Assembly (NCBI GenBank): GCA_037042185.1
Contig: JAXQJY010000023.1
Span: forward strand, 434,001-498,000
Reading direction: 5' to 3'
DNA from: Sordariomycetes sp. S80-01Y
Lineage: Eukaryota > Ascomycota > Sordariomycetes
DNA length: 64,000 nucleotides
The stretch's first letter is position 1. Each line of letters begins with the position of its first letter. The notes below the pieces were generated by a model. The model searched no databases and was not told the origin of the DNA. It worked only from the letters and a program-made list of their open reading frames with translations. The position numbers were made by a program, and so were the translations under genes. Below, piece by piece: positions 1-64,000 of the stretch.

Positions 1-1241
1 AAGCCCTTGCTTGCATGCGAATGTGTTGAAGCTGCAATGAAGCTGCGACTTTACCGGAAGGTCGCCCGCGCCTACGTCGACAACCAATCAATGTCATGGT
101 GTACAAATGGCAAATGGAGGCTGTTCTTCTCTTAGCCAAGACATCCGATAACCCTCTATCAATTTGCATATCTCGTTGCGTTGAGGACTTCTCAAGTCGC
201 ACGCTTCGGAGTCGACTCCGAAGGGGTTGCCAAGGAGTACAAGTCGACCAGTGCCTGACACAGGTGCACAAGGTTCAGGAAACTCCTTTCCGGGTGTCCG
301 ACCCGAAGCTGAAAGCCGTCTTTCGGCCCGTGGTCTTCACTCGACAGTTGGTAATCAACACCGGCGATGCGTTTCTGCGCTGGCTTTGCATGCCCGCGAC
401 GGGTTGCAGCATCAGGCCCAGACCCGAGCAACCACTGACCGTGCGTGGAGTCTTTAACAAAGTTCATAGAAACCCGATCAATCACATATCGACAATTTAT
501 TTCACTTTGGCCCTGTGTCCCGCTGTCTTACCCCCCGGCCAGGTGGCCCCGCGGTGGCACAACAGCCGGCCTCAGCCTGCGCGGCAACACTCCGCCCATC
601 CATCGGAGGGGAGCTGCAATTAAACCCAGACAAACCTCGTGGCTGCTAGATACCCCTCCCGTCCCTGGCATGGCGGGGTAGGTACCGCGAATCTGGGGAA
701 GCACCTGGCTTTGAGCATCCCACCACTATCCTCACCTGTCCAACCAGGCGCCGGGCCGATCTGAGCACGGTCGATATGAAATCTGTCTAATAGAGTTTTG
801 GCAATCGCTCCTGACGATCACACAGCTGATCGTCGTTTTCTAGCGCTAACGCCATGTGCTTTCTGCCGACGGCGTGGATGAGCTGCGGCGTTTGGGTTGC
901 GCAGTGGTGTAAGCGGAAAGGGTGTGGGGACTCGTCTCTGCAGCGTTGAGACAGGCTCATCAGAACGAAGACAGCATAATCTCAAATCTGAGCGAATGGG
1001 CATAAGAGGCCTTGACCGTCCTGGACAGATGTTTTCTCGTTTTCTCATTCTCATCATTGAAGCTCAACATTCTTTCTATCCCAACCTACATCCACTGCCC
1101 TGGGAACGCCTCAGCTTCGTCAGCTTGAGCCCTTACGTCCACTTCTAGACAATTATTCCCTTCTGACATAACTCTTGGTAAGACTGAATCCTATAACATC
1201 TCAAGACTCTTAGTTAACAATGAGTAGATCTCACCAGCAAG
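1..1241. other. Intergenic, left edge
   Basis: No credible gene. Reading frames here are short, overlap on both strands and show no family resemblance. The notable element is a perfect palindrome at 204-223, listed separately. The last 100 bases are the likely promoter and leader of the secreted protein that starts at 1242. Confidence 0.5.
204..223. promoter_or_regulatory. 20-bp perfect palindrome, Zn-cluster-like site
   Basis: The sequence CTTCGGAGTCGACTCCGAAG is its own reverse complement. It holds inverted CGG triplets eight bases apart (CGG-N8-CCG), the layout many Zn(II)2Cys6 dimers bind. The TTCGGAG half-site also flanks the regulatory patch at 33664-33700. A regulatory role is inferred; no gene in the window is near enough to assign with certainty. 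Confidence 0.4.
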
Positions 1242-1604
1242 ATGCACTTCACCACTTCCTCCATCCTCCTCCTCCTCCCCTTCACCCTCACCCTCGCCGC
1301 CCCCCTCAACGTCCTCGCCTCCAGCGGCGAGATGACCTACTTCCACCCCGGTCTCGGGGCGTGCGGGGGCAACCACGGCGACGGGGACATGATCGTCGCC
1401 ATCTCGTCGAACCGCTACGACGCCGCCGACCAGTGCGGCCGCAGAATCAAGGTCCGCGGCGACGCCGGCGAGACGGTCGTCAAGGTCGTCGACCGCTGCG
1501 TCGGCTGCGCGCCGGACGACCTGGACCTGAGCCCCGAGGCCTTCAAGGCGGCTGTCGGGACGCTTGGCGTTGGAAGGACAAGGGCAAGTTGGCAGTGGGC
1601 TTAG
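1242..1604 (+). CDS. Secreted double-psi beta-barrel (expansin/RlpA-like) protein
   Basis: Single-exon 120-aa protein. Residues 1-20 form a signal peptide (leucine-rich core ending TLAA), so the product is exported. The rest is one double-psi beta-barrel domain of the fungal barwin/expansin-like group: GEMTYFHPGLGACG, then an Asp-x-Cys-Gly segment (DQCGRRIKV) and the DRCVGCAPDDLDLSPEAF motif, ending in GVGR and a Trp-rich strand. Four cysteines fit two disulfides. Members of this family act at cell walls or the host surface, usually without proven catalysis. The length matches single-domain members, so it looks complete. The start is the first ATG giving an intact signal peptide. Specific function is unknown. 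Confidence 0.85.
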   Translation: MHFTTSSILLLLPFTLTLAAPLNVLASSGEMTYFHPGLGACGGNHGDGDMIVAISSNRYDAADQCGRRIKVRGDAGETVVKVVDRCVGCAPDDLDLSPEAFKAAVGTLGVGRTRASWQWA

Positions 1605-2368
1605 AAAACTCGGGTAAGCTGGGGGTGGTGGTCTGATTTTGGTTTACGATGCTACGACGTATGACAGGTTCGGCTTCAGCGCAGAGTGCGACCTTGACGG
1701 TCGTGATCTTTTGGCAGACAGAAAATTTCAACATATGCAGGGCTCAATAAGTCTTTTATCACGGAAGTGAAATCAACTGCCACCTCATGAGACGTATGTC
1801 CGACACTGTGATGAAGGGTCGACCGTGGTTCCATGACAAGCCGTTCTGCTCCTTTCCCCCAGCCCGTTATCAACCATTAACCCGCCAGACGAAGTCTTCA
1901 TCCCACCAGGATGAATAGCCGCTAAAGCCAACTGCATACGATGTCCGACCCCAATGAGCTGTTGTTCTTGTACCCAGACATCCCTGGCGAGTAAGCGGCT
2001 AGGTAGCCCACGAAGTGACCGGCATACTCATGCCTTGCTGAACTTGTTGACATTAAAAATAGACACAAGACGAGAATGTACATAAAATCACAAGATCGAA
2101 TTCATAAGCAAACGCCTTCATCCCTGAAGTGATTCAGACAGTCTATGCAAGTCCTACTACCCAGCCGCAAACAGCACCGAAGCAAAGCAAATTGCGCCCT
2201 AAACGTACCCAACCCAAAAACATGCTCCAATGCTCCGACTCCCAGCTTTTCCCCATGATTGATACACTAAAGTGACGAATGAAACGTTCACTTGACTACC
2301 AGACTCCATTCTGTGTTCGTTTTCTCCAAATAATTGCGCTGAATGCTAGGCTAAGTCATGCAGAACCC
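1605..2368. other. Intergenic between convergent genes
   Basis: Holds the 3' flanks of the secreted protein and of the CM1-domain gene. I see no coding frame, RNA gene or repeat. Confidence 0.5.
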
Positions 2369-5102
2369 CTAGCTGTTCTTGCTCAGCCGACTGAATGCCG
2401 GGAGCCATTTTCTTCTTGTGCCTGTCGCGGCACCTATAGCTGGCGCGCCATCTACCATTTCCTGATCTGGTGGTGGGAGCGCGGACTCCTTGAGGGTTGG
2501 GGCTGATGGGGCTCGACCAGCCCATGGTTCCATGTCGCTTCGTCCTTGCCCATTGCGGGGGATAGTTAGAGGGGTAGATCCGAACCGGTCTCCCTCCACG
2601 CTTCCTGCGCGCTCTGCCCCTTTCGGGGGAGGCGCTTGTTCACATGCTGTCTGGGTGCCATTCGCAACATTAACAGGCAAGAGGTTCGGCGGAACGTCTT
2701 TCGAAGTGAGTGACCGACGGAAGACTCTGCTCAAGCCTGCTCGCACACCGCCGCCGTGACCAACAATAGGAGGATAGTTGGTCTTCTTCTGCTCACCCTG
2801 AGCCTGATGCTGAGGTGGGGCTTGCGTGAATTGCTGTGGTGCCGGAGTCTTCATGTTCGCCCGAATTTGAGCGTCGTCGCTGTTTCTCCTGGCATGTCTG
2901 GGCCGGTGGACTCTCTCCCTGGGCTTCGGTCTCGGGGTTGGCTTCGGGGAACTTTCGTCCGCCGACGCTCCGGTCTGCGCATTGAGGCTCGAGCGCCTGT
3001 TGGGTGGAGGAAGAGGCGCAGGCGCCGAAGGTCCTTCTTGTCGACCAAATATTACATCGTGTGCCGCACGAAGATCCATCGTCTGCTGTTGGTTGGTGTC
3101 CAGTTTGGCACCTCCTGGATATCCGGGGTTCAGACCAGACATTGCGTGCATAGCCCAACTTCCCTTAGATGGGCTGGTCGGAAATCCGAACAAATCCGGG
3201 GAGGCTCTATCTTCTCGGGTGTTCCTGGCACCCGCTCGGATCCAGATATCGAGGCTCGACTCAAAAGAGTCTTCCGAGTCGTCGCTGTCGTAGTCCCAGT
3301 TGCGACGATGCTGGGAGACCGTGGACTCGTCGGCGGATCGCGGTCGCGGCGGAGACTGGAAGTCATGGCGGTGATTCGCAGGCTGATGCCCAGCCCTTCT
3401 CTTATCCTGAATGGGCGGTGGTGCGACCGAGTCAACAGACAATACGGACTCTGCGGGCTGCAGCTCGTCCTGGGATCGCCCCTGCATTCCATCATGGCAC
3501 CTTGCGTCGAGGGTGTCGTTGGAATTCTTAAACCGACGCAACGTAGAGGAGGCGACAGTGTCCGGGGTCGGAGGAAGGGTCAACTCGTGCAAACTCACTC
3601 CTCCGGGTGCGTCGGTCATGACTCGACGCAACGCCTCTCGTTTCTCTTCCTTTGTGGCCTTACGACCCGGGGACCTTGTCTGTTTGCCCGCTTCCAGATG
3701 GCTCACGTTCTTGCTCGAGCTTGGCGGTCGGGGCGTCTCCCTCTTATGAGAATATGACGCATCTCGGCGTTCAATACGTTGCAGGGGAGACGCTTCAGTG
3801 ACATTGGTGATGGGTTGGAACTTGTCGACGTTACCACGAGGGGAGGAGCCAGCCCGAGGGGTAGCTTGAGCGTCCGAATTGTTGCTGAGTCCTCGCTTCG
3901 GATGGGGCGACTCATTCTTGCTGAGCCCACCATCAAGAGAGAGGGGCTCATCAACCCTGGAGGGTACAATCTTCTCCTGGCCTTTCTTCCCGTAAACACT
4001 GACGAAAGAGCTTTCGCTCAGGACGCTCAAGCTCGGACTGGCCAGCCCGCTGACTTGGGCTGGGTCGAGATCGGAAGACCCCTCAGCAACACGGGGCAGG
4101 CTGATAACGCTACCGCGAGCGCCCAGATATACATTGCGTAGATTCTCTGTTCGCTCGCTGCGGTCAGACACGAAACTCGGTTGCCGACTAAGCAGTCTCG
4201 GAGCATCGTCCAGCTGCGACACGTCGAGGGTCGCCGTTCGCGGTGACTCGTCCTCCAAACTTGCGGCGTTCCCGTACTCCGGCTGGCCGAAGAAGCCTTG
4301 AGCTTCAACATGACGCACCATGTCTCGTTCTCTGGTCAACTCTTGTAGCTTGGCTTCCAACATGATGATCATGCCCACGGCCTCCTCGACTGCCTTGTCT
4401 CGCTTCTCCAACTCCTTGACTAGGTTCTCATTCATCTCCTCAGTTTGTGTCTTGTCGGTCTCGAGAGCCTCCAAGCGGTCCTCGAGCATCGTCTGTCGTT
4501 CACGGCGGTGGTACAGTTCCAACTTGAGATCGAAGTTCTGTTTGTGCAGTCCGGACACGACCTGCGGACTGTTAGCATGGGAAGTATTAGGCTGTCAAGG
4601 CACATACCTGCTCCATCTCCTTGAGGGCAAACCCTTTACCATTATGGCTCGGATCGACACCGCTGCTCGACTGTGGACGATGCAAATCGACCCCAGTGTT
4701 CTTACCAGGGGACCTCTGAGCCGCCGTGCCCAGCTCCACAGATGCGCTCATGTCGCTTCCAGTCCGCGAAGAACTCGAGGCTAGCTTGTGGCTCTCTGCT
4801 TGGCGCTCCTTCTGCAGCTTCTCCTGAAGAAAGGAGGAAACGGGTGTTCGGCGAGCCGATTCGGTGCTCGTCTCACGTGAGAGCTGGTGACGGGAGCTCG
4901 GGGCAGGGGATGAGGGCTTGCGGCAAGCATCGTGATTATGCCGGTGGAGGTGGGCATTGCGAAGCTGAGGGGAGGCGCTTCGCTGAGATGCTCCAGAAGC
5001 GTTGCTTTGCTCCGTCATCCTGGTCGCAGTAGAAGATCGTGAGGTCGTCCGCGGATAGCAAGGGCGAGATTTGTCCCGCGCCAGGCTTTGTTGCCCCTCC
5101 AT
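2369..5102 (-). CDS. CM1 (centrosomin N-terminal motif) microtubule-organiser protein
   Basis: Two exons, 5102-4608 and 4561-2369, separated by a 46-nt GT-AG intron; 895 aa. Residues 1-160 are Ser/Arg-rich and disordered. The join reads EMEQVVSGLHKQNFDLKLEL, the CM1 motif that recruits gamma-tubulin complexes in Mto1, Pcp1, ApsB and centrosomin-type proteins. A coiled coil follows to about residue 230 (RRERQTMLEDRLEALE and onward). The remaining 650 residues are low-complexity, rich in Ser, Pro and Arg, with no other domain I recognise. It probably sits at spindle pole bodies or septal microtubule-organising centres. The intron interrupts the conserved motif exactly in frame, which supports the model. 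Assignment to a particular Mto1 or ApsB orthologue is not certain. Confidence 0.85.
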
Positions 5103-7023
5103 TGTCGAAGAGTAGGGCTCAAATGCAGTCGTCGTAAGTAAGGTGGTGTGGCCCGAAGATCAAGCGGCGGAGAGCAAAGAGTGTGGCTCGGGCAACATCG
5201 CGACGATACGGTGCGAGGATGTTCTTGACAAAGCGAGCGTTCACCAAGCACAGCCCAGGCTGTTGTTATCGGGGCCGGACAAGAAGCGAGCGTTGTCGGG
5301 GGCAGTGGTTTGTTGCGACGCTCAGGAGAGGAATGGACGTGTCTCAGGGCTCAGGGATCGTTGTGTCAGGCGGATAGCGACAGGATTGACAGGTCAATAC
5401 TCTCGCAACGATAGAATGACGTCGGCTGGGCTGATCTAGGCGTCGGATGGTCGCATTGACGAATGCCAACCAGTGCTACTCGGGATGGAAGACGGAGGAG
5501 ATTGGGCGCTATGCAAACGAGAGACGGGTGAGATGTGTATGCAAAACTACATGAGGAGATGGCTCAGGACTCGTGCCCATAGGAGAGAAAGACGGCAAAG
5601 GGGAACTGGGGTCGATTGAGAGGGGGAAGATGTCGGTTCGTTGGGCAGGCAAGGGGAAAAGGAAAGACGAAGGGGCACGCGAACTCGTAGTGAAGTTGAC
5701 GATGGAAGAACTGGGAGCCCGTCAGCTCGCGCAGGGGTTACAGCGGGTGCAGTAGCGTGGTGGACGGAGTGGGTAGGCAGAAATGAGTGGGTGAGGTTCA
5801 GCCTGTTAGTGCTCGGCTCGTCGACGGTGCACAGTGGTTGGACAGGCATGAGGGTGGTCTGGAACGACGGCCATTCCAAGCTGGTTTTGAGGCCAAATGG
5901 TTCGAGGAAGAATCACGGACGTTGCCTTGCCAAGCTTGCATCTCAACCTCGACGTTGAGACCATGGCCGCCATGTCCTCTCTTGCCGGCGCCAACGAGAC
6001 CGTTGACCGCGACGAACCCAAGCTTAACAGAGGTTACAGCCAGGTACAGCCCGGTCCAGCACAAGCCGGCACCTGCCCCTGACCTAGCGTGTTCTTTCCT
6101 CCCTCGCAAGCCAATCAGCGCAGCTTCCAAAGCCGTGGATGGCAGGGCCACCCCATGTCCGGATGCAGTTCCGTCATCGTCGTCACATCCACGGCCAACG
6201 AGAGCCTGGCTGCTTTGGTGCCCAGAAGCGTCTCCTTCATTCTCTCACTGTCCCATCACCTGCGATGAAACAGACCGGCCGTTGAGATCGCCCTGACCAG
6301 ACGACACCATCCCTCGTGGCTGCTCTCCCCGATTTCCATCTTTTCCTGATTACGGCATAGGCTGCGCATCATGGAGATTGGGCTCCAACGACGGCGCCAC
6401 TCTTTCTTCCAGGCAGTGTCATGAAACAGCGGGTGGGCCTTGGCCAAAGTTCGTACCGTGGCGCCGGTCCGTTGCGTGGCCCGCGCTGGTCGCCGACGGC
6501 AGACCTTAGGGCCCGAGCTAGCTTCACAACTTCACGCCTGGCTTCACAATTGGCACGAGACCACGAAGTGCACAGCTTGCTGCTCTGCGGCCTTCATAGT
6601 ATTGCCTTGCAATGCCCAGGGTCAGTTGACACACTTTAGGGTCGCCAGCGTATCCGGTCATGCTTCACTCCTTTGTCCGTTGTGAGGTTTTGCCCCTACA
6701 TTTGAAAGGACCTGACACCGGCAAGCGACATTGAACACAATGACTTTTTCGCACGATTCCAGCCCGCGGGGAGAACAAGAAGACGTCAGTAGAGCTATGT
6801 GTCTTTGTTGAAGGCCGCGTCACTGGAAGATTCCCATATTTGCAAACCTATAAGATGATTATGTTTCTCACAGAGCAGTCATTCGTACTTGAAATGCCAA
6901 CCCACATGCTCAATACACAAACAAAAACCAGCGACCAATACTACTCAACCTGCAGCCATTCAGCATCGACAGAGCTCGCCAATAGCAGGATTTGGAGCTG
7001 TGAGCGCTGCCACCCTCATCGCC
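5103..7023. other. Long divergent intergenic region
   Basis: This 1.9 kb between two divergent starts should hold both promoters and leaders. Frames of 100-170 codons occur on both strands but are compositionally biased and overlap one another. I recognise no coding sequence. An in-frame upstream ATG of the next gene lies at 6889. Confidence 0.45.
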
Positions 7024-8235
7024 ATGGCTTCCGCTCTATCCACCACCTCGATGGACCCTTCGGACCCTGCTTTCTTCAAAATCATCGACGCCCACGTGTC
7101 AGGTGAAAGCCTCTTCTCGACAGCTTCTAGGACTATGTCAGATAAGTTTACTCTGGAATACCATGTCAGCATTCCGAACTACGATGTCTTGCTCGTCTTC
7201 ACGCCTCATGAGTGGCTGACAACCGGATCTCAGCGGTCCTACGCGAACTTCGACGACGTGCGCAATCGAGCAATTTGCGGAGTTGCCATCGATGATGGCG
7301 AAGTCCGCGAACTTCTGCTTCCGTTCATGAAGGCTTTTTCTCGCAGAGTATCTCGTGGCAATCCCGGGCAGGGCCACAACTTCACTGACCTAACGCTGAA
7401 AGACATCGAGTTTCGAGGCTGCTGGCAGTTGGGATGTGCTTATGTGCAAGACCAGCCGGTCATTGAAACCATTCAGCTTATCAGCAAGCCTCCATCCTTC
7501 ACGATGAACGTGTTCAAGCAGCGTGGTGTGGCCGATGGCGGCCTTATCCAGCTGATCAACCATGGCGACGTCCACATCCCCCATATAGACGGTACTCTCC
7601 ATTCTTACCAGGAAAGGCTTATTTCCTGCACTCCTCCCACACAGGTTACCGTGAACGGCCGGATGTATTTATACCACCCCTTGACGAGCAGGATTGAAAC
7701 TATGCAGGAGGAGATCAATGCGCATGTGAAGTTGCTGTCGGTCCACAGGGACCTGTACTACGCCATGCGCATCCTGCCCCTCTGCGGCGTTGTCCTCGAC
7801 GATGACTTCCAAGTCGTTGGCCTTCTAAAAGAATGGCATTCGATCAGCGAAGAGAACTACATTGGCCGTGTCTTGGCGGAGAATGAAATTCCTTCCGAGC
7901 ACTTGAAGTACTGGCTCAAGCAATTCGAGACTGCTCTCGACCATATTCGGACTGTGGGCCTGGTGCCGGAGCCGCACATCTGGAACGTCGCTGTCAACGA
8001 CGAAGGTGAGGTCTGGGTCGTTTCTCTGTGCGATGGGAGAGTTCCCATCGACGAGGGCGTTGAAGCTGCCGAGTGGACTACGCGTGAATGTCCCGGGCTG
8101 TTGCGCTTCCTGCAGCGCAAGCGAGCGGATCGCGCCTCAACCATGGACGGGATGGTACTGGGTGCTTCCCGAGTACAGGAGATCGAGGATAAGGATGACG
8201 ACGACCAAGATGACCCCGAGAAAGATGACGACTAA
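7024..8235 (+). CDS. Pseudokinase-like protein, 403 aa
   Basis: Single exon. I choose the ATG at 7024 (context gccATGg). An in-frame ATG at 6889 would add 45 low-complexity residues. The N-terminal half (about 1-200) has no recognised domain. The C-terminal half follows a protein-kinase plan: EINAHVKLLS for the alpha-C region, CGVVLDDDFQVVGLLKEW for the hinge, LDHIRTVGLVPEPHIWNVAV for the catalytic loop and GEVWVVSLCDG where DFG would lie. The catalytic-loop HxD and the DFG aspartate are both replaced, so catalysis is unlikely. It ends in an acidic tail of Asp and Glu. Fungal genomes carry many such degenerate kinase-like proteins of unknown role. The kinase relationship is my reading of motif spacing, not a search result. 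Confidence 0.75.
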   Translation: MASALSTTSMDPSDPAFFKIIDAHVSGESLFSTASRTMSDKFTLEYHVSIPNYDVLLVFTPHEWLTTGSQRSYANFDDVRNRAICGVAIDDGEVRELLLPFMKAFSRRVSRGNPGQGHNFTDLTLKDIEFRGCWQLGCAYVQDQPVIETIQLISKPPSFTMNVFKQRGVADGGLIQLINHGDVHIPHIDGTLHSYQERLISCTPPTQVTVNGRMYLYHPLTSRIETMQEEINAHVKLLSVHRDLYYAMRILPLCGVVLDDDFQVVGLLKEWHSISEENYIGRVLAENEIPSEHLKYWLKQFETALDHIRTVGLVPEPHIWNVAVNDEGEVWVVSLCDGRVPIDEGVEAAEWTTRECPGLLRFLQRKRADRASTMDGMVLGASRVQEIEDKDDDDQDDPEKDDD

Positions 8236-8457
8236 ATCAGCAACAACAGCGAGAACGTGGGACGTCAAGTTTTCCCACTCAGGTTCGATGAGACGATATT
8301 TCTGGATTGCGGCAGTATACGACGCTGGGGAGTAGGGTGCGGAAAAGCAGGACATGGCACAGAGTTAGTAGATAGGGCCGACACAGCACGATACCAGATT
8401 GAATGTAACATCCCTTTTCTTGAAATACACACGCTATCATGCAGAAAGATGAGACCC

Positions 8458-9991
8458 TCACAGCTCATCCTTGAATCTCTCCTGACTGCCCTCATCTTGC
8501 TTCTTATTCGTCTTCTCCTTTTCGTCGTCGGCGTTCTTCTGCTTGCCGCCGCCCTTCTTCTCGTTTGTCTTCCTCTCAGCACCTTCGTTGTCGCCTTCTT
8601 CATCTATGTACCCCCTGATCTCCCTGTCCTCGTTCGGCAGCTCGACCACTTCAATTCTCCACCCGAGGTCGCCTGCAAGCCTCTCGACCTCGTCTCGCAT
8701 CTGCTTGAACACCTCCTGGTCGATCTCCAGGTCCTCCAACATCTGTGGATCCAGAGCGTCGACTTTGCCTCCTTTAGCCTTTCCAGCCCCCTTAGCAAGT
8801 AGCTCCACGAGCTCCTCCTCCTTGACGAACTTGAAGGGGTCGCGCGGGGGTGCCAGCTGTATGGGCGGCTTCCCCTCCTCGTCGCCGTTGCGGAGGACGT
8901 TGCGGGCGCCGACGACGATGCCGCCTATTGTTTGGGGGTTTCGCGCGGCTTTGAGGGGCAGCTGGTCCTCGACAACGTTCTGCCACTTTTCGTGCTCGGA
9001 GAGCTGCTGCGCCTTTGTCGTGCCTTGATCGATGGCGGGCGGCGGGGTGGCGCCTTCGGGGAGGACGAGATGACAGGAGATGGAGTTGGCTTTGGACTGC
9101 GTTGGTGGGAGGAAGGCGACGTCGCGGCAGAGTTCCGGCGTGTTGACCACCATGAGGTAATGGCAGATGGTCACTTCCTTGATCAGAGAGATGCGCGACT
9201 CCGGCATGCCAGGCACGCAGTGGTATTGCACCTCGATGGTACGTGCTCGCCCTGTCAGGTCGCAGATCGTACCCGCCTCTAGCTTCTGCACCAGATATCG
9301 CTGGTCCCCCTTTGTCTGCACCGTCGCTGGCAACGGCGGCTCGCCATTCTCCGTCACGGTCCTGCCATCAGGAAGCGCCGGCTGCCGACCGAGGACGTAC
9401 TCGTGATGGCTACGGTCCCGCACCGGGGGCTGTCCCGGCGGCGTGAGCGCAGCAGCATGGTACTGCACAATCTTGGTGTTTTTACAAAATTCGTACGTCC
9501 ACCATCCGCTTCCAAAGTACAAGCAGGAATCCTTCAAGTGGGATAGCAGCTCCCATCCCGACTCGGTCGCGCGGGTGAGTTCGCGAGCTTCTTCTGCTCG
9601 GGCGAGCTCGTTTGCTGTATGGTTTTCCGGGGGTGACGGCTCAAGGATGGGTATGGAGCAGACGTAGACCTCCGAGGAGAGCTTCATGATCTTGAACTCC
9701 CGCTTGGAGCCATCATCTGCCGAGGAGGAAGGGTCGGTGGCGTGGGAGGGGACGGTGGAGAGTGTCAAGTCGGGGCTTTCGCCTTTTACGAGGGATTGAG
9801 CGTCTTTCTCTGATACCCATTGCTGGTCGAAGATGACGTCGTACTGCAATCGTTAGATGATTCCAGCTAACAGCAAAGGCGGCGGCGCAAACCTGGGGAA
9901 AGGCGAGGAGGTCCTCGTGGACCGTGAAGCTTCGCGCGTGGGCGTTGCCAAGCTGCAGAGCAGCGAGAAGCGCAAGGTTGAGACGGCGCAT
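8458..9991 (-). CDS. YOS9: ER lectin OS-9 / Yos9 homologue
   Basis: Two exons, 9991-9893 and 9843-8458, joined across a 49-nt intron (FPQ then YDVIF); 494 aa. The start at 9991 gives a clean signal peptide (MRRLNLALLAALQLGNAHA). The MRH mannose-binding domain spans about 140-272, with GSGWWTYEFC and the four expected sugar-binding residues: Q160 (IVQYH), R232 (LTGRARTIEVQYHC), E256 and Y262 (KEVTICHY). The acidic, Lys-rich C-terminus ends KDEL, a luminal ER-retrieval signal. Family role: Yos9 reads trimmed mannose on misfolded glycoproteins and passes them to the Hrd1-Hrd3 ubiquitin ligase for ER-associated degradation. An in-frame ATG at 10018 would add nine residues before the signal peptide and is less likely. 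Confidence 0.93.
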
Positions 9992-10495
9992 CGTGCCGAT
10001 TTGAATATTGATGCTCACATAGAGCTGACCTGTAGCCGGGAAAGTTCGCGCCTGGAAATGATAGTGATCAAGTTGTCATCGCCCGCGATGATGCGCAATG
10101 GCCATTGAGGTCACTGTGTCACGTACGATCTGGGGTTAGCCGGGGAATTGCCGCACGAGCTCACGCGCTTGCCCCGTCTAGGGTAAGCGGCTGTCGGTCG
10201 GGACGTTACCGAACAGGACCCTCCAAGTCCCAATCTCAATAAGTCAACCACACGAGAGTGAACACCCTCAACTGTCTGAGGAAAGACTTGTCCGTTTCAC
10301 AAGAATTGCATTGCCTTGCAGCATCCATATGGTTCGCACAGAATTTAATGAGATGACTGGGACCATCCAACCCTCACTCTCCTGCTTCAACGCCCAATCC
10401 TTTGTTGAACATGATCGGTTGCTGCGCCCTCTGCTTCTAACTGGTTGTTTCGCACACGGCGCAACCCAGGAGCTTATACCTTTTCCATAAAGATT
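9992..10495. other. Intergenic (promoter of OS-9 gene)
   Basis: About 500 bases holding the OS-9 promoter and the 3' flank of the next minus-strand gene. No coding frame or RNA gene is seen. Confidence 0.5.
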
Positions 10496-13000
10496 TCATA
10501 ACACGTAAACGTAGGTATCCAAATCCTCCACAAACTTCAACAATGGCCTTGAATCCTGAGCCCCGATCCACATCGCAGCTTTATTTGCAACCCACAGCCC
10601 GATCATGACCATATCCTTCTCTTCGATCCAGATCGACTCGGCTTCATCTGTCATGACCAGCTCACTCTGTCGCAGCTGCCAGGACCTGGATGCCGTCAAG
10701 CTCGACTTGTCAAAATACCAGTGCAGTCGTTGACGCTTATACTCGTATTTTAAGAGACCGGCGAGTTGCTCCTTGTCGTTCTCCAGTGCCTCATTGAGCG
10801 CCTCATTGGCCTCTGCTAGTTTGCGCCTTATTCCAGTGTGTTCCCAGAGGATGTCCGTTTCCCACTTTGGCATTAATCGCTCGACTACTATGGACGAACG
10901 ACGGTTGTGCTTCTGATTTAGTGTTTACGAGCATGTAAGATTGCCGTGGATGCTTACCTTCTCCAGCGTGTAATCGATCCCAAATTTATCAAGCGTTTCC
11001 AGATCAAGCGCCAGGGCCGATAAGCGCATAGATTTTGCCTCCTCGATCATTCCACCGCTGTTGAGAAGCAATGTAAAGTTCGGAGACTCAGGTTCTGCAT
11101 CAGTCTGGCGAAGCTCCATTGCATACCAGTACGATTGCTCGACTTCCTCAAGCTTCTTCTTGAGTATTGATATCTGGTGTTGCAACTCGATGGCTTCAAT
11201 GTCGTTACCTTTTTCGTCGAGTTTGCACAATCTTGAACAAGCTCTTTCAGTCATATCTCGCAGTGATCCATCCAGAATGTATAATACTCCTAATGTCAGA
11301 CGCAGGGGTAAAATTCCACGTTTCTCGAAGTATGCCGTTAGGAATTTGTCAAGCTCGACATGGTCAGCGAACCTTTGAGGGTTAAAGGTTTGGTGATCTT
11401 GCCACCGGAAGACTCGAGCGTGAGACATCAGACCGGGTGTCACTATGAATCTAGAATGGCTGACCTCCAATCTCAGGATATCGACAACGGCCATGAGAAC
11501 TGAAATCCAGAACTGGTCTCTCTGGACAAGAAATCCCCAGTCGTCCCAGTTGAGGGTGAGAATAAGTCTTAGGGTTTTCTCTAGGTCCTCCCTCTGAAAT
11601 GCGCAAAAGTGGCTCTTCCATGGTTTGGAGTAGTAGACCCAGGAGCCCAGGGCCGTTAAACCTTTGGATCGAGAAGACAGACTAGATTCGTCGTCATCTT
11701 CAGCACCCGAAAGACGAAGACGAACATCTGCTTCTGCGTCGTTACTCTCTATTGCTTGTTGAATACGTTTCTCATTGGTTGCAGCGTCAACTGGGAGGAA
11801 CTGCAATACCTTTGGCTCGGGGATGCCCAAGCACTGCACCCCTGTACCAACTGAGATAGGGATGTTATCTGACTCCTGGAGAGAATACGCCGGCCAGTTG
11901 TCCGTGAAGTCGACAGGATGATGTAGGGCCTCGAACTGAGGCCCGGGACTTTCCAGTGATATTACTCGCTGTCTCCCCTCTGGCGTCCGTCCACACGGCA
12001 GGAAGCCATGAGCTAGCCAGAAAAGAGTCTGAAGAGAAGAGGTTTCACGTCTTTTCTCGAGGCCTGACCGAAATATCTCCGAAGCCGTATGAGGTACAAA
12101 TGAGATGGAGCTTAGATAGCTCCAAGATCCCTTGTGCCGCCCCAGCTCCTGCATTGTGCCGGTGATTCCGTGAATAGGCCGAGGAGGCTTTTCCAGCGTG
12201 ATCGCTCCGTACGCGCTACGGCGTATGGCCCAGACCGTTTCCCCAGCTCCGGGGCGGCTGTCATAACCAGTGCTGAAACCCGGTGAGCCATCAAACTTCA
12301 TTTTCTCCTCGACATTGACATCAGTTGTTTGCTCTTCGTACTTGGCTTCTTTCCTTGGGAGTCCGAGACGACCAAACGAAACCCGCTCTCCTTCGTCGTC
12401 CCGTCTGATACCCGTGTTTTGCAGAATGCCTTTATCAATGCGTTCTCCGTAGCGGCCCAAGAGACCAAGAAGCAAAATCCAGTGCTTATTAACAACCAAC
12501 GCAGTGCGACTGTTGACGATCTCAAGACTGCCACCAGTCTTAGGGACGCACAACTCCACTAGTCTGTTACTAGTTCCATCGCACACTTCGTACGCCTCAA
12601 TGAGTTCGGCAAACTTTGCCCAACCACTATTCCAGGGCAAGTAATCCCTAGGCTTCAGGACCCATCGTCCAAGGGCGGCACGGAGACTCGGTACCAGTGG
12701 TGCTGTATCTGGCTCGTTGGTGATGTATCCTGGTGAGAGGTTCGGAACGCGAATCCTGCGAAATACCCGTAGGCCCCTGGTAAGGCGGAATCCTCTGGAT
12801 ACGTATTTTTGTTGCTGGTCTTGCACGGCGTTCATCGCGCGGTTCTTGTCGCTCGCTGAAGCTTGCAGTGCCAGAAGCGGACCGACTATTCCAACTAGGG
12901 CGATGATGGCCAGCCCGGCGGCGACCCAGGTGCCGATGTTGCTTGTTAGCTCGACAATGTCTGGGCCATTGCTATCAACCGAGCCGGGGTTAGGCATCAT
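10496..13000 (-). CDS. Membrane-anchored fungal protein of unknown function, 819 aa
   Basis: Two exons, 13000-10958 and 10912-10496, joined over a 45-nt intron. The join LEK|KHNRR keeps frame only with the acceptor just before 10912. One transmembrane helix lies at about residues 22-46 (WVAAGLAIIALVGIVGPLLA), followed by a conserved-looking basic segment (GFRLTRGLRVFRRIRVPNLS). The remaining 700 residues appear soluble, with an internal coiled-coil-like stretch near the end (HQISILKKKLEEVEQSY). It resembles a large family of filamentous-fungal hypothetical proteins, sometimes labelled modin-related; I hold that label loosely. No catalytic motif is visible. It lies head to head with the CorA-like and kinase genes, all fungus-specific families, but nothing in the sequence proves a shared function. 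Confidence 0.8.
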
Positions 13001-15628
13001 GTATCAGAGCTCACGAAGTTGTTTGATCTGTGCCATGCATGAACTGAGATGTAATTTTGCAACGACGAGGGTTTGCGGCACCTATTATGTGTGAGGAGCT
13101 GAATCACGAGCAATACGACGGGCCTGTATGTCAGCATTACTGCTTTGGTGGGCCATTGATCTTTTGCAGGCTGTACTGCTCTACGAACCGACCTGCTTAC
13201 CAATGGAAACCAATGCAATGCCTCAGATTACGGCCACGGATGCAGCCATGCATGCAGCCATGTGGACCAAGGCACAAACCGAACTGGAGACACTGTATCG
13301 GAAAATTAGGAAGAAGGGTGTAATACGTTCGCTGCGTTAAACAGGATTGTGCGTTCGACCGTGGGAACTATATTCAAAAGACAGGCGTAAAGGCTCCATT
13401 AAGCGCTTACCATTACATAATATACTTATAGGAACCGCCTTAATAACTAGCCGAAGTTGTAAGACCTCCAGAACCCATGTATGTAAGAGCTTTTGTTCGT
13501 GTTCCGACTGGCGCAATTCCCGGCACGTCCGTCACTGCCACAATGCAAGCCAACACGACCGCAACCAGACACTTGACCTTAACGAGCCGTAAGCCGAAGT
13601 CTTGAAACTTGATTCAATTGTCAGATGGGTTGATAGACGAGTAACCTCCTGCGGAGAGGGTACGGAAAGACCGACATTCCTCGAATTCTTGGCTGGGCTC
13701 CTCAGAACGCATACTCTTGCCTCGGGATGCCTGCTTTCATGAGGGGCTGCAGTCATTGTTCAAAAGTTCAGAAAATATAGCCCTCGATAAGTCAGGCCCG
13801 CCGGGCCAGTCCCATTTTCAGACCGATCCTCCCTCTATTGTAGAAATGCTCCTTGACTTGGGCGCTGAAAGACTGGTTCCAGAGGCGTTTCATAGAAGGG
13901 GACACGCAGGCGTATTTCTAGTCTGAACGACCCGGTCCGTCTCATACTTCACAAGCTTCCCATCAATTATCAGAATGCGCGCAGCTCATTTCACGTCTCA
14001 AGCACTGGCTGGCCCTTCAATATTACCAGCAGCAGCAATAGCATTCAAATCTTGCGAGGGGCAGTCACCGGCGGAACAAAGCTGGCTTCGATGGGTATGT
14101 TTAGACATGGGCAAAGGCTATATACCAGAAGCTTGTCACGACGATGGGAAGCTCGGGATCATAGTCGAGGGGTTCTAAGAATTGGTCAGGGGGCATTTTG
14201 CAATTGAACAGAAAACTTTGTTAGAGAGGTTGTCCAAGATGCAGAGGAGATCAAAACACACCTGTTCATTAACGAAGAGGAGCTCAGTAGCTCGGGGCTC
14301 GGGAGCCATGAGAGGTGTTCGTCCGTGTGAAGTGCAATCTTGGCTGGAATTCGAGCGGCCCAGGCGTATAACGTGGCCGCCTTCGCAAACCACACCCATA
14401 CAACCTCCACCAACATCGGATGCCTCGAATCATTATGCTCTATTCCCGAGGCTCTCTCTTGAAAGAACGAGCGGCGAGAAAGAATGGGAGTTCGGCGCTT
14501 TTTCCAAGTATTATCGGGCGCATGGTTGTGGTGGCAGTGTCTGTAACACTTGGGGCTGTAGGGCGCCAGCCGCTGCGGTGTCAATCAAACAAATTCACGG
14601 GCTACTTATCTAGAACACATTTGAGTGGCTTAGCTCTGGCCCAAAGAGACCTGACCTTCGGTGATCAGCTGTGCATAGCCTGCTGTCTGGTCTCGGGACG
14701 AATGCGGTGTCGCACTCCTGGGACTCGGAAGCAGACGCCCCAATTGCACATTTAGGTCCAATGATCAAGTGTCCCTAGAGCCTGATCGATATTATACTGG
14801 TATTTTTCCCGAGGGTTGTCGTGCCATGTTGGCTCGGGTCACGGCAGGTCGGAGATGCAACAGCGCCTGAACCTCGCCCGCCTGATAGTCAGATCGTCGA
14901 GTCCGTCTTTTAATGGGTTATCTGCGTAGCTTAAAGAAACTGAATTGTCTTTCAAGAGTCAGAGCTGACCTGACTGTTCGTGATGGGGGCAGGACAAGTG
15001 AAACAATGCTACACCTCATGACATGGCAGGCCACCTCGCACCACCACGCTGGAGGCACTCCGTGCAAAGTGGGCATAACTGTTGGATTACAGGTCAAATA
15101 AACTAAATTTTTGTACTTGATCCACACGAATTTGCATTATGTCTTCGCTGAAGCGCCAACCTTTGAGAACTTTCCATGGTAACCTGTGGCAGAGACCCCC
15201 CTCATAGCTGGCCAGTATCATTGGGTGGGTGGGTTGGCCACTCCATTGGCACAGTGACATATTGCAATATATTATGAGGCTCTGGCTCGTCCTTGACGCC
15301 GTATTGCCGCCCAACGCTGCAGCCAGTATGCATCGTCCCCGCCACTAATCTTCTGGCTCCCGCCACCCGTCCACGAGGCTCGCGAAAGTGCAGGTTTCAT
15401 TCTGCGGCTCATCTCGCGTCACAGACACAACAAGCCCTCCTCCAAAAGATCGAGGCTCTGTGATCATTCCATCTCGTCAGGGTCACGCGGTCCCCCCTTA
15501 GGCTTTTGAGTAGGCTGCTCGCCGTTATTTAATACCTCCGCCCGTGGCGGAGCAAAAGCCATTCCTGCTCTACGAGAGACAGTCAGCATTGGTTCGCTTT
15601 GCCTCGCGCTCTTTAAGCAGTCGAAACT
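13001..15628. other. Gene-poor region, 2.6 kb
   Basis: Short frames on both strands without domain signal. A 70-codon frame at 13128-13340 has a helical, charged end (WTKAQTELETLYRKIRKK) and could be a relict, but nothing supports expression. I see no RNA gene, terminal repeat or transposase. Confidence 0.4.
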
Positions 15629-15925
15629 ATGCCAGAAGCTCGATATCCCGACTACAAACTGTTTCCAGCTGTCTTTCAGGCCTGGCTGCGCCATACATTC
15701 GAGGACGACACCATCAATGTGAAAGTGAGCCTAACTCCTCAAGGCACTAACCACACTTACCCGACACTAACCGGATTTAAAATGCAGTCTGTGAATGGAC
15801 AATTTGTGTTTAACCTTCCCGAAGGCAGGGAGATTAGTGGTGTTTGTTGTGCCCAACCGCCTCGGCGTGCGTCGCTTGCTGCTCACTGTTGGCGTAGGAA
15901 CACGAGTCTGAGATCTTCGCATTAA
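15629..15925 (+). CDS. Possible small protein, unrecognised
   Basis: A 98-codon frame from an ATG at 15629. A plausible 63-nt intron at 15725-15787 (gtgagc...atgcag) is in frame, so the reading continues with or without splicing. Spliced, it reads MPEARYPDYKLFPAVFQAWL, then INVK|SVNGQFVFNLPEGREIS. The first 60 residues have a natural amino-acid make-up with aromatic spacing. The last 25 are Arg/Cys-rich and may be out of the true frame. I do not recognise the family. It may be the start of a truncated gene. Confidence 0.35.
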   Translation: MPEARYPDYKLFPAVFQAWLRHTFEDDTINVKVSLTPQGTNHTYPTLTGFKMQSVNGQFVFNLPEGREISGVCCAQPPRRASLAAHCWRRNTSLRSSH

Positions 15926-16133
15926 GGGGGCTGAGAACTTGGCAGCCAGCGGAAGAGGGTTCCAAATAGATACACAAGCATTGGGCAGGAAAGGGTGCGG
16001 ATAGGAAATTGCCCGTAGGCAGATTCAATAAAACGGAGACGTGATTGCACCACCGTAGATGTTTCAGAGGGTGCTGATCTAGTCAGGCTGCTTCATGAGC
16101 CACCTCCTAATTCAACCGTGTACTGCGAACATG

Positions 16134-16139
16134 TATAAA
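16134..16139 (+). promoter_or_regulatory. TATA-like box before CorA-like gene
   Basis: TATAAA lies 73 bases upstream of the ATG at 16212. The spacing is reasonable for a fungal core promoter with a short leader. No other evidence supports it. Confidence 0.35.
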
Positions 16140-16211
16140 GGTATAATGACCCCTCGATTGAGCTTTGATTACAGCATACTCCTCTGTCTCCCTATATTCA
16201 TTATTTCCACA

Positions 16212-18214
16212 ATGGACGCTCACGATGCCCTCATCGACTGCTGTGACATGTGGAAATGCTATCCTTGTAACCTGCTACGACCGACACGGCTACAGAGCAC
16301 CCTGGAGAACTATCGCCAGCGCCTCGACGAAAGCGAAAAGCGGCTATTCAGTGCAAAATTTGAGGCAATGAGTTTTTTCGAACTTGATGACGGGGAGAAG
16401 TGTGAGCAAGCCGGTTCTCCCACTGCCCGAAATTCATGCTAAAAGACGGCCATTAGCATACGAGGAAACTGCCATAAGTACCAGCGATGCCCTGCAACAA
16501 CACCTTCTACAGAACAAAAAAGATCCCAGATGCCGGGTCATGTATGTGGTACTTTGAATTCTTTCTGGACTGAGATGCTGATTTTGGCCAGCTCCATCGA
16601 GACCATCGATTCTCGGTCCGCTTTGAAATGCTCTCGCGAAAGCTTTCAATATATGCTCTCTTTCCTTCAGGTCCCATCGAGCTTCTTGGATTTCTCTTTT
16701 TCTTTCGGTTTCACGTCTGAGCCCATAGATTATCACTTGACAGGCTTTCAAGGAGACAAAACACTAGGCCTAGTGCAGAATCGCTCGCTGAGAATCCCTC
16801 GTCTTGGTCGTTCAGGTCTTCAACACCAAATGCAGTACCTTTTGCGATCGGTGGAGCGGTCGAGTAGTCATGATGGGTCTACAACTTGGAACATACGGCA
16901 AATGGCCGTATATCACTCTTTTGACCTGGTAAACGGAAGGTCTCTCTGGATCAACATGAAAACAAACAGTCTGATGAGAGAACGGATACAGGAGGCAGCG
17001 GCTGAGTTTCCCCAGCTCAGTTCGACCGCATTGCATGGCCTACCAGGGTGTTTCGCAGCGACTCTGCTAACTCAGCTCATCTACCTGGAATGGTGCGACG
17101 AAAGTTGGAGACCGTGCATCAATGACATTGAGAAGAAGATTCGCGACACTCTCAACAAGGCCAAAACCGCCAGGGTTGACCAGCGATTAGAGTTCAGCGC
17201 CCTTGCGACCGCCAAGAAGACGCTGACATTGCAAAAGTCCGGCAATACGACCATGGACTTCCACGAGAAGCAGCTCAAAAGACAAGGTGGCAGCAAACTT
17301 TGGCAGCGGCTGGCTACAGCCTGTAGAAAGATGCGTGGGAACAGCAACCATCGCTCTAGCACGCCACGTCCTCGAGGCGTTGGGCATGACGCTTGTACGG
17401 ACAATAGCGAATTTTCAAGGCAGCTCGACAGTCTGCAGGCTCTTGAAAACTTCTCTTTGAGCGAAATGCAAAGTCTCCACTACCTGGGCGAGAAGCTGGA
17501 GAGCTTCCGTCTGGTAATGGAGCTCAACCGGCAAACCCTCAGGGACATCAGAGAGCATTACCAGGATCTAGTAGAGAGCGATGGATTCCCGAAAGATATT
17601 AAGGACGGCTGTAAGCAAGAGCTAGCGGATTTCATGCGGCAACTGGAGCGAGTGAGGAAGAGCCTCGAAGTTCGATCAACTCAAGTGAAGTCTCTGATAG
17701 CATGGCTTCAGGACGGCAAGTCGCTGGTAAGGCGTCTCACTGGTATCTTGGATGCGCTCGAGTGCTGACATGATTAGTTCGATGGAATATTACAGTACCG
17801 GAGTGTCCAAGTCAGCCTAATCTTCGCAGAGAGCTCTCAGGTTCAACAAGGCAATATGGAAGATATTGCGCACAAGACAGAAAAGGAGACTATTTCGATG
17901 CACATCATCACTTTTGTCGCGCTCTTCTTCCTCCCAGCGACCTTCATGGCGGTAAGAAAGCATTGCTATGTGCTAGTTACGGTCGCTACGCAGCTGCTGA
18001 CATTGCTTGCTAGGCATTTTTCCAAAGCGGACTCGTTAAGATCAATGAGGATGCGACGAGTCTCAGGGATGCAGTAACGTTTCATAGCAGCGCTTTCGGT
18101 CTGTTTGCCGCCGTCAGCTTTTCCTTGATGTTCTTCACATTTTTCCTATGGGTTACTCTATTCCTATGTCTTTCACGCAGGGCACTGCCGCGGGGCGGAG
18201 ATGATATTGTCTGA
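16212..18214 (+). CDS. CorA-like transporter-domain membrane protein
   Basis: Five exons: 16212-16401, 16457-16541, 16592-17726, 17778-17951 and 18014-18214, all joined with GT-AG signals and exact phase; 594 aa. It matches the fungus-specific CorA-like family along its length: MWKCYPCNLL near the start, FLDFSFSFG, the HSFDLVNGRSLWINMK segment, ECRES-type helices and the C-terminal FDGILQYRSVQVS. Two transmembrane helices close the protein (MHIITFVALFFLPATFMA and FGLFAAVSFSLMFFTFFLWV), the CorA layout of a long cytoplasmic part plus two helices. The canonical Gly-Met-Asn pore signature is absent; AAFFQSG occupies that place, as I expect for this branch. Transport of magnesium is therefore unproven, and many relatives are linked only loosely to signalling or nonself-type gene sets. 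Confidence 0.87.
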
Positions 18215-18742
18215 CCAGGTCTGCCTGGTGTAGGAGGTGTTAGATCCGATCTGAGTCTAGATAATACGCATCCGATTCTCATAACCGCAGACCACCTGTT
18301 GGGCGGCCTGCAAGGCCTCACCGGCGTTCACCAGTGGGGGATGGCTCAGGCTGACACCCATCAAAGACATGCAGCGAGGCAGACACAGGCGGGGGCAAGG
18401 ATGGCCGACCAGGCTGGCTGACCTACCGCCACAGACCTGAGACCTCTAACAGACCCATAGACTGCCAAGAAAATGCCCCCTCACTTCATGGTGACTTTAG
18501 TGAGGCTCTTCAGCCTGTGGCTTGATATGAAGACAGCGAAGGGTGGTGTGGGTGCTAAAGGCGACCAACAAGGCTTCCCGTTGACCGCACCTGAGGACTG
18601 ACGTCCGGTGTGAGCTTTCTCAGCCGAGTCTTCAGCTCTCCCGGTAACTCTCCTACTCTCCCATTTCTTTTCTGTTTCCACCTCTCTACGTATCCTCGCC
18701 ACGACCTGGCCGGCAGATTGCTGTCGCCATTGTTTCGCCGCC
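18215..18742. other. Intergenic (promoter of kinase gene)
   Basis: About 530 bases between two same-strand genes. No coding frame or repeat is evident. Confidence 0.5.
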
Positions 18743-21618
18743 ATGGCCAGCCACTTGATACTCAAATTCCGAGAATTCGTTAGCCATAAACTCCTTGAAG
18801 GCCAAGATGGCCACGGACGCGCCGCTCAATATGTTCCCCTAGGCCGCCTCGAAGAGTACTGGACGGACTATCATGTTCGCGAACTTCTCGACTCTTCCGA
18901 CCCGCCTATAGCAGAAAATGCACGCCAAGTTCGAACGTCATATTTGCGCGTTTTCTCCATTTTGACATACATTGGACAAACCCGCGACATTGTCTTATTT
19001 GTCGCCAGGAGCAGGGATGATCATCAGCTCCCCTTGGACGACCGCTCATACGAGTGGCTGCCAAGTCTCTCCCTATTCTTAGAGACTCAGTGGATGTTCT
19101 GCCCTCTGGAATTTCCTAGGGATGTGGTATGGAAGCGCCAGCTATCGGCTCAGCAGATTTTGCCGGCCACGTTCGTCGACGGGCCGCTCAGGGAAGAGCG
19201 CAGAGGGCAAGGCGCAGCGCGTATTAGAAAAGTACGCCTGCACGCCGCATGTCATGCTTTGAGTGCAGAGGTAGGTTCCTCATCCGCCTATCAGCTATTA
19301 GTCGTCATGGGCAAATACTGATACTGCAAAGGACGATCTATTCGTGTTCAAGATCTACGAGGGAAGAGGTGGAGAGTCCCTTTACACGGCTGAGTCACAG
19401 ATGTATTCCATGCTGGCTCAGTCAGGCGATAACAGCATCACCGGCTTCTACGGGGCCTTCTCATATGAAGAGACTCAGAGAAGGGTCATCGTCCTAGAAT
19501 ATGCAAAAGGGGGCTCTCTGCTGGATTACTTTCGCAATATCAGTCCGCCTGTGCTGCCCGAAGAGTTCGAGATGCTCTGGCGCCGACTGTTGGACCTCAT
19601 GGACGGGCTCCACACGCTCCACAACTTGAACACAGGGAGAGGGTTTGGTGACTCGCAGGTTGCTGGGTGAGCTTCTCACGCGTAATGGCGCAACGGTTGC
19701 TGACATTAGGCAGGGTCCATATGGATATCCAACCGGCCAACATCCTGGTTTTCCCGCTGTCGGATAAATCGCCATTCGATGTTCGTTTCAAGCTCGCCGA
19801 CTTTGGTGTTTCTGCGGCGAGGCGACTCTTGAAAGATGACACCGTGGCGATAAACGAAGAAGAAGGAAACCGCATGTACTGTGAGTGTTTGCTAACGTGT
19901 TTGGCTTGCTGAAGCTTATCAAAATGGCCCAGCTGCCCCGGAGTGCTACCCAAACCAACCGATTCAAGACAGAGTAAAGACCAACGTCTCCACAGCAGCA
20001 GATATTTGGTCCATGGGCGCAGTCTTTAGTGATGTGCTTGCCTGGTCTATACGTGGTGAGCCAGGTCGCGCAGACTATCGATGCAAACGAGAGGAGGCTA
20101 TTGCTGAGCTCAGTCATCTGAAGGCGAGCGGGTTTGATGCCTGCTTCCACAACGGAGTTGACGAGAGGCTCACTGTAGTCGATGACTTTCACGACGAACT
20201 CCTAAAGCTTACCAGGAGGACTGATGTTATATCTCCTAGCATGCATAACGTCATCTTCGACTACATGCTGACGACTCGTCAAAGGCGACTCAATGCAACC
20301 CAAATCAAGGCGCATGCAGAGGCAGGAATCCAAGGAAGGTCTTCGTCAATGCAGACACGACGTAGAACCGCGGACTCTGTCCCATTTACTGGGAGGCCTA
20401 CACATCTACCACAACACCCGAGACACACAAATCGTGGATTCTCGGAGTACCATCAGCGGGGCCTCCCGGAGGGTTTCGCGAGCCAGCCCCTCTGGCTCAC
20501 GGAAGTCAGCACTCATGAAGCGACTTCGCCTATACACGGGCCGAACTTCCAGGAATCACCGAGTGAGGTAGACACAATCCAGAAAGACCACGGGGCTCGC
20601 CCTGTGGCTTCACGGATGGAAAGTCCTAATCCATCCCAACTGGTGTATCGCCCCGTGGATCACAATCGGAGTCCGTCAATGGCGCAACAACCTTCAGCCC
20701 AGCCGATGACAGGTTCAGAAGCTGTTCCAAACAAGGCTGCTACGCCCGGTCAGGGACACGTTTCTGTTGATAATGTATACGCGATGCTACAAAAGAAGCA
20801 CAGCCGGAGGTCCTTCATTGTCAATACATTGAATAGGATTCAGAGTAAACCCGCTGAGGTAATGGGGCTTCCAGGGATGCAGGAAGCTCGGATCAAACTG
20901 CAAAATCGGAAAGGGCGAGATCAGGAACGTTGGCTTTCTCCGGCGTCTTTTGAACGAAGCTAACAAGAACGTAACAGATCATGCTCATCGACAACTTCTC
21001 TTCGATGAGGCCTCACATGGACAAAGTTATCAAGACTGCCAGTGTCATCAGCTACGTGACGAAAGAAGCTGACAAAGACGGCATGGATCTCTACTTCACC
21101 TCCGACACTGTCAACGCCAAGAAGTGCGCCTCGAGCACCGATGTTGAGTCGGAAGTCAATAAGATGAAGATCGTTGATGGAAGATGCGATATGCGAAATT
21201 GCTTGAACAACATCCTGGAACCTGTTCTGGTGCCCAACATGAGGCCCACAAGCATTTACGTGTACACCGATGCGATCTGGGAGCCCGGCACCCCTGAGGT
21301 GGACGATGTCATTAAGACGTGCATCAAGCACCTCGTCGAGTATAGGGAGCGTTCTTCAACGCTCATGATCCAGTTCATTCAATTTGGAGAGGATGTGGAT
21401 GGGACGGAGCGCCTCCGGCATCTCGACGACGATTGCGCGGAGACCCACGAACTCGGGCGTTAGTAAGTAGTCCCATCCTACCCAAGCCGTTTAGGGGATT
21501 CGGGAGCTGACAAGGCTCCAGCGATATCGTCGACACGAAGCACTGCGAGGATCACGTTCCCGACATTGTAATTGGAAGTATCTCCAGAATTGTTGACGAT
21601 AAAGGGGCGTTGAACTGA
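18743..21618 (+). CDS. Protein kinase with C-terminal von Willebrand A domain
   Basis: Exons 18743-19270, 19332-19666, 19714-19880, 19933-20924, 20978-21462 and 21522-21618; 867 aa if all are joined. Kinase domain about 177-460: Lys183 in FVFKIYEG, alpha-C Glu in YTAESQ, catalytic loop HMDIQPAN (D292, N297; the usual Lys is Gln294), DFG at 317-319, and APE at 345-347. A Ser/Pro-rich linker follows, then a vWA domain from about 675 (IMLIDNFSSM). Its metal site is imperfect: D-N-F-S-S has Phe where Ser is expected. The join between GRDQ and IMLID would need an intron that starts GA rather than GT (gaacgt). If it is not spliced, the protein stops at 20963 with 686 aa and lacks the vWA part. The third intron could also end at 19914 (34 nt), adding six residues. 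Kinase plus vWA fusions are fungal proteins of unknown role. Confidence 0.82.
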
Positions 21619-24600
21619 AGGGGGTGGCGCCCGTAAGGTCCCTAAAGCCCTCCGCCGAGGATGAATCAGGATTGCAGCGAGGAAACTGCCGCCATCATTG
21701 ATCCAGTCTTGATGGCCGGTCATGAGGTGCTAATACCCCTGACGACATAAGCTCTGGTATCGACCACTTTCAACTCCGAGAGCATCCACGTATATTCTCT
21801 TCGCGTCCCGAACTGCAGATGCACGCTCTGAAAGGACCTTCGACCTTGTGTTAGCGAAAATACGAGTTAGTATCACGGCACCGGAGATGATCAGCGTGTC
21901 TTCAAAGAGGTACATCCATATCCAGCTGAATGCAGATGGGTCCAACCTGGATTCGGGGAACCAACGTCTTGAAACCGCCAGTCATTGTCGAAACATATTC
22001 GTTCCAGAAAACCTCGAATACTGCTTCTGCATCAATGGAAGCTAGGGTCAGTCTGTGGCTTGATTGAGGAGCAGATCTGCTAACATCGTTGTCAGGCTCG
22101 CTTCCAAGGTTGTGTTTGACCTAGGCAAGGAAGCTTCTGTGCACAAATATTTCAGAGGCCTTTTTGGTTTTAATGAAGCCTTTCCACTCTACATCCTACA
22201 CTGCTGCGCTCCGTAGCTGAACTATTGATGATTTGGACGGTTGGGGTGTCGGACCCAACACGCGGTGTTTGCACGAATTCCGGAGCTGCTACCCTGCACA
22301 CAGCAGATACCTCTAGGGCATGGGCTAGCATCATGTTGAGTTTCGGCTCGTTCAATGGTGAATAGATCAGTAGGGAGCATATAACGGGTGTTTAGTATAG
22401 ACCAGGTAGCTGTAGCTGTCATATAGCCCCAAAGCTCCCAAACGTTGCTCGTCTGACGAACTCGACGGAGCTGCCACCAATTTGGATCCCTCTGCACGTG
22501 ACCAACAATTGAGAACGCTTTGGAAGGGGGCAGACTCCCTGGACAATTTGTCACATCAAAGTCACCTCATCTTGAAGCTCGAAGTTCCTCGGTGAGATGT
22601 ACGGCCAGCCACGTCTGCTGTAAGGCAGAGCCTGCGGAAGATTTCTGCTGGTGGAGGGTCCCATGGGCAGCGACTCGCACTCAAGATCGTGTTGCGCGTC
22701 TGCGGCACGGTGAGCTGGGATTTGTTGGCCATGCTCCCCAGACGCTGACGTTGTGTTACAGTGACAGCTCAGGCATCAAGTTGACGCGGCTGTTGGCGCG
22801 CATTTCCATCAGTCATGGTCGACTCCAGCGTCATTTCCTAAGTGCTCAGATTGTTGCCCCGGATGGCCTGACGTCCGCGAGCTAGGAGGCTCTAGACCGA
22901 CCCGCTGCCCCTTTTTCTTCATCTTCAACAATGCAGCTCCGAGACACGTCGAGATATCCAGACCCGAGGACGCCAGACCACGACTCGGCAACTTGAACTT
23001 GAAAGTCACAGGGTGGATCTCGAGATGCAAGCTTAAAAGGGCTGCGTTGGCACGGTGGATCCGCCGCCTCACTCTCTTCTCAAACGTCGGCCAATGGCTC
23101 TGATCAGGTGGATGCCTGCACCCTTGGCTGCCCCTATCGCATCCAGCCCACCTCGATCGACGGCATCGCGACAGAAGCCGGACCTCTTCTCGTTGGACGC
23201 AGAACGCGCGGAATGCAAGCAGAACATCTCATCACCGCGCCCAGGGAGGGAGGTCGAGCACGAATGGGGACGCCATCTCGGTGTCAGGCTTTGGGCTCGG
23301 CTTGCGCCAGGCTGCGCCAGGCTTTGCGGGATGCCTTAGTGTCGCAGACCGACCTGCTGCCGTAGATGGCGCTGACCAAGGAAAAGGAAGCCACGCCGGT
23401 CAGCACATTGGCCTGTTGATCATCGGTGGGCGGCATGAAGAAGAAGATGATGATGATGACAGAATTTACCAGGGCCTGGCCGACACGAGGAAGGAGCAAA
23501 CATGCGTGGTGGGATGAGTTCGTAAGGGTCTGTTGATTGCTTTTTCCTGACGGCTGCCCGGATTCTGAGACTACCGGCGATGTCATGGCCTGGGGATCGG
23601 TTGGTGTTGCTTTTTATCTTGGGCGTCGAGAAAACGACGAGTAACATTCATCTGCGGCTTCCCGGTGCAGCGTCAGTGGGATGAGACGGCGATCCTGGAA
23701 GCGGCGTCACACAGTCGCCGCGGCTCCAAGACACCAAAAACCACATCCAGATAGGAGATGCACTGGGGAACGCCCACCCGGGACTGTATGTGACCCGATG
23801 GCGCGTCGAGCTTGGTCTCGATGCAACGCGCGCGCTGTCTTGGATGCCGCCAGCACTTCGGCGACTCGGTGACCTCTGGCTGGGAGAGCGAGCTGCACTA
23901 GGCCGGGCCGCTCCCGCGGGCGTCGTGTCGCCCACGAAGGGGAAGCGCGCAGCGAGCGCACAGCAACACAGCAACTTGAAGCGCGCACTGGGCGTGGAAA
24001 TGGTGGTGGACTCGGCGGCGCAGCAGTGGCAGCAATGCAGCAACACGGCAGCTGGTATGTGGGATGCCTCTGCCACCGAGTCTGCGACTGCGAGTCTTTA
24101 CGCCGCAAGGTAAGGTAGCCTCTGGGGGGGTGTGGCATCCGGTCGGTCAGCTCTGGCTTGCTTCATGCCGTGCCGCGCGAGCAGAATGGCAAACAAGCTG
24201 GGCGTTTGATGGCTGGAACAGGAACCGGCCTGAGATGCCAACGCACTGCAACCACGAATCGAATCAGGGCCCCCCCGTGGCTTTGATCCCAGAGACCCGC
24301 GCGATTGGACCACATCGGGGCTCTCCCTGGGTCTCGGGGCGCCACCATTGGTCAGACGGCCTCGACCGCACCGCAGAGGCACTAAAAGGCGCCCAGAGGC
24401 GCTGTGGCTCCAGGCTGCCAGCGGTCCCAGTCCCCACCCACTCAACCACTGGCACTGGCACTGCGCTGCGGTGCGCTGCACTCCAGCCTGAGACTGAGCC
24501 ACCGGCATCCCGGGCGCAACACCACGGCGATTATTTCTGCCTCAAGCTCTGCCACCACCCACCCACCTCATCCCACCTTCATGCACGCTTCAACCTCGAC

Positions 24601-25004
24601 AGGGTTACAGGGGCCTGTCGGTGGAGGACCGCTTGGACGCCTCACTCATCTACTGGTCCTCCCACCTCGTCACTGTCCTCACTCGCGTCTTTAAGCTGCC
24701 TCCATCCTCGTCTCACCCTCCATTGCCGCCCTCTGGCTTTTGGTCTTTCTCGTCCAATTTCTGGTCAACAAACTCCAACAAAACCCTTTTGCTTCTCCCC
24801 CGACTCTGGATCTTCTCCTTTCTCGAGTGCTCAGTGCAAGCCTCACTTATTGTATCCCCTTCTTCTCATCTCTTCACCAACCATTCACTCAGGCTGTTTC
24901 CTGACAAACAACGACCACCCCCGTCCCCGTCCATCTATCTAATCGCCTACGAGAACCCACCCCGGCCCCTCTGCCATTCGCTCATCGTCGCTTCACATCA
25001 CAAC
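21619..25004. other. Long region upstream of the zinc-finger gene
   Basis: Besides the possible remnant at 21730-22554 I see no gene. From about 24500 to 25004 the plus strand is strongly C/T-rich, typical of a fungal leader and promoter of a regulated gene. Frames at 23.6-24.9 kb are shadows of this skewed composition. Confidence 0.45.
21730..22554 (-). pseudogene. Possible remnant of a host membrane-protein gene
   Basis: Minus-strand pieces have protein-like make-up: WELWGYMTATATWSILNTRY near 22.4 kb, AEAVFEVFWNEYVSTMTGG near 22.0 kb and SAFSWIWMYLFEDTLIISG near 21.9 kb, the last followed by a charged helix. Pieces two and three lie in different frames with no obvious intron between them, so the copy looks broken by a frameshift near 21.96 kb. 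I do not recognise the family. It could instead be a real gene whose splice sites I failed to see. Confidence 0.3.
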
Positions 25005-26812
25005 ATGAACAACGAGCAAAATCGTATAGCCCAGCTTGAGCTTCACAACGCCTTCCTCGTGGCCCAACTCGCAAAGCAGAACGGCTTGAACGCATCGGCA
25101 AATCCTCAACATGCTTTCGACGACGCTGGCAACGCCCTTCAACCCCCAAATGCCCTCGTCCGGAGCCAGTCAAATATGGGCTACGGCTCCGGCAACGCCG
25201 TGATGGTATGCCGTCCTGAACTAATCTCACCAGACTCATTGCTTATGCTTCCCAGGGACAGTACGACTCCCACCCGCAGGCCGTAAAGCGCCAGAGGGCC
25301 TACTCCCAGCAGGCCTCAAGCGGGATGCCTTTTCGCAACAACGGCTCCATTGCGCCGCTTAGTGCACCTATGGCTCGCTCCCAGTCCTCTCGCCCCCGGT
25401 CCCGTGGTGACATGCAGAGGTCTCCCAGTGGCCTCTCGCCGCAACCGCTCCATAGCATCCGCGAGCAGGGAGGCATCGACTCGGAGGGCCCTGGTGTTGG
25501 CATGGACCCGGACGACTTCCTTGCGAGTCGACCCGACGAGAGCTCCTATCTCTCCATGACCAGCACCAACCTGTCCCCAACGGCCCTTGACCAACACCAC
25601 CAGGGTCCAGGTATTGCGCCGCCTTCCCTCGTCTCCGGCTCCTCGGCACTCGAGGACAGCCCAGACATGTCCCGCCAGCACAGCTCTTTCGGCCAGTGGC
25701 ATGCAAGCACGCCCATGATCAACTCGACTTCTCAGCAGTCCTTCTTCGGCGATTCCGCCTGGGGCGAGTCCCAGTCATTCATCATGCCTGAGGGCGACGA
25801 CCCCAAATCGTACGCCTCCTCCCAGGACTTTGTTGGTTTTGGCGGCGCTTTCCCGACGGCAGAGAATTATGCCAACAACATGTTTTTGCCCCTCGAGTCG
25901 GTTTCCATGGATCGGTCCGCTTCAAACAACAGCAACTGTAGCAACCGCTCCACGGCGTCCAACCTCGAGAAGCGTGCCAGGGAACGTCACGAGCAAGTTC
26001 TCCGCAACAGCGCAACGGCCATCAAGCCCAAGCCCCAAGAACCCGGCAAAGAAGCAGGCCCCGCCAAGAAGATCGCCGTCAGCAAGCCTGCTCCTGCACG
26101 CCGCAAGCAGAACAAGGTCACCTGTCCTGTCTGCCCCAATCATCCCGAGTTCAGGGGCGAGCATGAAAGGAACCGCCACATGGCTTCCAAACACGCCGAC
26201 ACGGTCACCAAGTTCATCTGCCGGGATCCGGCTGCTGCGGGCCTCCAGTCTTCTGTCCAGCCCAAGGTACCTTTGAAGGGCTGCAAAGCTTGTGACAGCG
26301 GCAAGCTCTACGGTGCTTACTACAACGCCGGTGCCCACCTTCGTCGCTGGCACTTCAACCCAAGAGCATCCCGCGGAAAGGGCAAGAGGAGCGAGAAGCG
26401 AGGTGGCAGTGCCGGCGGCTACTGGCCTGAGATGGACGACCTCAAGGTCTGGTTCGAGGAGGTCACGGTGCCCAAAGATCAACAGACAAAGAGCCAGAAG
26501 AGCCCAGTCATTGAAGTTGATGATGACGACATGGCTGAGCTCGAGGACAATGCCGAAGACACCCCCGAGAACGAGCTTCCAGCGTTCATGGAAACTAACA
26601 CCGGCTTCGAGATGCCTGAAACACAGCCCAGTCAGCCCTGCTCAATGATTCCCGACCTCAACCAAGCTGGCAATTTTCAAGCGACCGGGACTGAGCTGTT
26701 CGACTTTGCTGGCTATCCCGAGGCCAGCTATGGCGACAACGCCCCTCCTTTCTTTGGATCGGGCTCACCTGCTACCTTCACGCCTGCGTCCAACTATGAA
26801 CTCTGGTGTTAA
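25005..26812 (+). CDS. Nuclear protein with two Cys2His2-like fingers (DUF7896-type)
   Basis: Two exons, 25005-25205 and 25256-26812, with a 50-nt intron; 585 aa. The first 350 residues are Ser/Gln/Pro-rich and disordered, with a basic stretch near 300-350. Two zinc-binding pairs follow with identical spacing, C-x2-C-x14-H-x4-H: C357/C360/H375/H380 (CPVCPNHPEF...HMASKH) and C410/C413/H428/H433 (CKACDSGKLYGAYYNAGAHL then RRWH). The second, with its GAYYNAGAHLRR core and the basic KGKRSEKRGG after it, matches a fungal domain I know as DUF7896. An acidic stretch (VDDDDMAELEDNAED) and a Ser/Phe-rich tail could activate transcription. The long C/T-rich upstream region suits a regulatory gene. The targets are unknown. 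Confidence 0.88.
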
Positions 26813-27427
26813 GTCACCGTGGGCTATGCTGTTCTGCGCTTTGCTAGACGTCCATCCAAGAGCTTCCCCGTTGCCGCTTAGCCTTGTTACGATACTTCAC
26901 TACGCTTTTCGAAGCATAGCTGATTATCACAATTTCGATTTGGAGAAGAGAAAACCCCGAAAACGAAGGAGAAAAAAAAAGAATCTGATTCGCTTGCAAC
27001 AGACGAGGCAGACCGACAAGGCGTATCAAGTATGCCTTGGCTGCCCCGTCCCCCCTTACGTCTGTTTAGTTTTCTCTTCACTGCACATATTCTGCACTTT
27101 TTCAATCACTGGTTGGCTGCTCTTAGCCCACCAGCTGTATTTCTGCACGGCCTCTATGGCTCGGGGAGGAGATTGGGATACGTTTTTCGATCCTTCAGGG
27201 ATACGTTATTCACCTCGCGCCCATGACACTGTGTGTCTCGCGCATCTAATTTCGTCGCCGTCAGGCCACGGCGAAACATCAGCAAACGTTACATCAGCGC
27301 GCCTCAAGGCACGCGGCTTTACATAATACGCTACATGGGAATGGGGTTGACACTGTTGGAAAGACCACATAGACGGGATATATACGACTTCATGATAGTC
27401 TCGGAATAGCGGCGAGCGCTTCTTGGC
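26813..27427. other. Intergenic 3' flank
   Basis: Holds the 3' end of the zinc-finger gene, with an A-rich stretch near 26965-26980. No gene is recognised. Confidence 0.45.
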
Positions 27428-27784
27428 CTAGGATTTTTGGCGTTTCTTGGAAGGCATGCATGGTAACGGAGTTTTTGTATTTGAGGTTCGAAGGGGAAGC
27501 CCGGGATGGGGCTGGCTTGGTGTTCTGGATATCCCGCCGGCACCGGCGGTTGATAAGTCGATTGTGCGTGTTTTTCTGTACCATTTTCCACCAGAGATGC
27601 GACCTAAAGAGTCTGCAAATCGATCCAGGCTTAATGCCTTTGATCCATCAATAAGTTTCTTCATCTCGCTTTTTGACCAGCGCCTCGTGACCGTCTGTGT
27701 TTTTGCTTGTCGCTCTTCGACTTCCTCAGTATCTGCGTGCTCTCTGATCGCCCAAAGCTTGGCGAGATGAAGCTGATCTCCCAT
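27428..27784 (-). CDS. Doubtful small basic protein
   Basis: A 118-codon frame on the minus strand. Residues 30-70 look protein-like (RRWSKSEMKKLIDGSKALSL, then DRFADSLGRISGG) and the tail is basic (KKRQKS). I do not recognise it. Its ATG lies only 59 bases from the start of the divergent gene at 27844, a tight fit for two promoters. It could equally be leader sequence of that gene read backwards. Confidence 0.28.
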   Translation of the reverse strand: MGDQLHLAKLWAIREHADTEEVEERQAKTQTVTRRWSKSEMKKLIDGSKALSLDRFADSLGRISGGKWYRKTRTIDLSTAGAGGISRTPSQPHPGLPLRTSNTKTPLPCMPSKKRQKS

Positions 27785-27843
27785 ATCCTAAGCTCCACTT
27801 CACGAACAGATACTAACCAACTTCAACATCACCTCTTGCAACA

Positions 27844-28704
27844 ATGGAACCCAACCCACCACAGCCATCGCAAAAGCCAGAATCATCTAGCAGCAAACAT
27901 CAGCGCGGCTCGTCAGCGATGTCTCCTCTCGTGCTGCGCATCTACGACAGCATTTTCACCTCCATTTCCCCTTCCCTGCGCCCTCTCATCCAAACCATCT
28001 TCCAGCACAGCGCATCCCGCGGCCTCGCGCGTCTCCTCGCTGCCATCACAATATCCCACATCCTACGCTTCGCCTTCCCGCAGCTACTCTTCTTCTGGCC
28101 GCACGCCCTGGCGGAGATGAAGCTCGCGCGGTCCTCGCCGCACTACCACCTCCAGTCCTCCGTCGCCTTCTCCTGGGCCGGCTTCGCGGCGTGGAGCCTG
28201 TGCGCGCTGGGGCTGAAGAGGGCGAAGGCGACGGCGCGCGAGGGCATGAGGAGGGATGCCACCGGCGACGGCTGGTGCGTGCTGTTCCTGGTCCTCGGTG
28301 TGCTGAGCCTGGAAGGGGCCTACGTGCAGACCTGCTGGTGCGGCGCGCAGCTCTGGGCTTACTACGCGCTATTCCGCTCCGGGGAGGCGGAGCATGCCTT
28401 CCTGGAGACGTTCCTGGCGGAGAATAGCTGGAGGGTTATGGCGCAGTTGGGCTTGCTGGTTGGATGGCTTGTTAATGGCGTTTTCCCTGCTTTGAGGAGT
28501 GTGGTGACGGAGAGGAGCTGGCTGAGGGGTGCCGCGTATGCCGTGACTGTGTATGGCACGGTGAAGGCGGTCAGGAAGAGCAACAAGTACTTTTTGCTCC
28601 TGGAGATGATGGATGTTTGGGTCATGGCGGCTTGGCTGGCGCTTGGGGCTGGCGTTGCGGGGATGGAGAGGTTGCGGAAGAGAGCGAACATAAAATTCAA
28701 GTAG
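27844..28704 (+). CDS. Multi-pass membrane protein of unknown function
   Basis: Single exon, 286 aa. After a Ser/Pro-rich start of about 25 residues there are probably five hydrophobic segments: near 62-84 (RLLAAITISHILRFAFPQLL), 100-122 (SSVAFSWAGFAAWSLCALGL), 135-155 (WCVLFLVLGVLSLEGAYV), 195-215 (MAQLGLLVGWLVNGVFPAL) and 258-278 (VWVMAAWLALGAGVAGM). Short basic loops separate them and the tail is basic (RLRKRANIKFK). It looks like a conserved ascomycete membrane protein, but I cannot name the family. An internal ATG at residue 26 (SPLVLRIYD) could also serve as start. Confidence 0.7.
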   Translation: MEPNPPQPSQKPESSSSKHQRGSSAMSPLVLRIYDSIFTSISPSLRPLIQTIFQHSASRGLARLLAAITISHILRFAFPQLLFFWPHALAEMKLARSSPHYHLQSSVAFSWAGFAAWSLCALGLKRAKATAREGMRRDATGDGWCVLFLVLGVLSLEGAYVQTCWCGAQLWAYYALFRSGEAEHAFLETFLAENSWRVMAQLGLLVGWLVNGVFPALRSVVTERSWLRGAAYAVTVYGTVKAVRKSNKYFLLLEMMDVWVMAAWLALGAGVAGMERLRKRANIKFK

Positions 28705-28892
28705 TCGAAAGAATACGTATTCCTAGCATGCTCTCTTCTAGTCTAGAACTAGATCTTCGAAGGGAATGTCCTCTTTTCTACAATCAGCCTTTGCAGTTCG
28801 ATACAACTTGAAGCCCCAGGGGTTCATTGTAATAAATATTCCCGCGGTGTGGAAATGTATCAGTAGCGGACAGATCGTGTCAATACAAGTTA

Positions 28893-31800
28893 TTAGACCA
28901 CACCTTCCAGCCTCTGAGCTTCGCACATCCGAGCGTACACCCCCCCCTGGACAGCAAGCTCATCATGGCTTCCACTCTCGACAATTTTGCCCCCATGAAA
29001 GACATAAATGCAGTGGGCATCTCGGACGGTCGACAGACGGTGCGCAACTGCAATGGTGATGCGATCCTCGTAAGATGCCACTTCCATGAGCGCCCCTTGA
29101 ACGAGCTTTTCCGATTCGGTGTCCAGCGCGCTCGTAGCCTCGTCAAGCAGGATGACTCCGGGCTTACGAACCAGCGCACGCGCAATTGCGATGCGCTGCC
29201 GCTGGCCTCCTGACAGTTGGTTGCCGCTCGTGCCACAGGGCGTGTCAAGGCCTTCGGGCAGCGAGCATATGAAGTCCCAGGCGTTGGCTGACCGACATGC
29301 TTCTACTAGCAGGCTATCTGGCGCTGGATCTGTCGCGTTCAAGCCTGGTACCCCCTGTGAGATGTTCTCGCGGATGGTGCCCGGGAAGAGCGTAGGCTCT
29401 TGCTGCACAAGGGCGATCTGATTGCGGTAGAGAATGGGGTTGATGGAAGATAGCGGCAATGAAGAGTCGATGACGATGCTGCCGCTCGATGGGTCGTAGA
29501 AGCGCTCTAGCAGGGAGATCATGGTGCTCTTCCCGCATCCCGAGGCGCCCACAAAGGCAACGAACTCGCCACGTTTGATCTGAACAAGGTAAGCACTACT
29601 AAGGCCAGTACACTGGGGAAATGCAACCCTTACCGAGAGAGATACGCCCTTAAGCACCGGGGTCTCTGGTGCGAGGGGGTACGAAAAGTGCACGTCGTCA
29701 AAGTCGTAGGAGGCACAACCATGTGGAGGTCCTTGCTCTCGATTTTCATCGTTCTCGCTGATCGTGGCCCTGAGATCGCTTAGCCAGAAGTAGTAGTTGG
29801 CCGCTTGGTTTGCTTTGGTGAAACCTAGAAATCTTCAGCTCCTGAATCTATGACCACGGAAACTCACGCGATATGTACTTACTGCTTGCAAAGCTGAAGG
29901 CCAAGGCAGCAGCTTGGCCGGAGAAATAAACTCCCATGAAAGACACTATGAACTGGTAAAGACTGATCTCTCCGTCGTTGATCAACTTTGATCCCCACCA
30001 GAACCCCAAGGCCAGCACGAAGTACTCGACGGCTTGCGTGAGTGAGAACCAGGCCATCATATGGAACATGGAGCCGCTCGTTGCGGAAATCGCAATATCC
30101 AGCTCGTTCACGTACTTTTGCAGCACAGTGCTCTCGAGGGCGAGCGAAGAAACAGTCCGGATGGCCATAACTGCCTCGGAGGCCACTGAAGCGCTCTTTG
30201 ACAATCTTCTCCCCACTTCGTCGTCCATGCTTGCCTCGAGTCTGACACGGGCATAACCACCGATCATAATGGGCGGCAAGCCGACGAACACTCCCACGAG
30301 CCCAAGTTTCCAAGACACCGCGATGGCGAGGACACTCGAGGCTACAACATTGATCGCGGACATGAGGATGATGGAGACAGTGAAGCCCATCAGCTCCAGG
30401 ATGGCCTGAGGGTACGAGTCGAGCTGGCTGGTCAGCGCGCCTACCGTATTCTCGGGCCGGTCGAAGAAACGGAGGTCCTGGCGAAGGAAAGACTCTAGGA
30501 TTTCGCGACGCATCTTCCTGCTAAGGGTCTTCAACGCGGATGTAAGCTTGAGTCCATCTTCGGCTACTGTAACAGCTTCAGGAGTGCTCACCTGTGCAAT
30601 CGTATTCGTCGACCAGCCCATGACGAAGTACACGACCAAGATGCCGAGCGACATGACGAAGAACATTAGCGAGATGAAGTTGCCGCGATCGACGATGTCT
30701 GGAGACGCGAAGACGCTCATGATTTCGCCAAGCAGAAGGGCCTGTCCGGGCTGAACGGCAGCTAGTTGTGAGATAGAGGTTAGCTTGTTTTCTTGGACAG
30801 AGTGAAAGCGTCGTGAAGCTGATACTGAGGAATCTTCCCGCTCGAACTCACTTACCTCCTGCGACGCATGTGGCTAAAGTGGTAGCGAACCAGAGCCAGA
30901 TGTCAGGTGTTCCTTTAAGCAGCTTCCAGATGTTGCGAATGATGCCTGTCTTTGGGTACAAATCATGGTTTTCGCGGGTTTCCGCCGCCTCCAGTCGCTG
31001 CCTTTGCGCCGTTTGGATCCTGGCCAGAGACTGACTTTCATCAGAGGGGAAATGTTCCTTCTGTGGAAGGCTTTCAGTGATGCTTGTATTGCCCAAGTCT
31101 CCCAAATCCGCTTTGGTCGCTGGCGCAAGATTCTGAGCCTTGACAAGCGCGGCATAAACTTTGTTTCGCGCAACCAGGTCTTTGTGGCATCCTTGTTCCA
31201 CGATCTTGCCTCCAGACATGACCACTATATTGTCTGCGCTCCGTATAGTTGCTAGCTTATGGGCGATAACGACGGTCGTGCGATTCTCGGAGGCGCTGTC
31301 GAGAGCCTTTTGGACGACATCCTCAGCATGCGGGTCAAGTGCGCTTGTCGCTTCGTCGAGAAGAAGTATCCTCGGCTCCGAGATGACACTGCGGGCAATA
31401 GCGACTCGCTGCTTTTGTCCACCCGAAAGCAAGCCGCCCCTCTCACCGACGCGTGTGTAGTAACCTTGTGGTAGGTCCTCGATGAAGTCGTGTGCGAAGG
31501 CGAGCTTTGCGGCCTCTTGGACCCGCTGCATCTGGTCTTGGTGCGGTGCTGTCTCCCAGGGAGTGCCGACTAGGCCATTGGCGATGTTCTCGAATACACT
31601 GCCGTTGAAAAGGACAGGTTCCTAGACCGGTTCAGAATTACGTGACATAATGGCTGTGACTGTCAAAGTGGCTTACCTGTTGGACTAGACGGATATTAGT
31701 CCTTAGCCACCTCAGGTTGAGCTCGCTGATATCGTTTCCATCCAGCAGTATACTGCCTGCACATGGATTGTACCAGCGCTCTAGCAACCCGATGATTGTG

Positions 31801-33323
31801 CTCTTCCCTGAGCCGGAAGGTCCCTGACCACCGTTCTAGTTAAAATGGTTCCCGAAAAAGGCGGAAGAAAACTGCTCACCACCAATGCTGTCACCTTGCC
31901 CGCTGGTATCTTCAGGGAGAAGTCATCCAAGACAGTGACATCCGGACGACTGGGATAGCTGAAGTTGATCCCACGCATTTCCAGGGCACCATCCGTGTTA
32001 TCTGGAGTATCACCCAATTCCCCAAAAGGATTTATTAGGGATTTCCTATCAATCAGAGTGAAAAGCTCCGTAGCTGCCGTCGCTGCGCGAGTGAAGGTGA
32101 CCAAGTTTGGGAGTATCTGCATGACCGTGTTTGCGGCCATAATGACGGAAAACAGAACACTGATATCTCAATCAGCCCATTTGTGCCAAGTAAAAGGGTA
32201 CAGTCGATATGTTTCACTTACACAAAAACGGTGCCTAGATCAGATATCTCACCGCGGTCGAGCAGCGCGATCCCCTGCCAGAAGGCCAGGCCCATGCCGG
32301 CGTAGACCACAAAGTATTGGCCACCGAAAACAACGCCATAAAGCTTGTTCTTCCTCATCCCCTGAGCGTACGCATCATTAAGGCGGGACTCATACTTGGC
32401 CATTACCCTCGTTTGAAGGTTGAAGGCGTGGAGCGTACGAAGCCCTCCCAGGACATTCTCGGCGTAGCCACTGGCCTGAGCGTGTATCTGCAGAATCTTG
32501 GTCTCGATCTTGGCGTCGAGGCCGCCGGCTGTGCCAAGAACAATGAGCAGAAGCGGCACCATGAAGATAAGTATCAGAGTTAGCTTCCACTGCGTAGCGA
32601 AAGCAATAATAAAGGCAGTCACAAAGGTCGACATTGCTTGGATGACAATGCCAAGCTTCTCTGCGATGCCAGACTGTATGAGCTTGCCGTTGGTTGTCGC
32701 TTGCTGAGATATAGACCCCGAGCCGCTTTGGTCGTAGTAAGCAATTTCTTGACTGAATGCTGCTTTGAGATAGCTCTGTCGGATGTTTCGGGTCAAATGG
32801 TACGATACATAGGTGAAGAGGGACGCGTAGATATAGGTTGACCCGAGACGGGCAATACCGATATAAACAAAGTAGAGACTGCTTTTTCGTCAGTGCCTTT
32901 CTCAAGGATGATAATAGCGGAAAGATAGGGAAGTTAATACGCTGTTCTGCTGACTGCGGACATGAAGTCATCTGGTACGGAGCCCGCATCGGAAAAGCTG
33001 AATCTGCTGAGCAACGAGAGAAAGTTACCCATGACAAGATTGACCAAGGCGAGTGAGACTCCCGATGCGATTGCAGCAACGAGCGCAATGCTTTCGAGTG
33101 CGTAGAGGTTCGGATTTCCGTAGGTGAAGACTCTCTATAAGTGGTCAGACGCGGAACGGACTCAACCACCAAAAGCCTCAGAGCCGCGCCTCCGGCTTAC
33201 CAGTAAACCATTTTTTCCTTTCTCATTGTTATCTTCCTTGTTCTCTCCGTTGTTTGTATCGATTGAGGTCCTGGCGTCCTTGGTGACTAGCTCGACGCCG
33301 TCGTCTGCCTGGTGAGGATCCAT
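28893..33323 (-). CDS. ABC-B (MDR/P-glycoprotein type) full-length exporter
   Basis: Ten exons: 33323-33201, 33134-32941, 32878-32222, 32159-31880, 31823-31677, 31621-30856, 30761-30592, 30528-29883, 29824-29634 and 29579-28893; 1286 aa, the usual size of fungal MDR1-like pumps. Layout is TMD1-NBD1-TMD2-NBD2. NBD1 has Walker [10 protein letters not shown] (419-427), signature LSGGQ (532-536) and Walker B ILLLDE. NBD2 has GASGCGKST (1069-1077), LSGGQ (1180-1184) and ILLDE (to 1205). Both halves look catalytically intact. It should be a plasma-membrane exporter of hydrophobic compounds. The intron at 30529-30591 is 63 nt with no stop, so retention would add 21 residues. It shares its promoter with the divergent Zn(II)2Cys6 factor, a common arrangement for a pump and its regulator. 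Confidence 0.95.
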
Positions 33324-33902
33324 AGAAGCTGCAATGCTGTTGGCGACGTGCCGTGATGTACAAAGAAAAGAAAAGAGTGGACGAAGAACCTGTTAGATAT
33401 TCCACATTAATCGGCTTGAAGTAAAGGAACTGGAAGTGGAAAGCAAGTCAAGCAAGGAAGAGAAACGATTAAATAGGAGACGGGCAGGCTGCACGAGCGT
33501 GTGCCTCGACGCAACACGCAATCCATATTCGCGTTTCCATCTATCGGACGCTCGAAGGCCATGGAGCTCCGTCCCGTTCTCTAGAGATTTGGAACAACAT
33601 TGCAAATGGGGTTGGACGCGACGGGTCTGTGGTATGACAAGTTCCCTGCTCAGGGACTGTGAATTCGGAGGGCGGAGCCTCCGAGCCTCCGGGCTCCGAA
33701 GGTGCGAAGGTAAACCGTCAGCCTTCGCCGACGTCTTTCTATTCTCATCATTCCATCAGCAACGTCTATCAGGCTCCAGCAGCACAAGTGCCTGTCCTTA
33801 ATTGCACTTCCCACGTGGTTTCTACTTTGCATATACTGAAGGCTGATGTGGCGCCTCGCGCCCGAAGAAAGGTCACCTCACTCAATGGTGTGAAGCTTCG
33901 CA
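33324..33902. promoter_or_regulatory. Shared divergent promoter of exporter and Zn-cluster factor
   Basis: A 579-bp region between the two start codons. It contains a dense CGG/CCG patch at 33664-33700, described separately. No separate gene is seen. Confidence 0.55.
33664..33700. promoter_or_regulatory. CGGAG/CTCCG-rich patch, candidate Zn(II)2Cys6 operator
   Basis: The outer half-sites TTCGGAG (33664-33670) and CTCCGAA (33694-33700) are inverted. Inside lies CGGAGCCTCCG (33673-33683), a CGG-N5-CCG inverted pair. CTCCGAGCCTCCG (33679-33691) recurs, reverse-complemented, at 38005-38017 before xanA. TCGGAGGGCG (33665-33674) recurs at 38047-38056. The patch lies about 200 bases from the factor's ATG and 340 from the exporter's. 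Binding by the adjacent factor is inferred. Confidence 0.5.
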
Positions 33903-36582
33903 ATGGATGAGGAACTCGACTTCCCAATCTCGCAAGGGGACGAAGACGAAGGCCGTAATTCTCCAGCGAATGAGAGGCTAGCCGTGAGACCAATTGTTCC
34001 AGCATCCTTACAGGTGTTACATTTGGCTAATCATCTGGGAGAGTAGTGTCACCGATGTCGCCAGCGCAAGGTCAGATAATCGCCGTTGTGCCTTCAGAAT
34101 TAGAGAGAGAGGGAGCTATTGAGCAGTGCCTCTAATATATTTGACAGGTTAAATGTGATCGAGCCACACCTTGTGCTCTTTGCATAAAAGCCGGTGCCCA
34201 ATGCTCCTACGCAAGCGGTCAGAAGCGAAGAGAAAGAAGACAGAGAGTCATGGTGTCCAAAACATAGTGAGTGGAAAGTCTCGAGCTTCAGAGCTTCTCA
34301 TTATCGGCTTGGAAAATCGAACCACAGTGCTAAAGTGCCTCGAGTGATTCCAAATTAGACTCCATCGCAAAGAAGATCGATGACCTCAGCGACCAAATGG
34401 GTCAGTTAGGCCAGGCCTCAACAAAGAGCAGTACCTCGAACGGGGACAGTGAGGGCAAATTTAAGCATTTTTTTGGACCAACGCCAGGGGCCTCTTCCCT
34501 CGAAACCACACCGAGTGTCGGAACCCTCTCGCATGATACCCCAGACTACGGGGTACCTGATGTAAACAGCAGCTTCTCCAATGAGCAGCACGAGGGCGAA
34601 TCGTCGCTTCTGTCGCATGTCGTCTTCGCTAGACAATTCCTCCAAAATGTTGTTGACAAGACAACCGACGTCGAGGCCGCCCGGGACATGCAAGAGGTAC
34701 TGGACGGACTGCGGGCTGCTGTACACTCCGGCAAACAACACGCCGACACATTGGCCTCGTTATATCCTCACGCCAAACCCGTTTTCCCCGGAATGACGGC
34801 CCGTAATCTCCCGTTGCCGCCCATGGAAAAGGTCTTTACGTGCTTACGGCTGGCCAAGGAAAGCCCCCATGTGGCCACTTTGTGGCTGGGGGACTACATG
34901 AAGCCCAGTCAATTTAGCGACTACTTCATCAAAGTTGCATCTTCTGGGTCAGCTACCGAATCAGACTTGATTATTGTTCATTGCGGCCTCTATTGGCTGT
35001 TCTGCGAATGTTCTAAAGCTGCCGCCAACCAATCCACTAAGCAAGACTACGACGCCCAGGCTCTCAAATGCAGCGAGAACCTCGAGACTGTTCTATCGAA
35101 TCTCCGCTTTCACCAGCCAACAAATTTGGACTTTGCATATGCGATGGGCATGGCGGTAAGCTCTTAGTTTGAAGAGCCAGCATGGCAAGCTAACCTTACC
35201 ATCTAGTCCCTATATTGCATCCAGAAGAGCAAACAGACCGCTGCATGGGGCTTCATCAACTCAGCGTCGCAAACAGTTCTAGCCCTTGGCCTGCACCACA
35301 ATACACCGACAAGTACAGACGACCCTGAAAAGAGGTCACAGAAGAAGAGCATGTTCTGGACCATATACCTGACGGAGAAGATGTTGTCGTTACGTCTAGG
35401 GCGCGCATCAAATTTTCGAGACCAGGATATTACCCTTGGTCGCCCTGTTGCTGGGGGTCACGATGGCTCCTTTTTAGCTGAACTCTCGCCTGGATGGATC
35501 ACCATGGCGAGTATACAAGGTCGAATATACGATGACATTTACAGTCCTGGAGCGCTCATGCAACCACCGCGTATACGGACATCGAGGGCTCAGAAACTCG
35601 CACTCGATCTGAAAACTGCCATGGAACAGGCACAAGACGTACACGTTAGTTCACTCCGGTCACACCTCAGGGTCTAAGGCCTGAGGCTGGCCAGTTGCCC
35701 CAGACCCAGCTTCCCCGCTGACAGATCACAGAACCGGTACGAGGCAAGCAAAGGCCAAATCCTGGGTCTGGACTATCACGAAGTGTCCAGACGCTCCGAC
35801 CGCATCATCGGCCTGTCTATGCTCACTCTGATCTACAGGAGTATTGTCCCTGAGAAGCCAGCCACCTCGGCATTCTGCCAAGAATGCATCGATGCCGCCA
35901 GGCTTACGTTGAAAGAACATGAACTCTGTGTTGCCGCGATCACCAAAGCTCGAGGAAAGACCGTTTTCCTTGAAACATACATCAACTGGTACGTAATTTC
36001 CCGCTCCTTACTCCGACAAACCTTGACAGGAAATGTAGGACCATCATTCAATCTCCCTTCATCCCCTTTATTATCCTCTTCTGCCACACCATTGAGACGC
36101 CCGGAGTGTCCGACGATCTCGAGCACATGCGTAACCTCGTTGAAACGCTCGAGTCCACGTCGGACAAAGCGACGCACACTACCTGTGGCAAGCAGTGCCG
36201 CCTCTTCAGGGCTTTATACGACGTTGCGGTCAAGTACGTCGAGATCAAGACCCGCAGAGGAGACAACTATATGGGAATTTCGTGGACCAAGGCTCAGCAG
36301 CAGTATTATACTACTTTCCCGAATGGCCCTGGCCCCAGTTCAACGGGCTCTGTGGGGAACGTAACAGACGCCAATACCATTATTGAATTAGGGGGTTCTA
36401 CCGATCTACCCACTTTGCGAGATGATGTGGACAGGGAGGGCACAGCGTTTGGGGCCAGCTACTTCGCGACGGCGGGGTTTGGGGGTGCCGACATGGACAT
36501 GGGGATGGACGCTTCGGGGGCTCAACTATGGGATTGGTTCAACAAAAACCAGTCCTTCATGAGAATGTTTGAAGACGCATAA
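33903..36582 (+). CDS. Zn(II)2Cys6 transcription factor
   Basis: Seven exons: 33903-33983, 34047-34070, 34148-34266, 34345-35155, 35207-35644, 35732-35988 and 36039-36582; 757 aa. The zinc cluster is split by two introns and reads C28-x2-C-x6-C-x5-C-x2-C-x6-C54 (ACHRCRQRKVKCDRATPC onward), followed by a basic linker and a short dimerisation helix (SKLDSIAKKIDDL). The middle-homology region typical of fungal factors follows: AAWGFINSASQTVLALGLHH, KKSMFWTIYLTEKMLSLRLG and DITLGRP. The C-terminus is Gly/Met-rich and acidic. It is divergent from the ABC exporter and convergent with xanA, 46 bases between stops. Shared promoter motifs suggest it regulates both, possibly in autoregulation. It is not obviously the purine regulator UaY. 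The second exon is only 24 nt. Confidence 0.92.
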
Positions 36583-36628
36583 TTTTATTCATTCGGACTG
36601 ACCATCAAGGAACGCTTCAGGAATCCAG

Positions 36629-37877
36629 CTAACAAACCCCAATGGGCATCTGGCTCCCCGCAATGTTACACTGCCTGAAGACCCTGACCTCTTCCTTTCC
36701 AAACGCGCCAACAACACTGTGCAGGACACCTCTGTTGTGGAAGACCACCAAGTCGCCCTCCTCCCAATCGTGAGCGTACACCCTCTGCGGGCTGATACCC
36801 GGCCGTTGCAAGCGGTAGACAATCTCCCTGACCTTCTCCAGGTCGTCAATCACCTCTCCGTTGGCAAGATGAAGGCGGCGAACGGCGGAAGGGTGGATCT
36901 GCAACGCGGGCTTCCCGGTGAGAGGGTTGCACCAGAGCATGGGGAGGATCTGGATCTTGGATTCATCGACGGGTGGAAGGTCGGAGACGTTCAGTTCCTT
37001 CCCCTGCGAGAGCAGACCGAGACCAGTGGATCGGGACTTCGCGCTGGACATCCAGATGTACGGGTGTGGAGCGTACTCAATCTTGGTGGTGCGGGCAAAC
37101 TCTTTGTCCTCGTCACTCAAAATCTCGTACATTGTCTCCCCGTTTACAAAGGCTGTCGTTCCCAGCGGAACGTCCATCTCCTCTCCACTCTCGTCATCGT
37201 ACCTAACCGTCTGGCGTCGTCCCTTGGGAACCTTGACAGCAAGTAGGGTCGTAGCGACGGGAGGCGCAAGGCCATAGAGCGCAGCGTCGATATGCCACCG
37301 GTAAAATCGTGTGCAGGCTAGGTCGTCTTCCTCCGGGATGACAGACTCGTGGAACGTACGATGGTGGGGGTGTTTGAGGGTGATATCAGTGAGGCCCTCA
37401 TAGGAGGGCACGAAGCCGTTGCCGATGACTTGGACTTGGGGTTGGTGGGGGATCGTCTTGAGGTCGGGGTGGAGGATGGAGGATTTGTTGGCTGGGGTTG
37501 ATGCATGGCCATAGGAGGGCGAAGCGGACGGGTCAAAGCGCTGGGTGAGCTCGTACTGAGCTTTGGGCGCGGCGTGACCCTGGTTCTTTATAACGAGAAC
37601 CTGGTGAGTGTAGAGAGCTTTCTCAAGAGTGGCGAAATCGGCATCTGGGGAGAACCGTCAGCGGGTGTTTCTGGCTGGGCGGACAGGGGTCTTACCAGGA
37701 GGTTACCGATTCTACGGGTATTCTCCCATGTACAAAGCATTGAGCTCATCACGTCACTTGAGATGATGCGGGCTTACCAGTGAGGTTCTCAACGTCAACG
37801 TTGGTGACTGTGGCGCCGAAATTGATGGCTGAGCCGGATGGCACGGGGATGGGTGAGATCTCAATTTGAGAAGCCAT
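36629..37877 (-). CDS. xanA: Alpha-ketoglutarate-dependent xanthine dioxygenase
   Basis: Two exons, 37877-37778 and 37644-36629, with a 133-nt intron; 371 aa, close to the size of Aspergillus XanA. Member of the TauD/TfdA Fe(II) dioxygenases. The iron ligands are visible: H151-x-D153 in FYRWHIDAALYG and distal H342 in FHNRGVLHSVVGAF, followed by the cosubstrate region EVRVFRQCN. Other segments strongly recall XanA: VKVPKGRRQTVRYDD, GTTAFVNGETMYEIL, EYAPHPYIWMS and YAHDWEEGDL. The family converts xanthine to uric acid using 2-oxoglutarate and O2, an alternative to xanthine dehydrogenase in fungal purine use; it acts in the cytoplasm. Its promoter shares two motifs with the exporter/factor promoter. 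Confidence 0.93.
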
Positions 37878-38388
37878 TCTATCGGTGATGATAAGATTCT
37901 TTGAACGGTTTTTCCGCGAACCTTTTGGGATATCTTGTAGATAGATGGTGAGTGGGATGAGTGGCTCAGTTGAGAGGACGATGTTGTTCTTATATCGTCG
38001 GACTCGGAGGCTCGGAGATGGAGTGTTGAGAGGTGGGGCAGTTCGCTCGGAGGGCGCCGCGCTCCCGGTCCTTATCAGCGAACCACGGCCGGGGCCTGCG
38101 ATCAAGATACAAGTACGGAATACGGAGATGTTCTTGATAGGAATTTTTCTTATCTTTGCGTCTTGCCAACTCCATGCGCGGATTAGACTTGTACTGCGGA
38201 TGATTGAACTCTCCCCGTGGCTCCTTGTATCTGTCTTATCGTCAGCGGGGATCTCCGATCAACTAAATCGTAGCGCACCCATCAATCCAACTCGTATTGT
38301 TCTGTCATAAGTTCATCAATCGTCTCTTTGTAGCCAGGGGCTCAAGCCTTCAGCCGAGCTGGAGATACCTCTGCTCTCCAGGTCTCCA
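37878..38388. promoter_or_regulatory. xanA promoter region
   Basis: This 511-bp region separates the xanA start from the PSF3 stop. It holds CGGAGGCTCGGAG at 38005-38017 (128 bases before the ATG) and TCGGAGGGCG at 38047-38056. Both also occur in the exporter/factor promoter. I did not find the TCGG-N6-CCGA site known for UaY. Confidence 0.45.
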
Positions 38389-38978
38389 TCACGACTTGCC
38401 AGTCCTATCTGTCCACTCCTTGGTTGCTCTGACGCTATCGTGCGCCCTCCTGAACAGCCTCCGTTCCCAGGCCTCGAGGCCCCTCAGAAACTCCCCCTGC
38501 TGCCCTCCAAACTCCCCTTCATCCGCTTTCCTCGCATGCAAGCCCACGTCCGCCGCCCTGACCACGAAGGTCCTCCTGAGTATGCTGCCCAGCTCTCGCT
38601 CATCGAACAGGTCCAGCATCCTCACCCCCACGCCGTACATATACAGGCTCTGGTCTTTCAAGGGCACGGCTCGGGGATCGGCGCGCAGTGCGGCCTGCAC
38701 GGCGTCGGAGAGGCAGGGTGGTAGGTTGAGCGTTAGGGGCGCTTTGGAGTCTTCGCCTGCCGAAGCGAGGGCGAGCATTTCGGCGAGCCAGAGCGGGAGC
38801 GACAATGGCGTGCCGGGCTTGAGGCCGTGGGTCGAGTTGTCGAGGTGGCCGAGGTAGGGGACGTCGAGCTCAAAGGTGCAGGGCACTTTCTAGCTGGCGT
38901 TAGACGAGCGGACCTTGCGATGAGGGGTGAGCTTACCTCGCCGTCGGTCAAGATTGATTCGACATCGTAGTATGACAT
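38389..38978 (-). CDS. PSF3: GINS complex subunit Psf3
   Basis: Two exons, 38978-38937 and 38889-38389, with a 47-nt intron (DGE|KVPCTF); 180 aa. The opening MSYYDVESILTDGEKVPCTF, FELDVPYLGHLD and KPGTPLSLPLWLAEMLALA are diagnostic of Psf3. Psf3 joins Sld5, Psf1 and Psf2 in GINS, part of the Cdc45-MCM-GINS helicase that opens DNA at replication forks; it is nuclear and essential. The C-terminal half is helical (FDERELGSILRRTFVVRA) as expected. The length is normal and nothing looks damaged. Confidence 0.95.
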
Positions 38979-39947
38979 GTCGGGCTTCCAGCCCGCTCAA
39001 TTGAGCGCGTGGGAGTGGTAGGTGCGGGAGTTGGCGTGTGGTTGGAGGGGTGAAGATCTCCTTGAGTCCAAATGCCCCTCTACGCGCCGAGACGCGTTTG
39101 GTGATGGCCCATTAATGCGGTGCTGACGTAACTGGACACGCCCACGGAGTGTCTCATCTAGCTAGGAACTCAGCTGTCGTCTGCTTGCTGGAACAGCTAG
39201 GAAATGCCATACCACTTTTGGACTTTATTTATGTGATGACGCCTAGTTTCTTGATGTGCACGTGCGGCTGGCCATTCCTGGTGATACCCTGCCCCAATGG
39301 TCAACTCTTGGCTCTACTTACTTTCACGGCCCAAAAGGTCGCTGTGTGGCCGGGAGGCATTCGTTGGAGACTCTAAAACTATTCGATCATTTTTCCAATC
39401 TGCATCTAAGCCTAATTATCATTTTCAAGTCAATTGGAGAGCTGTGGGCTCTGGTCTGACAGGTTGCACAGTCAACGTACCAGTTCGTAGCACGTCCCTG
39501 CCCAAACGCGGAAAGTTCTTCTCTGAGCCACAGAATATAAATATCTTCCTACACCTAGAAAAGTAGGGGCTCATTAACAACAAACAACTGCATTGTCCTG
39601 CGTTCGGTCGAGTGCCACAGCCAAGCCCCAAGGCCTTGGTACAGGGTAGTTGACAGGGGTCATGACGAAAGGCTGAACTCACTGGCAGCAGCTCCGGTGG
39701 AGACTCTCGGCTATCCGAGCTCCCTCAAAACATCTTGTTGACATCATCCGGATTCCGAACTCTTCTCTCCATCTTCACCACAGCAAAGCACCACACCCGC
39801 ATTGGTAAGCCAATTCCCTTCGGCCGACACGCGCTCACTCCGAGCCCTCGATGCTCTTATATCTGTGTCTCGATTGACAATTCTCGTCCGCATCTGCTTT
39901 CCTCCACGACCCCAGCTAACCACCTCCCTCGCAGCAAATCGATCACC
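38979..39947. other. Divergent intergenic region, PSF3 / SOD2
   Basis: About 970 bases with both promoters. From about 39730 on, the plus strand becomes C-rich with CACC runs, probably the SOD leader. No separate gene is seen. Confidence 0.5.
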
Positions 39948-40764
39948 ATGGCTACCTCTCTCTTCCGCACAGCTCCCGCCCTGCGCGCCGGCCTCCGCGC
40001 CAGCACCGCTAAGCCCATCGCCGGCATGGCCAGCACGACCTTTGTTCGCGGCAAGGCCACCCTGCCCGACCTGCCATGTAAGCTCCGACCCCTCCCTACG
40101 CTCGCCAAAACTCGCAAGGCCAAGACCAACCGAGGCTGACGATGCACAGACGATTACGGCGCCCTCGAGCCTCACATCTCCGGTCAGATCATGGAGCTGC
40201 ATCACTCCAAGCACCACCAAACATATGTCAACGGTCTGAACTCCGCCGTCGAGGCGATTGGTGAGGCCAAGGCCAAGGGCGACAACGCCGCTGCCGCTGC
40301 CCAGGCACCTCTGCTGAACTTCCACGGTGGTGGCCACTTGAACCACTCGCTCTTCTGGGAGAACTTGGCCCCCAATGGCAAGGGTGGCGGCGGTGCCCCC
40401 GAGGGGAAGCTGCTGGTACGTGGAATTGCTTATTCTAATGTCGTTGCATACACTGACGGTTTAGACTGCCATCGAGGAGGACTTTGGCTCTTTCGACAAC
40501 CTCAAGAAGCAGGCCAACACCGCCCTCGCTGGCATTCAGGGCTCCGGCTGGGCCTGGTTGGTTAAGGACAAGACCTCGGGCACCCTCGGCCTCGTCACTC
40601 GCATGGGCCAGGACCCTGTCACCGGCAACCTTGAGCCTTTGATGGGCATTGACGCTTGGGAGCACGCCTACTACCTGCAGTACCAGAACCGCAAGGCCGA
40701 GTACTTCAGCGCCATTTGGGATGTCATCAACTGGGGCACCGTCGCCAAGCGCTTCGAGAAGTAG
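39948..40764 (+). CDS. SOD2: Mitochondrial manganese superoxide dismutase
   Basis: Three exons, 39948-40077, 40150-40415 and 40465-40764, with introns of 72 and 49 nt; 231 aa. An N-terminal presequence rich in Arg, Ala and Ser ([20 protein letters not shown]) targets it to the matrix. Mature enzyme starts near [16 protein letters not shown]. Metal ligands are visible in [11 protein letters not shown], in [11 protein letters not shown], and as Asp and His of [11 protein letters not shown]. The GSGWAWLV segment and Gln/Gly pattern fit the Mn rather than Fe type. It turns superoxide into H2O2 and O2. The start codon has context accATGg. Confidence 0.96.
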
Positions 40765-41272
40765 ACTAGTTTTGGATAGCGACATGTTGTAACAATTTCA
40801 GATACCTATGCGGGATATTTCTGCACGCAACTTCAGCTGCCGAGTCATATTCATTTCGTTTATTTAATCTCACGTATTACACTACGTCAAAAGGACTGGC
40901 GTCTATTAATGATGCCGTAGAAAACGGTCGAGTTGAAGGGGAATAGCTGCCTCGCAATGAGTCACGCAAAAGCTCGTGCAGAGCTCTGGAAGCATGGTGA
41001 TGATGTGCGATCGCGCTCTTAAATCCAAAAAGAACTCAAAGAATTACATGACGGCTTTAGCAGTTCATAGGGGCTTCGCATTGGGTTAGTTTCGCTCTGT
41101 AGAATGCGCATAGTGGTGCGGGAGCTGTCCCCTCCAAGTTCAGCCTCCCCTGAACGCCACCTTCCTGACCAACCCATATGTCGCAAAGAGCTGAGTCTCG
41201 CAAGTTCCAAGACTGAGACCTCCCGAAGAGGTACATGTTCGAATTTACTATAGGATAAGGCGAAACTGGGCC
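40765..41272. other. Intergenic 3' flank of SOD2
   Basis: About 500 bases of SOD2 3' flank. No coding or RNA gene is seen before the poly-A tract at 41273. Confidence 0.5.
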
Positions 41273-41286
41273 AAAAAAAAAAAAAA
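41273..41286 (-). terminator. Pol III-type T-run (T14 on minus strand)
   Basis: Fourteen A on the plus strand give a T14 run 11 bases past the 3' end of the tRNA-like gene. That is a strong RNA polymerase III stop and supports transcription of the gene. Confidence 0.6.
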
Positions 41287-41296
41287 GAAGGCTTTT

Positions 41297-41367
41297 AGCA
41301 ACTCCTGGTTTCGATTCGGGGACTTGCAGGTTATGAGCCCGCCGCTCTACCACCGAGCTAAGTTGCT
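41297..41367 (-). tRNA. tRNA-Met (CAT)-like gene with abnormal T-arm
   Basis: On the minus strand the 71-nt segment folds as a tRNA. The acceptor stem is AGCAACT/AGTTGCT (7 of 7 pairs). The D-arm is GCTC-GGTGGTA-GAGC (4 pairs), and TAGCTCGGTGG is a good A box. The anticodon arm is GCGGG-CTCATAA-CCTGC with anticodon CAT. The T-arm CCCGA-ATCGAAA-CCAGG pairs poorly (3 of 5) and lacks a normal B box. The B-box-like GGTTTCGATTC lies on the opposite strand at that place, as if the arm were inverted. A T14 terminator follows. It is either a functional elongator tRNA-Met with a divergent T-arm or a decaying copy. Confidence 0.6.
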
Positions 41368-41779
41368 GGAAGCTTTCAACTGAAGCTGTGAAAAGTAGAA
41401 CTGCAAAATTCACATACAGTCGTGCTGGCTTAGCATTGGTACACAAACAGCGTGGTTGATGGCGGTGTGATCCCGTGAGTACCCTCATGCTGCGAGCGAC
41501 TGGCAGTGCCAGGTGCTTCTCCACGGGACACCCGACCCTACAGTCACCCTCTAGCGATCGAACAAGCGCGGAACATACTGAATTCACCCCCAAAGCGTGA
41601 GTACAAGAATTAGCCATCTCTAGGTAGCCTTCTTGAATTTACTCCTTCATCCCTTTTTACTCTTCGGTCCTCCACCCACCCCTGACTGCAGCAAGAATAG
41701 GACTTTTACCACCCCATAAGCAGATCCAACCTCTTTTTAGTCTACCGACAGAAGCAAAAATACGCTTTAAAGTCTCAAG
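41368..41779. other. Intergenic, 412 bases
   Basis: Upstream of the small gene at 41780. The plus strand from 41640 is pyrimidine-rich, probably its promoter and leader. No other feature is seen. Confidence 0.5.
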
Positions 41780-42184
41780 ATGATTGCCAACATCCTTCCT
41801 CGCGCAACCAGCACTGGCGTTGCCAGGCTCTTGCCCATCGTTGGCCGCCCTCGTAAGTTGACGCTCAGTCTCAGCTACAGAAACCTACTTCAGAAGCATT
41901 AAATTTCCGATTCTTTTCTAACTGAAGTCTTGAACACAGATCGAAAGCCCCTACATGCCACCACCCCGAAGATCCCGCCGATGACCACTCAGAGGTGCCC
42001 TGAGGGCGTTCAAGAGACAAAGGCGGACAACACGAATAAAGAGCAGAAGGGAAAGTCTGAGGAGCCCCATGAGATGGACGAGAAGCCTGCAACTAAGACT
42101 GCCTCCCCTGAGTATACTTCCGTGGGAGACGGTTCTCCTCCTTCGAATAGGGGAACCCCGCCTCCTCCCGAGCGAGATCATTGA
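41780..42184 (+). CDS. Small protein with mitochondrial-type presequence, 105 aa
   Basis: Two exons, 41780-41852 and 41940-42184, with an 87-nt intron. Residues 1-35 are basic, without acids, and amphipathic (MIANILPRATSTGVARLLPI onward), as in mitochondrial targeting peptides. The rest is hydrophilic and disordered: Lys/Glu-rich (KADNTNKEQKGKSEEPHEMD), then Ser/Gly/Pro-rich, ending PPPPERDH. I do not recognise the family. Its last 92 bases overlap the end of the convergent trehalose enzyme gene. The splice join and presequence make it more than a chance frame, but the C-terminal part deserves caution. Confidence 0.6.
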
Positions 42185-44272
42185 CCCATCTCCCGGCGCC
42201 CTTGAGCCCTGGCTTTACTCCAGTCTCGTGCCACTTACTTGCAAGGTAATACCAAGCCAAAGCATTCCCAACAGTTCCGACCTCATCACTGACTCCTGTC
42301 CTCGCCTGCTCGCTCATCCGCCTGTGCAAATCATCGTCGCTAAACAAGTTCTTCAGGTGCCGAGCGACCGTCTTCCAATCGCCTGGCTCAACCAAGAACC
42401 CGTCAATACCGTCTTTGACCTGGAGGGGAATACCTCCTGCTTGGGTGGCGATGACCGGACGGCCAGCATGGAGGGCTTCAGAGACCTTGACCTCAAAGCC
42501 CTCCCTGGTGGAGAGCTGAAGGACGACGTGGGCGTTCGCAATGAGGGTATTGAGGAGTTGATCGTTGGGCTCAAGACGCATGATGGAACAGTCGGGGACC
42601 AGATGGGGATAGCTGCTTTCAAGTCGGGCCATGGTGTCATCATATACTATGCTAGCATCAGGATCGTCAATTGAGCCGTTACCGCAGCTTCGATTGTTAG
42701 CGTCAGACAGAACCCGTGATGCATAGAGTACCTACATGCATAGTTGAGGAACGTCCGTGATGCCTTCCTCGTCGCAGAGGCGGCGGAACTCGCCATATGC
42801 CGCTACGACATCTGGCAGGCCCTTCGACGGGTCGAAGCGCGCCACTTGAACGATATACTTGCGAGCGGGCCAGGCGAGCTCGGTCCTGTATAGACTAGTA
42901 AGCTAAGGTACCCTAAAATTTTGGGAACATGAACTGACATGCTCTGAGAGTGACACAGAAGATTGTACTGGTGTCCATAGTACCCCGTATCCCATCGATT
43001 CAGGGGCTTGTTCAAGCCATCCAGCCAATCCGTTGTCGCCGGCATGTACGCAACTTTATCGCGCGGAACGTTCTTGGGAACAAAACTGGGGATCGGATGG
43101 CTGATGAACATGTCGGCTTGCTGAACGTTGTTCCAGAGGTATTCCCAAACATCTTCCTGAGGACTACCGGCTTGAGCAACGAGGTCGCTGCGGATTTGGA
43201 TGTGAGAACGGTACAGGACCGGACGGTTGGGTGTTGCTTTCTTGATCAAGGGGATCAATCCCGGCATTTGAGGATCATCGATCTTCTTTAGTAAGTTTTC
43301 CGTTCATGATAACAGCAGCAGACAGAGCGTTGACTGACCACAACTACGTGTGCTCCTCCGTCTTCTACGGGTCTCAAAGGCCCGCCGTCGCATAGCCAGT
43401 AACGTTCGGCATTCTCGACAATCCAGTTCAGTATGCATTTCTTTTCGTCTTCTGAAATGAATTGTCCCGGTTCAGCTACACCCTGAAGAATGTTGTGGAT
43501 GTTCTTCGTAACGCGGAATACGCCAGGTCGAGGCTTCGGCACTATGGAGAGTCAGGGAGTCCCAAAACACACCAAAATAGAATGTGGCCACTGGCAATAT
43601 GAAGACAAAAGTAAAATACATACCATACCAAGTTAGGTCGACACCTGCCAACCGAGAGAAACGGACAAGAGCATGGCGCATCAAGGCTACGCCACCGCCC
43701 TGCGGAGTGCTGCTGAAGAAGGCGACGCGGATGTTGTTAGCCTTGAGCTTCTGAGCATAATGCATCATACTGTTCCACGTGGGCTCTGCGCAAGTTCCTT
43801 TGTGGTTCTCGAGGGTGGTGAGGAAGGCTCTGAAAGAGGCGTCCGTCTCCACGGTGCCTCTGAAGCCAACATGGAGAAGGGGCGTTAGCGAGGGACCGAA
43901 ATGCATGATGCACTTCCTTCCCATAGAGTCCGCCTGCTCATCGACCTTTTTCGACTCCCAGAAGCAATTGTCTTTGACCGTCCCCTCGGGGCGCATCACG
44001 ATTGGAATGATGTCGAGCTCCAGCCACAGTCTCGAGCAGAGCGTGGGGCTCATATCTCGCAGCGTCTCGGGCATGCCCGCACCGATGAATTTGAAAAAGT
44101 TATCCTTCTCATACTTCTGGATACGAGTAATGACCTCTTCAGCGATGACATCCCTGCCGCCCTTCTTGGAGTCTCCGAGAGGGATTTTCACTTCCGCAAA
44201 GTCAATGAGGTAGGTCGTGTCGTGGGCGCCGACGGCGATGGTCGCGACGTTGTCTTCGATGACCGCCGACAT
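42093..44272 (-). CDS. ccg-9: Trehalose phosphorylase/synthase-type glycosyltransferase (CCG-9 family)
   Basis: Five exons: 44272-43624, 43541-43339, 43282-42939, 42894-42736 and 42687-42093; 649 aa. A GT4-family, two-Rossmann enzyme. The N-terminal lobe has FFSSTPQGGGVALMRHALVR, LTWYVPKPRPGVFRVTKNIHN and VVVIDDPQMPGLIPLIKK. The C-terminal lobe has ARKYIVQVARFDPSKGLPDV and the nucleotide- or phosphate-binding STREGFEVKVSEALHAGRPV, followed by ATQAGGIP. This matches the Neurospora clock-controlled ccg-9 product and fungal trehalose phosphorylases, which make or break trehalose from glucose and glucose 1-phosphate or NDP-glucose. The role is stress protection and conidiation. CCCCT stress-type elements lie at 44596-44600 and near 44716. 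The 3' end overlaps the convergent small gene. Confidence 0.9.
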
Positions 44273-45230
44273 CCCAATGAACAGAGTCTACGCAGTTAAC
44301 AGAAGCTCCACGATGAATCAATCAAGGAGACAGACTGTCAAAGTTGGGCCAAAATAGCTCTTGTTTTCAACCACAGTGCTCATACGTCTTTTGCGATGCT
44401 GGGGCTGTTGGACGCTAAACTGCGGCAAATTGTCCGCGGGAGCTACCATTGCGGCACACATGATGTCTTTTGTTGTTCAAGTAGATTTAAATGATGATTT
44501 TGGAGCTCTGAGACTGAAGTCCTTCTGCAGCTGGGATGTCTGCATCGAAGGCAGAGTGGGCGCGGCGCTTTATACCCTCTACGACGAAATGACTTCCCCT
44601 CACTGACGGAGGAATTTGGCGCCTCGAAGCTCTATTGGGGTCCGTCATGATGACATTGCGCAGATTAGAGAGCTGCTGTGGCATGTTGCGTTGATATAAT
44701 CGAATGAAGGCTGTCGCCGCCCCTCACACAGCGTTTGGTCTGAAGTTTGTTCTGTTGCCGGGCCAGGTTTAGACTTTTTGGACTTCAGGAGTCCAGTCAA
44801 CAATTCTGTCGAAAAAAGGGGTTCAATGGAAGCGAATCTTTTGGAATTATTGAGTGAAACTATCGAGCTTGGTTCTGTCTGAAACTTCGATGGGCTGCCA
44901 TCACTGTCCTATGCTCTACTCAAAGCCTTGTTTCATGGCAAACCTCTTTAAGACGACCTCTGCTAGGCGTGGAGATGATCCACCCGACTTATTGCCCGCA
45001 ATGGGCAACCTTGCAGAAATCTCATACCAAGATAGCTTCACTTAATCAGGACAAGGTCGAGTGTTGTCATGTGCAGCCTTAGTGGGCGTTGGACCCCGGA
45101 CGCCTATTGCGCTCGGGGTTCCGAGCCGTCACCCACAATGCCGCGTCATGCGCGCAGCTGGTGACGACGCCCTTAATCTTATCTGATCGAAGGCCGCCCA
45201 TCTCCTCTTTCATCAACAATAACATCAGCC
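44273..45230. promoter_or_regulatory. Divergent promoter, ccg-9 type gene / secreted protein
   Basis: 958 bases. On the minus strand TATAAA lies at 44574-44569, about 300 bases before the trehalose gene start, with CCCCT (STRE-like) at 44596-44600 and near 44716 on the plus strand. These fit a stress-induced trehalose gene but are short motifs and could be chance. Confidence 0.35.
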
Positions 45231-46817
45231 ATGGCCCAGACATTGGTAGTAGTGCTCATCATCTGCTGCGCGATTGCGTCGGCCGTTGCGACGCCTCACT
45301 ATCCCATCAAACCAAGCCACGAGGCCGCCAGAGACAACGCTTATCACATCTTCAACGCGATACATTCGGCAGGCCGCCAATGGGGCAGCAGCTTCTACCA
45401 CAATGGATTCAGCTTCTTCCCCGCTGTCGTGCCCAAGGGCACGCTGACGTACCACGGAGGTTGGGCTCCTGAGGCTCCCCAAACTCAAGAATGGCTCGCC
45501 TTCGAGGTTGAACACGCTGAGAACTTTGCTTCATCACATCGACGAGGCCCTTGGTGGCCCAACGCAACAGACTATGAGGACCACGTTATCAGAGGCTATC
45601 TGCACACCTATCGTGCCAATCGGGACTTGAGCCTGCTCTACGTCGATGGCATGTCGGCTGGCAAGACGCAAATGGGCACCCTTGACTCGCAGGACCTCAT
45701 CATGCGAGAGAACAAGACCAGGGACGGGGGCTTTAAAGAGGAATGGCAGAGGGCTGAGGATCTTTGCCGTATCGTAACGAGCTGGGGATACGACGGCATC
45801 ATCCGCGACGAAATTGGCTTCGAGGTCATCTACTGTGACTTCAGCAACGGCCTCGACTTCCTCTCCGCTACGCGAACCTTCCTCCCCGAAGACAAATTTG
45901 GTAGCGAAAGGGGCTTGAGAAACTTCCAGTGGGCGCGAGCAGCTGCGGAGCGCTATGACGGTCTTGGTGGCGATCGCGTGCGCATCGACTTCTCATCCAT
46001 GGTCTCGGGCTTTTTCTTCCCTATCAACATATCAAGCACTTTCCCGAGTCGCCCAGACCTGATTCGGCTCGCGGCAGCTTCTTTGGATGAGCTCAAGGAC
46101 GTCAAGACACATCTTTGCCACGTCGCCACGCAGCCGAGACGCTTCACCGTCAATTGGCAGGCTCTTGTCGACATGATCGTCACTCGCTTCGCCGACCGCT
46201 TCGCGACAATGGAGTCTGAAGATACCTCAGCCACACGCTTCATTGACGAGCTAGAGGCCTCCATCCTTCTCTACGTCAATGCACCGTCAACCCCAGAGGA
46301 TGAAACGCTGATGAAAACTTCCGGTCACGAGCGACAGAACGAGACGGAGAAGGCCATTGATAGGTGCAGCGACCACTACCTGCTCCCCGCGTTGGGGTCC
46401 CGAGATCTCTGGAGCTTGGAAGACGACCTCATATACACTGCGGTATCGGCAGTGACGAATGATATTTGCAACAATCTATTTACAATGCGGACGATTTTCC
46501 TCGAGTTGACCAGTAACGCGATGACGCCGTACAACATCGACAAGGACAAGGACGGACTCGATTTGGCTTTCAACATGAGCCAATCCTTAATGAAGTCTAT
46601 GACTAAAGGGCTCGGCTGGACCGTTGCGAAGGCCGTTCGGAGATGCCCCGTTCGCGAGATCCCTTTCATCGCCATGTGGCCGCTCGGTGCTGAAGCGGAT
46701 CATTGGAACCCTGGTTGTCGCTCCTTCGATGAGCTGGCCGACATGCCATGGGGTTATTGGATGGACAGAGACATGCCATTGGAGTTGGATGTGCCAATCG
46801 GGAATGATGAGCTATGA
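45231..46817 (+). CDS. Secreted protein of unknown function, 528 aa
   Basis: Single exon. Signal peptide at residues 1-20 (MAQTLVVVLIICCAIASAVA). The body is an ordinary globular composition with many Trp and aromatic residues and some conserved-looking segments: HIFNAIHSAGRQWGSSFYHN, GWAPEAPQTQEWLAFEVEHA, YLHTYRANRDLSLLYVDGMS and RDEIGFEVIYCDF. Several N-x-S/T sites and paired cysteines suit an extracellular glycoprotein. I know proteins of this look from other Sordariomycetes but no function. The start is the first ATG and gives the intact signal peptide. Confidence 0.85.
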   Translation: MAQTLVVVLIICCAIASAVATPHYPIKPSHEAARDNAYHIFNAIHSAGRQWGSSFYHNGFSFFPAVVPKGTLTYHGGWAPEAPQTQEWLAFEVEHAENFASSHRRGPWWPNATDYEDHVIRGYLHTYRANRDLSLLYVDGMSAGKTQMGTLDSQDLIMRENKTRDGGFKEEWQRAEDLCRIVTSWGYDGIIRDEIGFEVIYCDFSNGLDFLSATRTFLPEDKFGSERGLRNFQWARAAAERYDGLGGDRVRIDFSSMVSGFFFPINISSTFPSRPDLIRLAAASLDELKDVKTHLCHVATQPRRFTVNWQALVDMIVTRFADRFATMESEDTSATRFIDELEASILLYVNAPSTPEDETLMKTSGHERQNETEKAIDRCSDHYLLPALGSRDLWSLEDDLIYTAVSAVTNDICNNLFTMRTIFLELTSNAMTPYNIDKDKDGLDLAFNMSQSLMKSMTKGLGWTVAKAVRRCPVREIPFIAMWPLGAEADHWNPGCRSFDELADMPWGYWMDRDMPLELDVPIGNDEL

Positions 46818-49445
46818 TGTGGCATCCTACCAAACACTTCCCTGCATACCGAGGGATTAATGAATCCCGAGCGTGCTGGACGACGTTCCACGAGATCTTG
46901 CGTTCTGGGGCTAGCTCCCCGCCCTAGCACTAGAAAGAGAGGTGCGACTTCTGTGCTTCGACATTCGTGCAGGTGGCTTCGCGCGAGGAGCTCTAGTCGA
47001 CCGACACTTTAGCAAAGACGAAGGCGAGTTTCTCGACATGCCGTGACTGCCGCCGCCACCTACACTGACTTCACCCCCGACGATCATCGACTCGGAGCAA
47101 ATAGCGGTCAACTCTTTATCTCGGACGTCGACTTAAACAGCTGAGTCAAGAACACGCTATCCTTTTGATGCTGTTCATGTCAGACACTGTCAGTCGGGGC
47201 TGAATACCTCGCAGTCGTGCGGGAGTTCCTTGAGAGTATTTTGCGGGGACCAAAAAGGACCAGCCCGGAGACATGGCTTGCCGCCGCCACTCCGACTATA
47301 TGATCTTGCATGGATCTTACTAAACGTCAATGGCTGTTACTTCTCCCCAATGTCCACCTGGAACTCACAGGGGCGACCCTCGTCGGCCGAAGGGAAACGC
47401 TTTCATGGAACAGGCCTGTCCCGAACACGTCATGTCCGCGCCTCTGAAGAGAGGGCTCTTTGGTTCCAACGGTTAAGACTATGTAATCTGGACAGCATAA
47501 CTTCGACCCTTAGTTGCATTTACTAGCTGCGGGAGAAGTAATATGGCTCCTCGGGAGCAGGCGGCCTCAAAGACCTGGCAATCTTTTGAACAATATCGCG
47601 ATACCAGCAGAGATCAAAGGTTTTCGGAAGCAGTCTGCCGCCCAGACTTGCCTTCAGACCCGGACTGTGTACTGCAACAGTCTTGGACTCGCATCAAGTG
47701 GATGGTTCTGTAGGTCACCTGACCACATGGACAGACCACACTCGTCGTGAACAGCCGATGTTTCAATTTCTTTGTGCTACCAGCGCGCACAGTTGGGTGG
47801 GCACACGATCCCTACGAAACTTCACGGGATAAGAAACGGACGTAATTGCTTGGGCCCAACTGTTGCCTCACTTCGAGATTTCAAGCCCCTGTGCGGTACC
47901 GCCCCCACGGGACCAGCTTCACCACACCCGCCGCCGTGGACGAGGGTGTTTCGAGTTTATACCCATCTACTGTAAAGATCTCACAAGATCTAGTCAGCAG
48001 TGGTGCTAGATCTGGATGTCGGTGCTGTCAATTCATGTTGCAAGCTTCAACTAGGACGGGTCTCGACGCACTGAGATACGCTGACGAGGACCGCCCGCCT
48101 CGAAGATGCGCGAGCAATTGGCTTTCCTTTGGATATACGTCTGGACAAAAGTGGCTTTCGATCCTATCATGCGGTGAACATTGCGGCCATTCGCTGTTCT
48201 GTGGCTTGTCCTGCCATTGGCCTTTTCCGCTCAAGATGGTTCTTGAGCGACCACAGAGCCAGGGACATCCCTCTCCAAGGAGCGGGGTCACAGGAGGCCT
48301 GTTCCGAAAGATACTGCATGCTCGGGAAGAGTCCATCGTCCGCAGTCAGCCTACTCGAGCCAGCCATCTGGTTCCGCCCCTCAGCTATGGTCAACAGGGC
48401 TCGGCGACGACCGCGTCACATCCCGGCACCCATGCTCATCCCATGCCAGGAAAGGGGCAGCGACGGGCTTGCGTTGTGTTGATTGCATCCGTTCAAGTTG
48501 GATGGTTGTACAAGATATTGAGTAGGTTACACATCCAAGCCTCAACGCACTCACCCGTGCCTCCAAGCATGGGGCAAGGTGCGGTCAGAGAGCGCCTACC
48601 AGAGAATTTACGGTCACTGTTGCACGGCGTCTTTCCAAATCTGGTCTGAGCATTGTTCGCCCTTGGGGTAACGCAAGGAAATGGTTGGACATTTTTTCCA
48701 GGAATCAAAACAGCGCCAACGGGGAAAGCCAAGGCGTCGCAGTAGTCGGCAACAGTCACCTGTCCCAATGAAAACATGCTCTCATGGTGTGCGCAAGGCC
48801 CAGAGATCTTGCCGAGATCCTCTCCACGGAGCCCAACATCAAAGAAGAACTGCTCCTGGAGGTCTGTGCTAGAGACAGAACCCTTGAGATACACCTCCTT
48901 CAAGACTGGATGCAGACGCACGTACACGAGAGGATGCCGAGCCACGGGCCCGGGACTCGGGGTAAGGGGTCGCACAGGCACGCGGGCATCTACCAGATTC
49001 TATCGGGACATTCGGAGTGAAGCTTAGATGCCAGCTCACAGGTTTACGACGGCTGGGGCGAGTGTCTGCAGGATCGGTGTCCCTGCTCAGCCAGCTCGTG
49101 GCCGACCCGCGGGGATGGTTCATTGCATCGTGGTGTCTTTCCCGGCCTAGGGTCGTTACGGAGACTACACATGCGCCTGTGCCGTGCTGGAAGCATGCTG
49201 GAGCATCGCGTTTCTCCCGCGCCATGTCACAGCATCACAGCCATCTACTGGGACCCAGGGATCTCAACCGGCAATTTGGACCGCCCTGTCCCATTCACGT
49301 CTGCAGACCCTGTCTCAGTCGGCGTGAGGAAACACGAGCCAGCAACACCCGGCCGGACAGCTCTGGGAGCCTTTGTCTCTCATCGTTCGGCGTCGTCCTC
49401 TTAAACCTTCTTCATATCTTCCCCACCTCTATTTCTTTCGATGCG
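46818..49445. other. Gene-poor region, 2.6 kb
   Basis: A 267-codon plus-strand frame (47846-48649) and a 162-codon minus-strand frame (48493-48981) overlap. Both are rich in Arg, Ser, Pro and Cys without domain features; I do not call either. The last 300 bases are pyrimidine-rich and probably form the leader of the next factor gene. Confidence 0.4.
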
Positions 49446-49598
49446 ATGGCTATGACCATGGCCGATAACGCGATCCGGAAAGCTTGCGATCGCTGTCATA
49501 CTCAGAAGCTGAGCTGCAAACGCGTCGGCGACGAACCTTGCGAGAGGTGCACGCGTCTGAAGACAGAGTGCAAGTCGAGTCCCTCGCTCCGGTATAAG

Positions 49599-49631
<33 letters not shown>

Positions 49632-51066
49632 CTCCAGCAGCAACAAAGCCACCAACCTCCGACCCCTCATCCGTACCAACATCAGCTCCACCTCCATCAA
49701 CCTCAGCACCGACATCAGCCCGGGCAGCCACCAGTCCCAAGCGCCGAAACAGTGCAGATTCGGAGCCGCTCTCCCAAACGAAGGCGAACAGACAGCGACC
49801 CGAGTCTTGTCCTACCTGAGGCGGGTAGGTGCCCTCACCATCCATCATGCCATGTCTTGCCATGAGAGAACACCGACTCACAATTTTGCCGAAGCAGTTC
49901 CAATAGCGGCTCAGGCGGAAGGACTCGCGGCCAGACCCCACGTGCCCGTTACACCTGAGACTGTTCTTGATATAAGCGACTTCAATTTCGATTTTGGTCA
50001 GCTGGGCTTCTTCACGGGAGGCCAACCAGGAGAACCTTTATCTCACCCAGGTATCTCAAACCAAGACTTCCATTTACATCCTGGCATCTTTGTTGAGCCT
50101 TGGGATCAACATCATCAACAGCAACTCCCCCATCCTCATCAACAGCTCACACCCTCGTCGGGCACGTACTCAGTTGTCACTCCCCGTCAGCTCCCTCAAT
50201 CAGCACTTCACTCTTCTCCAGTCTCGACTAGGCCTGTACCCCTGAGGAGCCGGAGTGGGCCATCTGAGCACCACGGCGTATCCGATAAGAAGATACGCAA
50301 TCGAGGCTCCAAGTATAGACCACGACAGATAGCTCTTCGCCAGTCAGCTCTCAGGGCGCAGCAACTGGACACCGACGTCGTCGCAGTCCATTGGATGGCG
50401 CAACTCAACGACATCAACACCCGTCTCCTGGACCTGTCATCCGCGTTGCCTTCGCAACAGGATACGACCAGGGGCGGGCCGCCTCTCCATCGGCCTTACG
50501 ATGAGCGCTTTAGGACGAACGGATTTCCTATCGACGAGATGTTCCAGCTCACGCGACGAGTTGCTGACATTCTCGATCACTTTTCATCTTCAGACTGTGG
50601 GAAGGACGCAGCCAAGGCCCGTCAAGCCCTTCTGGACAATTCGGACCCTGCCAACTCAATGCTGGTCCTGGCAACTTACATTCGCCTTTTGGACATGTAC
50701 CAACGCGTCTTCAACCTGGTGTCCACGGAGCTCGAACAGGCGGACGCGGACGCAGCTTTCCGCTTCTGGAAGTTACCTGACGTGTCCGTTGGATCTTTTG
50801 CGGTAGAGTCCTCGCCATCTCTGCAGATGTCGTTCACGATCCAGCTAGCTGAGGAGTTCCTCGGCCGGCTGCGCTCCTCCACCGCGGCGCTTGACTCGTC
50901 GTCTATGAGGAACGGCGACGGCACCCAGGTCAATGGCGCCAACGGCAGGTCGATGTTCTCGGGCGTGGTGGAAGTCTCGTACCAGGCGGTGAGAAGTCGA
51001 GAGGAGAATTTGGCGAAACAGCTCGCTGAGTTGAGGGCCGAGATTGAGGCGTTACTTGAATCCTAA
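49446..51066 (+). CDS. Zn(II)2Cys6 transcription factor with polyglutamine tract
   Basis: Two exons, 49446-49824 and 49895-51066, with a 70-nt intron; 516 aa. The zinc cluster lies near the start: C14-x2-C-x6-C-x7-C-x2-C-x6-C42 (ACDRCHTQKLSCKR onward). A Gln/His-rich region follows, encoded partly by (CAG)9, then a basic patch RSRSPKRRR that may be a nuclear signal. The middle has FDFGQLGFF. The rest lacks the classic middle-homology region but carries an AflR-like style of helical C-terminus (LLDMYQRVFNLVSTELEQAD) and ends in a short coiled coil (EENLAKQLAELRAEIEALL). ATGs at 49446, 49452 and 49458 are all in frame; the last has the best context. The targets are unknown. Confidence 0.88.
49602..49628 (+). 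repeat. (CAG)9 trinucleotide repeat in coding exon
   Basis: Nine perfect CAG codons encode nine glutamines, followed by a His and a further Gln run with CAG/CAA codons. A pure repeat of this kind can vary in length between strains. Confidence 0.9.
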
Positions 51067-51716
51067 ATAAGTCTTGAGCCAGTCAAGCTTAGCCAGTGTT
51101 CGGGCCGGTCTTTGTCATTTGCAAGAGTAAGCAATCAGTGCGAATAACGATGGCTTGGATCGCATGTTTGCGTCAATTGGCGAGGCGAGTGTCTTTGAGG
51201 GCCTCGAGATCAATGTTACCATCGTTAGGTTATACGAAGCTTGAATGCTGCCCCGGCTGAGATCGTTCCGATTGAGATCAGTGAATAGATATGAACGGTC
51301 TTGCTCATTCCATTATGCACTCACAGTCCGAACACTGCGTAGCACCGGTCACTGAATAGTGCAGAACATCAACTGCAATCTATCTGCAGATTTATTTCTC
51401 CGTGCAACGCCACAGATCCGAGCCGGACGACCGGCACGGAGCTATCGCCGGCTTCCCCTTTTGGCCTCCGCATTCTATCCTCCGCGATCCCCACAAACCA
51501 CCCCGAATATCAACGCCGTCACTGATTCCGCCAATGATGCCCCCGATTTCAGTAGCAATACCGGGACTCCGGGGAGGGGGCGCATCTTTGTGTTTCCGTG
51601 TTATTGAACTGGGCCTGCAATCGGATCGTTGATAAGAATGGCCGGCCCTGAAGCGAGGTCAGGGTCGTGTAACCTCTGCTTCGACGAGAACTAAGTGGCG
51701 CCTAGCTGGATATACA
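51067..51716. other. Intergenic, 650 bases
   Basis: 3' flank of the factor gene and promoter of the esterase gene. No other feature is seen. Confidence 0.5.
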
Positions 51717-52767
51717 ATGTTTGCTAAATCGATCATTACGGCCCTCGGGCTCGCCTCCCTGGCTACTGCCCAGAGCCCGACTTACTTCATCACCTTGTAA
51801 GCCACCCCTTCATTCCTGAACCGAGCCATTGCGCTGACAAGGTGCACAGCGGCGACTCCTACTCCCAGACAGGTTTCGACATCGGGGGTGAGCAGCCTTC
51901 GGCTAGCAATCCGGCAGGCAACCCTCCTCTCCCAGGCTGGACGACATCGGGTGGTCTCAACTGGATCGGTCAGCTCATCACCACCTTCACCCCTTCGAAC
52001 GCCACCATCTTGTCGTACAACTTTGCCTACGGCGGCGCCACAGTCGACTCGGAGATTGTTGAGCCTTACCAGCCAACTGTCCTGTCTGTTGTAGACCAGG
52101 TCCAGATTTTCAGCGACAATTTGGATGCGCACCCGGAGTGGGTGAGCGAGGACACGGTTGTGGGTGTTTGGATTGGAGTCAACGATGTCGGAAACAGCTG
52201 GTATCTGGAGAACGCCCTCGAAATCGGAGACGAGAGTGTAGCGCGGTTGTTTGAGCTATTGCAGATCCTGTACGATGCCGGACTGAGGAAGTACGCCCTA
52301 CTGACCGTTCCCCGTATGTTGCACTCCCCGGATACCCGTTTACCATGTGCTCACGAAGGACAGCTACCAACAAGACGCCCGCCCTCATCGACGGAGGCGA
52401 GCCTCTTATCGCCTCAATCGAAAACTTCAACTCCAACATCGAGAGTGGCCTCGAGGCATTCACTGCCGCCAACGAAGGCGTCGAGGGTCTTGTCATCGAC
52501 ACCGCGCTGCCTTTCAACACCGCGCTGGAGAATCCTGAGGAGTACGGCGCGCCTGATGCCCTCTGCTACAACGAAGATGGCGTTTCCTGCGTAAGTCCCA
52601 TCAACCCACCAGGGAGTATCGAAGGAGTGTGAACTTTGCTGACTGCGGTGGCGTAGCTTTGGCACGACGATTACCACCCCGGAATCGAAATCCATGAGCT
52701 GGTTGGGGCGCAAGTGGCGGCGACTTTTGGCGCGCCGTTTGTATGCGTCGACAGTGTTCTTTGCTAG
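51717..52767 (+). CDS. Secreted CE16-type acetylesterase (SGNH/GDSL fold)
   Basis: Four exons: 51717-51796, 51850-52313, 52364-52590 and 52657-52767; 293 aa. Signal peptide MFAKSIITALGLASLATA. SGNH blocks are visible: block I FGDSYSQTGFD with the nucleophile Ser, split by the first intron; block II NFAYGGATVD; block III GVWIGVNDVGNSW with its Asn; block V DDYHPGIEIHE with the Asp-x-x-His pair. That order and the CLWHDDYHPG end match carbohydrate esterase family 16, enzymes that remove acetyl groups from xylo-oligosaccharides outside the cell. All catalytic residues are present. It lies next to the polyQ factor on the same strand; whether that factor controls it is open. Confidence 0.9.
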
Positions 52768-55700
52768 ACATTTCCTGCATCCGCGCGTGCACACACTGAG
52801 TTGGGGGCTGGATTGAAGCAATTGGGCCAGGCCGATGTGGAAAAGGGGTCAGGGGCAACGGTGGCTGCACGCAACCTCCGTATGCTGAACCCTCCAACGA
52901 CGTTATTTGGTCGCCTCTCACAGGCGATACCGCGGACATACGCGATTGTAGCTACAAACAAAGAGTTTTCATAGATCTAGCTTCAGACACCAATTGAGCA
53001 TCTTGAAATACCTTTCTTGAGCTTCTGCGCTCCCAACCAGTCTACGTTGGGCAAAGTGAGAGGAGACGGGCTGGACTGTCTATTGTCATCTTGACCTATA
53101 GGGCATTTGTCCGACAGGATCACCATTTTGAGGCCAGACAACCCTCAATATTAGCTGCCAGCTGGTACTATACTAACAAAGGGCGGTGCTAACGGCTAAC
53201 AGAAGACGACGGATTTAGATTGCCTTCAGCCTCGTTAAGCAGGAGGAGCCAGGAATACGCTAAACGACGTGCCAAGATCCCAAGAAACGAGGTCGCTTCT
53301 ATCGACACTCCAATGACCATCCCATTGTCGAGGCTAACTGCAAGATCTGGTCCGAGCACACGATTTCCCAGGATCGGACGACTCGTGCACCATCGCAATT
53401 GCCCCTTACCCCGCCAGCTGAGGACGCGGCGCCCGCACGCAGATTGGAAGGCATCAGGTGAAGCCATCGTGAGATCTTCTCGACCTGTCAACCGATGGGT
53501 GTTGGAATGCACCTGTTCCTTAACAAGGGTACTTAGTTCGCCATGGATGGCACTAAAGGGTTCAGGTGTCGTCGGCTGCTTCACTAGAGCCCTGCCCTGC
53601 ATGATTAGTTCGCCTTTCACGTTCTGCCGTCTGGGAGAAAACAAGTGGAGGCCCTGGGCAGCGGCTCGTCCAAGACGACTTTTCTTTTCGCAAACGACTG
53701 GCTGCCGCAACCTCGTGATCTTTTTGGAGGCATTGTGAAATCTGCCGGTTCGTTGCCATGCGGGTCAAAGGAGACACAGGACGCAGCACTCTGACAGCCA
53801 CCGACGTTGCTTGCTTACGAGCCACGCATACGATGGGAGCCAACCAGAAACGGTAGGAATTCACAGTTGCATGTTCCAAAGCATCTGTGATATCAGACGA
53901 ACTCAGTTCAATAACCAGTGGTGGATCTGGCTCGCTTACAGGTCTGGGCCGCTGGCAGTATTCGAGGTCGCGATGTACGGTGTTTTCTCCCTGGAACACT
54001 TGGGTGCTTACTTGCCTGAGTGAGTCATAGCGTTCCCCGCGACGATCTTGTCCCTGGAGATGTTGGCGACTGTGACCTCGAAGAACCGTCGCAAGGGTGC
54101 GTGCGGGTGAGGTTACTGCCGTCTGCATCATGCGAGGCCGTCGGCAACAGCCATTGCCGGGTCGCGATCTCGGTCCTGTAATCAAGTGCCATTCAGCATC
54201 AGCGCGGTTGGCGTTGCATCCCCGAATCCGCCCTAGTCGAGAGGCTAAGAAAAGCAAATCGTCAGCAAAAGGTCTCGGCCGGCAATGTAGAACATCGTTG
54301 AAGACATGCAGCGCTCATGTCCGCACCGAGATTACGTGCTCCGTGGCTTTTCAAGTACCGTTGCTTTGGGTCTCTCTTCATGGTGTCTTAGAACACGGAT
54401 CGCCCGTTGTGGAAACTTCCTGGGGGGCGCCCGTTGGTTTTCCCATGGCTTGCATATGGCGCCAATGACCGCTCTGCATGGGGTTCCCTAGTCAGGCACG
54501 GGACATGATGGAGCGGGAGATCACAAGATGCCATGATTGAGGCGAGATGTGAGACCGTGAAGGCATCGTGCATGAAGAGTGAGGCGGCACTGGTTGAAGA
54601 AGCAGCCAAGGGAAACGTCGACGGCAGACCGAGCCTCGGTGTGAGCTCAAGCGAAATTGGTACGAGACACCGAGTGGTACGCACGCGGTGGAAGGGTTGG
54701 AAGATCTGCCGCGTGGGGTATTGTCCCGACGTTTACGTGCCAAGCTTGCGAGGTAGTATTCACGGGACTTGAAGCTCTCTCTCAAGCGAGCTGTTGCGAT
54801 GATTGCGAAAACTAGGGAGTAGACATTTCTTCTCTCTAAGTTGAGCGAGATGCTGGCTTCAGATCCGCGCCACGAGACGGGAAGACCCTCGAGCCGTTCA
54901 ATGGTTCCCGTCGGGACGGCCCACGATCCACAAGAATGGCGGTCTAGGAAAAGAAATGAAGGCCTTGGGAGTTTCAACTCTTGAAATCCCGAACAGTTCA
55001 CCACCGTTGACCTTTGATGAGGCAATCTTGACACTCACGGGCCAACTCTCAACCGCCGTTCGTCTCAACTGCCAGTCGGCCCTAAGACTCACCCGCTGCG
55101 AAGGAGGACTCTCCGCGCCCCGCAGCAGGTCAACAAGGTTGACATCCGCGCGAGGATCAGATCGGCGAACCTTTCTCTTGGGACGATTCCTCGCAGCTTG
55201 GCCTGACTGGGAGCCCTGGCGGAGGGCGTGTTGTCTCACGCTGCTGTCAAGTCTCAGCAACGGTCTGCCAGGCCTCGCCAAAGTCCGACGCGGTCATCTA
55301 TTGCCTCTGTGGATTCTGGCTCGGATAGAGGCATAAGTCTCACCAAGGACTACTCCACGGCATCATGGATAATGAGACAAGTCACAGGGCTTTCTGAAGA
55401 GGATGTGCAGCGAAGGCAGCCCATCCCGGCCAAACGGAGCCCCGATTCCATGTCTCAGGGACGCGAGCGAGCCCAGAGACGAGCCCTCGGGTCGCCTACA
55501 ATTGGACGGCAGTGATCCTTTTGCGGACCTTGGCCGGGGACTCGGGATGTCGACAGCTTGAGACTTGACAGAACAAGATGATGCAAGTGACTAAAGTTTC
55601 CCTGAATGGAGTGGTGATATCTCAAGGAGAGAAGCAGTCGAAGTTGGGTCCACGGTGCCCTCGTTGCCCTTCATCATGCAGTCACAAGCCTGACGATAAC

Positions 55701-56715
55701 CGTTCATCTTCTTGAGGCAGTATCGATCGACTCGCGGTCAGGGGTGCGTACCCGCTGGAGCTGTTGAACCAAATTGCTGGACCCAATCAACAGCAGCGAG
55801 GCCCGCCCCGAATGGCACCGCGAGGACCCGTGATGTTGCGGCAGACAAGTGGGCATTTTCCAGGGCGTCGAGCTCAAAACTGCGCCCCCCGGGTCGCTGA
55901 CCCCGTTCTCCGTGACGTTGAAGACGGAGACGGGTCTTGGGGGTGCCGGCCTGCTCTTGGAGGGTGATCCATTTATCGAGATGCTCATACTTACATACGT
56001 CAGCTGGGTGCTGTGTCAGGTGCGTAATTTGCAAGTGAGTTGCATGACTTGGGCTTGTCCAAGGATGGAGGATGCGGACAGCGACCTTCCCACAGGCTAG
56101 CAACGTCGGTCCTGACACCCCGTAAGCTAACATAACCTTGACGCCGCAAACGGTAGGATACAAGAGTCTCGAGGCCGAGAAAGACTCTCGAGCCAAGCTT
56201 AGGATCAGCCACCAGTGACGCGGTCTCGGTGCTGTCAGGAGTCTGTGGGACGGTTCCATAAGAGGAGAGGGTGGAGTGATTTGATATCCGAGAGCGGAGT
56301 CAACTCTCGGGATCCTTTTTTGGGGGCGCTGTTGGGCTGCCAAAGTTCCAACAACCCCCCCCAACTCGAATGAACGTCAAGCAGTGCCCAACGTCGCCAG
56401 CAAAGCGCAGCCAAAGCACGATCCGTTTGGAAGTGGTGAAACTCAAAAAGGGGAAATGCCATCCCGCAGAATTTTCGGCGAGTCAGCCATGGGATGCCGA
56501 AGTCAACAGCAGCTTTGCTTTAGGAAAACCGACGTCCCATCCACTGCCCAGAGGAGTTAACCTCACTGACAGGCGCAGGCCCCCTGACCCGGCTCCATCC
56601 GCTTGCATCTTCACCGGTTCCTGGATCCGGAAGGCGAGGCGGGGGCTTTCTTGAGGTAAACGGTGTCTCTGAAGGCCTATTTAGCCAGCATTAGCTGTCA
56701 GGATTGGGAGCGCTG

Positions 56716-56745
56716 CACACCCACCCACACACACACCACAACACA
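56716..56745. repeat. CA-rich simple repeat
   Basis: An imperfect (CA)n/(CCA)n run of about 30 bases within non-coding DNA. Confidence 0.7.
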
Positions 56746-59447
56746 TCCGGGGAGACAGCACGGCAGACAGCCTTGAGGGGTAGAAGGAAGAAAGAATTGC
56801 AGCCGGCGAAAAGTGAGGCTGCAGAGCAATAGCCGATTTCTGAGCCGACAGCGTTTATCCGTGAACGCGCTATTCTGTGCGTAGTTTGCTGTGAGGACTC
56901 CGTAGCTGAATACCAAGCAAAAGGCAACTGAGACCACCGGCATTGTTTTCCACGTGTGAGTGGATCGCCAAAAAGGGACCATCGCATGAACCAACACGTT
57001 TTGCGGCCTCCGTGGAGCCCGAGGCGCTGGTTCCTGAGACCCGGCCTGCTTTGTGTACGTAGGGCTTGTCGCTACGAAGGCTCCCGACATTCGTACAATC
57101 TGTCTGATACCCTGAGGCTTTGCTGTTGCGCGGATGGACCGTCAGTCGCCGAGGTCGGCGACCAACTGTCTTCTTTTTCTTTCCCCTAGATCACTGGCAA
57201 ACTGCGATACAGACCCGAGGCAACGGCAACATTCGACTCGGTTTCAACCGGATGGCGTCACGTCTCCTGCGTCACCTCTGGACAGGGGTCGCCGTTGGTG
57301 GACTAAGGTCCCTTTACACTTTCCGAACATGCTCTGAGCTCCGATAGCAAGACAAGGGCCCAAGTCCGTTTCCAGGGTTTGACAGCTCTTCAGCAGCGCA
57401 CGGCACATGGTCACGGCGAGGACTATGACGGAGCAACATCTTCGCTTCAGGCGATGTGCATGCCAGCGGCCCGTCAAGCCACGAGGCTGTCTTTTGGTCG
57501 GTTTGCCAAGTGAAACAGGCAGCCGTAATGGGGAGAGATTGAAGCCCACAGCGGCCAAGTTGGTGCGATGCCGCCGGGTTTGATCCCAGCCATTCGTGTC
57601 GCACGCGACAGGCCTCCGGGGCCAGAGCTTCTAGACGGCTTCCACCGACGTTGGCACGACTGGGCTGCCGCGTGCCAGTCGATTGGGTTCGATTGCTCGC
57701 GGCCCCGGGGGCTACTGTTATTGCAGGCCTGCCGTGGCTTCTTTAGTACGCCAGCTCTAGCCGTGAAGGTCCTCGTCTCCGCCCGCGCTTGTCACGCCTG
57801 CAGCCGCTGAGGGCCAGCTGAGATGCTTTGCGCCCGCCGCGGGAGAGAGTTGCTCGATTAATGAATGGCGGACAGCACGGGGCGGAATTGCCCGCGGATA
57901 CGACGGCAGGATCTAGCGACGGAGGAGCCTACGGGAGTAGAGACACGGCACGTCAAGGCAGCAGAGTCAAGAAGCTTAATCAGATCGTCCAGGGGACTAA
58001 TTACTGAACTTCGTAGAGGTGGTCTTTGGGGGCCACGTGCGTAATTAGGTCCCCCCAGGGCCAGAGCGGCCTGGCTCGACAACGTGTGACACGAGCGCGA
58101 TGCTTTGCAGACCGAGCATCTCGGCGTCAGCATGAAAGGACAGGGACCAGGCTGGCAGAGGCTCACCGTGGCAGCGAGCTGCGTCGGGAGCCACTGCTTG
58201 ACCGAGGGATTTCTTGTGAGCACTTGTTGAGGAGCCATTGGATGGTCGGGGCGACTGCAAGCGACGGCACTCCGTGTGAGCAGATGGCGTGCCGTGTTGG
58301 GTGTGACCGACGAAAGCTGGAGAGGTTAGTCGAACCATGTTGGAGAGCTGGCACACGATGGCGGCGTCTTACTCTCGGACTTGAACGGGCGCTGTTGCGG
58401 AAGCAATGCCATGCCATGCCATCTTATGCTATGCGTCAAGCTCGCTCCTACGGACATCCGCATGCAAGATGCGTCAAGGGGACCTCGCAAATCCAGGTCA
58501 AATGGGCATCTTCTAATTTTCCCATCGCAGGATCCAGGAAACGTCCCGCTGCGCGCGCTGGCGCTGCGCCCCGGATTCCATCGCTGGAGATCCGGGCATT
58601 TATAACGGCGAGCCCTTGCTTGAGAGGCTTGACCAGCGACCGTTGACCCTGTCATGCCATCCTTGATTTCGCCGACAACGAGCGTAACCCTACATGCTTC
58701 CACCAAGGCTCAAAGGGGTTGTTAATTGAGTGTTCGGACAGGCGGATGCATCTGCCATCCTCATCGCGGCCAGCACGGGGAGCCGGTGCGTGGAAGGAAG
58801 CCGCAATTAGCTTCAGTCTGGCGCCGTTGATGGCAGGACGCGCTTGTCTAGACCTCGACGGCCCATTGACGCGACACTAGGCCCTGTCAGCAGACGAGAC
58901 GGCGCCTCTGTCCAAGGAGGCCAACCGATTCAGGGAAGCGATGCCCCATGAGTCGCCCGCCAAAGCTGCCGCGTCGGGGTCCGGCCTTGATCAACGGGGC
59001 GCAATTATTGACTTAGCGAGGTCCCTCATCCACCCGTAGGGCCAAGAACATTGTCCGTCGACGCGGCACCCCGGACGGACCCCCTCCCCCCCTGCGCGGG
59101 TACGTACCAGTGTCTGCTCTTCTCCCTCCTGTCCAGTCCCAGACCGTGGCCTCCTTTGCCTTTCTGTGCTGCGAAGCGGGTGCGTGCGTGAGTCTATCAG
59201 ACAGCCCAGAGACCCTGACCGCAAACCACACGCCCTACTCCCCTGCCATCGACGCCCAGGTCCCCCCCCCCCCTCCCCCTCGCCTGGGTTTTCTGCCAGT
59301 GGCAGGTATTTACTGCGTCCTGCCAGCAAAGCCCAGCCCAGGCGCCAGAGACGGCCCTTGCACTTGCGGATCTCCACGACCGAGAGACAAGCTCGGGTGA
59401 GAAACTTTTTATGCCCGTATCAACTCATGGATGGGTCCCTCGGGGGG

Positions 59448-59472
59448 GTGTGTGTCTGTGTGTCTGTCTGTC
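59448..59472. repeat. TG / TCTG simple repeat
   Basis: A short run alternating TG and TCTG units, directly after a G7 run. Confidence 0.7.
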
Positions 59473-59804
59473 CAGGTTCTGGGGTCCCGCTTTGACAGCA
59501 CGGCCGTGGTGTGGCATCTGGCTGTGCTACGAGCCAGACCCGGACACCTCTTGTTAAATAAACGTCACCTCCCACCCTTTAACCTCTGGGATACCATTTC
59601 TTGAAAGTGAGGCTCTGCTGCTTCTCGTCGTCTACAATGTTCTGATACTCAAACTCCATAACTCCGCCTGTTCTGATCATAACGACTGTGCATGCTTCAC
59701 CGCACACACCTTGGACGCCCCTACGTACACCCGGCCTCGAATCCAACGTTGAACCTGACCAAACGCCCGCAACAGACCCAGAAAGCCGGCGTGCTCTCCG
59801 CAAA

Positions 59805-60199
59805 ATGTGCAACTACATCTATGTTAGTCGACGTCCCAGAGAATCTGCCCTTCAGCACGAACGTCAAGAGAAACAGCACTTCTAACACAGCCGCTGCTTG
59901 CAGAAAGAGTTGAGCTGTCAACATCACTACCACTTGGTGGAGTCTTGGTGTCCCAAGTACATTGAGACCCAACGACGATGCCCTCCCACCATTGTCAGCA
60001 AACAATACTGGTAAGTCTCGATTGCCCACATCATCTAACCGAATTCTCACTGACTCGTTCTCAGGGGCGATGACATATGCGGTATGTTTAGCTTACTGTC
60101 CGGCAGGGACGCCGCCAATATTGGATCCATGTACTGACTCAAGTGAAGCCGCCTGCCGTGAGCGCCAGCAGCCAAGCAACCACCCTTGGGCCAAGTTGA
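59805..60199 (+). CDS. Small cysteine-rich protein, four tiny exons
   Basis: Proposed exons 59805-59822, 59904-60010, 60065-60081 and 60144-60199; 65 aa. All joins are in phase: donors are gttagt, gtaagt and gtatgt, and acceptors are gcag, tcag and caag. It reads MCNYIYKELSCQHHYHLVES, then WCPKYIETQRRCPPTIV, then YWGDDICVKPPAV. The Cys/His spacing (MC start, C-x-H-H, W-C, RRCPP, D-x-C) resembles a family of short fungal proteins that open MCxY and end in a D-x-x-C block. I know no function; metal binding is possible. The third exon is only 17 nt; if its intron is retained the tail becomes CGMFSLLSG and stops soon after. No signal peptide, so it is probably intracellular. It is the only gene I could support in the last 11 kb. 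Confidence 0.6.
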
Positions 60200-63100
60200 T
60201 CAAGCGGCCGTCGACGACTCGTCTTCCGACCTACCCTCCCTATCCTTCGTACTCGTACCAGCTGTCAGCGCGGTAACGACTCGCCACGAAAGCCTCCTCC
60301 CCGCCAATTCTCAACAGCAACTCTTTTTTTTTCCTCTACACATACGAGCAGCGTCATGTTTTATTCAGCAAGCATCATCAACGGCGAAACCAGGATCGTT
60401 CAAGGCGGAAAAAAAAACTACAGACACGCATCTACGGGTGCGGGCCCCCCCTCATAGGACTTTTTGTGTTGTTATTTTTTTATTTCTCATGACTCTATTT
60501 CGGAGCCATGAGCCATGTTTTTTTTGCAGCAACCGGGAAGGGCATCAGGCGCATCAGGATCCTTTCCAAAGCCTTGACACACGAAAAGCAGTTCTCTTGG
60601 AGAAGCTGCTCGAATAGCGAGGCATCTCCCCGGGTGCATTTGTGGCGGATGGGACGGGACGTTCAGGAACTCTTGATTTTGGGGTTATCATCATTAGGCA
60701 GCGAATTAGAACAACAGCGATCTTCACAGACAAATTCAAACCAGCAATCACATAGCTTATCGTTTCAGAAAGGAAGGCCAGTAAGGCCATGTCGCACCAC
60801 GCTACAACGTCTATCTTGCGGTTCCCCCACGCTGAAGACAATATCTCGTCTGCCCACGCTCTCGAGCACACTCGGGGCAGACCGCGCGTGGGGAGGCTAC
60901 ATCAAGTCTAAGGGTTCCCAAGGGTTCCCACGACGGCCCGAAACGTCTGGTTCGAGCCGGCGCCAGCAAAACTCCCACACACGCGCCGCCTTCGGGCTCG
61001 TCCGTTGGCCAGACGCCACTCACTTGCGCGAGGTGCTTTTGCTCGTCACACGGCGGTCAGGTGGCCTCGTGACACTCATATGCAGCAGCCAGCATCTGGT
61101 CCAGTGGGGGAGGATCTTGATGCCCAGCAGTCCGGCGTGGTAGCACAGCGTCTTCAATTCTCGCGTCATTGAGCTGCTCGTCATCACACCTCCCGTCCGT
61201 CGGACCATGGATTGCACTCGAAACCCCCAGACACGATGCAGACGGGGACGAGATGGTGGTGGCGGGCGTGAAGGGCTGGCTGTGGAAGCACGCATCCCAC
61301 GTAATTACTTGGTCGTAGGGGCGGCGAGCTGCACAGTTCTCGGGGTATCGAAGGCGGCGCCTTGCGCTACTGCAGCCCGCCGCCTCAGCGCACCCTTGTC
61401 GCGCTGTTATTAGTCTACCGCCTCCAGCGAGCTTCCTCTGTCGGTGTCGGGACGACACGGGAAGCTGAACTGTGCCCTCTACAGACGGCTGTTCCTGGCC
61501 CTCTGGCTGCTCAGCTATCGGTAGTCGGACGGTATTTCAGCGATGACGCTGCCTCGCAAAGGGCAGCGCGCTGACTCCAGGCCGATGTAGGCGGGGATCA
61601 CCACCTTGTGCTGGAGGCATGGGGCACGCTCAAGGGCAGTCTGGATGGGGGCCAAGGTTCCTTTGGCGGCGGATCGACGCTGGCGTTAGACTATTTTTCG
61701 CTCCTAGCCCGAACCGCCTGTCTGGGACCTTTTTTTCTTTTTGGTTTCGGGAGGATCAACGTGCCCCATCGGTCGTAACGCCGCGCGAATTTGTCGAGAT
61801 ATCAAATTGTCGGGGTGGTGCGCAGGATTCGATGGGGGGCGCCTTGGACGCTAGTGGCCCCCCCGTAGTGAACCCTTCTGGCGAGCTGAGAAAAGAGACA
61901 ACAACGCTTGCTGAGCCCGTCATTTTGGTCCGAACGTCACACCTGAGGCGGACGGAGGATCCAGCTGCCAGGAATCTGGAAGGGCTCGGTCTCGGCTTGA
62001 ATGGGTTTCGGTCGATGTCTGTTCCTTGGCCATGACGCCTGGGTGCAGAGAGGCTTGGAGAGGACCCTTCTGCCCTGCCGAACGCGCTCGCTGGGGAGCT
62101 TGATAGCCACGGTGCCTTTACCTTACAGATGGTATCTCGCTGCTGTCTTATCGCAGACGGCTGGCGACCTTGGAACAACACGATAAGCCTGCCGTTGGAT
62201 ATCTCTACTCTATCTTGCTATCAGGCTGTCCGGAGATGTCAAACTCAGGATCTCCGTCCAGGGTCTGACACGGCTGGGGTGCCCTCACGTCGCTGCAACG
62301 TTCACACACCACGGGCGATGTTGAGGCGCCAAGTGCGTGGTCGGTCAGAGAGGCCTCATCAACCACCACCAGCGTCAGTCTGAGTCTCACGGAGCAACGA
62401 TCAGATGATTCGCTTCAGATGCACACACATCCACTGTCCGTGCTCTGCCAAACCCACAGCGTCCTGCGCTGAGACGCAAGCTTTTGATGGTCCTCTCCAC
62501 CGTGCCACAATGACGGGACTCTGACCTCTGATCACAAATGACGGGGGGCTGCTGGACCCGCGGGAACCTGGGTCGTGCTCGATCAAGGGGCCCTGGAAGA
62601 GCAACACTTTGCGAGGAGAACTCTGCTTCGCTACTGTGCCCCGGCAACAGGAGAGCTTTGAAAGGCCATCCGGCCGTGCACGGCTTGAGCAGTTAGTTCA
62701 GTCCCTCCGATTATGCCCGTCGATGACTTTACCTTCAGGGCACGTCCATGGGAGTACAAAATCACGCCGTAAAATGCGATTGGATCGTCGCCGGGCTCAC
62801 CGAGGTTGCAGCGATCGGTCCAAGGTGAAGGTGGGCGGCAATGGCTTTAACCGTTTACCACGTGCAATATTATCCGCTTTGCCGTACCTACACTGTAGGA
62901 TACTGCGGAATGCACCAACAAACCTGTTTCGGGGGGTACATCGTCGTCTTCCCTGGTGTGGTCCCCCCCCCCCCCCTTTGGCAGGCCAGGCCATTCTCCC
63001 GCCTCCAGAGACGTTGGTCCTCCCAGGCAAGGCCAGCCAACATCCAGCCAACATCGGTGACCTGTCGGTCGAATCTTAATTAATATGTCTGACCCAAGAA

Positions 63101-64000
63101 CTCTATGATGATTGCGACCGTCACCACGAGTTGCACGCGGCAAGACCAGGGCGCAGACCAACAATGCGTCCCTAAATACAAAGTACAAGCCCAACATCGG
63201 CCGACATCATACGCATGTGCTTCACTTACCTTAGCACTCAGGCACCGCCGGCGGCTTCATGGCTCCCAAAACAGGGGTCTCCTCTGTAGCTGCAAAGCCC
63301 CCCTTAGTCAACAAACCCGTCCATTTCCTTACGGCCGAGGCCTCACCTCCACCCCTCAACCTTGCGCTGCTCCTCTGCGGTGACTTCACTCTACCCACCC
63401 GCAATGCACCGGCAACGACCGCGTCCGCAGGCCTGCGTTTCACCAGCGGGCCTAACTACCGACATATCTGGTATTCAACTCGCGTTTTGGCGCGACTCTT
63501 TTCTGGATCCCTGAGACCTGTCGGCGGCGGTGGGCTGTAGCGCCTGTCATCTGATCATCGGACGTTATTACGCGTCTGACGTGCAGCGCCGTCTGCAAAT
63601 CTTTGGCCTGAGACTGGGAGCATTGACGAACGAACAGGATTCGTATGTACTATGCGAACGCCCCTCGGCAGTCGCTTGCTGCATGACAATGTGCAGCCTC
63701 GGTGTCAATGCGAGGAGGGGAACGGTGGTCAAGACGTCTCATGCCTTTTTCACTTCCCGGTCGCTGAAACTCTGTTGAGGCGCTGCGATGGAAGGGCTGT
63801 CAATTCAGAAGGGTGACAGGGACTCTCCGCAGCACGCGCAGTCGCTCTTGTGCATGTGACCACCAGGAAAGAGGCTGTGACAAGCGTCCTCCTGCTTCCA
63901 TCGCATTGTCGTGCCTGGGAATTCCCTGCGGCAATCATCGCATGACGGGACTCTTCCCCGGAAGACACCCTCGACGCCTCACTTATTCTCGTTTTCAATG
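60200..64000. other. Gene desert, right edge
   Basis: No gene is recognised. Homopolymer tracts include T-runs near 60305 and 60475 and C14 at 62963-62976. Frames up to 211 codons are overlapping shadows without domain signal. A gene entering from beyond the window edge cannot be excluded. Confidence 0.4.
62963..62976 (+). repeat. C14 homopolymer
   Basis: Fourteen consecutive C in non-coding DNA. Such tracts are prone to sequencing and replication slippage, so the length may not be exact. Confidence 0.85.

Follow-up and report, generated by a model that had tools for sequence, protein, structure and literature searches.

A candidate GA-AG intron between the kinase and vWA-like halves of a fungal gene

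Introduction

Introns that begin with GA and end with AG are rare but known. In Fusarium graminearum, the passage on RNA-seq results places GA-AG introns within an 'other' class of 0.31% (2604 introns in 842 genes), and non-canonical sites of seven genes were confirmed by Sanger sequencing in a passage that names no site classes (PMC3577648). According to the excerpts cited, a natural change to GA in intron 12 of the SYMRK gene of Trema orientalis leaves the gene functional, as was tested (PMC10668435), and the +2T>A variant of ATM formed a working GA donor (PMC12805630). In the copepod Eurytemora affinis, GA and GG donors are described with an obligate AG at the exon end and with A at +3 in almost all cases (PMC5714493). 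For a human FGFR case, a passage of another report states that a canonical site is needed six bases upstream (PMC7072748). Introns of the GA-AG type are easily missed by gene finders, and annotation of a kinase gene containing one would likely split it in two or cut the kinase short.

In this study, we examined a gene of the fungus Sordariomycetes sp. S80-01Y that encodes a kinase followed by a vWA-like domain, with an intron at the junction that begins with GA. The gene is located in a window of 64,000 nucleotides, which is the whole stretch of DNA that was analysed (G000:C6:434001-498000), in a genome of 30,874,049 bases and 16 contigs. As with the F. graminearum case, the host is an ascomycete and the intron starts with GA and ends with AG; the F. 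graminearum introns are known from RNA-seq, whereas the present intron is known from genomic sequence alone (PMC3577648). Trema SYMRK resembles the window gene in being a kinase gene with the second donor base changed to give GA-AG and, as far as the excerpt goes, differs in that it is a plant gene, that the donor in related species is GC, and that its function was tested (PMC10668435). The donors in the excerpts on E. affinis resemble that of the window intron in the AG that closes the exon and the A at +3; among 297 introns of ten curated genes, 36 had such donors, which points to an altered recognition (PMC5714493, PMC7072748); in contrast, the present genome had no genome-wide GA excess and normal U1 starts. 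Kinase and vWA domains also occur in one protein in the alpha kinases with a vWA domain, from which, on the passage cited, the window gene differs in that its kinase matches Pkinase and not alpha kinase, and its vWA-like part is C-terminal (PMC3019232). In pattern searches of literature listings on fungal kinase-vWA proteins, nothing on the present family was seen. We regard the junction intron as a candidate further case of a GA-AG intron and not as a new kind of intron.

Results

Structure of the gene and its junction intron

The kinase-vWA gene was modelled as complete, with four GT-AG introns and the GA-AG junction intron (Table 1). The kinase half matched Pfam Pkinase (PF00069) over the cut-off with 61.5 bits, and solved kinases also matched, with a best E value of 1.1e-6. 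We take HMD...N and DFG in exon 3 to be the kinase catalytic motifs. The GT-AG introns of the gene were 47-61 nt long; introns in this genome are short, with CTAAC branch sites. These introns and the U1 candidates described below identify the genome as eukaryotic, presumably that of a filamentous ascomycete.

Table 1 Features of the kinase-vWA gene (positions in the window).
Feature	Positions	Strand	Remark
Whole gene, ATG to TGA	18743..21618	+	867 aa with all five introns removed
Exon 1: N-terminal region and kinase start	18743..19270	+	
Intron 1, GT-AG, phase 0	19271..19331	+	
Exon 2, kinase	19332..19666	+	Pkinase E 1.1e-16 over residues 202-471
Intron 2, GT-AG, phase 2	19667..19713	+	
Exon 3, kinase residues HMD...N and DFG (presumed catalytic)	19714..19880	+	
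Intron 3, GT-AG, phase 1; RMYSAPE across the join	19881..19932	+	
Exon 4, kinase C-lobe and linker, ends GRDQ	19933..20924	+	
Alternative in-frame GT donor gag|GTAATG, 119 nt to acceptor 20977	20859..20864	+	Weak by genome count
Junction intron, candidate GA-AG, phase 0, 53 nt, branch GCTAAC 20959-20964	20925..20977	+	Homologous to paralogue intron L018:1420-1467
Exon 5, vWA-like domain, from IMLIDNFSSM	20978..21462	+	
Intron 5, GT-AG, phase 2	21463..21521	+	
Exon 6, end of vWA-like domain, DIVDTKHC...DDKGALN and stop	21522..21618	+	Aligns to C-terminus of stand-alone vWA protein L019

The exon upstream of the junction ends with GGGCGAGATCAG, its last letters being GATCAG. The junction intron starts with GAACGT and ends with GTAACAG, and the following exon begins with ATCATG. 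The two exons were joined in frame as GRDQ|IMLID. A sequence-only reading had proposed this junction, and when the letters were read directly, its positions and frames, the GA donor, the branch site and the acceptor all agreed with that description. The intron at 21463-21521, exon 6 and the in-frame GT at 20859 are additional to that reading. Because CAG ends both the exon and the intron, the same mRNA could also be obtained by cutting the segment as GG-CA, AG-AC, or CA-AA. Of the four possible cuts, GA-AG included, none is GT-AG, and GA-AG is the natural choice. In the donor flank, cag|GAACGT, the exon closes with AG and intron position +3 is A, in agreement with the pattern of the E. affinis donors.

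The coding sequence downstream of the junction was intact, with 193 codons to the stop; its first 50 codons had a hexamer score of 21.0, and the intron following exon 5 was canonical. Retention of the junction intron would close the kinase frame after 686 codons, at the TAA at 20961-20963.

A paralogue with a GT-AG intron at the corresponding position

A paralogue was found on another contig (L018, G000:C11:2331200-2334600), with the same layout as the window gene, the kinase coming first and the vWA-like part second. In tblastn against only two fetched loci with the composition correction off, the window protein matched this paralogue in its kinase pieces (E 5e-18) and in its vWA part (E 1e-13); when the whole genome was searched, the E value of the vWA part was 1.3e-4. 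The upstream part of the paralogue matched PK_Tyr_Ser-Thr over the cut-off (24.7 bits) and Pkinase under the cut-off (20.7 and 26.3 bits), and no Pfam kinase match was obtained with its C-lobe piece alone. A genome-wide Pkinase search conducted exon by exon, the result of which is a lower bound, listed neither the paralogue nor the window gene.

The junction intron of the paralogue is 48 nt long, begins with GTAAGT, ends with CAG, and is in phase 0, giving GRDH|IIIIDNSKSM. It is located at the identical residue and phase to that of the window gene (GRDH|IIIID and GRDQ|IMLID, respectively), a comparison with one relative whose splicing is deduced from an in-frame stop and homology. Since the paralogue has a phase-0 GTAAGT intron at the same residue, the segment 20925-20977 is almost certainly a real intron, as the sequence-only reading had claimed. 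The shared residue and phase also suggest that the intron predates the duplication and was formerly GT-AG, in which case the window copy would have changed at the second donor base; a normal GT donor had likewise been considered the likely ancestral state in that reading, and its assignment of the kinase and vWA-like parts to one gene is borne out by the layout of the paralogue. Repeat-induced point mutation is of the C-to-T type, and a T-to-A change is not of that type. With a normal intron at this residue in the paralogue, the locus is a clean natural test of how much of a donor is required by the spliceosome when the flanks are good and the second base is wrong.

The kinase and vWA-like parts might instead be two genes, with the vWA-like protein starting from the ATG at 20981. 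This ATG is indeed in the vWA frame, and a stand-alone one-exon vWA protein is present on C11. However, in the paralogue both parts belong to one frame, connected by a canonical intron at this very residue, and the two frames in the window are 11 bases apart, which would leave little room for a promoter. Relatives in which the kinase and vWA genes are always separate had been named as the finding that would speak against a single gene, and the one relative found here has them joined. We consider two genes hardly credible.

Alternative donors for the junction

Donors were enumerated as GT or GC paired with AG at a distance of 30-220 nt, with both the kinase and vWA frames kept open. Of the 41 combinations obtained, 15 had GT, and five GT donors reached the acceptor at 20977. 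Only the donor at 20859 did so within 130 nt with an open frame. Its use, with the same branch site and acceptor as the GA donor, would remove 119 nt in phase 0 and yield an in-frame kinase-vWA protein of 845 aa lacking 22 linker residues. The claim that the kinase stops at 20963 without splicing holds. The accompanying claim that the vWA domain is then lost is incomplete, since the donor at 20859 could keep the frame.

An upstream GT, most likely that at 20859, might accordingly serve in place of GA, and its duplex with U1 (-5.9 kcal/mol) was somewhat weaker than those of the real donors. However, introns starting with GTAATG showed no excess genome-wide (24 matches versus 43 with the reversed control), the segment removed would include GRD, which is common to the paralogue, and its length exceeds that of the other introns of the gene. 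We regard the use of this donor as quite improbable. In the others, the acceptor lies within exon 5, and the IMLIDNFSSM strand would be spliced out. If the GT at 20929 were paired with the acceptor at 20977, the reading would leave the vWA frame and end after 706 codons. A GT six bases upstream of the GA donor, as in the human FGFR case, was absent from the window gene.

Pairing with U1

In a simple duplex model, the GA site paired with U1 at -2.2 kcal/mol; the values for the four GT donors of the gene were -7.2 to -9.6 kcal/mol, and that for the paralogue donor was -6.8 kcal/mol. Three U1 gene candidates, L040 (C15), L041 (C10), and L042 (C15), were obtained by scoring 41 of 666 first-look candidates. 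None of them reached the Rfam gathering score, and matches under the cut-off were also obtained by this search in 3 of 14 prokaryote controls. Each of the three starts with the normal AUACUUACC, and no tailored U1 5' end was seen among them; a modified U1 5' end has been proposed for one species and does not define GA-AG introns. L040 differs most just after the standard 5' end.

The weak pairing of the GA site is in line with a recent loss of the splice site. The gene would then now give a kinase of 686 residues that lacks the vWA-like part, or an RNA that decays, and the downstream exons would be a young relic that is still open. The stop inside the retained intron also fits such a loss. The 193 downstream codons and the canonical last intron, all intact, speak against it.

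GA introns elsewhere in the genome

When a scan was conducted without a donor constraint, GT could not be separated from the background, and the scan was replaced by filtered counts and a grouping of junctions. The sample for these consisted of the window and C6:1-200000 (264 kb). With the narrowest filter (AG|NNANGT, a CTRAC branch, YAG, and an open spliced frame), seven candidates were left, five with GT, one with GA (the junction intron), and one with CA. A second filter left 27 candidates, comprising 19 with GT, two with AG, two with GA, and one each with GC, CA, AA, and GG. In the whole genome, with overlapping matches counted separately, AGGAANGT..CTAAC..CAG had 10 matches versus 22 for the reversed-pattern control, and the GT version of the pattern had 111 matches versus 30. 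Because the GA pattern was not enriched and non-GT candidates arise by chance in 264 kb, splice-like signals were rejected as proof of an intron. Lineage-wide use of GA as in E. affinis was also rejected, on the pattern counts and the three normal U1 starts.

The 10 GA matches correspond to nine places, and the flanks were read at all nine. Only the junction intron joins long open frames that need splicing, with at least 141 and at least 161 open codons on its two sides, scores of 5.6 and 21.0, and a stop inside the segment. One place (L046) had 31 and 33 open codons, scores of 0.6 and 5.8, and a 39-nt segment with a stop; another (L044) had 77 and 119 open codons and an upstream score of -10.1, that is, no coding signal; and a third (L050) had positive scores but an uninterrupted frame. 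Accordingly, no other supported GA intron was found at the nine pattern places genome-wide, which is also in line with a lost splice site at the junction.

As a control, junctions were collected from the 264-kb sample if each of their two sides had 100 or more open codons and scored above 3. An in-frame GT at 40-75 nt was present in 20 of the 24 junctions, including C6 188760 and, weakly, that at 83245 on the minus strand of C6; we estimate that about half of the junctions would have a GT at this distance by chance, and the 20 of 24 are weak evidence when taken alone. The four junctions without such a GT were the GA intron, C6 180399, C6 minus-strand 56479, and window 36620. The junction at C6 180399 was canonical in the other downstream frame, that at C6 minus-strand 56479 had a GT 34 nt away, below the 40-nt floor, and that at window 36620 is probably a false junction, as a better frame lies on the opposite strand. 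The junction at C6 180399, which belongs to a Vps39-type gene (C6:180353-180400), was considered as a second non-canonical intron and was ruled out by full enumeration, which gave GT-AG. This gene (L038, with Vps39_1 and zf-Vps39_C), located outside the window, has a canonical intron of 48 nt, GTAGGT..GTGCAG, at C6:180352-180399, joining AEE|YCNRVHL.

The GA intron therefore stood alone in the 264-kb sample, as would be equally expected of a rare GA donor that works, of a private mutation, and of a base-call error. If the A at 20926 resulted from an assembly or base-call error, the strain would have a normal GT donor. The GA site is one base away from AGGTACGT, a donor form seen at at least 25 places among the GT matches listed; the rest of the intron and the gene are normal, and GA is unique among the supported introns examined. 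On the other hand, the letters at the GA donor include no homopolymer. We consider such an error rather unlikely.

The vWA-like half

A Pfam search of the window gene copy gave no vWA match, and its vWA name is supported indirectly, through homology to a stand-alone vWA protein. The second half matched this protein, L019, with an E value of 2.7e-6 in the genome search and 2.3e-12 in tblastn against only the two fetched loci. L019 is a one-exon protein encoded on the minus strand at G000:C11:1628503-1629045, is related to the C-terminal half of the window gene, and matched PF00092 with an E value of 3.2e-8. The vWA-like part of the paralogue matched VWA_2 with an E value of 0.16, below the cut-off. 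A PDB profile search with an alignment (A1) gave four weak matches, with no vWA structure among them. When viral contigs were searched with this alignment and genome contigs with the vWA exon, both being poor sources of fungal sequences, 118 pattern-matching stretches and 25 stretches, respectively, were obtained; none was confirmed, and these searches thus gave no relative outside the present genome.

DxSxS is the metal-site motif of vWA domains. The window copy has DNFSS (20990-21004) in place of DxSxS, whereas the motif is conserved in the paralogue (DNSKS) and reads DDSGS in L019. Judging from these letters, the vWA-like domain of the window copy may not bind metal, and the change possibly reflects relaxed constraint. 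A vWA part already changed at a conserved serine would also be in keeping with a recent loss of the splice site.

Fate of the junction intron

Taken together, these findings indicate that the segment 20925-20977 is an ordinary, old U2-type spliceosomal intron lying between the kinase and vWA-like halves of one gene, with GA now at its 5' end and GT at that of the paralogue intron. We propose that the normal spliceosome may still remove it as GA-AG at least part of the time, perhaps inefficiently. Several features would assist the use of the GA donor: the exon closes with AG, position +3 is A and positions +5/+6 are GT, and the intron is short, with a GCTAAC branch and a good acceptor. Transcripts keeping the intron would end after the 686th codon, with a kinase-only product or decay as the consequence. 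Continued, perhaps inefficient, splicing is favoured because the flanks fit the rule for GA donors and the downstream codons are open; the weak U1 pairing, the lack of a tailored U1 or a GA excess, and the DNFSS change count against it. We hold this reading tentatively, with a probability of about 0.4 that the junction intron is still removed as GA-AG at least in part.

Regarding the recent loss of the splice site, the exon context is the one that, in the excerpt cited, E. affinis GA donors need, and a random loss need not show it (PMC5714493). We consider this loss unlikely, with the points on its side given above; if the splice has been lost, the locus would show a gene fusion in the course of breaking up. 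The GA donor might also be kept as a deliberately weak switch, the retained intron giving a kinase-only protein and the spliced form a kinase-vWA protein in a ratio set by conditions, which seems a long shot.

Other features of the window

Upstream of the kinase gene, ORFs at 16443-18214 include a hydrophobic stretch, FVALFFLPATFMA, which presumably resembles fungal CorA-like membrane proteins. A tRNA-Met gene on the minus strand at 41296-41367 was the only Rfam match over the gathering score in the window.
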